The notes beneath the pieces are model-generated. The model ran no database searches. It saw only the letters and a program-made list of their open reading frames with translations, and had not been told where the DNA came from. From Rhizobium subbaraonis (GTDB lineage: Bacteria; Pseudomonadota; Alphaproteobacteria; Rhizobiales; Rhizobiaceae): a stretch of DNA of 64,000 nt. The stretch is from positions 183,234-247,233 of the forward strand of contig NZ_OBQD01000004.1 in NCBI RefSeq assembly GCF_900220975.1, written 5' to 3'. Shown here piece after piece: positions 1 to 64,000 of the stretch (positions are counted from its first letter, which is position 1; each line of letters starts with the position of its first letter). Position numbers and translations under genes: made by a program.

Positions 1-530
1 TGTCGCGCGGCGGCATGCGCACCAAGATCGATGCCGGCAAGATCGCCACTGCTGCGGGCTGCGCGATGATCATCGCATCCGGCAAGCCTGACCATCCGCT
101 CCGCGCCGTTGCGGAAGGGGCGCGCTCCTCGTGGTTTGCGCCATCCGGTTCGCCTGTTGCCGCGCGCAAGACGTGGATCGCCGGGCAGTTGCAGCCGGCT
201 GGCATCCTTTCCATCGACGAGGGTGCGGAGATGGCACTGCGCTCCGGCAAGAGCCTCCTTCCCGCCGGCGTGCTGTCGGTGTCCGGGCTGTTCTCGCGCG
301 GCGACACCATCGCGATCGTGGGCTTGAACGGCCGCGAGATCGCACGCGGACTTGCAAGCTATGACGCCGAGGAGGCGAGACAGATCGCTGGGAAGAAATC
401 GACCGAGATCGCCGGCCTTCTCGGCTACCCGGGTCGGACCGCGATGGTCCACCGCGACGACCTCGTCATGACCGGCGCCCTGCGGCCGGACGGCGCGTTG
501 GCGCAGAAGAAGGATCCCGCCCATGCTTGA
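1..530 (+). CDS. proB: Glutamate 5-kinase, 3' part (cut by window start)
   Basis: ProB phosphorylates L-glutamate to gamma-glutamyl phosphate, the first step of proline synthesis, in the cytoplasm. Only about the last 176 residues are in the window; the reading frame is open from base 3. The first visible residues include [13 protein letters not shown], the conserved end of the amino-acid-kinase domain. From about residue 55 of the visible part onward ([12 protein letters not shown] to the end) it matches a C-terminal PUA domain, the long form of the enzyme. The stop overlaps the start of proA by 8 bases, so the two are translationally coupled. The identity is secure from the motif and the neighbour. 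Confidence 0.95.
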
Positions 531-1794
531 GCAAGTCAACGTCGCCGAACTGATGGCCACGATCGGCCGGAGGGCGCGCGCGGCCGCTCGCCCGCTGGCG
601 ACGGCGTCGACGGAGACGAAGAACCGCGCCCTCGAAGCAATGGCTAAGGCCATAGAGGCGGAAAGGGACACGATCCTTGCTGCCAACGCGATCGACTTGG
701 CCCATGCCCGCGAAAGCGGTGTTGCCGCATCCTTCATCGATCGGTTGACGCTGACACAGGAACGGATTGAGGCGGTCGCCGCCGGCATTCGCGATATCGC
801 CGCCTTCAAGGATCCGGTTGGTGACGTGATCGCAGAATGGGACCGCCCCAACGGGCTGCACATCGAGCGCGTGCGCACGCCGCTCGGCGTCATCGGGGTG
901 ATCTACGAGAGCCGGCCGAACGTGACGGCGGATGCCGGCGCGCTTTGCCTAAAGGCCGGCAATGCCGTCATCCTGCGGGGCGGTTCGGACAGCCTGAACT
1001 CGTCTCAGGCCATCCATGCCTGCCTGGTGCAAGGCCTGAAGGAAGCCGGATTGCCCGAGCATTCCATACAGATGGTTCCGGTCGCGGACCGGGCGGCTGT
1101 CGGCGCGATGCTGTCGGGCCTCGACGGTTGCATCGACGTCATCGTGCCGCGCGGCGGCAAGAGCCTGGTGGCCCGCGTGCAGAACGAGGCGCGCGTTCCG
1201 GTCTTCGCCCATCTCGAAGGGCTCTGCCACATCTATGTCGATCGCTCCGCCGACCCGGAGATGGCGCGCCGTATCGTCGTCAATTCGAAAATGCGCCGCA
1301 CCGGAATCTGCGGCGCGGCCGAGACGCTTCTGATTGACCGGACCGGCGCCGAGACGCTGCTTTCGCCGCTTGTTTCGGCACTGAAGGAAGCCGGCTGTGA
1401 AGTCCGAGCGACGGAGGAGATTCGCGCCCTCGTTCCGGGGCTGGAGCCGGCCACCGAACAGGACTGGTCCACGGAGTATCTGGACGCGATCATTGCCGTG
1501 GCGCTGGTCGATGGCGTCGAGGGCGCGATCGAGCATATCAGCCGCTGGTCGTCGGCGCATACCGAGGCGGTGATCGCGCAGGATCAGGCGGTGGCCGACC
1601 GTTTCTTCGCGGAGATCGATTCGGCGATCCTTCTGCACAATGCCTCCACCCAGTTTGCCGATGGCGGCGAATTTGGCATGGGGGGCGAGATCGGCATCGC
1701 CACGGGCAAAATGCATGCCCGCGGTCCGGTCGGCGTGGAGCAGTTGACCTCGTTCAAGTACAGGGTGCGCGGCACCGGACAGGTGCGGGCGTAG
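523..1794 (+). CDS. proA: Gamma-glutamyl phosphate reductase
   Basis: NADPH-dependent reduction of gamma-glutamyl phosphate to glutamate-5-semialdehyde, second step of proline synthesis, cytoplasmic. The 423 residues match the family's usual length (about 420). The catalytic cysteine lies in [13 protein letters not shown] (Cys263), and the conserved block RGGKSLV is present near residue 210. The ATG at 523 overlaps the proB stop. The proB-proA-nadD order is typical of Rhizobiales chromosomes and points to one transcript; nadD begins on the base after this stop codon. Confidence 0.97.
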
Positions 1795-2439
1795 GTGAAG
1801 CTGGAGGGAATCGAGGCGCGCTACCTGCGGATGCCGCATGTCGAAAAAGGCATGGCGGTTGGCCTGTTCGGAGGCTCCTTCAACCCGCCGCACGAGGGTC
1901 ACGTACTCGTGGCCGACATCGCGCTTCGCCGCCTCCGCCTCGATCAGCTCTGGTGGATGGTCACGCCCGGAAATCCGCTCAAGGATCATCGCCACCTTGC
2001 CCCCCTCGCCGAGCGCCTGAAGCTTTCGGAGGTGATCACCCCCGATCCGCGTATCAAGGTCACCGCCTTCGAAAAGACGATCGGCCAGAACTATACGGCC
2101 CGCACGCTTGAAATCGTCAGGGCCCGCAATCCCGGCGTCCATTTCGTCTGGATCATGGGCGCAGACAGCCTGCAGGGCTTTCATCGCTGGCAGAACTGGC
2201 AAAGTATCGCCCGGACCTTTCCGATTGCGGTCGTCGACCGCCCGGGGGCCACGCTGGCCTTCTTGTCCTCGATGATGGCCAAGACGTTCGACCGGGCCCG
2301 TGTCGACGAGGAAGATGCCGGCGCGCTTGCCTATCGTCGCGCGCCTGCCTGGACGTTCATTCACGGCCCGCGCTCGCTTCTCAGTTCCAGCGCGCTTCGC
2401 CACCGTGCCGAAGCCCAGAAACGCAGGGACGAAGACTAG
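1795..2439 (+). CDS. nadD: Nicotinate-nucleotide adenylyltransferase
   Basis: Adenylates nicotinate mononucleotide to deamido-NAD, a late step of NAD synthesis. The nucleotidyltransferase motif GGSFNPPHEGH is at residues 26-36 and the C-terminal SSSALR block stands for the family's SSTxIR motif. The GTG at 1795 abuts the proA TAG; an internal ATG at 1831 is an alternative start but would leave few residues before the motif. At 214 residues it is of normal length. Position between proA and rsfS is the usual rhizobial arrangement. Confidence 0.95.
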   Translation: MKLEGIEARYLRMPHVEKGMAVGLFGGSFNPPHEGHVLVADIALRRLRLDQLWWMVTPGNPLKDHRHLAPLAERLKLSEVITPDPRIKVTAFEKTIGQNYTARTLEIVRARNPGVHFVWIMGADSLQGFHRWQNWQSIARTFPIAVVDRPGATLAFLSSMMAKTFDRARVDEEDAGALAYRRAPAWTFIHGPRSLLSSSALRHRAEAQKRRDED

Positions 2440-2540
2440 CATCTTGAAACCGGCCCCTATTGGTGCCTAAATCTAGATGTGGTTCGACGTAGATGCGCGA
2501 ATCATACCGTGCCGGATCTGTTAAGTGGAAAGGATTTACT

Positions 2541-2951
2541 CTGACAACAGTGCACGCGAAGGGAAGCGCTCGCGCCCTTCCCAAAAGCGCAGGACGCGGC
2601 GACGATGCTGCCGAACGCGCTCTTCAAGCCGTCCTCGTAAGCCTCGAGGATTCGAAGGCAGAAGATATCGTCACGATCGACATTGCCGGGAAGTCCGCGC
2701 TGGGCGACTACATGGTGGTCGCGTCCGGGCGATCCAACCGTCACGTCGCGGCGATCTGCGACCACCTGATCACCGATCTGAAGGATGAGGGCTTCGGTTC
2801 TGCCCGCGTCGAAGGACTGGAGACCGGCGACTGGGTGCTGATCGATACGGGCGACATCATCGTCCACGTGTTCCGTCCTGAAGTCCGCGAGTTCTACAAC
2901 ATCGAAAAGATGTGGGCCGCTCCGGACATGGAAGAGGGCACGTTGCACTAG
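2541..2951 (+). CDS. rsfS: Ribosomal silencing factor RsfS
   Basis: RsfS (Iojap/DUF143 family) binds ribosomal protein uL14 and blocks joining of the subunits when nutrients are low. The family core runs from ALQAVLVSLEDSKAEDIV through GKSALGDYMVVASGRS to REFYNIEKMW. An ATG at 2493 gives a longer reading frame of 152 residues, but a strong Shine-Dalgarno sequence (GGAAAGGA, 2527-2534) lies just before an in-frame CTG at 2541, with a GTG at 2550 as a further option. I chose the CTG, giving 136 residues; the exact start is uncertain. It sits between nadD and rlmH as in other rhizobia. Confidence 0.9.
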   Translation: MTTVHAKGSARALPKSAGRGDDAAERALQAVLVSLEDSKAEDIVTIDIAGKSALGDYMVVASGRSNRHVAAICDHLITDLKDEGFGSARVEGLETGDWVLIDTGDIIVHVFRPEVREFYNIEKMWAAPDMEEGTLH

Positions 2952-3048
2952 AACGTCGCGCGCCCGCCTTCGGAGCGCGCCAGGCGGCCAGGAGTGAAAG
3001 ACGTCCCTTGGGGCGACAGTTGCCGCTGCGCGACGGAGGTACCGGATC

Positions 3049-3531
3049 ATGCGGATCGGGCTTTTTGCGGTGGGACGGCTGAAAGCCGGACCTGAGAAGG
3101 ATCTTGCCGCGCGCTATCTCGATCGCTTTGCGAAATCGGGTCCGGCAATCGGGCTGGAACTCGGCAAGATGGTCGAGGTGGCGGAAAGCCGTGCCGCAAA
3201 TGCCCAGACCCGCAAGCGCGAGGAAGCGGCCCTTCTCGACAAGGCGCTTGCCGCGGACACCGTGCTCGTGCTGCTGGACGAGCGCGGCAAGGCAATCGGG
3301 TCGGAAGACTTCGCAGGCCAGATCGGCAGATGGCGCGACGATGGCAAGCGCGAAGTGATGATCGCGATCGGCGGAGCGGACGGGCTGGAGCCTGCTCTGC
3401 ACGCGCGCGCCGACGCGGTTCTTTGCCTCGGCAAGATGACCTGGCCGCACCAGCTTGTCCGCATCCTCATCGCCGAGCAGCTGTATCGCGCCACCACCAT
3501 TCTCTCTGGCCATCCCTATCATCGCGTCTAG
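3049..3531 (+). CDS. rlmH: 23S rRNA (pseudouridine1915-N3)-methyltransferase RlmH
   Basis: SPOUT-class methyltransferase that methylates pseudouridine 1915 of 23S rRNA in assembled 70S ribosomes. The 160 residues are the usual family length. Family marks are the glycine-rich AIGGADGL loop near residue 105 and the C-terminal block with RILIAEQLYRA and SGHPYHR. It follows rsfS by about 100 bases, as in most alphaproteobacteria, so both steps of large-subunit maturation are encoded together. Confidence 0.96.
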   Translation: MRIGLFAVGRLKAGPEKDLAARYLDRFAKSGPAIGLELGKMVEVAESRAANAQTRKREEAALLDKALAADTVLVLLDERGKAIGSEDFAGQIGRWRDDGKREVMIAIGGADGLEPALHARADAVLCLGKMTWPHQLVRILIAEQLYRATTILSGHPYHRV

Positions 3532-3711
3532 GATCAAGATTTGATCGCCACAGGGGATTTGTCCTTCGGGTCGAAATTTCGGCGCTGTGTTCTGGCGAAA
3601 TCGCGATAGGCCTCGTCGGGGCGATTGGATCGGACGCGCGTGCAAGCAGAATTGATTTCCTCTGGCGCGGCCGCGTGCGCTAAACGGGTCGGACAAACAA
3701 GGCGCGGGAAC

Positions 3712-5148
3712 ATGATGGCGTCGGCACCAGGCAGAACCGGGGAAGGACAGGCGGTCCGTCGCGCATCGCGGCTGGGCCCGGCCGTGTTTGTCCTTTCGGC
3801 ACTGCTTTCCGCCCCCGTCTTTGCAACCGATCCGGAACAGACGCCCGGCACGACGGGGCGCATCGCCCAGAGTACGGATGTGGAGGCCGATCCGGCGGCG
3901 GCGATCGCGCTTCGTCGCGACGGTACGCGGCGCGAACTGGAAGAGCTGTCCAAAACCATAACGCTTTCGCAGGACAAGGTTCGAGAGCTGGAAGCGGGGA
4001 TCGACCGGTTGGCAAAGGATCGCGCCTCGCTGCGCGAGGCGATCGTCCGGTCCGCCCGGGCGCGCCAGGACATGGAAGCGAAGATTCTCGCCGGCGAAAA
4101 GCGCCTGGCCGGAATGCGCGGCGAGGAAGATGCGGCCCGCGCCTCGCTGCACGAGCGGCGCGGCCTGCTTGCCGAAGTGCTGGCGGCGCTGCAGCGCATG
4201 GGTCGCAATCCGCCCCCTGCCATCCTGGTCACGCCCGACGACGCGCTCGGCTCGGTGCGTAGCGCCATCCTGCTCGGTGCGGTCGTTCCCGGCATCCGGG
4301 CCGAGACCGACAAACTGGTCGCCGACCTGCAGAAGCTTATCGCGATCCGTAACCAGATCGGCAAGGAGAAGGCCGATCTGGCGACAGCGATGAGCAGCCG
4401 GCTGGAAGAGGAGAAGCGGTCGCAACTCCTGATCAGCCAGAACGAGGCTCTGGCGGCGGAGAATACGCGGACGCTGGAAGCGGAGCGGCGGCGCTCGGAC
4501 GAGCTCGCTGGACGCGCCACCAGCCTGGAAGGCCTGATCGGCAGCATGGAGCGCGAAATCGCATCGGTCCGCGAAGCGGCGGCCCTGGCACGCGTTCAGG
4601 AAGCCGAAAGGGCGAAGCAGACGGAAGACGAACGCCGGCGCGCGCGAGAAGCGGCGCTCTCCGCCTCGCCCGACAAAAACCGCATTGCTCCGGCATATCC
4701 GTTCTCCGAATTGCAGAAGCGGCTGGCATTTCCCGTTGCGGGTGATCCGGTGCGGCAGTTCGGCGATGCGGATGGCACGGGCCATTCGTCACAGGGGCTG
4801 ATTCTTGCGACGAATGCGGGCGCGCTGGTGACGGCGCCGGCGGATGGCTGGGTGGTGTTCGCAGGAACATTCCGGAGCTATGGCCGGATGGTCATCCTCA
4901 ATGTCGGGGACGACTATCATCTCGTGCTTTCGGGCATGGACCGGGTGAGTGTGAGAGAAGGACAGTTCGTCGTGGCGGGCGAGCCGCTCGCCGTGATGGG
5001 TGAAAAAAGAGTGGCAAGCGTGAACGCATTGGCGCTGGAAACGGATCGGCCAACGCTTTACATTGAGTTTCGAAAGAACGGCAAACCGGTTGATCCCAGA
5101 CCCTGGTGGACCGCAAGTGTCTCTGGAAAGGTACGTGATGATTCGTAG
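3712..5148 (+). CDS. EnvC-like murein hydrolase activator with degenerate LytM domain
   Basis: Likely a periplasmic activator of amidases that split the septal cell wall. I chose the ATG at 3712 because it gives a signal peptide (hydrophobic run PAVFVLSALLSAPVFA); a longer frame opens at 3625. Long charged coiled-coil segments fill about residues 50-310, followed by a C-terminal M23/LytM-like domain with the family block LYIEFRKNGKPVDPRPWW. The zinc ligands look lost: the usual HxGxD becomes GHSSQGLIL and the HxH becomes HLVLSGM, which fits EnvC-type activators that do not cut peptidoglycan themselves. Its stop overlaps the ctpA start by 11 bases. Confidence 0.85.
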   Translation: MMASAPGRTGEGQAVRRASRLGPAVFVLSALLSAPVFATDPEQTPGTTGRIAQSTDVEADPAAAIALRRDGTRRELEELSKTITLSQDKVRELEAGIDRLAKDRASLREAIVRSARARQDMEAKILAGEKRLAGMRGEEDAARASLHERRGLLAEVLAALQRMGRNPPPAILVTPDDALGSVRSAILLGAVVPGIRAETDKLVADLQKLIAIRNQIGKEKADLATAMSSRLEEEKRSQLLISQNEALAAENTRTLEAERRRSDELAGRATSLEGLIGSMEREIASVREAAALARVQEAERAKQTEDERRRAREAALSASPDKNRIAPAYPFSELQKRLAFPVAGDPVRQFGDADGTGHSSQGLILATNAGALVTAPADGWVVFAGTFRSYGRMVILNVGDDYHLVLSGMDRVSVREGQFVVAGEPLAVMGEKRVASVNALALETDRPTLYIEFRKNGKPVDPRPWWTASVSGKVRDDS

Positions 5149-6460
5149 GGCTTCCCTTGTTCTCGTCGGAGCACTGATGGGTGCTACGGCCATGAGCGCA
5201 ATCTATTCGGTGACGGCGCCGGCAGAGGCTGCGGGTTCGTCGACCTACCGCGAACTGTCCATCTTTGGCGACGTGTTCGAGCGCGTGCGCGCGCAATACG
5301 TGACCCCGCCCAAGGAAGACCAACTGATCGAAAATGCCATCAACGGCATGCTGACTTCGCTCGACCCGCATTCGTCCTACATGAACGCCAAGGATGCCGA
5401 GGACATGCGCACGCAGACGCGTGGCGAATTCGGCGGCCTGGGCATCGAAGTGACGATGGAAGATGAGCTGGTCAAGGTCATCACGCCGATCGACGACACT
5501 CCGGCTGCTCGCGCCGGCGTTCTTGCAGGCGACCTGATCTCGAAGATCGATGGCGCGGACGTTCGCGGCCTGAAGCTCGAGGAAGCCGTCGACAAGATGC
5601 GCGGCAAGGTCAATACGCCGATCAAGCTGACGCTCATCCGCAAGGGGGCCGACAAGCCGATCGAACTGGAGATCATGCGCGACATCATCGCGGTGAAGGC
5701 GGTGAAGTATCGCGTCGAGAACGACGTCGGATATCTGCGTGTGATTTCGTTCACGGAGAAGACCTTCGACGATCTTGAAAAGGGCATTGAAAAGATCAAG
5801 GCCGACGTTCCCGCCGACAAGCTCAAGGGCTACGTTCTCGACCTGCGCCTGAATCCGGGCGGCCTGCTCGACCAGGCGATCAACGTTTCGGACGCTTTCC
5901 TGGAACGCGGCGAAGTCGTGTCGACGCGCGGCCGCAACGAGGATGAGACCCGGCGCTTCAACGCCTCCCCCGGTGATCTGACCGATGGCAAGCCGCTGAT
6001 CGTTCTGGTCAACGGCGGCTCGGCCTCGGCTTCGGAGATCGTGGCGGGTGCGCTGCAGGATCTTCGCCGCGCCACGGTCGTGGGCACCCGCTCCTTCGGC
6101 AAGGGATCGGTCCAGACGATCATTCCGCTTGGCGACGCCGGGGCTCTGCGTCTGACGACGGCGCTCTATTACACGCCGTCGGGCAAGTCGATCCAGGGCA
6201 CGGGCATCACGCCCGACATCAAGGTCGATCAGCCGCTGCCGCCGGAACTGCAAGGCAAGCTTGAGACCGCGGGCGAGTCGAGCCTGCGTGGCCATATCAA
6301 GGGCCAGAGCGAGAACGAGGAAGGCTCCGGCTCCGCTGCCTACGTGCCGCCGGAAGCAAAGGACGACCTGCAGCTGCAGTACGCACTCGAGCTGCTGCGC
6401 GGCGAGAAGACCGATCCGTCGTTCCCCGCCAATCCTGAAAAGGCTGAGCTGAAGAACTAA
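5138..6460 (+). CDS. ctpA: C-terminal processing peptidase, S41 family
   Basis: Periplasmic serine protease of the carboxy-terminal processing family. Start ATG at 5138 has GGAAAGG at 5125-5131 and opens with a signal peptide (RRASLVLVGALMGATAMSA). A PDZ domain lies at about residues 90-170 (GLGIEVTMED, AGDLISKIDG), then the S41 domain. The catalytic Ser297 in GGSASASEI and Lys322 in FGKGSVQ are 25 residues apart, the spacing expected for this family. Overlap with the EnvC-like gene suggests joint expression and a shared cell-wall role; a hairpin follows the gene. Confidence 0.95.
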   Translation: MIRRASLVLVGALMGATAMSAIYSVTAPAEAAGSSTYRELSIFGDVFERVRAQYVTPPKEDQLIENAINGMLTSLDPHSSYMNAKDAEDMRTQTRGEFGGLGIEVTMEDELVKVITPIDDTPAARAGVLAGDLISKIDGADVRGLKLEEAVDKMRGKVNTPIKLTLIRKGADKPIELEIMRDIIAVKAVKYRVENDVGYLRVISFTEKTFDDLEKGIEKIKADVPADKLKGYVLDLRLNPGGLLDQAINVSDAFLERGEVVSTRGRNEDETRRFNASPGDLTDGKPLIVLVNGGSASASEIVAGALQDLRRATVVGTRSFGKGSVQTIIPLGDAGALRLTTALYYTPSGKSIQGTGITPDIKVDQPLPPELQGKLETAGESSLRGHIKGQSENEEGSGSAAYVPPEAKDDLQLQYALELLRGEKTDPSFPANPEKAELKN

Positions 6461-6468
6461 ACTCAGAC

Positions 6469-6505
6469 GACCCGGCTTGCTGCTACAGCGGTGCGCCGGG
6501 TCTTT
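6469..6505 (+). terminator. Probable Rho-independent terminator after ctpA
   Basis: GACCCGGC (6469-6476) pairs perfectly with GCCGGGTC (6495-6502), followed by TTTC. The 18-base loop is long and the T run short, so efficiency is uncertain. It lies just upstream of the next gene's start. Confidence 0.5.
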
Positions 6506-6533
6506 CGCATTCGCGGGCAGGGCGGCCTCACTT

Positions 6534-7748
6534 TTGGGAACGGATCTCAACGCACCCCTCGGTCAGAACCGGAAGGTGTCGCCCGGCCGCAAGCGCGCGC
6601 CGCGCCATTCGGCGGCGCGTCTGGCTGCCTTTCTCGTCGTAGCCGGCGTTCTCGGCCTTTCACTATGGTCGGCATTCGGCCCGCGCGGCGACTTCAGGAC
6701 ACCCGATCCGGTCGACCAGCAAGCAGATGAGGCAGACATCCAGCCCGCCGTTCCCGCCACATCTTCGGAGAACGCCGAAGTGTCGCCCTCTGGCGGCGGC
6801 GTGCGGCGCGAACGCGGCCTTTCCGGCGCAAGCGTGGAAGAAACCCGCAATGCCGATGGCAGCGTCGTACGCAAGTTCACGCCGAAGGACCGGGACGGCA
6901 CGGGACCGCTGATCATAGAAGCAAGCCGGATCGGGCAGGATCCGCGCTCCGCCGGCTTCCCCAATGAAGATCTCGTCGAGGCGACCTCTTACGGAAAGCT
7001 CCCGATCGTCGGACCCGACGGACTGCGTCCGATGGAGCAGTACGCCCGCCCCTGGTCGGGCGCGCGCGGCACGCGGATCGCTATCGTCGTCGGCGGGCTC
7101 GGCCTTAGCCAGACCGGTACGCAGAAGGCGATCCGGGATCTGCCGCCGGAAGTGACGCTCGCATTCGCATCGAGCGGCAACAGCCTGCCGCGCTGGATGC
7201 AGGAGGCGCGCCGCGAGGGCCACGAGATCCTGCTTCAGGTACCGCTCGAGCCCTTCGAGGATCCGGCCAACGAGCCTGGCCCGCATACGCTGCGCACCGA
7301 TTTCAGCGCCAAGCGCAATCTGGACGAACTGCATCGGGCGATGGGGCAGATCACCAACTATACCGGCATCATGAACTACATGGGCGGGCGGTTCCTTGCC
7401 GATGCCGACGCCATGGAGCCTGTCATGCGCGACCTTTCCGAGCGTGGGCTGCTGTTTCTCGATGACGGTACCTCTGCCCAGTCGCTGTCCGGCACGATTG
7501 CCGGTGCGCTCGACATGCCGCACGCCTTTGCCGACGTGCAGCTCGACGCGACGCTTTCACGAGACGCCATCCTGCGCAAGCTCGACGAACTGGAGCGGAT
7601 CGCGCGACGCAACGGCAGCGCGATCGGCGTTGCCTCCGCCTTCGATGAGAGCGTCGAGGCCATTGCTGAGTGGTATCCGGAGGCCAGTCAGCGCGGTCTG
7701 GAAATCGTCGGTGTCGCTGCGCTGGCCGAACAGAATAGCCAGCAGTAA
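6534..7748 (+). CDS. Divergent polysaccharide deacetylase family protein (YibQ-like)
   Basis: Member of the divergent polysaccharide deacetylase family (PF04748, YibQ type), commonly encoded between ctpA and rppH in rhizobia; substrate unknown. The longest frame starts at 6477, but a TTG at 6534 gives an N-terminus [11 protein letters not shown] that looks more natural. One membrane anchor is visible near residues 18-40 ([18 protein letters not shown]), then a low-complexity linker, then the NodB-like fold from about residue 175 ([33 protein letters not shown]). Probably anchored in the inner membrane facing the periplasm, consistent with cell-wall neighbours. Confidence 0.85.
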
Positions 7749-7786
7749 TCCGCTGGAGCAGAGACAATCAGAAACGGAAATGGACG

Positions 7787-8314
7787 ATGAGCAAGGATAA
7801 GAAGCGACCGGTCCTGGCGGAAGACCTACCCTACCGTCCCTGCGTGGGCATCATGGTGCTGAACCGGCAGGGGCTGGTCTGGGCGGGGCGGCGCGTCGCC
7901 ATCGGTAATTCCGAGTATGACGGCTCGCCGCAGCTGTGGCAGATGCCGCAAGGCGGCATCGACAAGGATGAAGATCCGCTGAAGGCGGCGCATCGCGAGC
8001 TTTACGAGGAAACGGGCATGCGCTCGGTTTCGCTGATCGCGGATGCCGGCCGGTGGATCAACTACGATCTGCCGCCGCACCTGATCGGCATCGGGTTGAA
8101 GGGCAAGTATCGCGGTCAGACGCAGCGCTGGTTCGCATTCCGCTTCGAGGGCGACGAGAACGAGATCGCCATCAATCCGCCTCCCGGCGGGCATGAGGCG
8201 GAGTTCGACGCATGGGAATGGAAGGAGATGCGGCAATTGCCGGAGCTGATCGTGCCGTTCAAGCGCAGGGTCTATGAGGAGGTCGTCGCGGCCTTCGCCC
8301 ATCTCGCCCCGTAG
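7787..8314 (+). CDS. rppH: RNA pyrophosphohydrolase (Nudix)
   Basis: Removes pyrophosphate from triphosphorylated mRNA 5' ends and so starts mRNA decay. The Nudix box lies at residues 56-78 with the key segment [12 protein letters not shown]. The N-terminal block [13 protein letters not shown] and the W-rich middle ([10 protein letters not shown]) are typical of RppH rather than of other Nudix enzymes. Length 175 residues is normal. It follows the YibQ-like gene by 38 bases, with its own terminator downstream. Confidence 0.95.
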
Positions 8315-8350
8315 CCTTCCATGCTTCCGGCCTGTTGATCGCTTCACGTG

Positions 8351-8386
8351 AAACCGCCCACGGCCTGCGCCGCGGGCGGTTTGCTG
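8351..8386 (+). terminator. Terminator after rppH, possibly bidirectional
   Basis: AAACCGCCC (8351-8359) pairs with GGGCGGTTT (8374-8382) and is followed by a T-rich stretch. The stem carries A on one side and T on the other, so it could also stop transcription of the RTX gene arriving from the other strand. Confidence 0.7.
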
Positions 8387-8443
8387 TTTGGCGGTCCGGC
8401 TGGACGATGACGAAAGTCTCCTCCAGCCGAAACCTTTCGCCGG

Positions 8444-11400
8444 TCAGATGAAGGCGAAGTCGTCAACGCTCAGCGACTTCACGCCTTGCAGCGTGGCGAC
8501 GAGTTCCAGATCAGCATCCGTGCCCTTGCCGTCCGCGTCGAACCAGAGGCGCCCGTTGTCGGTCTCGAGCAGGAAAGTGCCTTTGGTGGCGGTCGCGACA
8601 GGGTCGGCGCCGGTGACGAGGGTCACGGTCTTGTTCCCAGCGGCGATGCCATAGGCGCCCTTGGAGACGACGAGCTTGTCCTGGCCACGGGTGAAGTCCG
8701 TGATCACGTCGCCCTCGCCGTCACGACCGGCGCTGTCGAAGACGAACTGGTCCTTCCCGGTGCCACCGGTCAGCCAGTCGTCGCCGGCCCCGCCGATGAG
8801 CTTGTCGTTGCCGGAACGGCCATCGAGGACGTCGTCCGAACCGTTGCCGTAGAACACGTTGTCCCCGGCGTCGCCGCGGATGGCGTCGTCATTGTTGCTG
8901 CCCTGGATGATTTCGATGTTCTTCACCGTCAGGCCGAGCGCCAGTCCCTTGTTGGTTGCCTGGTTCTGCAGGTCGAGGACGACGGAGGTGGTGCCCCCTC
9001 TGAAGGACAGCGTATCGGTGCCATACCCGCCGTCGAAGACGTCCTTGCCGCCAAAGTCGGTCCGGATGAGCAGGTCGTTGTCGGCGTCACCGAACAGATT
9101 GTCGCTGCCGGCTCCGTCCTCCAGCTTGTCGGCGCCAGTACCGCCGCGCAGCGTGTCGTTGCCGGCATTGCCCTTCAGCCAGTCGGCCAGCGCGCCGCCG
9201 GAGACGGTGTCCTTGCCCTTGCCGCCGTCATAGTCCAGCGCTTCGAAGCCCTGGAAGGACGTCGTCGCATCGACCTTCACCGTGCCGGTGGAGAAGGTGA
9301 AGGCGATATCCTTCGTCTGCTCCGTCATCAGGAGATGCAGCGTATCGCTGCCTTCACCGCCATCGGCGACGTCGCCCGCGCCGGCATAGACATGGTCGTT
9401 GCCCTTCTCGCCGTAGAGCTTGTCCTTGCCGCCGGTGAGGCCGAGGCCATCGCCGTAAAGCGTGTCGTTGCCGTCACCGCCGCGAAGCGTGTCGTTGCCG
9501 ACGTCCCCTGAGAGCAGATCGTTTCCGCTGCCGCCGGCGAGGGTGTCGTCACCCGCCCGGCCGCGCAGTTCGTCGGTCAGGTTGCCGCCGGTAAAGACGT
9601 CATTGCCGGACCCGCCCACCAGGGAGACGCGTTCGACGCCCTTCACCGTCACCGACGCGTTGGCCACGGTGACGGTCGAGGCGACCTTGTAGGTGATGCC
9701 CTGCGTATACTTGCTGAAGTCGATTGAGGCGAAGTCCGTGCCGGCGCCGCCGTCGAGCGTCAGCTTGCCCGTGGAAGCCGCGCGGAAGAAATCGTCGTCG
9801 CCGTCACCCATGTTGACCGTGTAGTGGCCCACGGCCTTGGCGCCGTCGCGGACATAGACGTCGTCCGCACCGCTGCCGGCGTCGATGGTGTTCGTGCCGC
9901 CGGCGTCACGGATCACGTCGTTGCCCGCGCCGGCGGTGAGCTTGTCGTTGCCTTCGCCGCCGTCGAGCAGGTCGTTGTAGGCCGTGCCCATCAGCGTGTC
10001 GTTGCCGGCATAGCCGTAGAAGGTGACGCCCTTGGCCGCGCCGACCGACTTCACCACATCGTTCCCGGAGCCGAAGTCGACGTGGAAATACTCGAAGTTC
10101 GTCATCGAGGAGCCGTCCGTCAGGGACGCCGTCGCCCCGCTGACGGAGAAGGTCTGGCTCGTCGCCAGCGACTTGCGGTCGACATAGACGCGGTCGGTGC
10201 TTGCGCCGCCATCGGCCTTGTCGGCTCCGCCGTCGCCCAGATAGACGCGGTCGTCGCCGTCGCCGGCATTGATCGTATCCTTGCCTGCCCCGGCGCGCAG
10301 TTCGTCGTTTCCGGCCCCGCCGTTGATCACGTCGTCTCCTGCCCCGGCATCGACGACGTCATGGCCGCTGCCGGTCGTGATCTTGTTTATACCGGAACCG
10401 ACGGCATGAATGCTGTAGTGCTCGATGCCGGAGAAGGTCGTGCCGCCCGAAAGAGTGTTGACCTGGGTCGGCAGCTTGGCCGTGAAATCTCCGGTGAACT
10501 TGGTGACGATGAGACGGTCGCTGCCGCTGGTATCGGTGATCTTGTCCTTGCCGTCGCCGAAGGCGTACCGATAGGTGTCGTTTCCGCTGCCGCCCTCGAT
10601 GACGTCGTCGCCGAGGCCGCCTGTGAGATCGTCGTCGCCGACCCCGCCATTTATCGTGTCCTTGCCGGTTCCGCCATTGATGGTGTCGTTGCCACCATCG
10701 CCGTAAAGCAGGTCGTTGCCGTCGTCGCCATTGATCATGTCGCCGTCGTCACCACCCCAGACCCTGTCGTCGCTTTCGCCACCGGAAAGGATATCGACCC
10801 CTTTTTCGCCGTGGAGCGTGTCCTTGCCCTCCGCGCCGTTGAGGATGTCGACGCCATGACCGCCATAGAGCGTGTCGTCGCCTTCGCCGCCGTCGATATA
10901 GTCGCTGCCGCGGCCACCCTTGAGTACGTCGTTTCCGCCGCCGCCCATGAACATGTCGTTATAGTTGCCGCCGGTGATATTGTCGGCGAAGTCCGTGCCG
11001 GTAATCTGGTAGCTCTCCACGTAGCTCGTCTTGATGTTGCCGACGAGCGTCTGTTCGGAAATCCAGTCCTTGATCGCGATCGAAACGCCGCTGGTGCGAT
11101 CGCCATAATCCACCATCAGGCGGTCGGTGCCCGATCCGCCATTGACGATGTCGCCGGCCATATCCTGCAGCCCACCGGCCATGAGGGTGTCGCGGCCGGA
11201 TCCGCCGTTGAGACGGTCGGCGCCGAGCCCGCCGGTGAGCATGTCATCGCCACTGTCGCCATTCAGCGTGTCGTTGCCGATATCGCCGACAATGTAGTCG
11301 CTCTGGAAGGAGCCGTTGAGCTGGTCATTGCCGGCGCCGCCCATGATTGTATCGCTTCCCATGCCGCCATTGACGATGTCGTCGCCGTCGAGCGCCATGA

Positions 11401-11476
11401 TCATATCCTGCTCGGCCCCCAAGAGGTCCTTGCCTATCAAATTGTCGGCTCCCATCGAGCCCATGATCGTTGCCAT
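8444..11476 (-). CDS. RTX protein: large calcium-binding repeat protein, probably type I secreted
   Basis: A 1,010-residue acidic protein made almost entirely of glycine/aspartate nonapeptide repeats (GGxGxDxLx type) from its first residues onward; such repeats fold as calcium-filled beta-rolls. Between the roll blocks are beta-rich spacers, each ending in a segment such as FSGIEHYSI, TNFEYFHV, VKGVERVSL, FQGFEALDY or VKNIEIIQG before the next GSGNDxxxG; I count five or six. The C-terminus (RLWFDADGKG, ATLQGVKSLSVDDFAFI) is the kind of uncleaved signal seen in type I secreted RTX proteins. No enzymatic domain is visible and no HlyB/HlyD/TolC genes are in the window. Start ATG 11476 has AGGAGA at 11482-11487. 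Function unknown. Confidence 0.9.
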   Translation of the reverse strand: MATIMGSMGADNLIGKDLLGAEQDMIMALDGDDIVNGGMGSDTIMGGAGNDQLNGSFQSDYIVGDIGNDTLNGDSGDDMLTGGLGADRLNGGSGRDTLMAGGLQDMAGDIVNGGSGTDRLMVDYGDRTSGVSIAIKDWISEQTLVGNIKTSYVESYQITGTDFADNITGGNYNDMFMGGGGNDVLKGGRGSDYIDGGEGDDTLYGGHGVDILNGAEGKDTLHGEKGVDILSGGESDDRVWGGDDGDMINGDDGNDLLYGDGGNDTINGGTGKDTINGGVGDDDLTGGLGDDVIEGGSGNDTYRYAFGDGKDKITDTSGSDRLIVTKFTGDFTAKLPTQVNTLSGGTTFSGIEHYSIHAVGSGINKITTGSGHDVVDAGAGDDVINGGAGNDELRAGAGKDTINAGDGDDRVYLGDGGADKADGGASTDRVYVDRKSLATSQTFSVSGATASLTDGSSMTNFEYFHVDFGSGNDVVKSVGAAKGVTFYGYAGNDTLMGTAYNDLLDGGEGNDKLTAGAGNDVIRDAGGTNTIDAGSGADDVYVRDGAKAVGHYTVNMGDGDDDFFRAASTGKLTLDGGAGTDFASIDFSKYTQGITYKVASTVTVANASVTVKGVERVSLVGGSGNDVFTGGNLTDELRGRAGDDTLAGGSGNDLLSGDVGNDTLRGGDGNDTLYGDGLGLTGGKDKLYGEKGNDHVYAGAGDVADGGEGSDTLHLLMTEQTKDIAFTFSTGTVKVDATTSFQGFEALDYDGGKGKDTVSGGALADWLKGNAGNDTLRGGTGADKLEDGAGSDNLFGDADNDLLIRTDFGGKDVFDGGYGTDTLSFRGGTTSVVLDLQNQATNKGLALGLTVKNIEIIQGSNNDDAIRGDAGDNVFYGNGSDDVLDGRSGNDKLIGGAGDDWLTGGTGKDQFVFDSAGRDGEGDVITDFTRGQDKLVVSKGAYGIAAGNKTVTLVTGADPVATATKGTFLLETDNGRLWFDADGKGTDADLELVATLQGVKSLSVDDFAFI

Positions 11477-11700
11477 GCGTTTCTCCTAAAGATGGCTGTT
11501 TTCGGGGAATTGCATTTCCCGGAGACGGCTGTCGTGCCGCCAATCCGGGACGGGAGGAGCGTCGGCGGACACTGCTGCCGCGCCGGACCTTTTCTTTGCG
11601 TCACTGCACCTGGCTTTCGTCCTCCACACGCTGCCGGAGCGCTCCGGCTTTCGAAGCGGCGCGCCAAACGCTGCTTCACGCAGCCATATTGAGGAGAAAG

Positions 11701-11737
11701 CGCCGGCTCTCTGTTCCGCCGGGAACAGCAACCGGCG
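11701..11737 (-). repeat. Two-part hairpin upstream of the RTX gene
   Basis: An outer stem CGCCGG/CCGGCG (11701-11706 with 11732-11737) encloses an inner perfect stem CTGTTCC/GGAACAG (11711-11717 with 11722-11728). There is no T run on either side. It could be a protein-binding palindrome or a structure in a long RTX leader; function not known. Confidence 0.4.
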
Positions 11738-12035
11738 ATAGAGAACACGCATAGGATGAGCGGAACGGCCAGGCAGGCGTTGCGGCTGACCGGCCCTCAA
11801 GCGGGCGGAACCGCTGTCCATTGGCTCTGCGCGTCGAGGCTGTCACGGGAAACGGGCATTCGAGCCGTCTGGCCATGCAAGACAGCGGTTCAGGCGCGCG
11901 GTTTGCGGAGGCGGAGAGGTGTTCGCGGCGATGTCCGGTCGCGATGCGGGAACATTCCCAGGCGGCGACCGGCGCGCGGTGGGTTTGCCGCGATCCTCAG
12001 CCGTCCCGATGATGCTGCGGATGATATGCGCGAAA

Positions 12036-12065
12036 CGAAAAATCCCCGGCGGATGGCCGGGGATT
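12036..12065 (-). terminator. Rho-independent terminator of the bfd-bfr transcript
   Basis: AATCCCCGGC (12041-12050) and GCCGGGGATT (12056-12065) form a perfect 10-bp stem with a 5-base loop. Read on the minus strand the stem is followed at once by TTTTT (12036-12040). It lies 46 bases beyond the bfr stop. Confidence 0.85.
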
Positions 12066-12110
12066 CGGTGTCGAGTGACCGTGTCGTCAAATAGCTGTGA
12101 CGAAAGCCGA

Positions 12111-12596
12111 CTATTCCGCTTCGTTGGCCGGGGCCGCGTTGAGCTGGCCGTATTTCTCGGCGCCAAGCTTGTTCAGCAGGTCCAGCTGCGTCTCGAGGAA
12201 ATCGATGTGCCCCTCTTCGTCGGCCAGAAGCTCTTCGAAGAGTTTCATGGTCACGTAGTCGCCGGCGTCATGACAGATATCGCGGGACTTTTTGTAGGCC
12301 GTGCGGGCGTCATATTCGCCGGCGAGGTCGGCTTCGAGCACTTCCTTGACGTTCTGGCCAATGCGCAGAGGCGCGACCGTCTGCAGGTTGGGATGACCTT
12401 CGAGGAAGATGATGCGCGCGACCAGCTTGTCGGCGTGCTGCATTTCCTCGATCGATTCGGCACGCTCCTTCTTGGCGAGAAGCGTGTAGCCCCAGTCTTC
12501 CAGCAGGCGGTAGTGCAGCCAGTACTGATTGACGGCCCCGAGCTCAAGATAAAGCGCCTCGTTAAGCTGCTCGATTACTTTTTTGTCGCCTTTCAA
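12111..12596 (-). CDS. bfr: Bacterioferritin
   Basis: Heme-containing iron-storage ferritin that oxidises Fe(II) and stores it as ferric mineral in a 24-mer shell. I chose a TTG start at 12596 because AGGAGA (12604-12609) lies 7 bases before it and the product then begins [15 protein letters not shown], giving 161 residues, the usual length. Ferroxidase ligands fall at the standard positions Glu18, Glu51 and His54, with Glu and His in ADEEGHIDF; Met52 is the heme-ligand position. It overlaps the 3' end of bfd by 35 bases, so the pair is one unit. Confidence 0.95.
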
Positions 12597-12873
12597 GGTC
12601 CGCTCTCCTGTTGTCTTCATGGAATTGTTTGAGGCGGGCCATGAAATCAAATATCTCCGCGTCCGTCGAGTGGCGGTCGGCGTGATACTGTTCGGTGGTG
12701 CGGATGATAATGTCGACGACGTTGGGGAAACAGCCGCAACAGCGGCCACGCTTCTCCATGGCATGATAAACTTTTGCGGGCACGATCAGCTGCCAACGGT
12801 CCTGGTCGAGGAGCTCGTTTATGACGTCAACGATCTCTTTGTCGCTAATGAAGTTGCAGCTGCAAACCAGCAT
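12562..12873 (-). CDS. bfd: Bacterioferritin-associated ferredoxin
   Basis: [2Fe-2S] protein that passes electrons to bacterioferritin to release stored iron. Start chosen at ATG 12873, so that the product opens [10 protein letters not shown] as in the family; a longer frame begins at 12921. Likely cluster ligands are Cys4, Cys6, Cys45 and Cys48 (RGRCCGCFP). At 103 residues it is longer than the classical 64-residue Bfd because of a charged C-terminal tail of about 40 residues, which also overlaps the start of bfr. Confidence 0.9.
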
Positions 12874-12972
12874 TTGTTCTGCCTGCCATGCGAAACGCCC
12901 TGAATTCCGGCGATTAAGCAAAAGGAGATATTTGCTGTCAAGATAAAACAGGTCAGCATCGCTGCCGAGTTC

Positions 12973-12989
12973 TTTTTAGTCATTCTAAA
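12973..12989 (-). promoter_or_regulatory. Possible Irr-type iron control element upstream of bfd-bfr
   Basis: The plus strand reads TTTTTAG-TCA-TTCTAAA. One half matches the rhizobial iron-control element (TTTAGAA-N3-TTCTAAA) exactly; the other half matches only partly. It lies about 100 bases upstream of bfd, and iron-storage genes are known Irr targets in related bacteria. This is a weak, partly degenerate match. Confidence 0.35.
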
Positions 12990-13110
12990 CTTGAGGAATT
13001 CGTTCGTGTTTTCAAAATGTTGGATTGATCGATTGCTGTTTTAGCGATGGCAGATGTCGCCCTGGCAGGCGATCACTTTTTGTTGCAGACTGACCTTTTC
13101 CAAGGGAGAT

Positions 13111-13130
13111 CGGCTGCAAAAGCGCAGCCG
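13111..13130 (-). terminator. Hairpin downstream of dnaE2
   Basis: CGGCTGC (13111-13117) pairs perfectly with GCAGCCG (13124-13130) around a 6-base loop, 27 bases after the dnaE2 stop. On the minus strand no T run follows directly, so termination is only a guess. Confidence 0.35.
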
Positions 13131-13156
13131 GCGGGATGAACATTTTCGTCCTGGCG

Positions 13157-16518
<3,362 letters not shown>

Positions 16519-16522
<4 letters not shown>

Positions 16523-18156
16523 GCGAAAAACCCATGGATGAACCAGCGCGGAAGGTGCGGCTGTCTCCCATAGATCCCCTCGCGGAACAGCCAGAAGCGA
16601 CGACCGGCCTCGTCTTCGACCCGGAAATAGTCGCGGGACGGCTGGTTCTCCCCGTCGATCCACCACTCCGCGGCGATCCGTTCAGGGCCCTCCGTGCGGG
16701 CGATCCGATAAAGGCTCCGGCGCCAGCGGAAGCTTTTCGGCGCGTCCTCCGGTACGCCGGCCATGGTTTCGACCGGCTCGGGCGGGGTGAAGAGGCGCAA
16801 CGGGCGGTCCATGCAGGCGGTTGCCGTGACCGCTGGCGCTCCGCTGCGGTCGACGGCGCGCTCGCTCTCAAGACGGTCCAGGATGGGGGCGAGGCGTGCG
16901 GCGCGTTCGGGCAGATGGCTTTCGGCAAGCGTCAAGGCAAGCAGGCTGTCGGGGCCGAAGCGGGCGACGATCCGCTCGGCGAAGGCGGACAGCGATGGGC
17001 TGTCGCCGGTGCCGTCGGCAAAACCCTCCTGCACCGTCTCGAAAGGCTCGGCGGTGAGCACGCAGAGGCGGACGATCTCGAACCCGTATCCAGCGTCCAG
17101 TCCGTCATGAACCGCCGCAAGCCGCTCGCGGAACAGAAGCTTGATACGGTCGGGATCGCGCTGGGGGGCTGAGGTCGCCGCTTGGATGCGAAAGACGCGG
17201 CCGTCGACGCGAAAGAGCAGAAGCACAAACAGGCGTCCGCCCTCTCCACGTCGCTCGAGGCCCTCCTTGAGCGACCCCGCAAGATGGGCGGAAAGCGCCA
17301 GGATGTCGTCCGCGGAACTGACGGGATCGAACAAACGGCGCTCTGCCGAAAGAACCGGCACCGGCAAGCGCGGCGAGATGGGCTCGTCCTCCAGGCCGAG
17401 CGCTTGGTCGAGCCGCAGGAGCAGCAGCGGTCCGAAGCGGCGGGCAAGGGGCGCGCGAGGCAGGGGCAGGAGGTCGCCGATCGCCTTAAGCCCGACCCGC
17501 CCGAGCATCTCGGCTGTGTCCTTGGGCAGGCGTAGCGCCGGCGTCGGCAGGGGCGCAAGCACCGTTTCCGCCGCATCGGCATCGATCACGCCGCCCTCGC
17601 CGAAATGGCTGACCGCCCAGGACAGGCCGGGCGAGGACGAAATCGCTCCGCGTGCCTCGACGCCGAGGGCAAAGAGGGAGGATAGAAGACCATCGAGCAT
17701 CGCCCGCTCGCCGCCGTGCAGATGGGCGCAGCCGGTGATGTCGAGATAGAGCCCGTCGTCGCCGTCTAAGGCGACGAGTGGCGTGTAGCGGTCGCACCAG
17801 TCGGCCAGTCCCTCGAGCAGCGCCCGGTCGGCGACGGGCTCGGCGGGAAGGATATCCAGGGACGGGCAGATGGCGCGCGCCTCCGTGACCCCATGTCCCC
17901 TGCGCAGGCCGATGCGTTCGGCCTCACGATCAAGACGGCTTATCCGCATGGCATTGTCGCTGCGGCTGGCGAAGACGACGGGTGGGTGGTCAGGGCGTCC
18001 TTTGGAGAGCCACGACCGTCCCCAGCGCGCCCGGGCCACTCTGTCGGTGGGAAGATAGGGAAACCAAAGGCAAAGTATCCTCTGGCTGCCGCTGCGGCTG
18101 CTGAGCGGCAGGGTGTGATTCAGGATGGGTTTCTGTGCGGCGAAAGCGGCGGTCAT
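16519..18156 (-). CDS. imuB: Y-family DNA polymerase-like protein ImuB
   Basis: Inactive Y-family polymerase relative that acts as the hub linking DnaE2 to the beta clamp in SOS mutagenesis. I chose the ATG at 18156 (545 residues); the conserved part begins [15 protein letters not shown] soon after. Domain blocks include [14 protein letters not shown] (residues about 130-145) and a C-terminal region with [19 protein letters not shown], typical of this family. Its 5' end overlaps imuA by 167 bases in another frame; its 3' end overlaps dnaE2 by 4. An upstream in-frame start would lie even deeper inside imuA. Confidence 0.93.
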
Positions 18157-18919
18157 CGGGGTTCCACTCCAGGACTGTGCCGACGGCGTCGGCGATCTTG
18201 CTTTTTTCCGGGGTGACGAGAAAAGCGGGATTGCCGAGGCTGCCGGCCAGCGTCGATCCGTCCGGCAGCGGGCGTGCGGCTGCAGGTGCCGGCTCGACGC
18301 GCAGGCGGCAGATCGCGCTGCTTGCCTCCTCCTCGCCTGCCTGGCGCAACAGCAGAAGAAGGGTGCCACCTGCCTTCGCGCGCAGTTGCAGGCGGCGGCT
18401 TTCCGTCAGTCCGAAACAGGCGGGATTGCCGCGGATCTCCAGAATGACGGCCGAAAAGGCCGAGATGCCGAGCGCGGCTTCCGCTATCCAGAGCGCATCC
18501 TGAGCTGTTCGCGGGCGGGCGATGAAGAGGCGTGCCGGGTCGAGGCCATAGTTCTTCAAGCCCGGGGCGTAGGGCATGCCGGCTTCCGAAAGCGCCATTG
18601 CCTGGCTGATCCAAAGTGTGGCGCCGGTCCCCGCGATCTCCTGCTGCAGGGCGGCAAGGGCAAGCGTGAAGCCGGTGGCTGCCCCCATGTCGCGCGTCTG
18701 CGCATTGCGGATCTCGACGAGCCCGCAGGCCGGCAGGCCGGCTGCAAAAATAGCCTCGAGGCCGTCAGTTGCCGGGGGATCATTCGGTGCCGCCTCCGGC
18801 GCATTCCACTGCCAGCGGGATTTTCGCCCGGAGAGACCGGGCCCGTCGGCGTTTTCGATGCGTGCGACGGCCTCTCGCAAGGCAAGAAGCCGCTCACGCG
18901 CCAAGGCAGGCGTTGCCAT
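17990..18919 (-). CDS. imuA: ImuA (SulA/RecA-like mutagenesis protein)
   Basis: RecA-related accessory protein of the ImuA-ImuB-DnaE2 mutasome. 309 residues from ATG 18919. Family-like features are GLEAIFAAGLPACGLVEI near residue 55 and the C-terminal [14 protein letters not shown] block, after which the family core normally ends. About 50 further residues, rich in Gln, Ser and Pro, extend into the imuB coding region. It is first in the operon, directly behind a LexA-type box, so it should be SOS-induced. Confidence 0.9.
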   Translation of the reverse strand: MATPALARERLLALREAVARIENADGPGLSGRKSRWQWNAPEAAPNDPPATDGLEAIFAAGLPACGLVEIRNAQTRDMGAATGFTLALAALQQEIAGTGATLWISQAMALSEAGMPYAPGLKNYGLDPARLFIARPRTAQDALWIAEAALGISAFSAVILEIRGNPACFGLTESRRLQLRAKAGGTLLLLLRQAGEEEASSAICRLRVEPAPAAARPLPDGSTLAGSLGNPAFLVTPEKSKIADAVGTVLEWNPDDRRFRRTETHPESHPAAQQPQRQPEDTLPLVSLSSHRQSGPGALGTVVALQRTP

Positions 18920-18938
18920 GACGGTCGTTCCTCTATTT

Positions 18939-18953
18939 GTTCATGTTATGTTC
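18939..18953 (-). promoter_or_regulatory. LexA (SOS) box of the imuA-imuB-dnaE2 operon
   Basis: The plus strand reads GTTC-ATGTTAT-GTTC, an exact GTTC-N7-GTTC direct repeat, the LexA-binding motif of alphaproteobacteria. It lies 20 bases upstream of the imuA start, where a repressor would block transcription. Confidence 0.85.
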
Positions 18954-19117
18954 TTATGGATTCCAGAACGGCCGAAAAGAGTCAACGCCAATTCGCTACG
19001 GCGTAATCACAACATCGCGCTCCCGCGCATGCGAGGGGAGCCCAAGATTTCAGCGGCACCCTCGATGATGGCGCTATCCGGCGGAATGCCGGCCTGGACG
19101 ACGCGGACCGTTCTGGC

Positions 19118-20485
19118 TCAGCCGCCCGTGCGGCAGGAAAGCCCACCATAACGGGCATCGAGGCTGATCGCCGCGCGATAGATCTGCCGTACGGTATCGG
19201 CGAAAAGACGTCCGTCCGCCCGCAATCCACCGGCGGCGCGGCCGATCACGTTCAGGCCGGGAACGGCCGCTCCGAACCGCATCAGCCGTCCGTCGTCCTC
19301 AACCCGCATCGTGCCGGGCTGGCGCCAGGCCAGCAGCCCGTCGGCGGGGCTTGCGACCTCTTCGCGGCAATCGACAAGGCGGCCGGACATGGTTTCGTCC
19401 TCCCGGCTGCCGCGCCGCCTCAGCCGGACGCCATCCTTTGCAAGGCCGAGGATGCGGGCATCCACCAGTTCGGTTGCGGGGTTTTGCAATTCCCGCATCA
19501 GCTGGCGGTGGAGCTCCGGTGCAATCCTCTCCGAACTGAGTCGGTGCAGACTGCGCAGATGGCGCCAGTAACGCCGCTGTGCTTCCGGCGGAAGGGCGCG
19601 CCAGAAGGCGGGCCACTGCCCATTCAGGCCATCGATCACGGCCTGCCAGCCCTGGCCGCTGCGGCGACAGTCGTCGCGCAGCTCCCGCAAGGTTTCGGCA
19701 AGGCCGGTGCCGGCCGAAACTGACGGGATTGCCGGGTCTTGCGGAAGCTGGGCGTGCGCTTGCGGCAGACGGCCTCGCGGTCCCAGGATCCTGACACGGC
19801 CTGCATAGCCGCTGGCGCGCAAATACATGAGGACCGCCGCCATGCGGGGGCCGTCGCCGGAAAGCAGGAATGGCAGGCCGGCCCTCGTCGCCTCGCGGTT
19901 CCACAGAAGCTGCTCGGCGGCAAGCCAGGAAGAGGCCTCTCCCCCTGCCCGGCCATGTCCCGTTGCCAGAAACACCTCGTCGAAAATCATCCGGCTGGCA
20001 TCGTCGAGCGTGAGAGCCAGCCCATGTCCCGGCAACGTCTCCAGTGCGGTGACGGCTGCGGACACGGTCTGCACGGTGGTATCGCGGCGATCGGCAAAGA
20101 CCGCGCCGAAGCGCATCGTCAGATAGTCGCGGAAAGCCGAGCGGGGCACATAGACGTGCTCGAAGCCGCGCAGGGCCGTGACCGAGCTGGGACCGGCCGC
20201 AAGATCGGTTTTCAGCCAGTCGATGAAATCGGAGGGACGATCGGCCAGGACGGAGAGATGGCCGGCGCGCTCGCTCATCGTCGCCTGTCCGGCGACGCCG
20301 TTGCCGAAGCTGCCGGGAAAATCGGCCGCGTCGATCATCCAGAGATGAAACGGCCGGCGGAGGCGACGCAGCAGCGCGATCGCCGTTGCGATGCCCGCAG
20401 GACCGCGGCCGACAATGGCGATGCGCAGGCGGCTGTCTGCGGGCATCGCTGCAGGGTTCTTCCGGACTGCGTTGCTGGACAACAT
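19118..20485 (-). CDS. FAD/NAD(P)-binding oxidoreductase of unknown substrate
   Basis: A 455-residue protein from ATG 20485, which is preceded by a purine-rich ribosome site (AGGGAAGGGAAGAGG). The N-terminal dinucleotide motif is GRGPAG at residues 26-31, followed by a beta-strand ending in an acid residue. It resembles the FAD-NAD(P)-binding group (PF13454), related to HpnW/SidA-like flavoproteins; no catalytic cysteine pair or heme motif is seen. The upstream frame to 20665 has no support. A promoter at 20704-20731 carries an operator-like 16-mer that also occurs near the small gene next to the Rrf2 regulator. The real substrate cannot be told from sequence. Confidence 0.8.
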   Translation of the reverse strand: MLSSNAVRKNPAAMPADSRLRIAIVGRGPAGIATAIALLRRLRRPFHLWMIDAADFPGSFGNGVAGQATMSERAGHLSVLADRPSDFIDWLKTDLAAGPSSVTALRGFEHVYVPRSAFRDYLTMRFGAVFADRRDTTVQTVSAAVTALETLPGHGLALTLDDASRMIFDEVFLATGHGRAGGEASSWLAAEQLLWNREATRAGLPFLLSGDGPRMAAVLMYLRASGYAGRVRILGPRGRLPQAHAQLPQDPAIPSVSAGTGLAETLRELRDDCRRSGQGWQAVIDGLNGQWPAFWRALPPEAQRRYWRHLRSLHRLSSERIAPELHRQLMRELQNPATELVDARILGLAKDGVRLRRRGSREDETMSGRLVDCREEVASPADGLLAWRQPGTMRVEDDGRLMRFGAAVPGLNVIGRAAGGLRADGRLFADTVRQIYRAAISLDARYGGLSCRTGG

Positions 20486-20953
20486 GCCTCTTCCCTTCCC
20501 TGGTTTCGCCCCGCCCTCGCCCTTCGCTGTCTCCGTACCGTTTTGCGGATACCTGCGGTTCCTTTCCCTGTTACAAAGCGGAAAACCCTGCGATCCAAGG
20601 GCTTCCGCTCCGCTTCCGCCGTTGCGACAGATGCCATCATGCGCTGATCTGCATGATGCCTCCATCGATCTTTACCGCCTGTGCAGGCATGATAACGTAA
20701 TTTACTATAAAATCTATAGACTATTTTCCAACGCAAGGTGCGCCTTTTCGCTGGGCCTGCGGGGAACGCACTCGGGCCTTTGCCAGGCCAACGAGGCATC
20801 AGATATGCAGTCGAATTTCGGGAAGGTCGCGTGTGGCAAGCCGGTCAGGATGACCTGACCAGTTTCGCGGACAGAAAGGCCGCCTAGTCCGTGCGGGTTG
20901 TCCGGCATAGCGGAAGCCTCCTCAGCGGAGAGGCTCCGAAGCCTATAGCGAAG
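20486..20953. other. Leader and non-coding interval upstream of the FAD protein
   Basis: About 470 bases. The minus strand holds a promoter (20704-20731) and a leader of roughly 200 bases; a tiny five-codon frame after GGAGG (reading MQISA, near 20642-20659) sits in that leader. A bulged hairpin at about 20917-20943 follows the small gene. A 64-codon frame at 20714-20908 has an AGGAGG upstream, but that sequence is one arm of the hairpin. Confidence 0.5.
20704..20731 (-). promoter_or_regulatory. Promoter of the FAD protein with 16-bp operator in its spacer
   Basis: On the minus strand TTGGAA (20726-20731) and TATAGT (20704-20709) are 16 bases apart. The spacer (20710-20725) is exactly the 16-mer AAATCTATAGACTATT seen from the plus strand, which contains the palindrome TCTATAGA. 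A perfect reverse-complement copy lies at 21228-21243. A protein bound here would block RNA polymerase. Confidence 0.6.
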
Positions 20954-21157
20954 TCAGTAGAAGACGTGGATCGGCCAGGCAGGGAACTGGCGGGCGGGAT
21001 TTCCCTGTCCGGCGGCGGGTTTCACGAAATCCAGAAGCCCCTTCCGGGCAGGCTTCTCCGTGGTGTCGCCCCTCCGGCCTTCGCCGCCTTCGGCCGCGCA
21101 GCCATCGACTGAATGCGGAGAGAAATAGCCGAGCGTCATTCCACCCATATAGAACAT
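20954..21157 (-). CDS. Small hypothetical protein (67 residues)
   Basis: The product starts MFYMGGMTLGYFSPHS and ends in a hydrophobic PAWPIHVFY; no family recognised. ATG 21157 has AGGAG 7 bases upstream, and a TTGACA promoter overlapping an operator-like 16-mer lies about 70 bases further up. It is directly downstream of the Rrf2 regulator gene, same strand. The middle is rich in Gly, Arg and Lys, as spurious frames in GC-rich DNA often are, so its reality depends on the promoter and ribosome site. Confidence 0.45.
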   Translation of the reverse strand: MFYMGGMTLGYFSPHSVDGCAAEGGEGRRGDTTEKPARKGLLDFVKPAAGQGNPARQFPAWPIHVFY

Positions 21158-21200
21158 GCGCCAACTCCTGATCATCCCCGGTCGTTAACGACCGTGAAGT

Positions 21201-21243
21201 GATCATGGCGAAATCGTGACGCATGTCAATAGTCTATAGATTT
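21201..21243 (-). promoter_or_regulatory. Promoter and second copy of the 16-bp operator
   Basis: On the minus strand TTGACA (21224-21229) stands 17 bases before ATGATC (21201-21206). The plus-strand 16-mer AATAGTCTATAGATTT at 21228-21243 overlaps the -35 box by two bases and is the exact reverse complement of 20710-20725. It lies just past the stop of the Rrf2 gene and upstream of the 67-residue protein. Confidence 0.55.
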
Positions 21244-21271
21244 AGTGCTCTAATGAGCTGCAGGCTCCACT

Positions 21272-21748
21272 CTAGGCCTGCTGGCCGACGGCCTTCTTTT
21301 CAGGGACGTCGTCCTCGATAAGCCCGGAGGTGCCGGGAGAAGCGACGAACTGCTCGAGCGTCATGTTGTCGAGAATGGAAGCAATGGCGTCGCGTACCTC
21401 GGTCATGGCGCGACGGACCTGACAGGCTGCCGGGTCGGCGCAATCGTCGCAGGCCTCGTAGGCCGTCCGGCTGGCGCAGCGAATCGGTGCCAACGGCCCG
21501 TCCAGCACGCGGATGGCATGGCCGATCCGGATCGCGGATGCGGGATGCGACAGGGCGTATCCGCCTCCCGGGCCCTTCTTGGACCGCAGGATGCCGGCGT
21601 TGCGAAGCTCGAGCAGGATGGTGTCGAGAAACTTCTTCGGAATGTTGTTGCGGAGCGCAATTTCACTGACGAAGGCGGTTTCTCCAGGGGCCAGACGCGC
21701 CAGATCGACCAGAGCCTTCAGCCCGTACTTGCCCTTTTTTGTCAGCAT
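21272..21748 (-). CDS. Rrf2-family transcriptional regulator with cysteine cluster
   Basis: Winged-helix repressor of the Rrf2 family (IscR, NsrR, RirA, CymR relatives). ATG 21748 gives MLTKKGKYGLKALVDLA, the usual Rrf2 opening, and 158 residues; a longer frame from 21853 has no support. The recognition-wing block is KKGPGGGYALSHP (residues 57-69). Cys91, Cys100, Cys103 and Cys109 lie in the region where Rrf2 proteins bind Fe-S clusters, so it may sense iron, oxygen, nitric oxide or sulfur state. Probable targets are the two operator copies at 20710 and 21228. Which Rrf2 subgroup it belongs to is not clear. Confidence 0.88.
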   Translation of the reverse strand: MLTKKGKYGLKALVDLARLAPGETAFVSEIALRNNIPKKFLDTILLELRNAGILRSKKGPGGGYALSHPASAIRIGHAIRVLDGPLAPIRCASRTAYEACDDCADPAACQVRRAMTEVRDAIASILDNMTLEQFVASPGTSGLIEDDVPEKKAVGQQA

Positions 21749-21874
21749 GTCATCCTGCTTTCCAGTTGCAAAAACGGCGCCGTCAGGTCCGCCTGTGGGC
21801 GGCGCCCCGACCAAAAAACCACCCGCCTGTCGGTGAGATCGAACGCCCGCCACCCATACGGATGATTCCGACGC

Positions 21875-21899
21875 ATTTTAGGCACCCAAGTGCTAAAAT
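21875..21899. promoter_or_regulatory. Palindrome upstream of the Rrf2 gene
   Basis: ATTTTA-G-GCAC (21875-21885) pairs with GTGC-TAAAAT (21890-21899) apart from one extra base. It sits about 130 bases upstream of the Rrf2 start, next to an AT-rich stretch (21896-21920) that could hold the promoter. Possibly an operator for control of the regulator gene. Confidence 0.4.
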
Positions 21900-22028
21900 C
21901 ATATAAAAAAGGTATATTATTCGCGAACGGTAATGCAAGGCGACGGAGTGTCCCGAATCGCATTTCGCGTGCCGAATTAGAGCCGACGTTGCCGATTGGC
22001 AACCGACCGGGCCGCCTTGGAGGAGGAT

Positions 22029-22328
22029 TCAGGCGCGACCGGCGCCTTCCCGGGATGCGTTTGCCAGATGCCGCCGGCGCAATTCGGCCTGGACCTCGTC
22101 CTGAAAGTCCAGCACCTGCAGCCGCATTTCCACCTCGTCGCAGCCCAGCGCCAGCAGTTCCTCGGCAAGCCTGCGGCATTCGGCGCGCCAATAGTGCAGT
22201 GCCGGTTCGCCATGCAGGGTCTCCAATTCCGCAGCGCAGCGCCGAACGACGCCCGTCCGCCGGGCAACCGGAAACGGTACCGTAGCCGCGCTAGATGTCA
22301 GGCCGGCGTTTGCGGATGCTGCGCTCAT
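22029..22328 (-). CDS. Small conserved protein, DUF6074-like
   Basis: 99 residues from ATG 22328, with AGGGGAC 9 bases upstream. The stretch VPFPVARRTGVVRRCA followed by a helical HYWRAECRRLAEELLALG and QDEVQAELRRR resembles the DUF6074 family of small rhizobial proteins, whose function is unknown. No membrane segment or signal peptide. It stands alone between the Rrf2 gene and putR. Family assignment is from memory of its pattern and is only moderately sure. Confidence 0.6.
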   Translation of the reverse strand: MSAASANAGLTSSAATVPFPVARRTGVVRRCAAELETLHGEPALHYWRAECRRLAEELLALGCDEVEMRLQVLDFQDEVQAELRRRHLANASREGAGRA

Positions 22329-22462
22329 GAATGCTGTCCCCTCGTATGCGATCGATCCTGCATACCGGGCGCATGGTTAACGTCAGGTTTCCATTGCGCT
22401 AATGCTGTTCCGCCTGGTGACGGGGGCGGCGGCGTCCGTCCGCCGGCGCTGGCAACCGCGCT

Positions 22463-22957
22463 TCACAGCAAAGCCGTCGGAGACCCGGGAGCGCCGTTGT
22501 CCTTCACCGCCTGCATCACCACGAAAGTGGAGGTATTGGAGACGTTTGGCAGGCTGGAGATCTTTTCGCCCAGCACTTCGCGATAGCGGCGGATGTCGGA
22601 GGTCCTGACCTTCAGGAGATAGTCGAACGAGCCGGCTATCATATGGCATTCCTCGACCTCCTGGATGCGGCGGACGGCGCTGTTGAACGCTTCCAAAGCC
22701 TTTTCCCGCGTGTCCGACAGCTTCACCTCGGCAAAGGCGATGTGGTCGAGGCCGAGCTTGCGCAGATTGATCTCGGCATGGAAGCCGAGGATGAAGCCGT
22801 CGTCGATCAGCCGTTTCAATCGCGCCTGGCAGGGGGTCTTTGACAATCCCACCCGCTTGGACAACTCTGTCACGGAGATCCGTCCGTCCTGGCTGAGTAC
22901 GTCAAGGATGCGAATGTCGAATTGGTCCAGATCGTCGATAGTCTGCGTCTTTGTCAT
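22463..22957 (-). CDS. putR: Lrp/AsnC-family regulator of proline catabolism
   Basis: 164 residues with an N-terminal helix-turn-helix (LDVLSQDGRISVTELSKRVG, residues about 19-38) and a C-terminal AsnC ligand-binding domain (CHMIAGSFDYLLKVRT). It is transcribed away from putA, 190 bases apart, the arrangement known for PutR, the proline-responsive activator of putA in Agrobacterium and other rhizobia. A 28-bp palindrome between the two genes is its likely binding site. The symbol rests on this context. Confidence 0.9.
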   Translation of the reverse strand: MTKTQTIDDLDQFDIRILDVLSQDGRISVTELSKRVGLSKTPCQARLKRLIDDGFILGFHAEINLRKLGLDHIAFAEVKLSDTREKALEAFNSAVRRIQEVEECHMIAGSFDYLLKVRTSDIRRYREVLGEKISSLPNVSNTSTFVVMQAVKDNGAPGSPTALL

Positions 22958-23007
22958 TCATTCGGCCCATATAATGATCTCTAAACAGTTTGATCGGACT
23001 AAAATTG

Positions 23008-23035
23008 GAAGAAATCAAGTCAACATGATTTCTTC
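23008..23035. promoter_or_regulatory. 28-bp palindrome between putR and putA, likely PutR operator
   Basis: GAAGAAATCA (23008-23017) and TGATTTCTTC (23026-23035) are perfect inverted repeats with an 8-base AGTCAACA spacer. It lies 50 bases upstream of putR and 111 upstream of putA, where a divergently transcribed Lrp-type activator would bind. Confidence 0.65.
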
Positions 23036-23146
23036 GCCGGTGCTAACATTCAGGGGCTGCGAAACGAGGCGCCGGAGAGCCGGCTTATCGGCGTGGCCCG
23101 TCCGGGCGACCGGTTGAAACGCCCCATCATTCACGAGCGCGTCACC

Positions 23147-26100
23147 ATGACCAAGACCTCCCCCTCCCCGAAGAATGCCGGCGTGGCCGGCGACCGTCGC
23201 CCCTTTGCCGATTTCGCCCCGCCGATCCGCCCGCAGGGCGTGCTGCGCCAGGCGATCACGGCGGCCTACCGCCTTCCCGAGGCCGAAGCGGTCGCCGCCC
23301 TGCTTGAAAGCGCCACGCTTGCGCCGGAGCAGCACAATGCGGTGGCAGCCACGGCACGCAAGCTGATCTCGGCGTTGCGCGCCAAGCACAAGGGCACGGG
23401 CGTCGAGGGGCTGGTGCACGAATATTCGTTGTCGAGCCAGGAAGGCGTGGCGCTGATGTGCCTGGCCGAAGCGCTGTTGCGCATTCCCGATACGGCGACC
23501 CGCGACGCGCTGATTCGCGACAAGATCGCTGACGGCGACTGGAAATCGCATATCGGTGGCGGCCGTTCGCTGTTCGTCAATGCCGCAACCTGGGGGCTTG
23601 TCGTGACCGGCAAGCTGGCGGGAACGGTCAACGACCGCAGCCTCTCGGCGGCACTGACCCGCCTAATCGCCCGCTGCGGCGAACCGGTGATCCGTCGGGG
23701 TGTCGACATGGCGATGCGGATGATGGGCGAGCAGTTCGTCACCGGAGAGACGATCGACGAGGCGCTGAACCGCTCGCGTGCGCTTGAGCAGAAGGGCTTT
23801 CGCTATTCCTACGACATGCTTGGCGAAGCCGCCACGACTGCCGCGGACGCCGAGCGCTACTATCGCGACTACGAGAACGCCATCCACGCGATCGGCAAGG
23901 CGTCGGCCGGCCGCGGCATCTACGAGGGGCCCGGCATCTCGATCAAGCTTTCGGCGCTGCATCCCCGCTACGTGCGCGCGCAGGCCGATCGCGTCATGGC
24001 CGAACTGCTGCCCAAGGTGAAGGCGCTCGCGCTGCTGTCGAAGACCTATGACATCGGCCTCAACATCGATGCGGAAGAGGCGGATCGGCTGGAGCTTTCG
24101 CTCGACCTGCTCGAAAGCCTGTGCACCGATCCCGATCTTTCCGGCTGGAACGGCATGGGCTTCGTCGTCCAGGCCTATGGCAAGCGCTGCCCGTTCGTGC
24201 TCGATTTCATCATCGACCTTGCCCGCCGCTCGGGCCGGCGCATCATGGTGCGCCTCGTCAAGGGCGCCTACTGGGATGCCGAGATCAAGCGCGCCCAGGT
24301 GGACGGCCTCCCCGACTTCCCTGTCTACACCCGCAAGATCCACACCGACGTCTCCTACATCGCCTGCGCGCGCAAGCTGTTGGCCGCGACCGACGTGATC
24401 TTTCCGCAGTTCGCCACCCACAACGCCCAGACACTGGCAACGATCTATCACCTTGCCGGTCCCGACTTTTCCGTCGGCAAATACGAGTTCCAGTGCCTGC
24501 ACGGCATGGGCGAGCCGCTCTATGACGAGGTCGTCGGTCGCGGCAATCTCGACCGTCCCTGCCGCATCTATGCGCCTGTCGGCACGCACGAGACGCTGCT
24601 GGCCTATCTGGTCCGGCGCCTGCTGGAGAATGGCGCCAACTCCTCGTTCGTCAACCGCATCGCCGATCCCGCCATATCGATCGACGAACTGATTGCCGAC
24701 CCGGCCGAAGTCGTCCGCTCTATGGCGGTCGTCGGCGCCCGCCACGACCAGATCGCGTTGCCGGCAAACCTCTACGGCGCGCGCCGCAATTCCGACGGTC
24801 TCGACCTTTCGAACGAGACGACGCTGTCGGCGCTCTGCGATGCGCTGGAAGCAAGTGCTGCGGTGTCCTGGAAGGCCGAGCCGCAACTGGCGGACGGTAT
24901 AGCCGGCGGCGAGACCCGCCCGGTCGCCAACCCCGGCGACAACGGCGATATCGTCGGCCATGTCACCGAAGCCTCGGACGAAACGGCGCGCAAGGCCGCA
25001 CAGCTGGCTGCCGCGGCCGCTCTCCGCTGGGCGGCCGTTTCCCCCGCGGAGCGGGCTGCCTGTCTGGAGCGGGCAGCCGACGCCATGCAGGCGCGCATGC
25101 CGACGCTGCTCGGGCTGATCGTTCGCGAGGCGGGCAAGTCGCTGCCGAACGCGATCGCCGAGGTGCGAGAGGCGATCGACTTCCTGCGCTACTACGCCGA
25201 ACAGGCACGCCGTACGCTCGGCCCGGCGCACGCGCCGCTCGGCGCGGTCGTCTGCATCAGCCCGTGGAACTTCCCGCTGGCGATTTTCACCGGACAGATC
25301 GCAGCTGCGCTCGTCACCGGCAATCCGGTGCTGGCAAAGCCCGCCGAGGAAACGCCGCTGATTGCCGCCGAAGGCGTACGCCTGCTGCACGAGGCCGGCA
25401 TTCCGGCCGAAGCGCTGCAGCTGCTTCCGGGCGACGGCCGTGTTGGCGCCGCACTCGTCGCGGCGCCCGAAACCGCCGGCGTGATGTTCACCGGCTCGAC
25501 CGAGGTGGCACGTCTGATCCAGGCGCAACTCGCCGGCCGCCTGTCGGCCGATGGCAAGCCCATCCCGCTGATCGCCGAGACCGGCGGCCAGAACGCCATG
25601 ATCGTCGATTCTTCGGCACTGGCTGAACAGGTGGTCTTCGACGTCATCGCATCGGCTTTCGACAGTGCCGGACAGCGCTGCTCGGCGCTGCGCGTCCTCT
25701 GCCTGCAGGAAGACGTGGCCGACCGCACGCTCGGCATGCTGAAGGGAGCGCTGCACGAGCTCACCATCGGCCGGACGGACAAGCTCTCCGTCGATATCGG
25801 CCCGGTTATCACCGGCGAGGCCAAGGGCATCATCGAAGGCCATATCGAAGGCATGCGCGGCAAGGGCCGCAAGGTCGAGCAAATCGAACTCACAGCCGAA
25901 ACGGCCAAGGGGACGTTCGTGCCGCCGACGATCATCGAGCTTGGCGGCATCTCCGAGCTCAAGCGCGAGGTGTTCGGTCCGGTCCTGCACGTCATCCGCT
26001 TCAAGCGCGAGGACCTCGACCGGCTGATCGACGAGATCAACGCCACCGGCTATGGCCTCACCTTCGGCCTGCACACGCGCCTCGACGAGACGATCGCCCA

Positions 26101-26854
26101 TGTCACCAGCCGGATCAAGGTCGGCAACGTCTACGTCAACCGCAACGTCATCGGGGCAGTCGTCGGCGTGCAGCCATTCGGCGGACGCGGCCTGTCCGGC
26201 ACCGGCCCGAAGGCGGGCGGCCCGCTTTATCTCGGACGCCTCGTCAAGACTGCGCCGATCCCGCCGCAGCACAGCTCGGTGCATACCGATCCGGCACTGA
26301 CGGACTTTGCCAAATGGCTCGGCATGCGCGGCATGAATGCCCAGGCGCAGGCCGCACGCGATACGGGCAGCGCGTCTGCGCTCGGCCTCGACATCGAGCT
26401 GCCCGGCCCGGTCGGTGAGCGCAACCTCTATGCGCTGCATCCGCGCGGCCAGGTGCTGCTCGTGCCGCAGACCGAGATGGGCCTCTACAGCCAGATCGTC
26501 GCAGCGCTCGCTACCGGCAACCGTGCCGTCATCGATGCCGCTTCGGGCTTGCAGGCGTCGCTGAAGGACCTGCCCGCAAGCGTTGCCGCCCGGGTCGCAT
26601 GGTCGAATGACTGGGCGAAGAGCGGTCCGTTTGCTGGCGCGCTCGTCGAGGGGGATGCGGAACGGATCCGCGCGGCGAACGAGAAGATCGCCGCCCTCCC
26701 CGGCCCGCTGGTGCTGGTACAGGCCGCGTCCACGGACGCGATCGTGGCCGAAAATGCGGAAGCCTACTGCCTCAACTGGCTTCTGGAAGAGGTCTCCACC
26801 TCGATCAACACCACGGCTGCCGGTGGCAATGCCAGCCTGATGGCGATCGGCTGA
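23147..26854 (+). CDS. putA: Bifunctional proline dehydrogenase / P5C dehydrogenase
   Basis: Oxidises proline to glutamate in two steps: an FAD-linked proline dehydrogenase (about residues 170-500, with GIYEGPGISIKLSALHPRY) and an NAD-linked aldehyde dehydrogenase (about 560-1030, with PWNFPLAIFTGQIAAAL, catalytic Cys845 in SAGQRCSAL). No ribbon-helix-helix DNA-binding domain is present at the N-terminus, but about 200 further residues follow the second domain. This is the long PutA type without autoregulation known in Sinorhizobium, and explains the separate regulator PutR. I chose ATG 23147 (1,235 residues) over an upstream ATG at 23093. Confidence 0.96.
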   Translation: MTKTSPSPKNAGVAGDRRPFADFAPPIRPQGVLRQAITAAYRLPEAEAVAALLESATLAPEQHNAVAATARKLISALRAKHKGTGVEGLVHEYSLSSQEGVALMCLAEALLRIPDTATRDALIRDKIADGDWKSHIGGGRSLFVNAATWGLVVTGKLAGTVNDRSLSAALTRLIARCGEPVIRRGVDMAMRMMGEQFVTGETIDEALNRSRALEQKGFRYSYDMLGEAATTAADAERYYRDYENAIHAIGKASAGRGIYEGPGISIKLSALHPRYVRAQADRVMAELLPKVKALALLSKTYDIGLNIDAEEADRLELSLDLLESLCTDPDLSGWNGMGFVVQAYGKRCPFVLDFIIDLARRSGRRIMVRLVKGAYWDAEIKRAQVDGLPDFPVYTRKIHTDVSYIACARKLLAATDVIFPQFATHNAQTLATIYHLAGPDFSVGKYEFQCLHGMGEPLYDEVVGRGNLDRPCRIYAPVGTHETLLAYLVRRLLENGANSSFVNRIADPAISIDELIADPAEVVRSMAVVGARHDQIALPANLYGARRNSDGLDLSNETTLSALCDALEASAAVSWKAEPQLADGIAGGETRPVANPGDNGDIVGHVTEASDETARKAAQLAAAAALRWAAVSPAERAACLERAADAMQARMPTLLGLIVREAGKSLPNAIAEVREAIDFLRYYAEQARRTLGPAHAPLGAVVCISPWNFPLAIFTGQIAAALVTGNPVLAKPAEETPLIAAEGVRLLHEAGIPAEALQLLPGDGRVGAALVAAPETAGVMFTGSTEVARLIQAQLAGRLSADGKPIPLIAETGGQNAMIVDSSALAEQVVFDVIASAFDSAGQRCSALRVLCLQEDVADRTLGMLKGALHELTIGRTDKLSVDIGPVITGEAKGIIEGHIEGMRGKGRKVEQIELTAETAKGTFVPPTIIELGGISELKREVFGPVLHVIRFKREDLDRLIDEINATGYGLTFGLHTRLDETIAHVTSRIKVGNVYVNRNVIGAVVGVQPFGGRGLSGTGPKAGGPLYLGRLVKTAPIPPQHSSVHTDPALTDFAKWLGMRGMNAQAQAARDTGSASALGLDIELPGPVGERNLYALHPRGQVLLVPQTEMGLYSQIVAALATGNRAVIDAASGLQASLKDLPASVAARVAWSNDWAKSGPFAGALVEGDAERIRAANEKIAALPGPLVLVQAASTDAIVAENAEAYCLNWLLEEVSTSINTTAAGGNASLMAIG

Positions 26855-26872
26855 TATCGGCTGAGGAATCCA

Positions 26873-26929
26873 GCGGGTGCCGGACCAGCGTGTCGGCGCC
26901 CGCAGTTATCCGGTAACGGGGATTTTTTT
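26873..26929 (+). terminator. Possible terminator after putA
   Basis: GCGGGTGCCG (26873-26882) pairs with CGGCGCCCGC (26894-26903) with one G-T pair. A short second stem at about 26910-26922 is followed by seven T residues (26923-26929). It lies between the convergent putA and metallopeptidase genes. Confidence 0.5.
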
Positions 26930-26977
26930 CGGTCGCAGCCGGAAGTGCCGAATTCCGCCAACGGCGGAAGATCGTCC

Positions 26978-27412
26978 CTACCCGGCGGTCGCGTCGGCGC
27001 TGGCCTCGATGCGCTCCATGTCGTCGTCGGACAGGCCGAAATGATGGCCGATCTCGTGGATGAGGACATGGGTGATGATATCGCCCAGCGTTTCCTCGTT
27101 CTCGGCCCAGTAGTCGAGGATCGGGCGGCGGTAGAGCGTGATACGGTTTGGCATCTCGCCGGTCTCGACGGTGAAGCGCTCCGAGATTCCGCGTCCCTCG
27201 AACAGGCCGAGCAGGTCGAAAGGCGTTTCCAGCGCCATGTCCTCGAAAACGTCGTCGCTGGGAAAATCGGAAATCTCGATGATCAGGTTGCCGGTGAGTG
27301 CGCGAAACTCGTCCGGCAGATTGCCATAGGCCTCGACAGCCAGCGACTCGAACGTGCTGATCGTCGGGGCGTGGCGATTCTGCCAATCTTCTGTCTGGTC
27401 GATGCGGGCCAT
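26978..27412 (-). CDS. Zincin-like metallopeptidase family protein
   Basis: A 144-residue protein of the small metallopeptidase group (DUF1025/PF06262). It contains the zinc motif HEIGHHFGLSDDDME near residues 120-135, with the downstream acidic pair. Start ATG 27412 has AAGGAG 5 bases upstream; an upstream ATG at 27433 is less likely. Its substrate is unknown. No signal peptide, so cytoplasmic. It is convergent with putA. Confidence 0.85.
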   Translation of the reverse strand: MARIDQTEDWQNRHAPTISTFESLAVEAYGNLPDEFRALTGNLIIEISDFPSDDVFEDMALETPFDLLGLFEGRGISERFTVETGEMPNRITLYRRPILDYWAENEETLGDIITHVLIHEIGHHFGLSDDDMERIEASADATAG

Positions 27413-27555
27413 GAGCACTCCTTTATGCGTCATATAGCACTTCGCGAACGCATTTCGAGTGATGAATTCCGGCGCTGCCGCTCAAGGCTTCGTGTAGGGG
27501 AATGCCCGCTGCTCTCTCGGAGATGAGGCGACGGCGCGAAAACGTCGACCAGCGC

Positions 27556-27936
27556 TCAGCGCTGACGCAGCGCCGTGACCTCGATCTCAATCAGCATTTC
27601 CGGCCTGATCAGGTCGCAGACGATCATGGTTGCTGCGGGCCGGATCTCGCCAAAGGCTTCGCCGAGGACCGGGAAGACGGTGTCGGCGAAGGATGCGTCG
27701 GTGACGTAGTAGTGGCAGCGCACGGCGTCTGCGAGCGAAAAGCCCGCCTCTTCGAGCGCCTTGCGGATGGTCGACAGACAGTTGCGGGTCTGCTCCTCGA
27801 CACTATCCGGCATCTTCATCGTGGCATAGTCGTAACCGGTCGTGCCGGAAACGAAGCACCAGTCGCCCTGCACCACCGCCCGCGAATAGCCGGCGGTGCG
27901 TTCGAAGGGCGAACCGGAAGAGATCAGGCGTCGCAT
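27556..27936 (-). CDS. RidA-family protein (enamine/imine deaminase type)
   Basis: 126 residues of the YjgF/YER057c/UK114 (RidA) family, which hydrolyse reactive enamines or imines made by PLP enzymes. Blocks typical of the family are VQGDWCFVSGTTGYD, QTRNCLSTIRKALEEAG and the C-terminal MLIEIEVTAL. An Arg next to the usual Rid active site is not obvious in the expected place, so it may belong to a non-archetypal subgroup. It follows leuD by 13 bases and is probably co-transcribed; RidA commonly protects branched-chain amino-acid metabolism. Confidence 0.85.
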   Translation of the reverse strand: MRRLISSGSPFERTAGYSRAVVQGDWCFVSGTTGYDYATMKMPDSVEEQTRNCLSTIRKALEEAGFSLADAVRCHYYVTDASFADTVFPVLGEAFGEIRPAATMIVCDLIRPEMLIEIEVTALRQR

Positions 27937-27949
27937 GCTCGCAACCTCG

Positions 27950-28555
27950 TCAGGCCCAGGGGCGAGCGGCTGCCGTCGCGTTCTCGTAGGCGTCGATGGA
28001 CGCCGCCTTCTCAAGCGTCAGCCCGATGTCGTCGAGGCCGTTCAGCAGGCAGTGGCGGCGGAACGCGTCGATCTCAAACGAAATCTTGCCGCCATCGGGG
28101 CCGGAGATCTCCTGTGCCTCGAGGTCGACCGTCAGAACGGCGTTGGAGCCGCGGCTGGCGTCGTCCATCAGCTTTTCCAGGTTTTCCGGGCTGACGACGA
28201 TCGGCAGGATGCCGTTCTTGAAACAGTTGTTGTAGAAGATGTCGGCAAACGAGGTCGAGATCACGCAGCGGATACCGAAGTCGAGCAGCGCCCAGGGCGC
28301 ATGCTCGCGCGAGGAGCCGCAGCCGAAGTTGTCCCCGGCGACGAGAATGCTGGCGTTCTGGTAGGCGGGCTTGTTCAGAACGAAGTCCTGGTTGGGCGAG
28401 CCGTCCTCGTTGTAGCGCGCTTCGGCGAAAAGACCCGTTCCGAGACCGGTGCGCTTGATGGTCTTCAGGTAGTCCTTCGGGATGATCATGTCCGTGTCGA
28501 TATTGACCACGGGCAGCGGCGCGGCGACGCCGGTCAGCTTGACGAACTTGTCCAT
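27950..28555 (-). CDS. leuD: 3-isopropylmalate dehydratase small subunit
   Basis: With LeuC it isomerises 2-isopropylmalate to 3-isopropylmalate in leucine synthesis. 201 residues, normal for the bacterial small subunit. Diagnostic blocks are [36 protein letters not shown] and [11 protein letters not shown]. The leuC gene is not in this window; leuB is 13.4 kb away on the other strand, a split arrangement common in rhizobia. Confidence 0.97.
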
Positions 28556-28713
28556 GACGTGAACCTCGATTGCGATACGTATCGTTCCGGGCCTGCGTTT
28601 AGATCAGTTTCGCCGGGAAATGAAGGAGAATCTTGCGCGACGGAAGCCGAAGACGACCGAATCTTGCCCGTGGCGCGGCCACAGGTTCCGCTCAACGTTC
28701 GAGCGCCCGTTCC

Positions 28714-28962
28714 TTAGAGGTCGATGATCGTACCGCGACCATCGTTCCAGATGCGGGGTTCGCGCTGGCCGGGCTTGCCGGTGCGGGCATAGCACCTTGC
28801 TCGAACCGGCGCCGGCTGCATCTTGGCTGCGATCCAGCTGCCCAACATGATCACGGACGCGATGCCGGCAAGCGCAAGCCCGAGGGAGGCTGCGAATACC
28901 AGCGTCACGCCGGCGATAACGACGGCTAGGGTGGCGACGAAAATGGAGCGAATGCTGTGCAT
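28714..28962 (-). CDS. Small conserved membrane protein
   Basis: 82 residues from ATG 28962 with GAAAGGG upstream. Residues 5-45 form one or two membrane segments (SIFVATLAVVIAGVTLVF, then LALAGIASVIMLGSWIAA); the tail is basic and ends RIWNDGRGTIIDL, a pattern I associate with small proteins in other rhizobia near leuD. No function is known. It is upstream of leuD on the same strand with a 158-base gap. Confidence 0.65.
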   Translation of the reverse strand: MHSIRSIFVATLAVVIAGVTLVFAASLGLALAGIASVIMLGSWIAAKMQPAPVRARCYARTGKPGQREPRIWNDGRGTIIDL

Positions 28963-29119
28963 GATTGGCCCTTTCTCTGTCGTGAATGTGGGCAGTGAAT
29001 GTGTTCATTACAAGGCTTTTGCAGTGGCCAGTGTGTCGCACCTCGCGCTGCCGCCAATCTGTCCTTGCCGGCGGGCCAATGTGCTTGCCCATCCGGCCGA
29101 ACCGGGGCAGAAAGGCGAC

Positions 29120-30031
29120 ATGAACACGCCGTTTCGCAATCATCCGCTGCGCCCGCGTCGATCGCTCCTGTCCGTCCCGGCGAGCAATGCCCGGGCGTTG
29201 GAAAAATCGTCCACGCTCGCATGCGACGGAATCATCTTCGATCTGGAGGATTCCGTTGCGCCCGAAAGCAAGGCGGCGGCGCGCGGGGCGCTGACGCGGC
29301 ATTTCGCCGACATCGACCGGGCTTCGCCCGTCGAACGCATCATCCGCATCAATTCGCTGTCCGGCAGCGACGGCCCTGCCGATCTCGAAGCGGTGCTTGC
29401 CTGCGGGCCGGACGCCGTGCTTCTGCCGAAAGTGTGCGAGCCGCAGGACGTGCTTGCCGTTGCCGACTGGTTCGCAGAGCAGGGGGCCGACGACAGCCCC
29501 CGGCTGTGGGCCATGATCGAGACTCCGTCGGCCGCGCTCAATCTGGCGGCGATCGCGGAGGCGGGGCGCACCAGCGGTGGCCGGCTCGACTGCCTCGTCG
29601 TCGGCCTTAACGATCTCAGGCTTGCGACCGGAATTGCCGACGTGCCTGGCAGGCCCTTCCTCGTGCCATTTCTGATGCAGGTTGTGGTTGCTGCGCGCGC
29701 TTCGGGGCTTGACGTGATCGACAGCGTCCACAACGGCTTTACCGACCTTGGAGCGTTCAGCGCGGAGTGCGAACAGGGCCGGCAGATGGGGTTCGACGGC
29801 AAGATGCTCATTCATCCCGCGCAGATCGAACCGGCAAACCGCGCCTACGGCGTTCAGGATGCGGCGGCAGACGAGGCCCGCGCCATTGTCTCAGCCTTCG
29901 CGCGGCCCGAAAATACCGGCAAGGGTGCGGTCAATCTCGACGGCCGCATGGTGGAACGCCTTCATCTCGACCAGGCCGAGCGCCTGCTTGCCAAGGTCGA
30001 ACTCATTGCAAGAAAAGAGAACCGCACATGA
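29120..30031 (+). CDS. HpcH/HpaI aldolase / CitE-like lyase
   Basis: A 303-residue CitE-like protein of the HpcH/HpaI aldolase superfamily, which cleaves or forms C-C bonds of CoA thioesters or 2-oxo acids using Mg2+. Start at ATG 29120, with AAAGGCG directly upstream. Family motifs: RSLLSVPASNARALEK, DLEDSVAPE (metal-binding Glu/Asp), LPKV and LVVGLNDL, and the C-terminal GFDGKMLIHPAQIE typical of CitE-like malyl/citramalyl-CoA lyases. No citrate lyase alpha or gamma subunit is nearby, so it acts alone; a citramalyl- or malyl-CoA lyase-type activity is likely. It overlaps the next gene by 4 bases. Confidence 0.85.
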   Translation: MNTPFRNHPLRPRRSLLSVPASNARALEKSSTLACDGIIFDLEDSVAPESKAAARGALTRHFADIDRASPVERIIRINSLSGSDGPADLEAVLACGPDAVLLPKVCEPQDVLAVADWFAEQGADDSPRLWAMIETPSAALNLAAIAEAGRTSGGRLDCLVVGLNDLRLATGIADVPGRPFLVPFLMQVVVAARASGLDVIDSVHNGFTDLGAFSAECEQGRQMGFDGKMLIHPAQIEPANRAYGVQDAAADEARAIVSAFARPENTGKGAVNLDGRMVERLHLDQAERLLAKVELIARKENRT

Positions 30032-30234
30032 AAGTCTATCGCTTCCTGACTGGCCCCGACGACGCCTCCTTCTGCCACAAGGTGACGCTGGCCTTGAACA
30101 AGGGCTGGTCGCTCCACGGCTCGCCGACCTATGCGTTCAACGCCGAAACGAAGCTGATGCAGTGTGGCCAGGCCGTGGTGAAGGAAGTGGAAGGCAAGGA
30201 GTACCATCCGGACATCAAGCTTTCGGAGCAGTGA
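30028..30234 (+). CDS. DUF1737 family small protein
   Basis: 68 residues beginning MKVYRFLTGPDDASFC and containing LNKGWSLHGSPTYAFN, the pattern of DUF1737; function unknown. The ATG at 30028 overlaps the lyase stop (ATGA), so it is co-translated with the CitE-like gene. It ends 24 bases before the convergent histidine kinase gene. Confidence 0.8.
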   Translation: MKVYRFLTGPDDASFCHKVTLALNKGWSLHGSPTYAFNAETKLMQCGQAVVKEVEGKEYHPDIKLSEQ

Positions 30235-30258
30235 CGGCCGGCAGTGACGGGGCGCGCT

Positions 30259-31605
30259 TCAACCGGTCTGCTGATCGAATTTGATCCGCGCTTCCATCCC
30301 GCCGGCATGTCCCTCCGGCGGCGAGACCAGCTCCAGGCGGGCGTTCATCTGGGCAAGCAACCGCTGGGCAATGGATATGCCCAATCCGGATCCTTCGGCT
30401 GTGGTCCGGCCCCGGCCGAAGCGTTTGCGGATCATTTCCAGCTCCCAATCGGCCAGCAGCGGACCGCCGTTGATGATGCGGACGGTTCCGTCCCGTTCCA
30501 GCCGCACGTCGATCGGAACATCGGGATCGCCGTGAACTAGGGCGTTTTCGATCAGGTTGCGAAGCGCGATGGCGAAGCCATCCTCGCTTGCTGGCTTGCG
30601 CAGCACGGCGCCTTCGGCGCGATGGAACTGCAGCCGTCCGGCGCCTTCCGGGTCGCGCTGGAAATCAAGGACGACGAGTTCCAGAACGCGGGCGAGATCG
30701 ACCGGTGTGCTGACGGCGCCGACGCCGGCCTCGGCGCGCGCTAGCTGCAACAGCTTCTCGGCGAGATGGCTGAGCTTGACGAGTGAGGCCTCGACCTGGC
30801 GGGCGCGCGCCTTCCTTGGGCCGCCCGGCAGTTCGTCGATCAGCACCTGGGTCTGCGCCAGCGCGCCGGCAATCGGCGTGCGCAGCTCATGGGCGCTGTT
30901 GGCGGTGAACTCCCGCTCGGCCTCCAGCGCAGCCTTCAGCCGGGTGAGGAGCAGGTTTACCGAGCGCACGATCGGCAGCAGTTCACGCGGCATGCCTTCG
31001 CGCGCAATCACCGCCAGATTGCCGCCGTCCTTGCTCGCAATGCTCTGCCTCAAGGCATCGATCGGTTTCAGCGTCCGCCGCACGATGTACCAGACGAGCG
31101 CAACGCTGGCAGGCACCAGCAGCAGAACGGGCAGGAACAGGGCCATCGAGCCTTCGACCAGCGCTTCGCGCCGGTTGGCCAGCGCATCCGCGACCTGCAG
31201 ATAGAGCTTTTCGCTGCCTTCGGTCGTGGCCGTGTAAAAGCGGTAGTCGGAACCGCGCCAGAAGCCGCGTCTAAGGGGAGCATCGAATCCGGCCTCCGGC
31301 GCATCGTGCGAACGCAGCAGCACGGCCCCCTTCTCGTCGCGCAGTTGGTAGATCAGGTATTCCTCGCCCGATGCCGGCACGACGCCTTCGAAGCGGAGGT
31401 TCGAGCCCGGTTCGTCGCCGCTCTCGACGTCGTCGACCACCAGGATCAGCAGCCGCTCGGCCGTTTCCTGCAGCGAGCTGTCGAAAACCTCGCCGAATTC
31501 CTCCTGCATGACCATCGCGCCAAGTGCGGCGGCGAGCAGCCAGAAGCCCGCCAGCGCCCCTGACAATGCCAGCGTCAGCCTTCGGGTAATGCTGCGTTCG
31601 CTCAT
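30259..31605 (-). CDS. Two-component sensor histidine kinase
   Basis: 448 residues from ATG 31605. A first membrane segment at about 10-35 (TLALSGALAGFWLLAAALG) and a second at about 150-175 (SMALFLPVLLLVPASVALVW) enclose a periplasmic sensor part of roughly 115 residues. HisKA has the phospho-acceptor in ANSAHELRTPIAGAL, and the ATPase domain has NLIENALVHG and GLGISIAQRLL. The start overlaps the regulator stop by 4 bases. Position behind eptA suggests it controls lipid A modification, like PmrB/QseC-type sensors; the signal is unknown. Confidence 0.92.
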   Translation of the reverse strand: MSERSITRRLTLALSGALAGFWLLAAALGAMVMQEEFGEVFDSSLQETAERLLILVVDDVESGDEPGSNLRFEGVVPASGEEYLIYQLRDEKGAVLLRSHDAPEAGFDAPLRRGFWRGSDYRFYTATTEGSEKLYLQVADALANRREALVEGSMALFLPVLLLVPASVALVWYIVRRTLKPIDALRQSIASKDGGNLAVIAREGMPRELLPIVRSVNLLLTRLKAALEAEREFTANSAHELRTPIAGALAQTQVLIDELPGGPRKARARQVEASLVKLSHLAEKLLQLARAEAGVGAVSTPVDLARVLELVVLDFQRDPEGAGRLQFHRAEGAVLRKPASEDGFAIALRNLIENALVHGDPDVPIDVRLERDGTVRIINGGPLLADWELEMIRKRFGRGRTTAEGSGLGISIAQRLLAQMNARLELVSPPEGHAGGMEARIKFDQQTG

Positions 31606-32264
31606 GCCTGCAGTCCGAGGCGGTAGCCGACGCCGCGGACGGTCAGAATATGGTCGTGCCCGAGCTTCTTGCGAACGCGACTGACATAGACCTCGACAGT
31701 GTTGCTTTCGATCTCGGAGCCGAAGGCATAGAGCGCTTCCTCGATCTGCCCTTTGGAGACGGTGGCACCCGGACGGGCCAGCAGGACGTCGAGGACGGCC
31801 CATTCCCGGCCCGAAAGGACGACCTCGCGGCCGTCTGCGACGATCCGCCGGTCTGCCGGGCCGATTTCCAGTGCGCCCAGCCGGATCACGGGCGAAGGAT
31901 TGCCTCCGTAGCGCCGCGCCACCGCAAGCATCCGCGCCGAAAGTTCGCCGAGGTTGAAGGGTTTGACGAGGTAGTCGTCGGCACCGCTGTTCAGTCCCTC
32001 GATGCGGTCTGAAATCTGGTCATGCGCGGTCAGGATGATGACGGGTGTATTGCTGCCAACCTTGCGCAGCGCCTTCAGAAAGGCGATGCCGCTGCCGTCG
32101 GGAAGGCGCAGGTCCAGCAGGATCAGCCCATAGTTGACCGCCTTTGCGGCCGCGCGTGCATCTTCGAGTTGCCGGATCCAGTCGACCGCATGGCCATTCG
32201 CTGCGACATGGTCCCGGACGGCTTCACCGAGAATTGCATCATCTTCGATCAAAAGTACGCGCAC
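31602..32264 (-). CDS. OmpR-family response regulator
   Basis: 220 residues. A GTG start at 32264 preceded by AGGAAGAGGG gives MRVLLIEDDAILGEAV, the standard opening of a receiver domain; the upstream frame is unsupported. The phospho-acceptor Asp is in LILLDLRLPDGSG and the conserved Lys in LVKPFNLGELSAR; a winged-helix DNA-binding domain follows (EVYVSRVRKKLG, LTVRGVGYRLG). It is 104 bases downstream of eptA and overlaps the kinase gene. Confidence 0.93.
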   Translation of the reverse strand: MRVLLIEDDAILGEAVRDHVAANGHAVDWIRQLEDARAAAKAVNYGLILLDLRLPDGSGIAFLKALRKVGSNTPVIILTAHDQISDRIEGLNSGADDYLVKPFNLGELSARMLAVARRYGGNPSPVIRLGALEIGPADRRIVADGREVVLSGREWAVLDVLLARPGATVSKGQIEEALYAFGSEIESNTVEVYVSRVRKKLGHDHILTVRGVGYRLGLQA

Positions 32265-32368
32265 GTCGCCCTCTTCCTGGAGCGCGCGCCAATTGCCGGC
32301 GCTTCCGGGGTCATCGTCACGATTTTCGTGGATGCAATCAAGTCGCCGCCCATCGCTTGGCATCGCGA

Positions 32369-34012
32369 TCAGGTTGAGGATGTGGAGCGGCACCGCGAAG
32401 TAACGTCCAGCGCGGGGGCGTAGACGCTTGTCCGGACAGACATCATGCCAAGAACAGTGTGAAAGAGATTGTCGTGCGAGGCGGGCTCGTTCGCCCGCTC
32501 CGTGAGACATGCAAGGTCGACTGCAGCGCGGTCCTCTTCTCCCAGCCAGAGAAGGAAGGGAATGTGTGTCTGCACATCGGGAGCGATGACGTACGGCGCG
32601 CCGTGCAGGTAGAGGCCGCTTTCGCCGAGCGATTCGCCGTGGTCCGACATGTAGAGCATCGAGCCGTCGATGCTGGCGTCGCGCCGCTTCAGCTCGTCGA
32701 TGATCGTTGCAAGCACGTGGTCGGTGAAGGCGATGGAGTTGTCGTAGGCGTTGACGATTTCATCCTGTGTGCAGTCACCGAGCTCCGCTGTGCGGCAATC
32801 GGGCGTGAAGCGACGATAGGTGTCGGGGTAGCGTTCGAAATAGGCAGGCCCGTGGCTGCCGAGCTGGTGTATGACGAGCACGCTGTCCCTCTTCACGCCG
32901 TCGAGCCACCTGCCCAGGCGATCGAGCAGGATCGCGTCCGTGCATTCGCCGTCCGCGCAGAATCGGGGGTCGGCGCTGTCGGGCATGAAATGATAGGTCA
33001 CGCGGTCGGCAATGCCCTTGCTGCCCGTGTTGTTGTCCCACCATTCGGCGTCGATGCCTGCATGAGAGAGTACATCCATGGGGTTCTCCGTCTCGAGCCC
33101 CTTGCGATGGGTGTAGGTTTCGCGCGTGTAGACGGAGAACATGCAGGGCAGGGACACCGCTGTCGCCGTACCGCAACTGGTCGCGAAGGGAAAATAGACG
33201 ACGTTGCGCGCCTCCAGCTCAGGATTGGTGGGGCGCCCGTAGCCGCCCAGCGAAAAGTTCTGTGCCCGCGCCGTTTCGCCGGCGACAACCACCAGGACGC
33301 GTGGCTTGCCGCCGGGCGGGGCCACGACGCGGGCATCCCTGCCCAACGGCTGGACGACGATGTTTTCCTCGCCGCTCGTGCGCGACACATAACGCACGCC
33401 GCTGACGATCGGGCCTACGGGGTTGAGGCTCGTCAGCCAGTCTCGATGTTCGCGGCTCGTGCTGATGATCACTTTCATCTGCGTCAGTGCCGCAATCGTC
33501 GCAACCAGCAGCAGCGGTACAACGAACATCAGGTTGCGCCGTGCCTTGGCGCGAAAGGGAAGGTGCTCCACCTTGACCCAGAGTATCAGCAGCGACGGCG
33601 CCACGCCGTACAGAAAGAGGTGCCAGACAAAGGCGGGCGTAATCAGGTTGCCCGCCTCCGCCTGCGTCGTCTCTGCCGCATTGCGAATCATGTCGACGCT
33701 GATGACGACCCCGAAGCGGTCCATGAACCAGGAGGCACCGGCGCTTGTCAGGACAAGGAAAATGAACAGCGGCTTCGTCACGAAGCGCATGGACAGGGCG
33801 ATGCAGACCGCAACGAGCAGAGCGGCAAGGCCAATGCCGAAGACCGCCGTGGGCTGAACGGTTCCGCTGAAATAGGTGGCAGTCTTCTGCCAGAAGCTGT
33901 GGTTTGCCGTTGTGAGGATAAAGCCCGCGACGAGGAAACTGAACGGCACGGCGCCGATGACCGGACGCCATCCTCTCGCAGAGGGAGCAAGATTGCCCTC
34001 AAAAGTCGCCAT
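32369..34012 (-). CDS. Lipid A phosphoethanolamine transferase (EptA family)
   Basis: Inner-membrane enzyme of 547 residues that moves phosphoethanolamine from phosphatidylethanolamine to lipid A or a similar acceptor, lowering negative charge and raising resistance to cationic peptides. Start ATG 34012 follows AGAGGAACGGG. Five membrane segments fill residues 15-180, then the periplasmic alkaline-phosphatase-like domain: Thr247 in GETARAQNFSLGGYGRPTNP is the nucleophile, and MSDHGESLGE holds zinc ligands. It heads the unit eptA-regulator-kinase. The acceptor in this organism is not known. Confidence 0.92.
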   Translation of the reverse strand: MATFEGNLAPSARGWRPVIGAVPFSFLVAGFILTTANHSFWQKTATYFSGTVQPTAVFGIGLAALLVAVCIALSMRFVTKPLFIFLVLTSAGASWFMDRFGVVISVDMIRNAAETTQAEAGNLITPAFVWHLFLYGVAPSLLILWVKVEHLPFRAKARRNLMFVVPLLLVATIAALTQMKVIISTSREHRDWLTSLNPVGPIVSGVRYVSRTSGEENIVVQPLGRDARVVAPPGGKPRVLVVVAGETARAQNFSLGGYGRPTNPELEARNVVYFPFATSCGTATAVSLPCMFSVYTRETYTHRKGLETENPMDVLSHAGIDAEWWDNNTGSKGIADRVTYHFMPDSADPRFCADGECTDAILLDRLGRWLDGVKRDSVLVIHQLGSHGPAYFERYPDTYRRFTPDCRTAELGDCTQDEIVNAYDNSIAFTDHVLATIIDELKRRDASIDGSMLYMSDHGESLGESGLYLHGAPYVIAPDVQTHIPFLLWLGEEDRAAVDLACLTERANEPASHDNLFHTVLGMMSVRTSVYAPALDVTSRCRSTSST

Positions 34013-34278
34013 TCCCGTTCCTCTCGATCCGTTTCGATCGCGGACCGGATGGTCTCGACCCGCGCCTGCATTGGGGCGTGGCCTGCCGCGACAGATATGA
34101 CAGCCGTTGCCGGGGCCCGACATTCGGAGGCGAAATCTGTAAGGGGAAGCTGACAGCAGCCTGAACGGCGACGGAGGGGCGTTCGCAGTTGCTAGGGCAG
34201 GAACGGAGCGATCCTGCACAAGGTCGTGTTGCAGCGCAAAAATGCCTTGATTGATCATTTCGTGGGCGGCGTGCGTGC

Positions 34279-34307
34279 TTGACTCGTTTTTGTGCGAATC
34301 CTATGGA
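34279..34307 (+). promoter_or_regulatory. Sigma70-like promoter of the BMP/amidase/CodA operon
   Basis: TTGACT (34279-34284) and TATGGA (34302-34307) are 17 bases apart, 39 bases upstream of the first start codon. Confidence 0.55.
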
Positions 34308-34314
34308 TTTTTAA

Positions 34315-34324
34315 ACCATTTGGT
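34315..34324 (+). promoter_or_regulatory. Short palindrome just after the promoter, possible operator
   Basis: ACCATTTGGT (ACCA-TT-TGGT) flanked by AA and CAAA sits between the -10 box and the ribosome site, where a repressor would act. TGGT/ACCA half-sites are common for GntR-type regulators, but no regulator gene is adjacent. Confidence 0.35.
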
Positions 34325-34345
34325 CAAAGTGAAGGGGAACGAAAC

Positions 34346-35332
34346 ATGACGAGCAGCCTCCTGATTAGACGCCGCACAGTTCTCGCCGGCGGCCTCGCTC
34401 TGAGCGCCAGCGCCTTCCTGCCGCAGGCGCGGGCGCAGGCGCCGCTCAAGGTCGCAGGCATCCATGCTTCCCCGGTCGAGAACGCCTGGAATTCGCGCCT
34501 GCACGAGGCGCTTCAGGCGGCTGCCAAGGATGGCGTGATCGAATACACCTTCTCCGAAGGGGTTTCCGGCACCGACTATCCCCGCGCGATGCGCGAATAT
34601 GCCGAACAGGGCAACAAGCTGATCGTCGGCGAATCCTACGCCGTCGAGCGCGAGGCGCGGCAGGTGGCTGCCGACTACCCCGACACGGCCTTCCTGATGG
34701 GATCCAGCGGCGATGCGGCCGGCGACAATTTCGGCGTTTTTGGCACCTGGAACCATGACGGCGCGTATTTGGCCGGCATGCTGGCCGGCAAGATGACGAA
34801 GTCGGGCGTCGTCGGCTCCGTCGGCGCGATCCCGATCCCCGAAGTCAACATGCTGATCAACGCCTTTGCAGCGGGTGTCAAGGAAGTGAACCCCGACGCC
34901 AAGCACCTCGTTTCCTTCATTGGCACGTTCTTCGATCCACCGAAGGCGCGCGAGGCGGGCCTTGCGCAGATCGACGCCGGTGCCGACATCCTGTTCGGCG
35001 AGCGTATTGGCACGGCCGATGCCGCCAAGGAACGCGGCATCAAGTCGGTCGGCTCGCTGCTCGACTATACGCCGCGCTATCCCGATACCGTCTTTGCCAA
35101 TGCCATGTGGTACTTCCGCCCGATCCTCAATGCGGCCGTCGCCGACGTCAACGCCGGCAAGCCGGTTGGCAAGAGCTACACCGCCTTCGGCCTGATGAAG
35201 GAAGGCGGCAGCGACATCGTCTTCGTCAAGGGCGTGGCACCGGCCGAGGCGGAAGCGGCGATGGAAGCGCGGCGCGCCGAGATCAAGGCCGGCACCTTCG
35301 AAGTGCCGATCATGATGGAAGAGCCGAAGTAA
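34346..35332 (+). CDS. BMP-family ABC transporter substrate-binding protein
   Basis: Periplasmic binding protein of the basic membrane protein (PnrA) family, which usually bind nucleosides or nucleobases. 328 residues from ATG 34346, with GAAGGGG upstream. A twin-arginine-like signal (RRRTVLAGGLALSASAF) is cut near ARAQA. The mature part has SEGVSGTDYPRAMREYAEQG, a family stretch. First gene of an operon with an amidase, an ATPase, two permeases and a deaminase. Confidence 0.92.
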   Translation: MTSSLLIRRRTVLAGGLALSASAFLPQARAQAPLKVAGIHASPVENAWNSRLHEALQAAAKDGVIEYTFSEGVSGTDYPRAMREYAEQGNKLIVGESYAVEREARQVAADYPDTAFLMGSSGDAAGDNFGVFGTWNHDGAYLAGMLAGKMTKSGVVGSVGAIPIPEVNMLINAFAAGVKEVNPDAKHLVSFIGTFFDPPKAREAGLAQIDAGADILFGERIGTADAAKERGIKSVGSLLDYTPRYPDTVFANAMWYFRPILNAAVADVNAGKPVGKSYTAFGLMKEGGSDIVFVKGVAPAEAEAAMEARRAEIKAGTFEVPIMMEEPK

Positions 35333-35344
35333 GCAGCGAAGCCC

Positions 35345-36781
35345 GTGCCCAGCGTCGAAAGCGAAACGACCGGGGATGCAACGGCTCTTGCCGGGGCGAT
35401 CGCAAGAGGTGCGCTTTCGGCAGGCCAGGCCATGGAAGCGGCAATCGCTGCCGCTTCCAGCCATGCCGGCCTTGGCGCGCTCTGCAGGTTGGAAACCGAC
35501 CAGGGCCGTGCCACAGCGGCAGCGCTCGAACAGGAGCGGATCGCCGATCCAAAGCGTTTCGCGGAGCGCCCTTTTGCCGGCGTGCCGACGCTGGCAAAGG
35601 ATCTCGGCGGCCCCTTCGCCGGCTTTCCCGTGCGCGCCGGGTCGCGCATGCTGGACGGCAGGCTCGATTCCACGATGGATTCGGATCTTGCGGGGCGCTT
35701 GCGTGATGCCGGCTTTGCCCTGTTCGGCCTGACCACCACCCCGGAATTCGGGCTGTCGCTGACAAGCGAACCGGTGTGCGGACCGGTTTGCCGCAACCCG
35801 CTCGATCCCGGGCGCACCGCCGGCGGCTCCTCGGGCGGTGCCGCGGCGGCGGTCGCGGCGGGGATCGTTTCGATCGCGCATGCCACCGACGCTGGCGGGT
35901 CGATCCGCGTGCCGGCGGCGTGCTGCGGCCTCGTCGGGCTGAAGCCGACGCGTGGCGCCATCCCCGGCGGGCCGCTTTTCGGCAACCATCTCGGCGGCAT
36001 CGTCGGCGAACTCGCCGTCTGCCGTTCGGTTCGTGACAGCAGGATGATCTTCGAGGCCGTGCGTGGCACGGCGAGAGGGCCTTTTGCCGACCCTGCCGAA
36101 GCTGCTCGCACCGCCGGTCCCTTGCGGGTGGGCGTGCTGGCGGAGACCGGCCCGGAGTTTCCGACCGATCCAGCGCGTAGCGGGGCTGTGCTCGAGGCTG
36201 CGGGCGCGCTCGAGAGAGCCGGCCACACACGCGTCGATCTCGACTGGTCAGACTTCGCTCCGCTGGTGTCCGCCTCATCGACCGCCTTTGCAGACATCAT
36301 TTCGGTCAACCTCGCCGTATTGGTCGACGCCCTGTCGCTCGATTCCGGTCGTGCCGAGCTGCTGACCGCCGCCTTCGTTGAAAGAGGGCGGAGGATATCG
36401 GCGGCTGCCCTCTGGACTTCGCTCGACGCCGCGGTGCATGTGAGCCACAAGACTTGGGCGCTTTTCGACAGCCTGGACTGCCTTTTGATGCCGATGCTCG
36501 CCACCGCTCCGCTGCCGATCGGATCCTTCCCGTCCGATCACGACGATACCGACCTGCACCTCAGGCGTATGACCGCGTTTGCGCCACTCGCCGGCCTTGC
36601 CAACATCTCCGGCTTTCCGGCATTGACCCTTCCCTTCGGCGCGGATACCGAAGGCCTTCCGCTGCCGGTCCAGCTGATGGGTCCGATGGGGGCGGAGGGG
36701 CTTCTCCTGTCGCTTGCCGCCCGCCTGGAGGCAGAAGGACGCTGGCAGCATCGCTTTCCCGTTTCGGGGCTTGCCGCATGA
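35345..36781 (+). CDS. Amidase (amidase signature family)
   Basis: Hydrolyses an amide bond by the Ser-cisSer-Lys triad: Lys85 (PTLAKDLGG), Ser162 (GGSSGG) and Ser186 (DAGGSIRVPAACCGLVGLKP), at the spacing seen in the family. GTG start at 35345, 478 residues. The substrate cannot be read from the sequence. Inside a nucleobase-type import operon it may open or trim an imported amide. It overlaps the ATPase gene by 4 bases. Confidence 0.9.
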   Translation: MPSVESETTGDATALAGAIARGALSAGQAMEAAIAAASSHAGLGALCRLETDQGRATAAALEQERIADPKRFAERPFAGVPTLAKDLGGPFAGFPVRAGSRMLDGRLDSTMDSDLAGRLRDAGFALFGLTTTPEFGLSLTSEPVCGPVCRNPLDPGRTAGGSSGGAAAAVAAGIVSIAHATDAGGSIRVPAACCGLVGLKPTRGAIPGGPLFGNHLGGIVGELAVCRSVRDSRMIFEAVRGTARGPFADPAEAARTAGPLRVGVLAETGPEFPTDPARSGAVLEAAGALERAGHTRVDLDWSDFAPLVSASSTAFADIISVNLAVLVDALSLDSGRAELLTAAFVERGRRISAAALWTSLDAAVHVSHKTWALFDSLDCLLMPMLATAPLPIGSFPSDHDDTDLHLRRMTAFAPLAGLANISGFPALTLPFGADTEGLPLPVQLMGPMGAEGLLLSLAARLEAEGRWQHRFPVSGLAA

Positions 36782-38340
36782 CCAACGACACCAGCGTCAC
36801 TCCCGTCCTTGAACTCTCGCACATCAGCAAGCGGTTCGGTCCGATCGTCGCCAATGACGACATCTCGATCTCGCTGAAGCGCGGCGAGCTGCTGGCGCTG
36901 CTCGGTGAGAACGGCGCCGGCAAGACGACGCTGATGAGCATCCTCTTCGGCCACTACACGCCGGACGGGGGCACGGTGCGCGTCGACGGCGTCGAGCTGC
37001 CGCACGGCCGTCCGCGCGCGGCCATTCAGGCAGGCGTGGGCATGGTGCACCAGCATTTTTCGCTTGCTCCGAACCTGACCGTGCTGGAAAACGTCATGAC
37101 CGGTACCGAGCCGCTCTGGTCGCTACGCTCGGGCACCGCCGCCGCCCGCCGCAAGCTTCTGGCGATCGCCGAGCGCTTTGGCCTCGGTGTTGATCCCGAC
37201 GCCCGCCTCGGGGATCTCTCCGTTGGCGAGCAGCAGCGCGTCGAAATCCTCAAGGCCCTCTACAACGACGCAAGGATCCTGATCCTCGACGAACCGACCG
37301 CCGTGCTGACCAATATCGAGGCGGAACGGCTGTTCAGCACCCTGCGCGAGATGGCGCGGCAGGGGCTGTCGCTCATATTCATCTCGCACAAGCTCGACGA
37401 GGTAATGGCGGCTGCGGACCGGATCGTCGTCCTGCGTGGCGGCAAGGTGGCAGCCGAGCGCAAGGCGTCCGAGACGAACAAGGCGGAGCTCGCCGAACTG
37501 ATGGTCGGCCACCGCGTCACACGGCCGAAGCGCGAGCCGACGACACCCGGAGAGACCGTGTTCGAAGCGTCCCGGCTGACCGTATCGAGTGGCGGCATCG
37601 AGCGGCTGAAGGAAATCGATTTCTTCCTGCGCGAGGGCGAGACGCTCGGCATCATCGGTGTTTCGGGTAACGGCCAGGCGTCATTGTCGCAACTGATGAG
37701 TGGGCTGGCAAAGCCCGCGACCGGCGAAATGCGGCTCTTCGGTGAGCCGGTCACGGCCCTCGACGTGCACGATCTCGTCGATGCGGGCATTGGCCGCATT
37801 CCCGAAGATCGTCACAGGCAGGGCGCCATCGGTGAGATGGCGATCTGGGAAAACGCGGTGCTGGAACGCATCCGCCAGCCGCTGTTTTCGCGCCGCGGCA
37901 TCGTGGACCGCTCCGCTGGCCAGGCCTTCGCCGCGACGATCATCGAGGAGTTCGACGTGCGCGGGGGTACGCCCGCAAGCCGCACCCGGCTTCTTTCCGG
38001 CGGCAACATGCAGAAGCTGATCCTCGGGCGGAACCTCTATCGCCGACCGCGCATCCTGATTGCCGCCCAGCCGACGCGCGGGCTGGACGAGGGGGCCGTG
38101 GCGGCTGTCCACGCGCGCATCCTCGAGGCAAGGAAGCAGGGCACCGCCGTACTGCTCATCTCCGAGGATCTCGATGAGGTGATCGGCCTCGCCGACCGTA
38201 TCCAGGCGATCGTCAAGGGCCGTCTGTCCGCCCCGATCGCCGCAGAACATGCCGATCCGCGCCGGCTCGGTTTGATGATGTCCGGGGACTGGACGTCCGG
38301 CGACGGCGTTTCCGGCGAAGGAAATTCCCATGCGCCTTGA
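36778..38340 (+). CDS. ABC transporter ATP-binding protein (BMP/sugar type, two domains)
   Basis: 520 residues with two fused nucleotide-binding domains. The first has Walker A GENGAGKT (43-50), signature LSVGEQQRVEI and Walker B ILILDEPTAVL. The second has a degenerate Walker A (GVSGNGQASL) but intact signature LSGGNMQKL, as usual for this group (RbsA/YufO-like). ATG 36778 overlaps the amidase stop. It powers import by the two following permeases. Confidence 0.95.
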   Translation: MTNDTSVTPVLELSHISKRFGPIVANDDISISLKRGELLALLGENGAGKTTLMSILFGHYTPDGGTVRVDGVELPHGRPRAAIQAGVGMVHQHFSLAPNLTVLENVMTGTEPLWSLRSGTAAARRKLLAIAERFGLGVDPDARLGDLSVGEQQRVEILKALYNDARILILDEPTAVLTNIEAERLFSTLREMARQGLSLIFISHKLDEVMAAADRIVVLRGGKVAAERKASETNKAELAELMVGHRVTRPKREPTTPGETVFEASRLTVSSGGIERLKEIDFFLREGETLGIIGVSGNGQASLSQLMSGLAKPATGEMRLFGEPVTALDVHDLVDAGIGRIPEDRHRQGAIGEMAIWENAVLERIRQPLFSRRGIVDRSAGQAFAATIIEEFDVRGGTPASRTRLLSGGNMQKLILGRNLYRRPRILIAAQPTRGLDEGAVAAVHARILEARKQGTAVLLISEDLDEVIGLADRIQAIVKGRLSAPIAAEHADPRRLGLMMSGDWTSGDGVSGEGNSHAP

Positions 38341-39379
38341 ACGCCGCGAACACCGGCCACTCGTCCTCGTCGTGCTCTCTCCGATCCTGGCGGTGGTCGC
38401 AGCGCTTGCCATTGCCGGCATGCTGATCGCCGCCGCCGGCGCGCCCGTCCTGGAAGCCTATGGCCGCATCCTCACCGGCGCGTTTGGTACCCGGCTGGCT
38501 GCGACCGAGACGCTGACGCGGGCAACGCCGCTGATGCTGACCGGGCTTGCGGCGGCGATCGCCTTCCGCGCGCGCCTGTGGAACATCGGCGCCGAGGGAC
38601 AGTTCTACCTCGGCGCGATCATGGTGGCGGCGCTCGGCTCAAGCGCGCTGTCGGGCCTGCCCGGCCCTATCCTGATCCCTTTCCTATTCGCCGCCGGCGC
38701 GATTGCCGGCATGGCGTTGATGCTGGTGCCGCTGTGGCTGCGGCTGCGCTTCTCGGTCGATGAAGTGGTGACAAGCCTGCTTTTGAATTTCGTGGCGGTG
38801 CTGTTCGTCTCGATGATGATCGACGGGCCGCTGAAGGACCCGCTCGCCTTCGGCTGGCCGCAGTCGATGCCGGTCGCCGACCACGCGCTGCTGCCGAAGC
38901 TGGTCGAGCGCTCGCGACTGCACATCGGGCTGGTCGTCGCGATCGTCGCCGCACTCCTGGTCTACCTGCTGCAGGCGCGTACCGTCTTCGGGCTGCAGTC
39001 TCGCGCCGCCGGCCTCAATCCGGAAGGCGCGGTCTTCGCCGGCGTGCCGCTCGGTCGCACGCTGGTCAAGGTCGCCTGCCTGTCGGGCGGGCTTGCAGGT
39101 CTTGCCGGCGCGATCGAGGTCATGGGCGTAAAGAGCTATGTAACGACCGATCTTTCGCCGGGTTATGGCTATGCCGGCATCATCGTCGCGATGCTCGCCA
39201 ACCTCAACCCGCTCGGGGTGATCGCGGCCGCGCTCTTTACCGCCACGATGTTCGTCGGTGCGGACGGGATGAGCCGGGCGATGGGCATTCCCACCTACAT
39301 TGCCGACGTGACGGTGGCGCTGTCGCTGCTGACCATGCTGGTGGCTATCTTCTTCACCCAGTACAGGATCCGCCGATGA
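38330..39379 (+). CDS. ABC transporter permease (BMP type, first)
   Basis: 349 residues with about nine hydrophobic segments, of the BPD_transp_2 family (ribose/nucleoside type). Overlaps the ATPase gene by 11 bases. The blocks LWNIGAEGQFYLGAI and GLNPEGAVFAGVPLGRT are typical of BMP-linked permeases. Integral inner-membrane half of the importer. Confidence 0.93.
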   Translation: MRLERREHRPLVLVVLSPILAVVAALAIAGMLIAAAGAPVLEAYGRILTGAFGTRLAATETLTRATPLMLTGLAAAIAFRARLWNIGAEGQFYLGAIMVAALGSSALSGLPGPILIPFLFAAGAIAGMALMLVPLWLRLRFSVDEVVTSLLLNFVAVLFVSMMIDGPLKDPLAFGWPQSMPVADHALLPKLVERSRLHIGLVVAIVAALLVYLLQARTVFGLQSRAAGLNPEGAVFAGVPLGRTLVKVACLSGGLAGLAGAIEVMGVKSYVTTDLSPGYGYAGIIVAMLANLNPLGVIAAALFTATMFVGADGMSRAMGIPTYIADVTVALSLLTMLVAIFFTQYRIRR

Positions 39380-40317
39380 GTGCGTTTTTAGACATCATCG
39401 CCTCGGCGGGCCTCTGGGCGGCGGTGCTGCGCATCGCCACGCCGCTGATCTTCGGCACACTCGGCGCGCTGCTTTCCGAGCGCTCGGGCGTACTCAACCT
39501 CGGCATCGAGGGGATCATGACCTTCGGCGCCATGATCGGCTGGCTCGCCGTGTTCAATGGCGCGGACCTGTGGACGGGCATGCTGGTGGCGGCGCTGTCA
39601 GGCGCGCTGTTCGGGCTGGTGCACGCGGCGATGACGGTGTCCCTCGGCCTGTCGCAGCACGTGACCGGCCTCGGCATCACCTTGTTTGCCTCGTCGCTCA
39701 GCTACTATATTTTTCGTCTGGCGGTGCCGCTCGCCTCCACGCCGCCGACCGTGACGCCGTTCCAGCCGATTTCGGTGCCGGGCCTGTCCGACCTTCCCTT
39801 CATCGGTCCGGCGCTGTTCACGCAGACGCTGCCGACGTATCTTTCGATCGTCATCGCACTGCTTCTTGCCTACATCGTCTACCGCACGCCGCTCGGGCTC
39901 GCGCTGCGCATGAGCGGGGAGAACCCGCATGCAGCCGAGGCGCAAGGTGTCGACCCCATCCGGATCCGCTACGGCGCCATCATGGCAGGCAGCGCGCTGA
40001 TGGCGATGGGAGGCGCGTTCCTGACGCTCTCGGCTTTCAACAGCTTCTTCCCGACCATGGTGCAGGGGCGGGGCTGGATCTGCATCGCGCTGGTCGTTTT
40101 CGCCTCGTGGCGGCCCGGCCGGGCGCTGTTCGGGGCGCTGCTGTTTGCCTTCTTCGACGCGTTCCAGCTGCGGCTCCAGACCGTTCTGGGCAACGTGCCG
40201 TACCAGATGTTCCTGATGATGCCCTATATTCTCTCGATCGCCGCACTCGCCGTGATGGCGCGTCGCGCCCGCGTGCCGCAGGCGCTGATGCAGCCCTACC
40301 GGCGCGGCGAGCGATAA
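39376..40317 (+). CDS. ABC transporter permease (BMP type, second)
   Basis: 313 residues, BPD_transp_2 family, about eight membrane segments. ATG 39376 overlaps the previous stop (ATGA). It carries the block SERSGVLNLGIEGIM and, later, RMSGENPHAAEAQGVD. Partner of the preceding permease in a hetero-dimeric channel. Confidence 0.93.
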   Translation: MSAFLDIIASAGLWAAVLRIATPLIFGTLGALLSERSGVLNLGIEGIMTFGAMIGWLAVFNGADLWTGMLVAALSGALFGLVHAAMTVSLGLSQHVTGLGITLFASSLSYYIFRLAVPLASTPPTVTPFQPISVPGLSDLPFIGPALFTQTLPTYLSIVIALLLAYIVYRTPLGLALRMSGENPHAAEAQGVDPIRIRYGAIMAGSALMAMGGAFLTLSAFNSFFPTMVQGRGWICIALVVFASWRPGRALFGALLFAFFDAFQLRLQTVLGNVPYQMFLMMPYILSIAALAVMARRARVPQALMQPYRRGER

Positions 40318-40351
40318 CCTTTCCGTCCCGCCATTTAATTCAGGTGACAAA

Positions 40352-41650
40352 ATGTTCGACGTGCTGATCAAGAACGCCAATCTTCCCGACGGCCTCGAGG
40401 GCATCGACATCGCCATCAAGGGCGGCAAGATCGCCGAGGTCGCGCCGGGGATCGAAGCGGAGGCGGGCGAGGTGATCGACGCCGGCGGCCGACTGGTGAC
40501 GCCGCCCTTCGTCGACCCGCATTTCCACATGGACGCGACGCTGTCGCTCGGTCTGCCGCGCATGAACGTCTCCGGCACGCTTCTCGAAGGCATCGCGCTC
40601 TGGGGCGAATTGCGGCCGACACTGGCGCGCGAGGCGTTGATCGAACGCGCGCTGCGCTACTGCGATCTCGCGGTCGCCCAGGGCCTGCTCGCGATCCGCA
40701 GCCATGTCGATACGAGCGATCCGAAGCTTGTTACGGCCGAAGCGCTGATCGAGGTGCGCGAGAAGGTGGCCCCCTATATCGACCTGCAGCTCGTGGCCTT
40801 CCCGCAGGACGGCTACTATCGCGCCGAGGGCGGGGTGGATGCGTTGAACCGCGCGCTCGACATGGGGCTCGACATTGTCGGCGGCATCCCGCATTTCGAG
40901 CGAACGATGGCCGACGGTGCGGCCTCCGTCTCAGCGTTGTGCAGAATCGCGGCCGATCGCGGGATGCCTGTCGACATGCACTGCGACGAGACCGACGACC
41001 CGATGTCGCGCCATATCGAGACGCTTGCGGCCGAGACGGTGCGCTTCGGGCTTCAGGGCCGGGTTGCCGGCTCGCACCTGACCTCGATGCACTCGATGGA
41101 CAACTACTACGTCTCCAAGCTCATCCCGCTGATGGCGGAGGCCGAGATCAACGTGATCCCCAATCCGCTGATCAACATCATGCTGCAAGGCCGGCACGAC
41201 ACATATCCGAAGCGGCGTGGCATGACGCGGGTGCGCGAACTGATGGAGGCCGGGCTGAACGTGTCCTTCGGGCACGACTGCGTGATGGATCCCTGGTATT
41301 CGATGGGCTCGGGCGACATGCTGGAGGTCGGCCATATGGCAATCCACGTCGCGCAGATGGCTGGCATCGAGGACAAGAGGAAGATCTTCGACGCGCTCAC
41401 GGTCAATTCGGCGAAGACGATGGGGCTGGAAGGCTACGGTATCGCGAAAGGCTGCAACGCCGACCTCGTGATCCTGCAGGCGCGCGATCCGCAGGAGGCA
41501 CTGCGACTGAAGGCGAACAGGCTCGCCGTCATGCGTCGCGGCAGGGTCATTGCCCGCGCCGCCCCCCGGATCAGCGAACTGCATCTCGAGGGCCGGCCGG
41601 TGATGGTGGATGCCGCAGCCTATGCGCCGCTGCGGCCGGGCACGCACTGA
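40352..41650 (+). CDS. Cytosine deaminase-like amidohydrolase
   Basis: Metal-dependent hydrolase of 432 residues close to cytosine deaminase. Metal ligands appear as His57/His59 in PHFHMDAT, with HCDE (catalytic His/Glu, about residue 210), SHLTSMHSM, and the Asp in GHDCVMDPW. The E. coli CodA layout is well kept. In this operon it would deaminate an imported nucleobase such as cytosine, or a related ring compound such as isoguanine or creatinine, so the substrate is open. Last gene of the BMP operon, 34 bases after the second permease. Confidence 0.85.
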   Translation: MFDVLIKNANLPDGLEGIDIAIKGGKIAEVAPGIEAEAGEVIDAGGRLVTPPFVDPHFHMDATLSLGLPRMNVSGTLLEGIALWGELRPTLAREALIERALRYCDLAVAQGLLAIRSHVDTSDPKLVTAEALIEVREKVAPYIDLQLVAFPQDGYYRAEGGVDALNRALDMGLDIVGGIPHFERTMADGAASVSALCRIAADRGMPVDMHCDETDDPMSRHIETLAAETVRFGLQGRVAGSHLTSMHSMDNYYVSKLIPLMAEAEINVIPNPLINIMLQGRHDTYPKRRGMTRVRELMEAGLNVSFGHDCVMDPWYSMGSGDMLEVGHMAIHVAQMAGIEDKRKIFDALTVNSAKTMGLEGYGIAKGCNADLVILQARDPQEALRLKANRLAVMRRGRVIARAAPRISELHLEGRPVMVDAAAYAPLRPGTH

Positions 41651-41967
41651 GGTCGCCTTGGCGCACGCGTGCGGGCTTCAATCGAAGCCCGGCGGCCGGC
41701 GGTGCTGGAAGAGAAGGGCGTCGATCGCCGAGCGGATCGCTGCGAGTACGGCTTGCAAGAAGGGAACCATGTTCAAGGCCTCCTGTGGTCATCCGCCGGC
41801 TGCCGGCGGCATGGCACCCTGATCGCACAGAGTGCCGCCTCGCCTCAGTTCCCGCGGGCACACGCTGCATGCGCAAATTTCTTTCGTCGTGGCGATTTTC
41901 CTTGAACGGAAGTTGCGCTAAGAACCGCGCGACCTGAATTCCACCGAGCATTCGACAAGGATATCCC
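41651..41967. other. Interval between the CodA-like gene and leuB
   Basis: 317 bases. It contains an 8-bp perfect hairpin (CGGGCTTC at 41672-41679 with GAAGCCCG at 41684-41691) without a T run just after the operon, and a short minus-strand reading frame with a strong ribosome site (41678-41770). The leuB promoter should lie near its right end but is not clear by eye. Confidence 0.6.
41678..41770 (-). CDS. Possible 30-residue small protein with strong ribosome site
   Basis: The frame MVPFLQAVLAAIRSAIDALL... ends in QHRRPPGFD. The first 20 residues form an amphipathic or membrane-like helix, the rest is basic. A perfect AGGAGG (41779-41784) lies 8 bases before the ATG at 41770. The stop codon falls in a perfect 8-bp hairpin. 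No family recognised; could be a small membrane peptide, or chance. Confidence 0.45.
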   Translation of the reverse strand: MVPFLQAVLAAIRSAIDALLFQHRRPPGFD

Positions 41968-43074
41968 ATGACAGTGCGCAACCTTTTCCTCCTGCCTGGC
42001 GACGGCATCGGCCCGGAAGCCATGGCGGAAGTCCGCAAGATCATCGCCTACATGAACGAAGAGAAGGGCGCGGGCTTCGTCGTCGACGAGGGGCTGGTCG
42101 GCGGCTCGGCCTATGACGCGCATGGCGCGGCGATTTCGGAGGAGGACATGCAGAAGGCACTTTCGGCCGATGCGGTGCTGTTCGGCGCCGTTGGCGGGCC
42201 GAAGTGGGACGCTGTCCCCTACGAGGTGCGCCCGGAGGCCGGCCTTCTGCGCTTGCGCAAGGATCTCGAACTCTTCGCCAACCTGCGCCCGGCGATCTGC
42301 TATCCGGCGCTCGCCGCCGCATCGTCGCTGAAGCCTGAACTGGTCGAAGGCCTCGATATCCTGATCGTCCGCGAGCTGACGGGCGGCGTCTATTTCGGCG
42401 AGCCGAAGGAGATCATCGATCTCGGCAACGGCCAGAAGCGCGGCATCGACACCCAGGTCTACGATACCTATGAAATCGAACGCATCGCCGGCGTTGCGTT
42501 CGAACTGGCGCGCACCCGCAAGAACCGCGTCTGCTCGATGGAAAAGCGCAACGTCATGAAGTCGGGCGTTCTGTGGAATCAGGTCGTGACCGAAACGCAC
42601 AAGGCGAAGTACGCGGACGTGCAGCTGGAGCACATGCTGGCCGATGCCGGCGGCATGCAGCTGGTGCGCGCGCCCAAGCAGTTCGACGTGATCGTCACGG
42701 ATAACCTGTTCGGCGACATGCTCTCGGACGTTGCCGCCATGCTGACCGGTTCGCTCGGCATGCTGCCATCCGCCTCGCTCGGCGCGCCGGATGCAAAGAC
42801 CGGCAAGCGCAAGGCGCTCTACGAGCCGGTGCACGGTTCTGCCCCCGACATCGCCGGCAAGGGCATCGCCAACCCGATCGCCATGATCGCCTCGTTTGCC
42901 ATGTGCCTGCGCTACTCCTTCAACCTGGTTCAGGACGCCGACAATCTGGAGACGGCGATCGCCAACGTGCTCGATCGCGGCATCCGTACCGGCGACATCA
43001 TGGCCGAGGGTGCCGTTCAGGTCGGAACCGTCGAGATGGGCGATGCCATTCTGGCGGAGTTCAAGACCCTCTAG
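41968..43074 (+). CDS. leuB: 3-isopropylmalate dehydrogenase
   Basis: NAD-dependent oxidative decarboxylation of 3-isopropylmalate, third step of leucine synthesis. 368 residues. Typical blocks are [14 protein letters not shown], the substrate and metal region [20 protein letters not shown], and [18 protein letters not shown]. The ribosome site is AAGGATA. Followed by a strong terminator, so probably monocistronic. Confidence 0.97.
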
Positions 43075-43102
43075 GTCTGGCGTGCTCACGAGCCTTTTAC
43101 CG

Positions 43103-43130
43103 CGCCCCCGGATCAATCCGGGGGCGTTTT
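43103..43130 (+). terminator. Rho-independent terminator of leuB
   Basis: CGCCCCCGGAT (43103-43113) and ATCCGGGGGCG (43116-43126) form a perfect 11-bp stem with a 2-base gap (in practice a tetraloop), followed by TTTT. Confidence 0.9.
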
Positions 43131-43263
43131 CGTTTCAGTGCCTTGAAAAGGAAGCGTCCGCCCTCACATCGTCGTGCACTGTGCTGCCTTCCCATCCGGA
43201 TGGCGGCGTTCGACCAACCTTGTGTCGGTGCCCGCTGGCATCCGGCCCTTATCGGGAGATTGA

Positions 43264-43974
43264 ATGAACCGTCCGATTGCCTCCACGCTCTGGATCTTCG
43301 TTACGGCGGCGCTGCTTGCGGCCGCCCTCCTTCCGTTTGACCCGGCACTGTCGCAGCGAGCGCAGGGGCTGCCGGAGGGGGTTGTCACCTTCAACCGGCA
43401 TATCACCGATTTCGGCACATTCGGCTGGATGATCTATGGCTCCGGCCTGCTCGCCATCACGGCCTTCATCATCTGGCGCGTCAGCGCGAACGAAATGATC
43501 AGCGGGCGCGGCCGTACGGGCTGGCGGCTGTTCTTGTACTTCTTCCTGACCATTGGCAGCGCCAGCGCGCTGGTGCATTTGCTGAAGGCGGTCATCGGTC
43601 GCGCGCGACCCGAGCTCTTTGCCGAACTCGGCGCCTACAGCCTGTCACCGATGACCGGCAACACGATTTTCGAGAGCTTTCCGTCCGGCCACTCGGCGGC
43701 GGTCGGTGCGTTCTTCGGTGCGTTCGCCCTGCTCGTGCCGCGCCTGCGACCGTTCTTCATCGCCGGTGCGGTGCTGATCGGGGTTTCGCGGGTCATCGTC
43801 GGCGCACATTATCCAAGCGACGTGGCCGCCGGGCTGCTCGTGGGCCTTTGGTGCGCCTTGATGGTCGCGTTCGTGTTTGCGCGGCACAACGCCCTGTTCC
43901 GGCTGGACGACGCCGGATGGCCGCGACCGAAGACCGCGCTGGAAAAGAGGCTGGAAAGCAGGACCGAACATTGA
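43264..43974 (+). CDS. PAP2-family membrane phosphatase
   Basis: 236 residues with about six membrane segments. The three phosphatase motifs are in order: KAVIGRARP, PSGHSAA and SRVIVGAHYPSD, giving the acid-phosphatase site on the periplasmic side. Such enzymes remove phosphate from lipids, such as undecaprenyl-PP, phosphatidic acid or lipid A (LpxE/LpxF type); which one applies here is not decided. ATG 43264 has CGGGAGA upstream. Ends at a strong hairpin shared with the convergent MFS gene. Confidence 0.9.
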   Translation: MNRPIASTLWIFVTAALLAAALLPFDPALSQRAQGLPEGVVTFNRHITDFGTFGWMIYGSGLLAITAFIIWRVSANEMISGRGRTGWRLFLYFFLTIGSASALVHLLKAVIGRARPELFAELGAYSLSPMTGNTIFESFPSGHSAAVGAFFGAFALLVPRLRPFFIAGAVLIGVSRVIVGAHYPSDVAAGLLVGLWCALMVAFVFARHNALFRLDDAGWPRPKTALEKRLESRTEH

Positions 43975-43976
43975 AG

Positions 43977-44004
43977 GACCGGCGCGTGTCGCCACGCGCC
44001 GGTC
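43977..44004. terminator. Strong bidirectional hairpin between PAP2 and MFS genes
   Basis: GACCGGCGCGTG (43977-43988) and CACGCGCCGGTC (43993-44004) form a perfect 12-bp stem with a TCGC loop, 3 bases after the PAP2 stop and 28 from the convergent MFS stop. No long T run, but the placement suits terminating both genes. Confidence 0.65.
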
Positions 44005-44031
44005 TCCACGTTCTGAACCTCGGGGGGAAGC

Positions 44032-45921
44032 TCAGTCCATAGCGTGTATGTCGCGATCCTTCGTTTCGGGAAGGAACAGCAGGCCGATGACCAGCGTAAT
44101 TGCCGCGAAGACGATCGGATACCAGAGGCCGAAGTAGATATCGCCCTGGGCCGCGCTCATCGCAAAGGCCGTCGCCGGAAGAAGGCCGCCGAACCAGCCG
44201 TTGCCGATATGGTAGGGCAGCGACATGCCGGTGTAGCGGATGCGGGTCGGGAACAGTTCGACCAGCAGGGCTGCGATCGGCCCGTACACCATGGTGACGT
44301 AGATCACGAGAACGGTGAGGATCAGGATGATCTTCGTCCAGTTGACCGCTGACGGATCGGCGACCATCGAGAACGGACCGCCGCCGGCGATGGAGAAGAC
44401 GGCCATGTCGTTTACGCCGCCTGCCTCTTCTGCGGTGAGCAGCTTGGCTGCGACGAGGTCCGCGCCCGTCATGGTCGTCTTCTCGCCGGCGCGGATCGCG
44501 GCGGCGTCGAGGCCGAGCTCCGGATTGGCGGCGACAAAGGCGTCGAGCTTGCTATCCGGAACCTTGGCACCGGCACGTGCCAGCGGATAGCCGGCATCCT
44601 GCAGCGCAATGTTGATCTGCTTTTCGAAGGCAGATGCCATCGGCTTGGCCTGATCGCCGGCTGCGACGGCGTCGAAGCTGTTGATCGTCGAGTTGCCGAT
44701 GACGACAGTCGCCGGCGTGCCGGCTGCGGCCGTCGTCACCACGTCATAGGGAACCGAGTTCCTCGTCAGGAAGGCGGTGGCGATGTCGCACGAGGTCGTG
44801 AACTTCGCTGTGCCCGTCGGGTTGAACTGGAACTTGCAGTCGCCGGGGGCGGCGGTCACCGTCGCGCGGACGGTTGCCTGTGCCTGTGCAAGTGCCGGAT
44901 TGCCGGCCCAGGTCAGTGCCTTGAACAGCGGGAAGTAGGTCAGGATGGCGAGAAGCAGACCCGCCATGATGATCGGCTTGCGGCCGATCTTATCGGACAG
45001 CCAGCCGAACAGCACGAAGAAGCCGGTACCGAGGACCAGCGAGGCAGCCACCATGATGTTGGCTGACTGGCCGTCGATCTTGAGGATGCCGGTCAGGAAG
45101 AACAGCGCGTAGAACTGGCCGGAATACCAGACGACGGCCTGACCAACCACTGCGCCGAACAGCGCTAGCAGCGCGATCTTGGCGTTCTTCCACTGGCCGA
45201 AAGCCTCCGACAGCGGTGCCTTGGAGCCCTTGCCCTCTTCCTTCATCTTCATGAAGGCCGGCGATTCGTTCATCTTCAGGCGAATCCACACGGAAATGCC
45301 GAGCAGGACGACCGAGACGAGGAACGGAATGCGCCAGCCCCATGCGGCAAAGGCTTCCTTGCCGAGCATGAACTGTACCGACAGGATGACGACGAGCGAC
45401 AGGAAGAGGCCGAGCGTCGCAGTCGTCTGGATCCACGAGGTATAGTAGCCGCGGCGGCCGTTGGGGGCGTGCTCTGCCACATAGGTCGCAGCACCGCCAT
45501 ACTCACCGCCGAGCGCAAGCCCCTGCAGCATGCGCAGCACCAGAAGCAGGATGGGAGCTGCGATGCCAATCGAGGAGGCACCGGGCAGAATGCCGACGAG
45601 GAATGTGGACAGACCCATGATCAGGATCGTCACCAGGAAGGTGTACTTGCGTCCCACCAGATCGCCGAGGCGACCGAACACCAGCGCGCCGAACGGGCGC
45701 ACGAGGAAGCCGGCGGCAAACGCCAGCAGCGCAAAGATGTTGCGGGTTGTCTCGGGATACTCGCTAAAGAAGGCGGCGCCGATGAATACCGCCAATGAAC
45801 CATAAAGATAGAAATCGTACCATTCGAACACGGTGCCAAGCGAGGAGGCGAAGATGACCTTCTTCTCCTCAGCGGTCATTGGACGCGTCTTGCCGCCGTC
45901 CACTGTCGCGACATTTGCCAT
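44032..45921 (-). CDS. MFS transporter (metabolite:H+ symporter type) with large periplasmic insert
   Basis: 629 residues from ATG 45921, with GGAGGA 7 bases upstream. It belongs to the MHS group (KgtP/ProP-like): residues 30-50 include VFEWYDFYLYG, the loop GRLGDLVGRKYT is at 82-93, and GWLSDKIGRKP near 306. The carrier core is interrupted between the ninth and tenth membrane segments, about residues 337-528, by a hydrophilic stretch of some 190 residues with two cysteines (Cys362, Cys378), which should lie in the periplasm. Substrate unknown, probably an organic acid or betaine-like compound. Confidence 0.88.
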   Translation of the reverse strand: MANVATVDGGKTRPMTAEEKKVIFASSLGTVFEWYDFYLYGSLAVFIGAAFFSEYPETTRNIFALLAFAAGFLVRPFGALVFGRLGDLVGRKYTFLVTILIMGLSTFLVGILPGASSIGIAAPILLLVLRMLQGLALGGEYGGAATYVAEHAPNGRRGYYTSWIQTTATLGLFLSLVVILSVQFMLGKEAFAAWGWRIPFLVSVVLLGISVWIRLKMNESPAFMKMKEEGKGSKAPLSEAFGQWKNAKIALLALFGAVVGQAVVWYSGQFYALFFLTGILKIDGQSANIMVAASLVLGTGFFVLFGWLSDKIGRKPIIMAGLLLAILTYFPLFKALTWAGNPALAQAQATVRATVTAAPGDCKFQFNPTGTAKFTTSCDIATAFLTRNSVPYDVVTTAAAGTPATVVIGNSTINSFDAVAAGDQAKPMASAFEKQINIALQDAGYPLARAGAKVPDSKLDAFVAANPELGLDAAAIRAGEKTTMTGADLVAAKLLTAEEAGGVNDMAVFSIAGGGPFSMVADPSAVNWTKIILILTVLVIYVTMVYGPIAALLVELFPTRIRYTGMSLPYHIGNGWFGGLLPATAFAMSAAQGDIYFGLWYPIVFAAITLVIGLLFLPETKDRDIHAMD

Positions 45922-46428
45922 TGTGAAATCCTCCACTCCAAACGGCTTTTTCGAGCGCTCCGTTCCCCTGATCCGGCCAACCCTCCTCGGCCGGACGGAC
46001 GTGGTGCGCCTTGTGACAAGATGGCAGAAAAGAGGCACTGACGCTGCGCGGCTTTCGGATTATGACTTTAGTCTAATGCCGGGCGGGCGATGCGACACGA
46101 TCGTGACTTGAACGTGAAGGCGATACGGTGAAGGATCTCCTTGACTCCCGGTCAAAATCGCTTAATAGCAGCCCCGGAAAAAGGACAGCGTCCCATGCTT
46201 CGCCGCGACCGTGACATCGCACCCAGCAGCCTCCTGGTGGAACTCGCCGGGCAGGTACGGCGTTCGCCCGTTTCTTTCAAAACCACGGCCAAAACGACGA
46301 CGAAAACCGTCTGACGTCTCTGGCCCGCCGCTCTCTCCCCGGCAAGGCCGGGGACAAGAAATCCGCGCTCCACGCGAGCGGATTTCCCCTCAGGATCCGA
46401 GGAGAGACAGAGAAAGAGAGCAAGACCA
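45922..46428. other. Interval between the MFS gene and asd
   Basis: 507 bases between divergent genes. It holds the ribosome site of the MFS gene, an imperfect palindrome at about 46059-46077 (ATTATGACT/AGTCTAAT) and a promoter-like pair at 46141-46168 facing asd. From 46180 on, no structure is evident. Confidence 0.5.
46141..46168 (+). promoter_or_regulatory. Promoter-like sequence upstream of asd
   Basis: TTGACT (46141-46146) and TAATAG (46163-46168) are 16 bases apart. The -35 region is part of the palindrome TTGAC-TCCCG-GTCAA (46141-46155). It would give a leader of about 250 bases for asd. Confidence 0.4.
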
Positions 46429-47463
46429 ATGGGTTTCAAGATTGCAATCGCCGGTGCCACCGGCAATGTCGGACGCGAAATGCTGAATATCCTGTCCGAG
46501 CGCGGCTTTCCCGCCGACGAGGTCGTGGCGCTTGCCTCGAGCCGTTCGGTCGGCACTGAGGTGTCCTTCGGCGACAAGACGCTGAAGGTCCACAATCTCG
46601 ATACCTATGATTTTTTCGACACCGACATTTGCCTGATGTCCGCCGGCGGCGCTGCTTCGCTGAAGTATTCGCCCAAGATCGGCCAACAGGGGTGCGTCGT
46701 CATCGACAACTCGTCGGCCTGGCGCTACGACGCCGAGGTTCCGCTGATCGTTCCGGAAGTGAACCCCGATGCGGTCGAGGGCTTCACCAAGAAGAACATC
46801 ATCGCCAACCCGAATTGCTCGACTGCGCAGTTGGTCGTTGCGCTGAAGCCGCTGCATGACCACGCGAAGATCAAGCGCGTCGTCGTTTCGACCTACCAGT
46901 CGGTCTCCGGTGCCGGCAAGGAAGGCATGGACGAACTGTTCAACCAGACCCGCGCCGTCTTCGTCGCCGATCCGATCGAGAGCAAGAAGTTCACCAAGCG
47001 CATCGCCTTCAACGTCATCCCCCACATCGACGTCTTCATGGAGGACGGCTACACCAAGGAAGAATGGAAGGTGCTGGCCGAGACGAAGAAGATGCTCGAC
47101 CCGAAGATCAAGGTCACCTGCACGGCTGTGCGCGTTCCGGTCTTCATCGGCCATTCCGAGTCGGTCAACATCGAGTTCGAGAACGAGATTACCGCCGACG
47201 AGGCCCGCGACATCCTGCGCGAAGCGCCGGGTTGCCAGGTCATCGACAAGCAGGAGAACGGTGGCTACATCACGCCATACGAGTCTGCCGGCGAAGACGC
47301 GACCTATATTTCACGTATCCGTGAGGATGCGACCGTCGAAAATGGCCTGAACATCTGGGTGGTTTCCGATAACCTTCGCAAGGGCGCGGCGCTGAACGCG
47401 GTTCAGATTGCCGAACTCCTGGTCAATCGCGGCCTGATCAAGGCCAAGAAGCAGGCCGCGTGA
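46429..47463 (+). CDS. asd: Aspartate-semialdehyde dehydrogenase
   Basis: Reduces aspartyl phosphate to the semialdehyde, shared by lysine, diaminopimelate, methionine and threonine synthesis. 344 residues with the dinucleotide motif GATGNVG (9-15) and catalytic Cys130 in ANPNCSTAQLV; the later block FIGHSESVNIEF is also typical. It stands alone with a hairpin after it. Confidence 0.97.
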   Translation: MGFKIAIAGATGNVGREMLNILSERGFPADEVVALASSRSVGTEVSFGDKTLKVHNLDTYDFFDTDICLMSAGGAASLKYSPKIGQQGCVVIDNSSAWRYDAEVPLIVPEVNPDAVEGFTKKNIIANPNCSTAQLVVALKPLHDHAKIKRVVVSTYQSVSGAGKEGMDELFNQTRAVFVADPIESKKFTKRIAFNVIPHIDVFMEDGYTKEEWKVLAETKKMLDPKIKVTCTAVRVPVFIGHSESVNIEFENEITADEARDILREAPGCQVIDKQENGGYITPYESAGEDATYISRIREDATVENGLNIWVVSDNLRKGAALNAVQIAELLVNRGLIKAKKQAA

Positions 47464-47487
47464 AGGTCTGAGCACCAAAGGACAATG

Positions 47488-47527
47488 AAGGCCCCGCCTC
47501 TAGCGTCAGACGGATGCGGGACCTTTG
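47488..47527 (+). terminator. Probable terminator after asd
   Basis: AAGGCCCCGC (47488-47497) pairs with GCGGGACCTT (47516-47525) with one C-A mismatch, followed by a short T run. Confidence 0.55.
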
Positions 47528-47646
47528 CCTCAAGCGAAGCACCGGTGGCGGATCAGCCCCAAGATTGCATCGAGCGGCGAGGACAGGTCTGACAAGAGTG
47601 GCATGTTTTCGTTAGAAGAGATTCGAAAGATCACGGGGTTTATTGA

Positions 47647-48468
47647 ATGAACTTGTTCAAGCGGGTATTCCAGGGGCTGGCGGCGGTGGCCCTGGTGGCG
47701 GCTATTCCGGCAGCGGCTTCGGCCGCGCAATGCGGCGACAATTCCGCCGGCTTCTCCGCCTGGGTCGACCAGTTCAAACGGGACGCGTCTGCAAACGGCA
47801 TCAGCCCGCGCACGCTCGACCGCGCCTTCGCCGAAGTCTCCTACAACAAGGCGACGATCCGTGCCGACCGCGGCCAGAAGAGCTTCAAGCTGTCGCTCGA
47901 CCAGTTCATGCAGAAGCGCGGCGGCCAGGCGATCATCAATCGCGGCAAGAGTCTGAAGCGCCAGAACGCCCCACTCTTCGCGCGAATCGAAAGCCAGTAC
48001 GGCGTTCCGGCCGGGCCGCTGATCGCGATCTGGGGCATGGAAACGGGTTTTGGCGGCTTTCTCGGCAAGGAGCATACGCTTTCGGCCGTGGCGACGCTGG
48101 CCTATGACTGCCGCCGCTCGGACTATTTCACCAACCAGCTCTACGCGGCGCTCAACCTCGTGCAGAACGGCACGCTGAGCACGCAGGCCCGCGGTGCCGC
48201 CCATGGCGAGATCGGCCAGACACAGTTCCTGCCGGTCAACGTGCTGAAGTACGGTGTCGACGGCGACGGCGACGGCCGCATCGACCTCGTTCGCTCCAAG
48301 GCGGATGCGCTCGCGTCGACGGCCAACTTCCTGCGCGGGCACGGCTGGCGGGCCGGCGCCGGCTACCAGCCGGGAGAGCCCAACTTCGTCGCCATCCAGG
48401 GCTGGAACGCCGCCAACGTCTATCAGCGCGCGATCGCCATCATCGCAGCCGAGATCGACCGCGGCTGA
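47647..48468 (+). CDS. Lytic murein transglycosylase, MltB-like (SLT_2)
   Basis: Cleaves peptidoglycan glycan strands with formation of 1,6-anhydro ends. 273 residues, signal peptide at 1-27 (AAVALVAAIPAAASAAQ), no lipobox cysteine at the cut, so probably soluble in the periplasm. The catalytic Glu132 is in IWGMETGFGGF; further family marks are AHGEIGQTQFLP and GVDGDGDGRIDL. Monocistronic, followed by a terminator. Confidence 0.92.
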   Translation: MNLFKRVFQGLAAVALVAAIPAAASAAQCGDNSAGFSAWVDQFKRDASANGISPRTLDRAFAEVSYNKATIRADRGQKSFKLSLDQFMQKRGGQAIINRGKSLKRQNAPLFARIESQYGVPAGPLIAIWGMETGFGGFLGKEHTLSAVATLAYDCRRSDYFTNQLYAALNLVQNGTLSTQARGAAHGEIGQTQFLPVNVLKYGVDGDGDGRIDLVRSKADALASTANFLRGHGWRAGAGYQPGEPNFVAIQGWNAANVYQRAIAIIAAEIDRG

Positions 48469-48487
48469 TCGGCATTCCTGCATCAGG

Positions 48488-48525
48488 TGAAATCGGAGGC
48501 CCGGTCCAGTGCCGGGCCTTTTCAC
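48488..48525. terminator. Bidirectional terminator between transglycosylase and carbonic anhydrase genes
   Basis: AGGCCCGG (48497-48504) pairs perfectly with CCGGGCCT (48512-48519), then TTTT. Outside the stem, GTGAAA and TTTTCAC extend the symmetry, so it can work in both directions. Confidence 0.8.
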
Positions 48526-49163
48526 ATTCCGGGACGGCCGAAGTCGCCGGTCTTGGCGTCCATGACCCACAGCTCGCCCGTGGAAATGTCGAACCAGGCG
48601 CCGTGCAGGTTCAGCTTGCCGCGCTGCTCCAGAACCTGGACGCAGGGGAAGGTGCGCAGGTTGGCGATCGAATTGCGGATCGAAATGCGCTCCAGGGCGC
48701 GCTGGCGCTCGGCGGCCGTCATGACGTCGTTGTTCTGGATCTGCTCTGCAGAGGGCTTCAGCAGGTTCATCCAGCGGCCGATGAAATCGCCGGGCGACAG
48801 CGGTTCCGCGTCGGGATCGAGCGCTGCCTTGATGCCGCCGCAACGGCCGTGACCCATGACGACAATGTCGGTGACGCGCAGGGACTGCACTGCGAATTCG
48901 AGTGCCGCCGAGGTCGAATGATAGTGGCCGTCCGGTTCATAGGGCGGCATCAGGTTCGCGACGTTGCGCACGACGAAAAGCTCGCCCGGGCCGCTGTCGA
49001 AGATCGTCTCCGGCGCAGCGCGGGAGTCGCAACAGGCAATCACCATCGTCTTCGGCTTCTGCCCGGTTTCCGCGAGAGTCTTGTATCGCTTCTGCTGTTC
49101 GCTGAAGCGACCATCCATGAAGTTCTGGTAGCCGGTCAGAAGGTGATCAGGAAAGCGATGCAT
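48522..49163 (-). CDS. Beta-carbonic anhydrase
   Basis: Zinc enzyme interconverting CO2 and bicarbonate. 213 residues from ATG 49163 (longer frame to 49262 unsupported). Zinc ligands and the Asp-Arg dyad are in CCDSR (Cys45, Asp46, Arg48), with His105 and Cys108 in GHGRCGG. Cytoplasmic. The stop lies in the shared terminator. Confidence 0.95.
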   Translation of the reverse strand: MHRFPDHLLTGYQNFMDGRFSEQQKRYKTLAETGQKPKTMVIACCDSRAAPETIFDSGPGELFVVRNVANLMPPYEPDGHYHSTSAALEFAVQSLRVTDIVVMGHGRCGGIKAALDPDAEPLSPGDFIGRWMNLLKPSAEQIQNNDVMTAAERQRALERISIRNSIANLRTFPCVQVLEQRGKLNLHGAWFDISTGELWVMDAKTGDFGRPGM

Positions 49164-49314
49164 GTGGTCGATACCCCCGCGCGGTGACGAATGAGTAGAA
49201 GGCTGCGGACCTGCTGTAACGACCGGGACTTGGCTGCGCAAGTCCGAGCTGACCGCTCCCACGATTTCCCGGCCGTGTCTGCGCGCTATGCGTCAAAGGC
49301 GGGCTGGTGCGGTC

Positions 49315-50193
49315 TCAACGGTTGCGCTTCGATGCGGCCGGATGGACCAGGCGACGCACCTGCACCATGGCCATCGGCGTGGAGAGGCTGGAGGAATCCT
49401 GTTCCAAGGTCAGTTCGTCGGCCCCGCGCTTGGCGCTGCGCGCCACGATCTCGAAGACGCTGGCAGTTGCAAGATGCAGCGCGCGCTCCTCCGGAAGGCC
49501 GTCCAGCAGCCGTGACAGGAAGACGGCCGCCACGAGGTCGCCGGTGCCGTTCGGTGGGTTGGGCACCTGCCGATGCTCGGCAAGCAGCGCCGTGCGGCCG
49601 GAAAGATAGAGATTGCCGATGCTGCCGGTCATCATCGGGTGGGCCGAGGTGACCAGCATATGAGACGGCCCGAGCGACAGGGCGGCGTCCATGATCGCAC
49701 CGTTCGTTTCGAGCGGCGCTCCGGCAAGCCAGGCGAGTTCGAAGCGGTTGGGCGTGGCGATCGAGGCCAGCGGCAGAAGTTCGTCGCGGATGGCTTCGGC
49801 CGTCGCCACGGGAACATACAGGCCGTTCTCGTCGCCGCAGACGGGGTCGCAGAGGTAGATGAGATCGGGGCTCTCATTCTTCAAAGCCTGCACGAGCCTG
49901 GCGATCGAGGCTGCCTGCTCGGCATTGCCGATATATCCCGACATCACCGCCTTGATCTCGCCGCGCCAGGGCGCGCGGATCAGATCGTCGATCAAGGCGT
50001 CGAACTCGGAAGGAGACATGGTGACGCGCGTCGCGCGGCCGTGTCCGGGATGCCAGGGCAGCACGATGGTCGGCAAGGCCCAGACCGGGTGGCCGAGCGT
50101 CTCCAGCGCGAACACCGCCGCGCGATTACCCACCGTTCCGCGCACGACGTGGCTCGATATGACCAGAACCGCGCCCTTATCGCTCTCGTTCAT
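49315..50193 (-). CDS. pdxY: Pyridoxal kinase
   Basis: Phosphorylates pyridoxal in vitamin B6 salvage. 292 residues from ATG 50193. Ribokinase-superfamily features: SSHVVRGTVGNRAAVFAL at the N-terminus (the PdxK/PdxY opening), DPVCGDENGLYVP, and the anion-hole and catalytic base motif NPPNGTGDLVAAVF. Divergent from the glutamate dehydrogenase gene. Confidence 0.93.
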   Translation of the reverse strand: MNESDKGAVLVISSHVVRGTVGNRAAVFALETLGHPVWALPTIVLPWHPGHGRATRVTMSPSEFDALIDDLIRAPWRGEIKAVMSGYIGNAEQAASIARLVQALKNESPDLIYLCDPVCGDENGLYVPVATAEAIRDELLPLASIATPNRFELAWLAGAPLETNGAIMDAALSLGPSHMLVTSAHPMMTGSIGNLYLSGRTALLAEHRQVPNPPNGTGDLVAAVFLSRLLDGLPEERALHLATASVFEIVARSAKRGADELTLEQDSSSLSTPMAMVQVRRLVHPAASKRNR

Positions 50194-50515
50194 CCGAAAT
50201 ATCCCTGCGTTTCCTTGCCGGCGATTTCCTTGGACCATGAACCGATGGACCGCAAGCCTATGTTGCGGTCACCCGTCCATGGCTCGCATCGGCGGACCCA
50301 TTCGCGGGGTTGCTCCGATTCGAGGGGTGTGCATCGAGATTTCACCCAATATCGTCGGAGTTTTCGCCAAGATTGCTGCTTTCCGGCGATATTTTCGCCC
50401 TTCTAAGGCTGCTTTCCAACAAAATCGATTGAAATTTGAAAGGTCTCTATAAATCCGTCGCTTAGAAAATTTGTTCTGCTAGGTTCCGCATCGCAAACAT
50501 GTCGGGGGAAGTTTC
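50194..50515. other. Interval between pdxY and the glutamate dehydrogenase gene
   Basis: 322 bases between divergent genes, AT-rich at its right end (50400-50490). It should contain both promoters; none stands out by eye, and no small gene is seen. Confidence 0.5.
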
Positions 50516-53500
50516 ATGGCATCACGCAGCAACAACAAACGCGACAAGCAGATCGAGGCCGCGACGGCTGCGGCGGCGAAGCTGGGCGAAAAGATCATCG
50601 ATCCCGCGATCCTGTTCGGGCGTGCAAGCAATGACGATCTCGAACTCTACAGCGCCGACATGCTGGCAGCGACGGCGGCGCATGCGCATCACGAGATCTA
50701 TGCCTGGGATGGCTGCGAGCCGCGCGTTACGGTCGCGACCGTCGCGGCGATCGCGCCGCAAGGAAAGCCGGTATCCATCCTGTCGGTCACCGACCGGAAC
50801 CAGCCGTTCCTCTACGATTCGGTCATGGGCGAGGTGACCAGCACGCACCGCGACATCCACCTTGCGATTCATCCGATCCTGGTGATCGAGCCGGAGCAGG
50901 AGCCGAAGCTTTTCTCGCCGGAGACGCTGAGCGATCCCAGCCATCGCGTCAGCCACATCGAGATCCACCTGAATGAACTGGCCGCCTCCGAGGCGTCGGG
51001 CCTGATCGAGCGTATCCGCCACGTGCTGTCACAGGTGCATCTGGCCGTCGGCGACTGGAAGCCGATGATGGATACGCTGACGCGTGCCGTTGCGGAAACC
51101 GCCGAGTTCGGGCCTTCGCGCCGCCCGGCGGAGAAGGAAGAGGCCGTCGCGTTCCTCGAATGGCTGCGCAGCAACAACTTCACCTTCCTCGGCATGCGCG
51201 AGTACACCTACAGCAGGGACGGCGAGAATGCGTCGGTGGAGCGCAGCGTCGACAAGGGCCTCGGCATCCTCTCCGATCCTGACGTGCGCGTCCTGCGGCT
51301 CGGCAAGGACGCCGTGACGACGACGCCGGAAATCCTGGCCTTCCTCGAGGGACCCGATTTCCTGATCGTGACCAAGGCCAACGCCCGCTCCGTCGTCCAT
51401 CGCCGCGCCTACATGGACTATGTCGGCGTCAAGCGTTTCGACGAAAACGGCAAGGTGACGGGCGAACTCAGGATTGTCGGCCTCTTCACCTCTACGGCGT
51501 ATACGCATTCGGCCTCCGAGATCCCGCTTCTGCGCTCGAAGGCGCAGGCGGTCATAGAGCACTTCGGCTACGACCCGCAGAGCCATTCCGGCAAGATGCT
51601 GATCAACACGCTCGAGGCCTATCCGCGCGACGACCTTTTCCAGATCGACGTCGGCCTGCTCGCCACGTTCTGCGAGCAGATCAACGAACTGGCCGATCGG
51701 CCTCGCATCCGGGTGCTGCCGCGCATCGACCACTTCGACCGCTTCGTCTCCGTGATCGTCTACGTTCCGCGCGAGCAGTACGATTCCGATGTCCGCGAAA
51801 AGATCGGGGTCTACCTGAAGACCGTCTATGACGGGCGCGTCTCTGCTTATTATCCCGCCTTCCCCGAAGGTGGACTGGCGCGCGTGCACTTCATCATCGG
51901 CCGTTCCGGCGGGAAGACGCCGCGAATCCCGCAGAAGAAGCTGGAAGCCTCGATCCGCGACATTGCGACCCGCTGGACGGACAGGTTCGAGGCGCTGTCC
52001 GGGGCCGAATCCGTCAAGCTCTTCGCTCCGCAGGCCTATCAGGAGGCGTTCACACCGGCCGAAGCGCATGCAGACCTCGGATTCTTTGAGGCGGCGACAC
52101 CGGCCGATCCCATCCATATCGCCTTCTATCGCAAGCCGGACAACAAGGACACGAAGGCGCTCGAACTGAAGATCTTTCACGCCGGCGACGCCGTTTCGTT
52201 GTCCAGGCGGGTGCCGCTGCTGGAAAACCTCGGCTTCAACGTGGTGAGCGAACAGACTCATGATGTGACGGTGGTGGACCAGGACGGTGCCAGCCGGCTG
52301 GTGGTGCTGCACGACATGGAACTGCGCCATCGCGATGGGCTCGACATCGATCTTGCCAGGCTTTCCGGCGTACTGAAGGACGCGTTCCTTTCGGCATGGC
52401 TTGGACGCACGGACGACGACACGTTCAACCGGCTGATCATGACCGCCGGCCTCGACGTGCGGGAAATCATGGTGCTGCGCGCCTATGCCCGCTATCTGCG
52501 CCAGACCGGGATCGCCTATTCGCAGGGCTACATCGCCGATACGCTCAACAAGTACCCGGCCATTGCCGCCGACCTGTTCCGGTTGTTCTTCGCGCGGCTG
52601 GATCCCCAGCTTGCCGAGCGCAAGCGCGCAAAGCGCAGCGATGAGCTGGCCGCTTCGATCGAAGAGGCGCTCGGCGGCGTGCCGAGCCTCGACGAGGACC
52701 GGATCCTGCGCCGCTATGTGAACGCCATCCAGTCGACGCTCAGGACCAATTATTTCCAGCGCGATGGCGCCGGACAGCCGCTCGCGACCCTTGCCTTCAA
52801 GCTCGACCCGCAGGCACTGGAAGGTCTGCCCGATCCCAAGCCGTTCCGCGAGATCTTCGTCTACGGCGCGGAGGTGGAGGGCGTGCACCTGCGCTTCGGC
52901 CGCGTCGCACGCGGGGGCCTGCGCTGGTCCGACCGCGCCCAGGACTATCGCACGGAAGTGCTGGGTCTCGTGAAGGCCCAGCAGGTGAAGAATGCGGTTA
53001 TCGTGCCTGTCGGCGCGAAAGGCGGCTTCTATCCGAAGCAACTGCCGGCCGGCGGCAGCCGCGATGCGGTGTTCAACGCCGGCAAGGAGGCCTACAAGAC
53101 CTTTATCCGCACGCTGCTTTCGGTCACCGACAACATCGAAGGGCAGGACGTCGTGCCGCCGCGCGACACGGTGCGCCTCGACGGCGACGATCCCTATTTC
53201 GTCGTTGCCGCCGACAAGGGCACGGCGACATTCTCCGACACCGCCAATGCGTTGGCGCAGGAAGCCGGATTCTGGCTGGACGACGCGTTCGCCTCCGGCG
53301 GATCTGCGGGCTACGACCACAAGAAGATGGGCATTACCGCCCGCGGCGCCTGGGAAGCGGTAAAGCGCCACTTCCGCGAGATGGATGTCGATATCCAGAA
53401 GACACCGTTCACGGTCGTCGGCGTCGGCGACATGTCCGGTGACGTCTTCGGCAACGGCATGCTGCTCTCCCGCAAGACACGGTTGATTGCGGCTTTCGAC

Positions 53501-55306
53501 CACCGCGACATCTTCATCGATCCGAACCCGGATACGGAACTCTCCTTCGCCGAGCGCAAGCGCATGTTCGCGCTGCCGCGTTCGAGCTGGCAGGACTATG
53601 ACCGCGCGGCCCTTTCCAAGGGCGCCATGATCATCTCGCGCAACGAGAAGTCGGTGACGCTGACCAGCGAGGCCATGGCGGCGATCGGAATCGACAAGCA
53701 GAAGGCGACGCCGTTCGAGATCATGAGCGCCATCCTCAAGGCGCCGGTGGATCTCCTCTGGTTCGGCGGCATCGGCACCTATGTCCGCTCGGCGGGCGAG
53801 ACGGACGCCGAAGTCGGCGACCGCGCCAACGACGCGATCCGCGTGACCGCCGACGAGTTGCGCGCGAAGGTCATCGGCGAAGGCGCCAATCTCGGCGTCA
53901 CCCAGCGGGGCCGCATTTCCTTCGGCCTCAAGGGCGGCCGCTGCAATTCGGATGCGATCGACAACTCCGCGGGCGTCAATTCGTCGGATGTGGAGGTCAA
54001 CATCAAGATTGCGCTCGCCTCGGCCATGCGCGACGAGCGGCTGACGCGCGAGAAGCGAAACAAGCTGCTTGCGACCATGACCGACGAGGTGGCGCATCTC
54101 GTGCTGCGGAACAACTACCTGCAATCTCTGGCGATTTCGCTGTGCGAGCGGCAGGGGCAGGGAAACCGTACCGGTCTTTCCCGGCTGATGAGCCGGCTGG
54201 AAGCGGCCGGCCAACTCAACCGTCAGGTTGAGGTGCTGCCGAGCGAGCAGGCGATGGACGAGCGTTATCGGGCCGGCATGCCGCTGACCCGGGCCGAAAT
54301 CGGGGTGCTGCTGTCCTATTCGAAGATCGTGCTCTTCGACGAGATCCTGCATAGCGACCTGCCGGACGACCCCTATTTCGAGCCGACGCTGACCGGCTAT
54401 TTCCCGGGCAAGATGCAGCGCACCTATGCCGGCGACATCAAAACGCACAGGCTGCGGCGCGAAATCATCGCCACGATCCTCGCAAACGGGGTGATCAACC
54501 GCGGCGGTCCGGCCTTCGTGAGCCAGCTCACGGACGGAACCGGTTACATGAGTGCCGACGTGGTCAAGGCTGCGATGCTGGCTTTCGAGGGGTACGAGCT
54601 GTTGCCGCTCTATGCGGCGACGGACTCGCTCGACAACCAGATCGCCGGTGCTGCGCAGAACGAAGTGTACGAGGATCTTGGCCGCGTCTTCTCGAATGCC
54701 ACCGCTCTACTCCTCACGACGGGGGCGATCGGTGCGTCGATGGAGACGGCCGTGCACAAGCTGAAGCAGGCACTGAAGCAACTGCGGCCGCATCTGGCCG
54801 ATCTCCTGCCGGAATCCGCCCGCGACGAGCTGCGCCGAAAGGCCCTTGCCTTCGAGGACAAGGGTGTTCCCGAGCAGCTGGCACGTGCGATCACGGAGTT
54901 GCTCGCTATGAGCTTCGTTCCCGAGATCATGCTGATTTCGACACAGACCGGCGACAGCCTGATCCGGACAGCGGAAACTTATGCTGGGGTCAGCGATACG
55001 CTGAACATCGTGGCGCTGCTGGGGGCTGCCGGGCGCGTGCCGACGACGGACCTCTACGAATCGCTGGCATTGGCGCGAAATCTTTCCGATATCGCCAATG
55101 CCCGCCGCGACCTGACCATCGCCATCCTCACCCGACACAAGGGCGACAAGGCGCCGCTCGCCGCGTGGCGTGCGGCTGATGCGGAACGGCTCGGCATGGT
55201 CACCGGCCGGCTCGGCGCGCTGACGGAGGCAGGAGAGGCCACGCTTGCCAAGATCTCGGTCGCTGCCGGTGTCCTGAGCGATCTTGCGCATGGCAGGACG
55301 AGATGA
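50516..55306 (+). CDS. NAD-dependent glutamate dehydrogenase, large (180 kDa) class
   Basis: Converts glutamate to 2-oxoglutarate and ammonia with NAD+. 1,596 residues, the length of the large class found in alphaproteobacteria, Pseudomonas and Streptomyces. The N-terminal 700 residues are regulatory, ACT-like modules. The catalytic region runs from about residue 760, with RVARGGLRWSDRAQDYRTEVLGL, VPVGAKGGF and the nucleotide-binding VVGVGDMSGDVFGNG. ATG 50516 follows GGGGGAAG. It likely uses glutamate from proline catabolism (putA) as carbon source. Single transcript with its own terminator. Confidence 0.95.
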   Translation: MASRSNNKRDKQIEAATAAAAKLGEKIIDPAILFGRASNDDLELYSADMLAATAAHAHHEIYAWDGCEPRVTVATVAAIAPQGKPVSILSVTDRNQPFLYDSVMGEVTSTHRDIHLAIHPILVIEPEQEPKLFSPETLSDPSHRVSHIEIHLNELAASEASGLIERIRHVLSQVHLAVGDWKPMMDTLTRAVAETAEFGPSRRPAEKEEAVAFLEWLRSNNFTFLGMREYTYSRDGENASVERSVDKGLGILSDPDVRVLRLGKDAVTTTPEILAFLEGPDFLIVTKANARSVVHRRAYMDYVGVKRFDENGKVTGELRIVGLFTSTAYTHSASEIPLLRSKAQAVIEHFGYDPQSHSGKMLINTLEAYPRDDLFQIDVGLLATFCEQINELADRPRIRVLPRIDHFDRFVSVIVYVPREQYDSDVREKIGVYLKTVYDGRVSAYYPAFPEGGLARVHFIIGRSGGKTPRIPQKKLEASIRDIATRWTDRFEALSGAESVKLFAPQAYQEAFTPAEAHADLGFFEAATPADPIHIAFYRKPDNKDTKALELKIFHAGDAVSLSRRVPLLENLGFNVVSEQTHDVTVVDQDGASRLVVLHDMELRHRDGLDIDLARLSGVLKDAFLSAWLGRTDDDTFNRLIMTAGLDVREIMVLRAYARYLRQTGIAYSQGYIADTLNKYPAIAADLFRLFFARLDPQLAERKRAKRSDELAASIEEALGGVPSLDEDRILRRYVNAIQSTLRTNYFQRDGAGQPLATLAFKLDPQALEGLPDPKPFREIFVYGAEVEGVHLRFGRVARGGLRWSDRAQDYRTEVLGLVKAQQVKNAVIVPVGAKGGFYPKQLPAGGSRDAVFNAGKEAYKTFIRTLLSVTDNIEGQDVVPPRDTVRLDGDDPYFVVAADKGTATFSDTANALAQEAGFWLDDAFASGGSAGYDHKKMGITARGAWEAVKRHFREMDVDIQKTPFTVVGVGDMSGDVFGNGMLLSRKTRLIAAFDHRDIFIDPNPDTELSFAERKRMFALPRSSWQDYDRAALSKGAMIISRNEKSVTLTSEAMAAIGIDKQKATPFEIMSAILKAPVDLLWFGGIGTYVRSAGETDAEVGDRANDAIRVTADELRAKVIGEGANLGVTQRGRISFGLKGGRCNSDAIDNSAGVNSSDVEVNIKIALASAMRDERLTREKRNKLLATMTDEVAHLVLRNNYLQSLAISLCERQGQGNRTGLSRLMSRLEAAGQLNRQVEVLPSEQAMDERYRAGMPLTRAEIGVLLSYSKIVLFDEILHSDLPDDPYFEPTLTGYFPGKMQRTYAGDIKTHRLRREIIATILANGVINRGGPAFVSQLTDGTGYMSADVVKAAMLAFEGYELLPLYAATDSLDNQIAGAAQNEVYEDLGRVFSNATALLLTTGAIGASMETAVHKLKQALKQLRPHLADLLPESARDELRRKALAFEDKGVPEQLARAITELLAMSFVPEIMLISTQTGDSLIRTAETYAGVSDTLNIVALLGAAGRVPTTDLYESLALARNLSDIANARRDLTIAILTRHKGDKAPLAAWRAADAERLGMVTGRLGALTEAGEATLAKISVAAGVLSDLAHGRTR

Positions 55307-55319
55307 CAAAGTCCGGGCA

Positions 55320-55346
55320 GGGCGCGGCCAGACCGCGCCCTTCCTT
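55320..55346 (+). terminator. Terminator of the glutamate dehydrogenase gene
   Basis: GGGCGCGG (55320-55327) and CCGCGCCC (55333-55340) form an 8-bp perfect stem with a 5-base loop, then TTCCTT. Confidence 0.7.
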
Positions 55347-55433
55347 GCCCGTCGCGCGGGCGATCGACGGCCGTCTCGTTGTCGGCAGGCGGAAAAGCGG
55401 GTGACGGCGCCTTAGGGGCGTGCCGGAGGACGG

Positions 55434-56852
55434 ATGAGGGAACCGCATGGTGACGCCGGGCGCGCGGGGCGGCCCGGCATCTGGGGCTGGATGCTCTTCG
55501 ACTGGGCGGCCCAGCCGTTCTTCACGGTCATCACCACATTCATCTTCGGTCCCTATCTCGTCTCACGGATGGCGGCTGACCCCGTCACGGGGCAGGCGGC
55601 CTGGAGCTACACGCTCACGATTTCTGGCGTCGTGATTGCGCTGATGTCGCCGGTGCTGGGCTCGATTGCCGACGCATCCGGGCGCCGCAAGCCATGGATC
55701 GGTTTCTTCGCGGTGATCCAGATCGCAGCCTTGTGGATGCTCTGGTATGCCGCGCCGGGCACAAGCCTGCTCGTGCCGCTGGCGATGATGGTGCTTGCGA
55801 CGGTCGCCGCGGAGTTTTCCATCGTCTTCAACGATTCGATGATGCCGAGCCTCGTTCCGCCAAGGGAAGCGGGGCGTATCTCCAACCTGGCCTGGGGGCT
55901 CGGCTATCTCGGCGGCATGGTGGTGCTGATCGCCGTCGTGCTGTTCCTTGCGGCAGACCCAAGAACCGGGCTGACCGCCCTTGGCATTGCGCCACTGTTC
56001 GGTCTCGATGCCGCAGCCGGCGAGGACGCGCGCATCACCGGCCCCATCTCCGCCGTCTGGTATCTCGTCTTCATCCTGCCGATGTTTGTGTTCACGCCGG
56101 ACCGCGGGCGCGGCCTTCCCATCCGCGAGGCGGTTCGTTCCGGACTCGCCTCCATCAGCGACACGATCACCGAATTGAAGGGGCGACGCGGCCTGCTGCG
56201 CTTCCTGGTGGCGCGAATGATCTACCAGGACGGGGTCAACGGGCTTTTGGCGCTGGGCGGCACGTTTGCCGCCGGCATGTTCGCCTGGCAGACCATGGAA
56301 CTCGGCATCTATGGCATCATCCTCAACGTTGTCGCGATCGGTGGGTGCCTCTGGGCAAGCCGTCTCGACACGCGCCTCGGCTCGAAAGCGGTGGTCGTCG
56401 CGAGCCTTGTCTGTCTCACCGTCGCCACCCTCGGCATCGTCTCCACCGCCCCCGGCCATACGCTGTTCGGGCTGATGCCACTTTCGACGGCCGATTCCGG
56501 AGGACTGTTCGGCACGGCGGCAGAGAAGGCCTACATCGTCTACGGGCTACTGGTCGGGATTGCCTTCGGGCCGGTGCAGGCCTCGGCCCGCTCCTATCTC
56601 TCGCGCAGCATCGCACCGGATGAGGCGGGGCGCTATTTCGGCCTCTACGCGCTGACGGGCCGGGCGACCTCCTTTGCCGCCCCGCTTTCCGTCGGCCTGG
56701 TCACCAGCGCCACCGGCTCGGCGGCGCTCGGGATGGGCGCGCTGGTCGTCTTTCTTGTCGTCGGCCTTGTGCTGCTGCTGCGCGTCCCCTATCCGGCCGA
56801 CGCGGCGAGCGTGGTTGCGAAAACTACGTCCCCGTCGCGCTTCGGACGTTGA
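55434..56852 (+). CDS. MFS transporter, UMF1/Atg22-like
   Basis: 472 residues with about twelve membrane segments, of the Atg22/UMF1 group. ATG 55434 is preceded by GGAGGAC. Opening WGWMLFDWAAQPFFTVITTFIFGPY is diagnostic (aromatic FDWA motif). Fungal relatives export amino acids from vacuoles; bacterial substrates are unknown. Its stop overlaps the -35 box of the thiamine operon's promoter-like sequence. Confidence 0.88.
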   Translation: MREPHGDAGRAGRPGIWGWMLFDWAAQPFFTVITTFIFGPYLVSRMAADPVTGQAAWSYTLTISGVVIALMSPVLGSIADASGRRKPWIGFFAVIQIAALWMLWYAAPGTSLLVPLAMMVLATVAAEFSIVFNDSMMPSLVPPREAGRISNLAWGLGYLGGMVVLIAVVLFLAADPRTGLTALGIAPLFGLDAAAGEDARITGPISAVWYLVFILPMFVFTPDRGRGLPIREAVRSGLASISDTITELKGRRGLLRFLVARMIYQDGVNGLLALGGTFAAGMFAWQTMELGIYGIILNVVAIGGCLWASRLDTRLGSKAVVVASLVCLTVATLGIVSTAPGHTLFGLMPLSTADSGGLFGTAAEKAYIVYGLLVGIAFGPVQASARSYLSRSIAPDEAGRYFGLYALTGRATSFAAPLSVGLVTSATGSAALGMGALVVFLVVGLVLLLRVPYPADAASVVAKTTSPSRFGR

Positions 56853-56877
56853 CATTCGCACGAGACTTGGTCAGTTT
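56849..56877 (+). promoter_or_regulatory. Promoter-like sequence before the TPP riboswitch
   Basis: TTGACA (56849-56854), overlapping the MFS stop, stands 17 bases before CAGTTT (56872-56877), a weak -10 box. The start point would fall just at the riboswitch. Confidence 0.4.
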
Positions 56878-56883
56878 CCCACA

Positions 56884-56972
56884 CATTCCGAGGGGGGCAT
56901 CGTAACGGTGCTGAGATGGCGGTGAGCCGGACCCTTGAACCTGATCCGGGTCATACCGGCGTAGGAACGGAA
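56884..56972 (+). ncRNA. TPP riboswitch (THI element)
   Basis: The conserved pieces are in order: GAGGGGGGC, the CTGAGATGGC core (56921-56930), ACCCTTGAACCTGATCCGGG (56931-56950) and TCATACCGGCGTAGGAA, with TTCC/GGAA closing helix P1. It senses thiamine pyrophosphate and should lower expression of the following salvage and transport genes when thiamine is plentiful. Confidence 0.95.
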
Positions 56973-57014
56973 AACGCCCGCCAAGGCGCCTCTTTCTATT
57001 CTCCGCTTCACCTG

Positions 57015-57041
57015 GATCTCCATGATTGTTGTCGGGAGATC
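57015..57041 (+). promoter_or_regulatory. Hairpin masking the first ribosome site after the riboswitch
   Basis: GATCTCC (57015-57021) pairs with GGAGATC (57035-57041), which includes the GGGAG ribosome site of the short frame at 57047. Such a stem could be the switch's expression platform acting on translation. Confidence 0.5.
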
Positions 57042-57046
57042 GATCG

Positions 57047-57118
57047 ATGCCGCTTGAAAATCCTCACCTGAACGAGCTCGGGCCCCTGCCGGTTCGCGCA
57101 CCAGCCCGCGCCGACTGA
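57047..57118 (+). CDS. Possible 23-residue leader peptide of the thiamine operon
   Basis: The frame MPLENPHLNELGPLPVRAPA..RAD ends 5 bases before the permease start. GGGAG lies 8 bases upstream of its ATG. It may couple riboswitch-controlled translation to the permease, or be a remnant of a lost gene. No family recognised. Confidence 0.4.
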   Translation: MPLENPHLNELGPLPVRAPARAD

Positions 57119-57123
57119 GAGCC

Positions 57124-57909
57124 ATGCGCGCCCTCCACGTGGGGCTGTCCCTTGTGTCGCTTGTCGCCCTCTGGCAGGCCGGGACCGTCATCCTCGCTCC
57201 CCCTCCCTACCTGGTCCCCTCGCCGGCAGCCGTTGCTACGGCCTTTGCGGCACGTCCCGGCTTTTTTTTCGAACACGGGCTGGTGACTCTTACGGAAGTC
57301 CTTGCCGGTCTGCTGGCGGGCTCGATCTTCGGTGCTGCCGTTGCTTTCGGCGTTGCTGCGCTGCCGCGCCTCGGGCAGTTCGTCTGGCCGGCGATCCTGA
57401 TCCTACAGGCGCTGCCGGTGTTCGTGCTCGCGCCCATTCTCGTTCTGTGGCTGGGCTTCGGCATGGCCTCCAAGGTGGCGATGGCGACCATCATCATCTT
57501 CTTTCCGGTCGCATCCGCCTTTGCCGACGGCCTGCGCAGAACCGATCGAACCATTCTCGACGCCGCGTCGCTGACCCCTGCAACGCACTGGCAGACGCTC
57601 GTCCGCATCCGCCTGCCGCTGGCGCTGCCGGCGCTCGTGTCGGGTCTGCGCGTCGCCGCACCGCTCGCACCGCTGGGTGCGGTGGTCGGCGAGTGGGTGG
57701 GAGCGTCCGCCGGGCTCGGCTTCGTGATGGTGCAGGCCAACGCGCGCATGCAGACGCCGACCGTCTTTGCCGCCATGGCCGTCCTGGCCGCACTTACCGT
57801 AGCGCTGAGGCTCGGCATCGACCGGCTTACGGCCGGGGTTGCACCCTGGGCGCCGGAATTTCCTTCCGCCTCTCTCAATCCTTTCCGCAGGAGACCCAAA
57901 ACATCATGA
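57124..57909 (+). CDS. thiX: ABC transporter permease, ThiX-like (thiamine precursor uptake)
   Basis: 261 residues with six membrane segments and the inner-membrane-component signature EWVGASAGLGFVM near residues 195-210 (SsuC/TauC/ThiX type). It is the first sizeable gene after the TPP riboswitch and overlaps the binding-protein gene by 4 bases. Expected to import the pyrimidine precursor with the ThiY-like protein. No ATP-binding subunit gene is found in the operon. Confidence 0.85.
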   Translation: MRALHVGLSLVSLVALWQAGTVILAPPPYLVPSPAAVATAFAARPGFFFEHGLVTLTEVLAGLLAGSIFGAAVAFGVAALPRLGQFVWPAILILQALPVFVLAPILVLWLGFGMASKVAMATIIIFFPVASAFADGLRRTDRTILDAASLTPATHWQTLVRIRLPLALPALVSGLRVAAPLAPLGAVVGEWVGASAGLGFVMVQANARMQTPTVFAAMAVLAALTVALRLGIDRLTAGVAPWAPEFPSASLNPFRRRPKTS

Positions 57910-58850
57910 TCCGCTCTCTTTCCTTTACCTTCCTGCTCGCTTGGGGGCTGCTTGCCGCAGGGCCGTCGCTGGCCGCCGAAAAGCTCTCCGTCCTGCTCGA
58001 ATGGTTCGTCAATCCGGATCACGCGCCGATGGTGATTGCCCGGGAGAAGGGCTTCTTTGCCGATGCCGGTCTCGATGTGGAACTCGTGCCGCCGGCCGAT
58101 CCGTCGTCCGTGCCGAGGCTGGTCTCGGCCGGACAGGCCGACATAGGGGTGCACTACCAGCCAAGCCTGTATCTCGACCATGCGGAAGGCTTGCCGCTGG
58201 TCCGCTTCGGCACGCTCGTGGAAACGCCGCTCAACACCGTCACCGTTCTTGCGGACGGCCCGATCAGGAGCCTGAAGGACCTGAAGGGCAAGAAGGTGGG
58301 CTTTTCCGTTTCGGGTTTCGAGGATGTCATGCTGAGGCGGATGCTCGCCTCCGAGGGGCTGAGCGACAAGGACGTCGAACTGATCAACGTCAATTTCTCG
58401 CTGTCGCCCTCGCTGATCGGCGGCAGGGTGGATGCGACCATCGGCGGCTTTCGCAATTTCGAGCTGACGCAGATGCGCCTTGAGGGCCATGAGGGGCGCT
58501 CGTTCTTCCCCGAGGAACATGGCGTGCCGGTCTATGACGAACTGGTTTTCGTCACCCGGACGGATCTGGTCGCGGACGACCGGCTGCCGCGCTTCCTGGA
58601 GGCGGTGGAAGAGGCCTCTATCTTCCTCACCAATCACCCGCAGGAAGCCTGGCAGCTCTTCATCAAGGCCTACCCCGACCTCGACGACGCGCTGAATCGG
58701 CAGGCCTTCACCGACACGCTGCCCCGCTTCGCCAAGCGTCCTGCCGCCCTGGACCGCGGGCGCTACGAACGCTTTGGCGCCTTCCTGAAGGACGGCGGGC
58801 TGATCAAGACGGCGCCCGCCGTCGACGACATCGCCGTCGAGATCCGGTGA
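57906..58850 (+). CDS. thiY: ABC substrate-binding protein, ThiY-like (thiamine pyrimidine precursor)
   Basis: 314 residues, signal peptide 1-22 (SFTFLLAWGLLAAGPSLAA). The mature start LSVLLEWFVNPDHAPMVIA and FADAGLDVELVPPADPSSVP match the NMT1/THI5-like proteins; ThiY homologues bind N-formyl-4-amino-5-aminomethyl-2-methylpyrimidine or related pyrimidines. The iron-binding cysteine motif of yeast Thi5 is absent, so it is a binder, not a synthase. ATG 57906 overlaps the permease stop. Confidence 0.9.
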   Translation: MIRSLSFTFLLAWGLLAAGPSLAAEKLSVLLEWFVNPDHAPMVIAREKGFFADAGLDVELVPPADPSSVPRLVSAGQADIGVHYQPSLYLDHAEGLPLVRFGTLVETPLNTVTVLADGPIRSLKDLKGKKVGFSVSGFEDVMLRRMLASEGLSDKDVELINVNFSLSPSLIGGRVDATIGGFRNFELTQMRLEGHEGRSFFPEEHGVPVYDELVFVTRTDLVADDRLPRFLEAVEEASIFLTNHPQEAWQLFIKAYPDLDDALNRQAFTDTLPRFAKRPAALDRGRYERFGAFLKDGGLIKTAPAVDDIAVEIR

Positions 58851-59593
58851 GCGTGATGCTGGAGCTTCCCTCATCCTTGCGTGCAGCGACGCTTCTGGCG
58901 CAGGTGCGCGCACGCCGCCCGCGGGTGCATTGCCTGATGAACACCGTGGTGCAGAAATTCACCGCCGACGGCATCACCGTGGTCGGCGGCATTCCCTCGA
59001 TGACCTCGTCGTTCGAGGAGATCGGCAGTTTCGTCGCCAAGGCTGATGCGCTGGTGGTCAATCTCGGAACGCTCGATGCCGCGCGCCGCGAGGTGATCCG
59101 GCTTGCCGTGGGCGTCGCCAATGCCGCCGGCAAACCCTGGATCCTCGACCCGGTGCACTGCGACTACTCCCCGTCGCGTCTTGCGTTTGCCCGCGAACTG
59201 ACCGGGCTTGGGCCGGCGATCGTTCGCGGCAATACGGCGGAGATGGCTCTTTTCGAGGAAGCCGGATCGGCCGTGCGCATCTGCACCGGTCCGGTCGACC
59301 GCCTGGCCGATGGCGGCAGAAGCGTGCGGATCGCAAACGGCCATCGCTGGATGGCGGCGGTCACCGGAACCGGTTGCCTGACGGGTGGCGTGATCGCCGC
59401 CTTCATGGCGGTCGAGCCGGACAAGCTCATTGCCGCGGCAAGCGCGCTCGTCGTCACCGGTGTATCCGCCGAGCTCGCGGCCCGGGAGGCAAAAGGGCCG
59501 GGCAGCTTTGGCGTCGCCTTCCTGGATTCGCTTTCCGAAGTCGGCGCAGACGAACTCCTCCTGCATGCAAGGATCGAAGATGACCGGAATTGA
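58847..59593 (+). CDS. thiM: Hydroxyethylthiazole kinase
   Basis: Phosphorylates the thiazole alcohol released from thiamine breakdown. 248 residues; GTG start at 58847 overlaps the previous stop (GTGA). Motifs: VHCLMNTVVQKFTADG at the N-terminus, GGIPSMTSSFEEI, DPVHCDYSP and the C-terminal AVTGTGCLTGGVI with the catalytic Cys. It ends inside thiE, 14 bases overlapping. Confidence 0.95.
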   Translation: MSVMLELPSSLRAATLLAQVRARRPRVHCLMNTVVQKFTADGITVVGGIPSMTSSFEEIGSFVAKADALVVNLGTLDAARREVIRLAVGVANAAGKPWILDPVHCDYSPSRLAFARELTGLGPAIVRGNTAEMALFEEAGSAVRICTGPVDRLADGGRSVRIANGHRWMAAVTGTGCLTGGVIAAFMAVEPDKLIAAASALVVTGVSAELAAREAKGPGSFGVAFLDSLSEVGADELLLHARIEDDRN

Positions 59594-60242
59594 CTACCGC
59601 CTGAATGCGCTGGTGGATGGGGGACTGTCCGCCATCGGCTCGCTCTCGGAAATGGCGGCACTGGCGGCCCGCAACGGGACCACGCTCGTCCAGTACCGCG
59701 ACAAGACTGCATCGACCCGGATGATGATCGAGCGCGCGCGCGCGATCCGTGCGGCTCTGCAAGGCACCGGCGTGCCTCTCGTCGTCAACGACCGTGTCGA
59801 CGTCGCGCTCGCGGCAGGGGCTGCCGGCGTCCATCTCGGCGCAGAAGACATGGACGCCGAGACCGCCCGGCTGTTGCTGGGACCGACGGCGATCATCGGC
59901 CTGACGGTAAAGAACGAGGCGGATGCGGATCGCGCCGGCCGGGCGCCGGTCGACTATGCGTGCATCGGCGGGGTGTTCCAGACGCTATCGAAGGTCAATC
60001 CCGATCCGCCTTTGGGGATCGAGGGGTTTGCCCAACTGCGCCAACGCATCCGGACCCTCAATCCGACGCTACCGGTCGGCGCGATCGCCGGCATTGATCT
60101 CGACCAGGTCCCAGAGGTCATTGCCGCGGGGGCGGACGGTGTGGCGGTGATCTCTGCCGTCTTCCGAAAGCCCGACGTCGCAGAGGCTGCGCGGTTGCTT
60201 CGCTCGGCGGTGGACGCTGCACTGGACAGGAGAAGGGCATGA
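59580..60242 (+). CDS. thiE: Thiamine-phosphate synthase
   Basis: Joins HMP pyrophosphate and thiazole phosphate to thiamine phosphate. 220 residues from ATG 59580, which lies inside thiM; a longer frame from 59430 is not supported. Family blocks: TLVQYRDKTAST, LVVNDRVDVALAAGAAGVHLG, YACIGGVFQTLSK and GADGVAVISAVF. Overlaps thiD by 4 bases. Confidence 0.95.
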   Translation: MTGIDYRLNALVDGGLSAIGSLSEMAALAARNGTTLVQYRDKTASTRMMIERARAIRAALQGTGVPLVVNDRVDVALAAGAAGVHLGAEDMDAETARLLLGPTAIIGLTVKNEADADRAGRAPVDYACIGGVFQTLSKVNPDPPLGIEGFAQLRQRIRTLNPTLPVGAIAGIDLDQVPEVIAAGADGVAVISAVFRKPDVAEAARLLRSAVDAALDRRRA

Positions 60243-61039
60243 CGGCAATCGCACTCACCATAGCCGGATCCGACAGCGGTGGCGGCGCAGGCATCCAGGC
60301 AGACATCAAGACCTTCTCTGCGCTCGGCGTCTATGCAGCGAGCGTACTGACGGCCGTCACGGCGCAGAATACCAGGGGTGTCACGGCCGTCGAAGACATC
60401 TCGCCACCACTCGTTGCGGCGCAGATGGACGCGGTCCTGACGGACCTTTCCGTCGGCGCGGTCAAGATCGGCATGGTGTCGCGCAGTGAAACGATCGCCG
60501 TGATCGCCGACGGGGTGCTCCGGTTCGGTCTTCGACCGGTGCTGGACCCTGTGATGGTTGCCACGTCCGGCGACCGCCTGCTGCAGGCGGATGCGGTCGA
60601 GACGCTGAAGGCCGAACTCGTGCCGCGGTCCCTGATCGTCACGCCAAACCTGCCCGAGGCGGCGCTGCTGACCGGGATGCCGATTGCGACCGACAGGGCG
60701 GCGATGCTCCGTCAGGCCGAGGCGATCATGAATGCCGGCGCCGGCGCGGTGCTCTTGAAGGGTGGGCATGGGACAGGAGCCGACAGCACGGACCTGTTCT
60801 TCGACGGAAGGCAAGCGCTGGAGCTTTCCGCCTCCCGAATAGAGACGCGGCACGATCACGGCACCGGCTGCACGCTGGCCGCAGCGATCACCGCGAACCT
60901 TGCCAGGGGGCACGAGCTTGTCGAGGCCGTTCGCCTCGCCAAGGCGTATCTGCACGACGCGCTCGTCGCCGGCCGGTCGCTGGCCATCGGGCAGGGGCGG
61001 GGGCCCGTGCATCACTTCCACCGCTGGTGGCCGGCTTGA
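60239..61039 (+). CDS. thiD: Hydroxymethylpyrimidine / phosphomethylpyrimidine kinase
   Basis: Two-step phosphorylation of HMP to HMP pyrophosphate. 266 residues of the ribokinase superfamily: TIAGSDSGGGAGIQADIKTF at the N-terminus and HDHGTGCTLAAAITANLA with the catalytic Cys. ATG 60239 overlaps thiE. Its last 13 bases overlap the TRAP transporter start. Confidence 0.96.
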   Translation: MTAIALTIAGSDSGGGAGIQADIKTFSALGVYAASVLTAVTAQNTRGVTAVEDISPPLVAAQMDAVLTDLSVGAVKIGMVSRSETIAVIADGVLRFGLRPVLDPVMVATSGDRLLQADAVETLKAELVPRSLIVTPNLPEAALLTGMPIATDRAAMLRQAEAIMNAGAGAVLLKGGHGTGADSTDLFFDGRQALELSASRIETRHDHGTGCTLAAAITANLARGHELVEAVRLAKAYLHDALVAGRSLAIGQGRGPVHHFHRWWPA

Positions 61040-62805
61040 CCCGGCGGATGGCGCAGGCCGTCGAGGCCGCTCTCGGTACGCTCGCCGCTCTGTTGCTGGC
61101 GGCGCTGCTGGCGATCGTGCTCTGCTCGGTCGTCATGCGCTACGTCTTCCATACCGGCTTCGTCGGCGTCGAGGAGCTGTGTATCTGGCTGCATGTCGCG
61201 CTGATTGCTGCCGCTGCGCCGCTGGGACTAGACGGGCCGCTCGCCATGCGCATGGATCTGTTGTCGCGTCGGCTGCCGGAGCAGTGGCGATTTGCGGCGG
61301 CCGATGGCTTCAGCATCGTCGCCGGCCTCGTCTTTCTCTTCGGCGGCGGCGAGATCATGGCTCTCCTCGGTGGGACTTCCCCCGCGCTCGGTCTGCCGGA
61401 ATGGATACGGTTCGGCTTTGTCGGCGCCAGCGGCCTGATGCTTCTCGTTGTGCTGGCGCTGAAAAGGCTGTCGCAGGGGCGCGAACTTTGCCTGGGCGTT
61501 TCGTTGGCGTCGGGAGTTGCGATCTATCTTGCCATCCCGCTGCTGTCGGTCGATACCGGTCTGCCGGCGAGCCTGTTTCTGGCCCTCGTCGCGGCCCTCG
61601 GGCTTCTATCGGCGGCGCCCTTGCCGCATGCCTTTCTCGCGGCCGCTTATGTTGCCATCGCCTTCGGCGGCGGCCTGCCGGAGCCGGCGATCGTTTCCAC
61701 CGCGGTCTCCGGCATGTCGAAATTCCTGCTGCTCGCCATCCCGTTTTTCCTGCTGGCCGGCGGCCTCCTGACCGTGTCCGGTGCCGCCGGGCGCCTCGTC
61801 CGTTTCGCGGAGACGCTTGTCGGCCACCGGCGGGCCGGGCTGGCGCAGACGACCCTCTTGACGAGCGTGTTCTTTTCCGGGGCCTCGGGCTCCTCGGTGG
61901 CCAATGCCGCCTTCGGCGCATCGACCTTCTACCCGGAGCTCGTCCGCAAGGGCTATGCGCCGGAACGAGCCGGTGCAATCATCGCCGCCACATCGGTACT
62001 CGACAACGTCATTCCGCCATCGATCGCCTTCCTGCTGCTGGCCGCAGCCACCCAGCTTTCGGTCGGCTCGCTGCTTGTCGGCGGCTTCTTCGCCGGCGGG
62101 CTCATGGCGCTCTGCCTGGCATTTGCGATCCACTTCTCGGCTGGAGATCCCGGCACTGCGCCTCGGGCAACCGCGGCGCAGTGCCGGCAGGCGCTTGCGT
62201 CCGCACTGCCGGCCCTCGGCCTCGGCATCATCGTGGTGGCGGGTATCCGTTTCGGCGTTATCACCACCACCGAGGCGGCAGCGGTGGCTGCGGCCTACAC
62301 CCTTTTGCTGAGCCTTGCGGCATCCGGTCGGCCTGTCCACGCGTTCGCCAGCTTCCGTCAGGCTGCGGCCGAGGCAGCGGCGATCGGCCTCCTGATCGGC
62401 ACCGCGGCCCCCTTCGCTTTCCTGCTGGCGCTGGACGACATAGCCGGCCTCGTGTCGCGCTGTGTGAGCATGCTCGGCGGTGGCGCATTTGCAGTCCTGC
62501 TGCTGTCGAACCTCGTTCTGCTCACCGCCGGCCTCGTGCTCGACATCGGTGCGGCAATCCTGTTGCTCGGGCCGATCCTGCTGCCCGCCGCCGTCGCCGC
62601 CGGTATCGATCCGGTTCAGTTCGGCGTGATCGTGGTGGTGAACCTGATGATCCATGGCCTCACGCCGCCGATCGGCATTCTCATCTACGTCGTCAGCGGC
62701 GTCACCCGCGTTTCGCCGACCGCGTTGTTCGGCGCCGTCCTTCCCTACCTTGCTGCGCTGCTTTTCGCCCTCGTCGTCCTGTGCGCGTTTGCGCTTCTGT
62801 TCTGA
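61027..62805 (+). CDS. TRAP transporter fused small/large permease (DctQ-DctM)
   Basis: 592 residues. The first ~155 form the four-helix small subunit (DctQ: VEELCIWLHVALIAAAAPLG), the rest the large DctM subunit with about twelve segments (FFSGASGSSVANAAFGAS, VIPPSIAFLL, LTPPIGILIYVV). GTG start at 61027 lies inside thiD, so it is in the riboswitch-controlled operon. TRAP systems use the Na+ gradient to import mostly carboxylated solutes; the neighbours suggest a thiamine-related solute here. Confidence 0.9.
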   Translation: MAGLTRRMAQAVEAALGTLAALLLAALLAIVLCSVVMRYVFHTGFVGVEELCIWLHVALIAAAAPLGLDGPLAMRMDLLSRRLPEQWRFAAADGFSIVAGLVFLFGGGEIMALLGGTSPALGLPEWIRFGFVGASGLMLLVVLALKRLSQGRELCLGVSLASGVAIYLAIPLLSVDTGLPASLFLALVAALGLLSAAPLPHAFLAAAYVAIAFGGGLPEPAIVSTAVSGMSKFLLLAIPFFLLAGGLLTVSGAAGRLVRFAETLVGHRRAGLAQTTLLTSVFFSGASGSSVANAAFGASTFYPELVRKGYAPERAGAIIAATSVLDNVIPPSIAFLLLAAATQLSVGSLLVGGFFAGGLMALCLAFAIHFSAGDPGTAPRATAAQCRQALASALPALGLGIIVVAGIRFGVITTTEAAAVAAAYTLLLSLAASGRPVHAFASFRQAAAEAAAIGLLIGTAAPFAFLLALDDIAGLVSRCVSMLGGGAFAVLLLSNLVLLTAGLVLDIGAAILLLGPILLPAAVAAGIDPVQFGVIVVVNLMIHGLTPPIGILIYVVSGVTRVSPTALFGAVLPYLAALLFALVVLCAFALLF

Positions 62806-62816
62806 TCGGAGTTTTC

Positions 62817-63815
62817 ATGGACTGCCTCCACCGCCGCTGCTTCCTCACGTCCGCCGCCGCTGTTCTTTCCAGCCTCGCCGCGCCCGCACTTGTTCGACCG
62901 GCGCACGCACGGGCGACTACCGTCACGATTGCCTCGCTGCTCGGCGAGGACAAGCCGGAGACGAAGATCTGGCGACGGGTCGCGGACGTGGTCGAGGCCC
63001 GGCTTCCGGGGCGCTTCCGCTTCAACATCGTCGCAAACGGCGCGCTCGGCGGGGAGAAGGAGGTGGCAGAAAGCGTTCGGCTTGGTGCCGTGCAGGCGAG
63101 CCTCTCCACAATGTCCTCGCTGTCGGGCTGGGTGCCGCAGGTGCAGATCCTCGATCTTCCCTTTCTCTATCGCGACGCCGCCCATGTGCGGCGGGTCGTG
63201 GAAGGCGGGATCGGTGCGGATCTTCGGCAACAGCTGGCCGAGCAGGGCTTCATCGTCGGCGGCTTCATCGACTACGGAGCGCGGCATCTCCTGACAAAGC
63301 AGCCGGTAACGCGACCTCAGCAGCTGCGCGGCGTCAAGATCCGGGTGATCCAGAGCCCTCTGCACCAGAAGCTCTGGAGCGCCTTCGCCGCTGTCCCGGT
63401 CGGCATCCCGATCACGGAGACCTACAACGCGCTTTCCACCGGCGTCGCAGATGCGATGGACCTGACCAAATCCGCCTATGCCGGATTCAAGCTGTACGAA
63501 GTCGTTCCCTTCCTGACAGAGACCGGACACATCCGCGCGTCCGGCGTGGTGTACTTCGGCAGCGCCTTCTGGAGCGGCCTGTCCGACGAGGAGAGAGGCG
63601 TGCTCGGGACCGCAGTTTCGGAGGGGGCCAGCTATTTCAACCAGCTGATCGTCGACGACGAGAAGGCGTCGATGCAGCAGGTGGAGGCAGGCGGGGGCAC
63701 GGTGTTTGCGCCGGAAATGCCGGAAGCATGGCTGGAGGGAGCCCAGACAGTCTGGGGTGACCTTGCGGACGTCGTCGGAGGGATGGAGAAGATCAAGGCT
63801 GCACAGGGCGCGTGA
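62817..63815 (+). CDS. TRAP transporter substrate-binding protein (DctP family)
   Basis: 332 residues from ATG 62817, 11 bases after the fused permease, with GGAG upstream. Twin-arginine-like signal (HRRCFLTSAAAVLSSLA) cleaved near AHARA. The block GVKIRVIQSPLHQKLW holds the Arg that in most TRAP proteins binds the solute's carboxylate, and NALSTGVADAMD is also conserved. So the solute is probably an anion, despite the thiamine operon. Last gene of the operon. Confidence 0.92.
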   Translation: MDCLHRRCFLTSAAAVLSSLAAPALVRPAHARATTVTIASLLGEDKPETKIWRRVADVVEARLPGRFRFNIVANGALGGEKEVAESVRLGAVQASLSTMSSLSGWVPQVQILDLPFLYRDAAHVRRVVEGGIGADLRQQLAEQGFIVGGFIDYGARHLLTKQPVTRPQQLRGVKIRVIQSPLHQKLWSAFAAVPVGIPITETYNALSTGVADAMDLTKSAYAGFKLYEVVPFLTETGHIRASGVVYFGSAFWSGLSDEERGVLGTAVSEGASYFNQLIVDDEKASMQQVEAGGGTVFAPEMPEAWLEGAQTVWGDLADVVGGMEKIKAAQGA

Positions 63816-63827
63816 GGTCTGAGCATA

Positions 63828-63860
63828 GGGGCGATCGCGAAGCAGCGGCGATCGCCTGTC
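63828..63860 (+). terminator. Hairpin after the TRAP/thiamine operon
   Basis: GGCGATCGC (63830-63838) pairs with GCGATCGCC (63848-63856); outer GG and CCCC extend it loosely. There is no T run, so its role as terminator is uncertain. The last 140 bases of the window are AT-rich and show nothing else. Confidence 0.4.
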
Positions 63861-64000
63861 CCCCGCAAAGTGCCTGTGTGCAATGATGTCTTATGTTGTT
63901 TTTGATTCCAAAATTTCTAAGATCAATTCGACCTGTCTGTTTGTACGGTAGCGCGAAGACAACTGATAATATCCAAATATATTTATCTGTTTCCAGTTGC

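Follow-up and report, generated by a model that had tools for sequence, protein, structure and literature searches.

TRAP transporters import their substrates by ion-coupled transport after capture in the periplasm by a binding protein, and importers of this type usually take up organic acids. To our knowledge, no characterised TRAP system serves thiamine, and literature searches found no TRAP transporter for the vitamin; one paper that came up uses the two terms in separate places. The systems that share the purpose proposed here are ThiB, ThiT, ThiY, ThiV, CytX, YkoF, thiPerm and Omr1, several of them TPP-controlled, and a table of thiamine-precursor transporters includes neither a thiazole importer nor any TRAP (PMC10881298). 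Carboxythiazole (cHET) is reported to be a B1 precursor that is exchanged and that algae and E. coli can use at picomolar level; its transporters are described there as being of "unknown sequence identity" (PMC5899164). In seawater, cHET has been measured at 3-38 pM (PMC12236431).

The window, i.e., the whole 64,000-nucleotide stretch of Rhizobium subbaraonis DNA that was analysed, holds on a single strand a TPP riboswitch, thiX, thiY, thiM, thiE, thiD, a fused dctQM and dctP, arranged head to tail:

56881..56984, + strand: TPP riboswitch aptamer RF00059 (cmscan 77.2 bits, gathering score 54.3, E 1.7e-13)
57124..57909, + strand: thiX-like ABC permease (BPD_transp_1, 95.3 bits)
57906..58850, + strand: thiY-like pyrimidine-precursor binding protein (NMT1, 249 bits)
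58847..59593, + strand: thiM, hydroxyethylthiazole kinase, short form (HK, 177.9 bits; NF006830, 229 bits, cut-off 180)
59580..60242, + strand: thiE, thiamine phosphate synthase (TMP-TENI; TIGR00693, 168.2 bits, cut-off 145.1)
60239..61039, + strand: thiD, HMP(-P) kinase (Phos_pyr_kin; TIGR00097, 315.8 bits, cut-off 204.95)
61036..62805, + strand: dctQM, fused TRAP membrane protein (DctQ, PF04290, 53.0 bits; DctM, PF06808, 275.2 bits)
62817..63815, + strand: dctP, TRAP solute-binding protein (Pfam DctP)
63830-63838/63848-63856, + strand: perfect 9-base inverted repeat, read from the sequence 3' of dctP

This one-strand riboswitch-thi-TRAP arrangement, as the original prediction had described it, was confirmed by cmscan, reading frames and Pfam: the RF00059 covariance model is covered entirely (1-105) and gives the sole above-threshold Rfam match across the window, and all seven products exceed the cut-offs of the Pfam families listed. 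The genome has a second TPP riboswitch, which adjoins a thiBPQ-like set for intact thiamine. The dctQM product also passes TIGR00786 (277.8 bits, cut-off 268.45). Its DctQ and DctM domains in one frame, together with the fold and Arg motif of the binding protein (GVKIRV, already noted in the original prediction and located at residues 172-177), place the system among DctP-type TRAP transporters. The permease takes the name thiX from its position adjoining thiY, whose product has as its nearest solved chain 3ix1 (E 6.4e-38), titled as a binder of N-formyl-4-amino-5-aminomethyl-2-methylpyrimidine. ThiM is without about 30 model positions (a gap at ~120-152 of the HK model); of its equivalog models it passes NF006830 and falls below TIGR00694 (180.4 bits, cut-off 256.4). 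Neither the ABC ATPase ThiZ nor an SsuD-type monooxygenase was found within the operon, and genome G000 gave no SsuD match at E <= 1e-100.

From thiX to thiD, consecutive genes overlap by 4, 4, 14 and 4 bases, and an 11-base gap separates dctQM from dctP. The 13-base overlap proposed at the outset for thiD-dctQM depends on a start at GTG 61027. In 16 of 18 related loci compared, L060, L061 and L104 among them, the start of dctQM overlaps the stop of the preceding gene by 4 bases (ATGA, GTGA or TTGA); in these three that gene is thiE and not thiD. Because this overlap is conserved, TTG 61036 is the better-supported start, with GTG 61027, likewise kept in most near relatives, as the alternative. 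Downstream, the inverted repeat at 63830..63856 is a possible operon end; it has no T run and is absent from the terminator scan, and the next long frame begins about 500 bases further on.

The original prediction was to be given up if relatives of this TRAP were never associated with thi genes elsewhere. Such linkage recurs: thi genes lie directly upstream on the same strand in 20 of the best 80 of 184 dctP relatives, a proportion that describes this sample and not a frequency in nature. A TPP riboswitch is present in all 20 linked loci (15 by pattern, five more by covariance model), and none was detected at the remaining 60 by pattern, or at six of these by covariance model. The linked loci have varied flanks and fall on deeply separated branches of the DctP tree, on which, with 32 close copies among the unlinked rows left out, the thi label requires 5-6 gains or losses (at least five changes). 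Reduced forms are found as TPP-thiE-dctQM-dctP (L060, L061, L104) and TPP-thiX-thiY-dctQM-dctP (L055), the four of 20 linked loci whose operon lacks thiM. In a class-wide draw of 385 genomes, few of them from the host's own order, just four besides the host passed 1e-75, at 43-49% identity, and none of these matches lay beside the thi genes searched for. We infer that dctQM-dctP forms part of the thi unit and truly of the thiamine regulon, with TPP co-regulation suggested because the operon is tight and conserved.

The distribution of the thiazole synthase ThiG bears on the half of the vitamin that such a TRAP would serve. Full-length ThiG was found in one of 25 thi-linked genomes vs eight of 12 with an SsuD-linked TRAP (p = 1e-4) and one of 12 with a TRAP but no whole SsuD module, a three-way split made post hoc, with the data already seen. 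This count merges genomes under two handles, omits G008, where the thi operon and the TRAP each end at a contig end, and leaves aside short partial ThiG matches of 20-25 bits (G202, G211, G212, G213, G217, G234). The SsuD-linked group includes G228, whose thi operon also retains a cut-short dctQM, the group with no whole module includes G219 and G102, each keeping an SsuD gene piece, and a second dctP (as in G221) was sought in part of the unlinked genomes. In an even sample of the family, ThiG occurs in 0/9 linked genomes vs 91/190 others (p = 0.004); when the comparison is confined to genomes that carry a close ThiY, the figures are 0/9 vs 5/18, which is not significant (p = 0.14). Because the genomes are related, all these tests overstate significance. 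ThiG is missing in 108 of 199 family genomes and dctP reaches 1e-60 in 21, most ThiG-less genomes of the family being without such a TRAP. In R. lemnae (L035, G202), a linked TRAP and full-length ThiG occur together. THI4 was rejected as a hidden thiazole source, with no match in 31 handles that represent 26 different genomes.

Because ThiG is absent from 24 of the 25 linked genomes, a thiazole-side cargo is favoured. Two of the thiE-TRAP genomes (G209, G210) have ThiC and lack ThiG, and it is thus the thiazole half that they need; in the third (G218), neither ThiC nor ThiG was seen. Elsewhere, ThiC was counted as present in G205 (a MAG, fragments only) and G232 (partial). Additionally, decay of dctQM in two cases where ThiG exists is counted for a thiazole cargo. 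In G228, which has ThiG, dctQM ends early after about residue 147 and adjoins a frame that by eye resembles a transposase; in Ensifer canadensis, dctQM is split over three frames, and the ThiG on the same plasmid is 97% identical to that of G228.

The reading that we prefer, with somewhat less than even confidence and from sequence comparison, is that this TPP-switched TRAP of the thiamine regulon imports an anionic thiamine precursor, most likely cHET. TPP would act through the riboswitch to switch dctQM-dctP, DctP would capture the anionic precursor in the periplasm, and the TRAP carrier would import it by ion-coupled transport. If the cargo is cHET, i.e., the thiazole-side acid 5-(2-hydroxyethyl)-4-methylthiazole-2-carboxylate, ThiM would phosphorylate it (a kinase step presumed for these bacteria) and ThiE would join cHET-P with the HMP-PP made by ThiD from pyrimidine imported through ThiXY. 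The operon would thus pair one importer with each half of vitamin B1. Counting against this reading are the four linked operons that lack thiM, the joint presence of a linked TRAP and ThiG in R. lemnae, and the many ThiG-less genomes that have no such TRAP. It can be suggested, with more reserve, that this is the first dedicated carboxythiazole importer, a TRAP that thiazole-auxotrophic rhizobia drew into their thiamine regulon on several occasions.

The original prediction of a thiamine-related anion as cargo draws partial support from the recurrent thi/TPP linkage and from the missing ThiG, but a sulfonate is still in play because the other conserved context of the family is a sulfonate-type module. 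The closest TRAP paralogues adjoin SsuD-like, SsuA-like and BigR-like genes, all of which score under the curated cut-offs of those models: the module SsuD reaches 418 bits against a TIGR03565 cut-off of 518.2, and the ArsR protein, which comes nearest to BigR, a sulfite sensor, scores 90 bits against a cut-off of 155. The whole gst-arsR / ssuA-like-ssuD module, in which the GST label derives from a clustered relative (L054 12964-13602) and not from the module's own gene, stands before dctQM in 32 of 60 unlinked loci, and the ssuD piece is kept in ten more. Plasmids of Thioclava, Marinibacterium and Terrarubrum likewise carry SsuD with the TRAP, and DctP motifs hardly differ between the thi-linked and SsuD-linked contexts. 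R. straminoryzae has a DctP of each kind, SsuD-linked (L032) and thi-linked (L059). The TRAP would then import an organic sulfonate, desulfonated in most paralogues by an SsuD-type enzyme, and in thi operons a thiamine-derived one, such as pyrimidine methanesulfonate, which is formed by sulfite cleavage of thiamine and would feed the pyrimidine side. In G198 and G083, whose operons are sisters of the TRAP-bearing thi operon of G042, an arsR / ssuA-like / ssuD module directly follows thiD, with ABC sulfonate-type genes replacing the TRAP; its place there may be chance, because L169 and L171 (19 kb seen) carry this ABC form without thi genes. An SsuD homologue of 49-50% identity lies elsewhere in five linked genomes (G203, G211, G213, G214, G217), but 18 of the 25 have no SsuD match at E <= 1e-100, and the module SsuD (84% identity or more) is absent in 23, the remaining two carrying it with a separate TRAP. 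Because the module SsuD is absent from these 23, pyrimidine methanesulfonate as the shared cargo was demoted to a rival. The two thiE-TRAP genomes with ThiC, moreover, should need no pyrimidine. A sulfonate cargo is considered unlikely, albeit one to be taken seriously.

TPP control and thi linkage would also suit import of another thiamine-related anion, i.e., phosphorylated thiamine or thiazole, or a pyrimidine-side acid, and the Asp 152 and Arg 240 that replace Asn and Trp in 18/18 DctPs of the main thi clade (and are found in the L123 DctP as well) could fit a different anion. However, six thi-linked rows (L055, L086, L087, L121, L134, L137) retain the Asn/Trp pair, on which ground Asp152/Arg240 was rejected as a convergent mark of thi linkage. 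With the thiBPQ-like set in place for intact thiamine, and ThiXY expected by kinship to serve the pyrimidine side, such a cargo appears improbable. It seems very improbable that the TRAP carries some unrelated carboxylate and has no more than its transcript in common with the thi genes: where unlinked dctQM-dctP pairs have no whole SsuD module, their neighbours do vary, but such hitchhiking is disfavoured by the repeated linkage behind a TPP riboswitch amid varied flanks, and a chance position of this kind is put, as a rough estimate, at ~0.002 per genome, with three riboswitches at 7 kb each and an assumed 5.5 Mb.

Should cHET indeed be the cargo, the TRAP would fill the gene-less transport step of the cHET salvage route, vitamin precursors would join the cargo of TRAP transporters, and thiazole salvage would become predictable from genomes. 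A TPP-riboswitch TRAP that recurs in ThiG-less bacteria is a concrete, testable candidate for such an importer.

Compared with the ThiXYZ importer, the window has ThiX and ThiY, the latter related to the FAMP-binding protein 3ix1, but its operon is without the ThiZ ATPase; ATPase-less RibXY kin are described in PMC3766115, in which "TRAP" denotes a different protein. The SsuD-linked paralogues belong to the same family as the window TRAP, with DctPs 64-70% identical (32 whole-module loci) and nearly the same motifs, but no TPP riboswitch was found with them and they adjoin SsuD-like, SsuA-like, ArsR and GST-like genes. Among known TRAP systems, SiaPQM, DctPQM and the isethionate system IseP have in common with the window TRAP the DctP, DctQ and DctM domains, the fold and the Arg motif, the solved chains listed (50 rows) being at most 28% identical to it. 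Unlike these DctP-family systems, the TRAP of the window lies behind a TPP riboswitch.

The + strand of the window carries one complete TPP riboswitch followed head to tail by thiX, thiY, thiM, thiE, thiD, dctQM and dctP, and thus the riboswitch and all seven genes of the original prediction, a thiamine operon ending in a TRAP transporter, were recovered. The junctions from thiX to thiD overlap by 4, 4, 14 and 4 bases, and the DctQ and DctM domains lie within one frame (dctQM). The dctQM start proposed earlier, GTG at 61027, gives way to TTG at 61036 as the better-supported one, since in 16 of the 18 loci compared a start codon overlaps the upstream stop by four bases. These 18 were drawn from 23 loci measured, the remaining five being L055, L086 and L087, which have a gap and no overlap before dctQM, and L123 and L137, in which a clear dctQM start was not found. 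An inverted repeat lies 3' of dctP, with about 500 bases to the start of the next long frame. Features in and next to the window are:

57124-58850, + strand: ThiX and ThiY, in an operon without an ATPase
58847-59593, + strand: short ThiM, without about 30 model positions (about 120-152)
8444-11476, - strand: large protein with many RTX calcium-binding repeats
L004 (locus just beyond the window end) 3549-8126, about 500 bases past dctP: 1525-residue frame that by eye resembles a nonribosomal peptide synthetase into which a luciferase-like monooxygenase domain is inserted

The contig scan found 184 DctP relatives, and the best 80 were retained; by record titles these belong to Rhizobiales (Hyphomicrobiales), except one titled Marinicella. 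In 20 of the best 80 of 184, thi genes lie immediately upstream in the same orientation, and a TPP riboswitch is present in all 20, which bears out the association with such riboswitches in other genomes that the original prediction had proposed to look for. The thiXYMED set is kept in 16 of the 20, whereas three (L060, L061 and L104) have thiE only and one (L055) thiXY only. Linked loci were also found in four genomes (G159, G032, G042 and G221) and on three plasmids (L168, L172 and L173), where a pattern search shows a TPP riboswitch at each; in G042, dctP follows tenA on the thi strand and dctQM is on the opposite strand. The linked unit is constant and its flanking genes are variable. The predicted membership of the TRAP transporter in the thiamine regulon is well supported by layout and conservation. 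Marinicella is a gammaproteobacterial genus; the thiE-TRAP operon of the record titled Marinicella sp. W31 (L060) groups tightly with Martelella, and this record may be misnamed.

Two TPP riboswitches occur in the host genome (6.58 Mb in 85 contigs), the second adjoining a thiBPQ-like set in which ThiB and ThiP pass the equivalog cut-off and ThiQ falls 0.15 bits short of its own. One TenA is present, and searches of this genome for ThiC, ThiG and THI4 returned no match. Judged by these genes, the host appears to be a complete thiamine auxotroph, able both to import the vitamin and to rebuild it from its two halves. The short ThiM recurs in the thiXYMED operons of the genomes compared, in contrast to the full-length ThiM that other rhizobia have close to a separate TPP riboswitch, and is independent of TRAP, occurring also in four genomes without a whole TRAP after thiD (G222, G228, G230 and G232).

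Gene content favours a cargo on the thiazole side. Full-length ThiG, the thiazole synthase, is found in 1/25 thi-linked genomes, 8/12 with an SsuD-linked TRAP and 1/12 with a TRAP lacking the whole SsuD module, and in an even family sample in 0/9 linked versus 91/190 other genomes, statistics that involve related genomes, a post hoc grouping and a search for a second dctP in only part of the unlinked genomes; the difference is without significance when genomes with a close ThiY are compared (0/9 versus 5/18). For ThiC, the handle set gives 7/25 linked versus 11/16 unlinked genomes. Of the three genomes with a thiE-TRAP operon, two carry ThiC but no ThiG, and in the third neither was found. In line with this, dctQM is damaged in two carriers of ThiG: in G228 it is cut short after thiD, beside a frame resembling a transposase by eye, and in Ensifer canadensis, where one plasmid holds both genes, it is broken over three frames. 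R. lemnae (G202) is an exception, combining ThiG with a linked TRAP.

The same TRAP family also recurs beside SsuD-like modules, and part of it therefore probably handles sulfonates. In 32 of the 60 unlinked loci of the best 80, dctQM is preceded by a divergent GST-like and ArsR gene and then by SsuA-like and SsuD-like genes (labels from NCBIfam matches under curated cut-offs; BigR is the closest match for the ArsR protein); ten have an SsuD piece only and 18 neither. SsuD-TRAP pairs also occur on plasmids of Thioclava, Marinibacterium and Terrarubrum, and in G198 and G083 the module follows thiD directly, with ABC genes and without TRAP. Right behind thiD in two genera, L149 (5690-8109) and L154 (5754-8178) carry arsR, ssuA-like and ssuD genes with ABC sulfonate-type genes. 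The SsuD-TRAP operon of Thioclava (L166) is followed by an annotated gamma-glutamyltransferase; among distant DctP relatives (L131-L133, 43-46% identity), a gamma-glutamyltransferase-like frame is seen by eye beside L132 and L133 and an iron-dependent alcohol dehydrogenase-like frame beside all three.

The predicted DctP structure (mean pLDDT 85.8, 38 rows) is that of an ordinary TRAP binding protein. Its stretches YGARHL, RVIQSPLH..LW and MDLTKSAY hardly change between thi- and SsuD-linked contexts, which argues for related ligands in both and is the strongest evidence against a thiamine-specific cargo. Every one of the 18 rows in the main thi clade has Asp152 and Arg240, as does L123; Asn152 and Trp240 occur in the SsuD-linked rows and six thi-linked rows. 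Both TRAP kinds coexist in R. straminoryzae (L032, L059) and in G221 (L033, L137), and are therefore not simply interchangeable there.

In a first DctP tree, 18 linked rows including the window form one clade (support 100/99), and three further linked rows stand apart among unlinked ones. When a distant group is added, the earliest branches after it are L134, L137 with L124 (for L124 the thi link is inferred from contig ends) and L121 with L123, all thi-linked; the thi label then requires 5-6 changes, on a tree with several long branches and an unsure exact order. L086/L087 and G008 have sister thi operons (100/99), whereas their TRAPs differ in kind, SsuD-linked in L086/L087 and early-branching in G008, which suggests, through G008 and a link across a contig end, that the TRAP was exchanged for another one at this site.

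Organic anions are the established cargo of TRAP carriers; neutral hydroxyethylthiazole (HET) would not fit well. Its carboxylated counterpart, 5-(2-hydroxyethyl)-4-methylthiazole-2-carboxylate (cHET), is a carboxylate that carries the hydroxyethyl group on which ThiM acts. Of the thiamine-related anion originally predicted as cargo, such as a carboxylated thiazole, the thiazole side agrees with gene content, and the ligand stands as a candidate. Bacterial ThiE reportedly accepts the phosphate of cHET as a substrate (PMC5899164); the same paper describes thiazole transport systems as of unknown sequence identity, and the transporter lists of PMC10881298 and PMC12236431 name none for a thiazole. 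Because of its charge, its ThiM target group, the ThiE activity and this vacancy among the transporters listed, cHET is, with moderate confidence, the leading predicted cargo.
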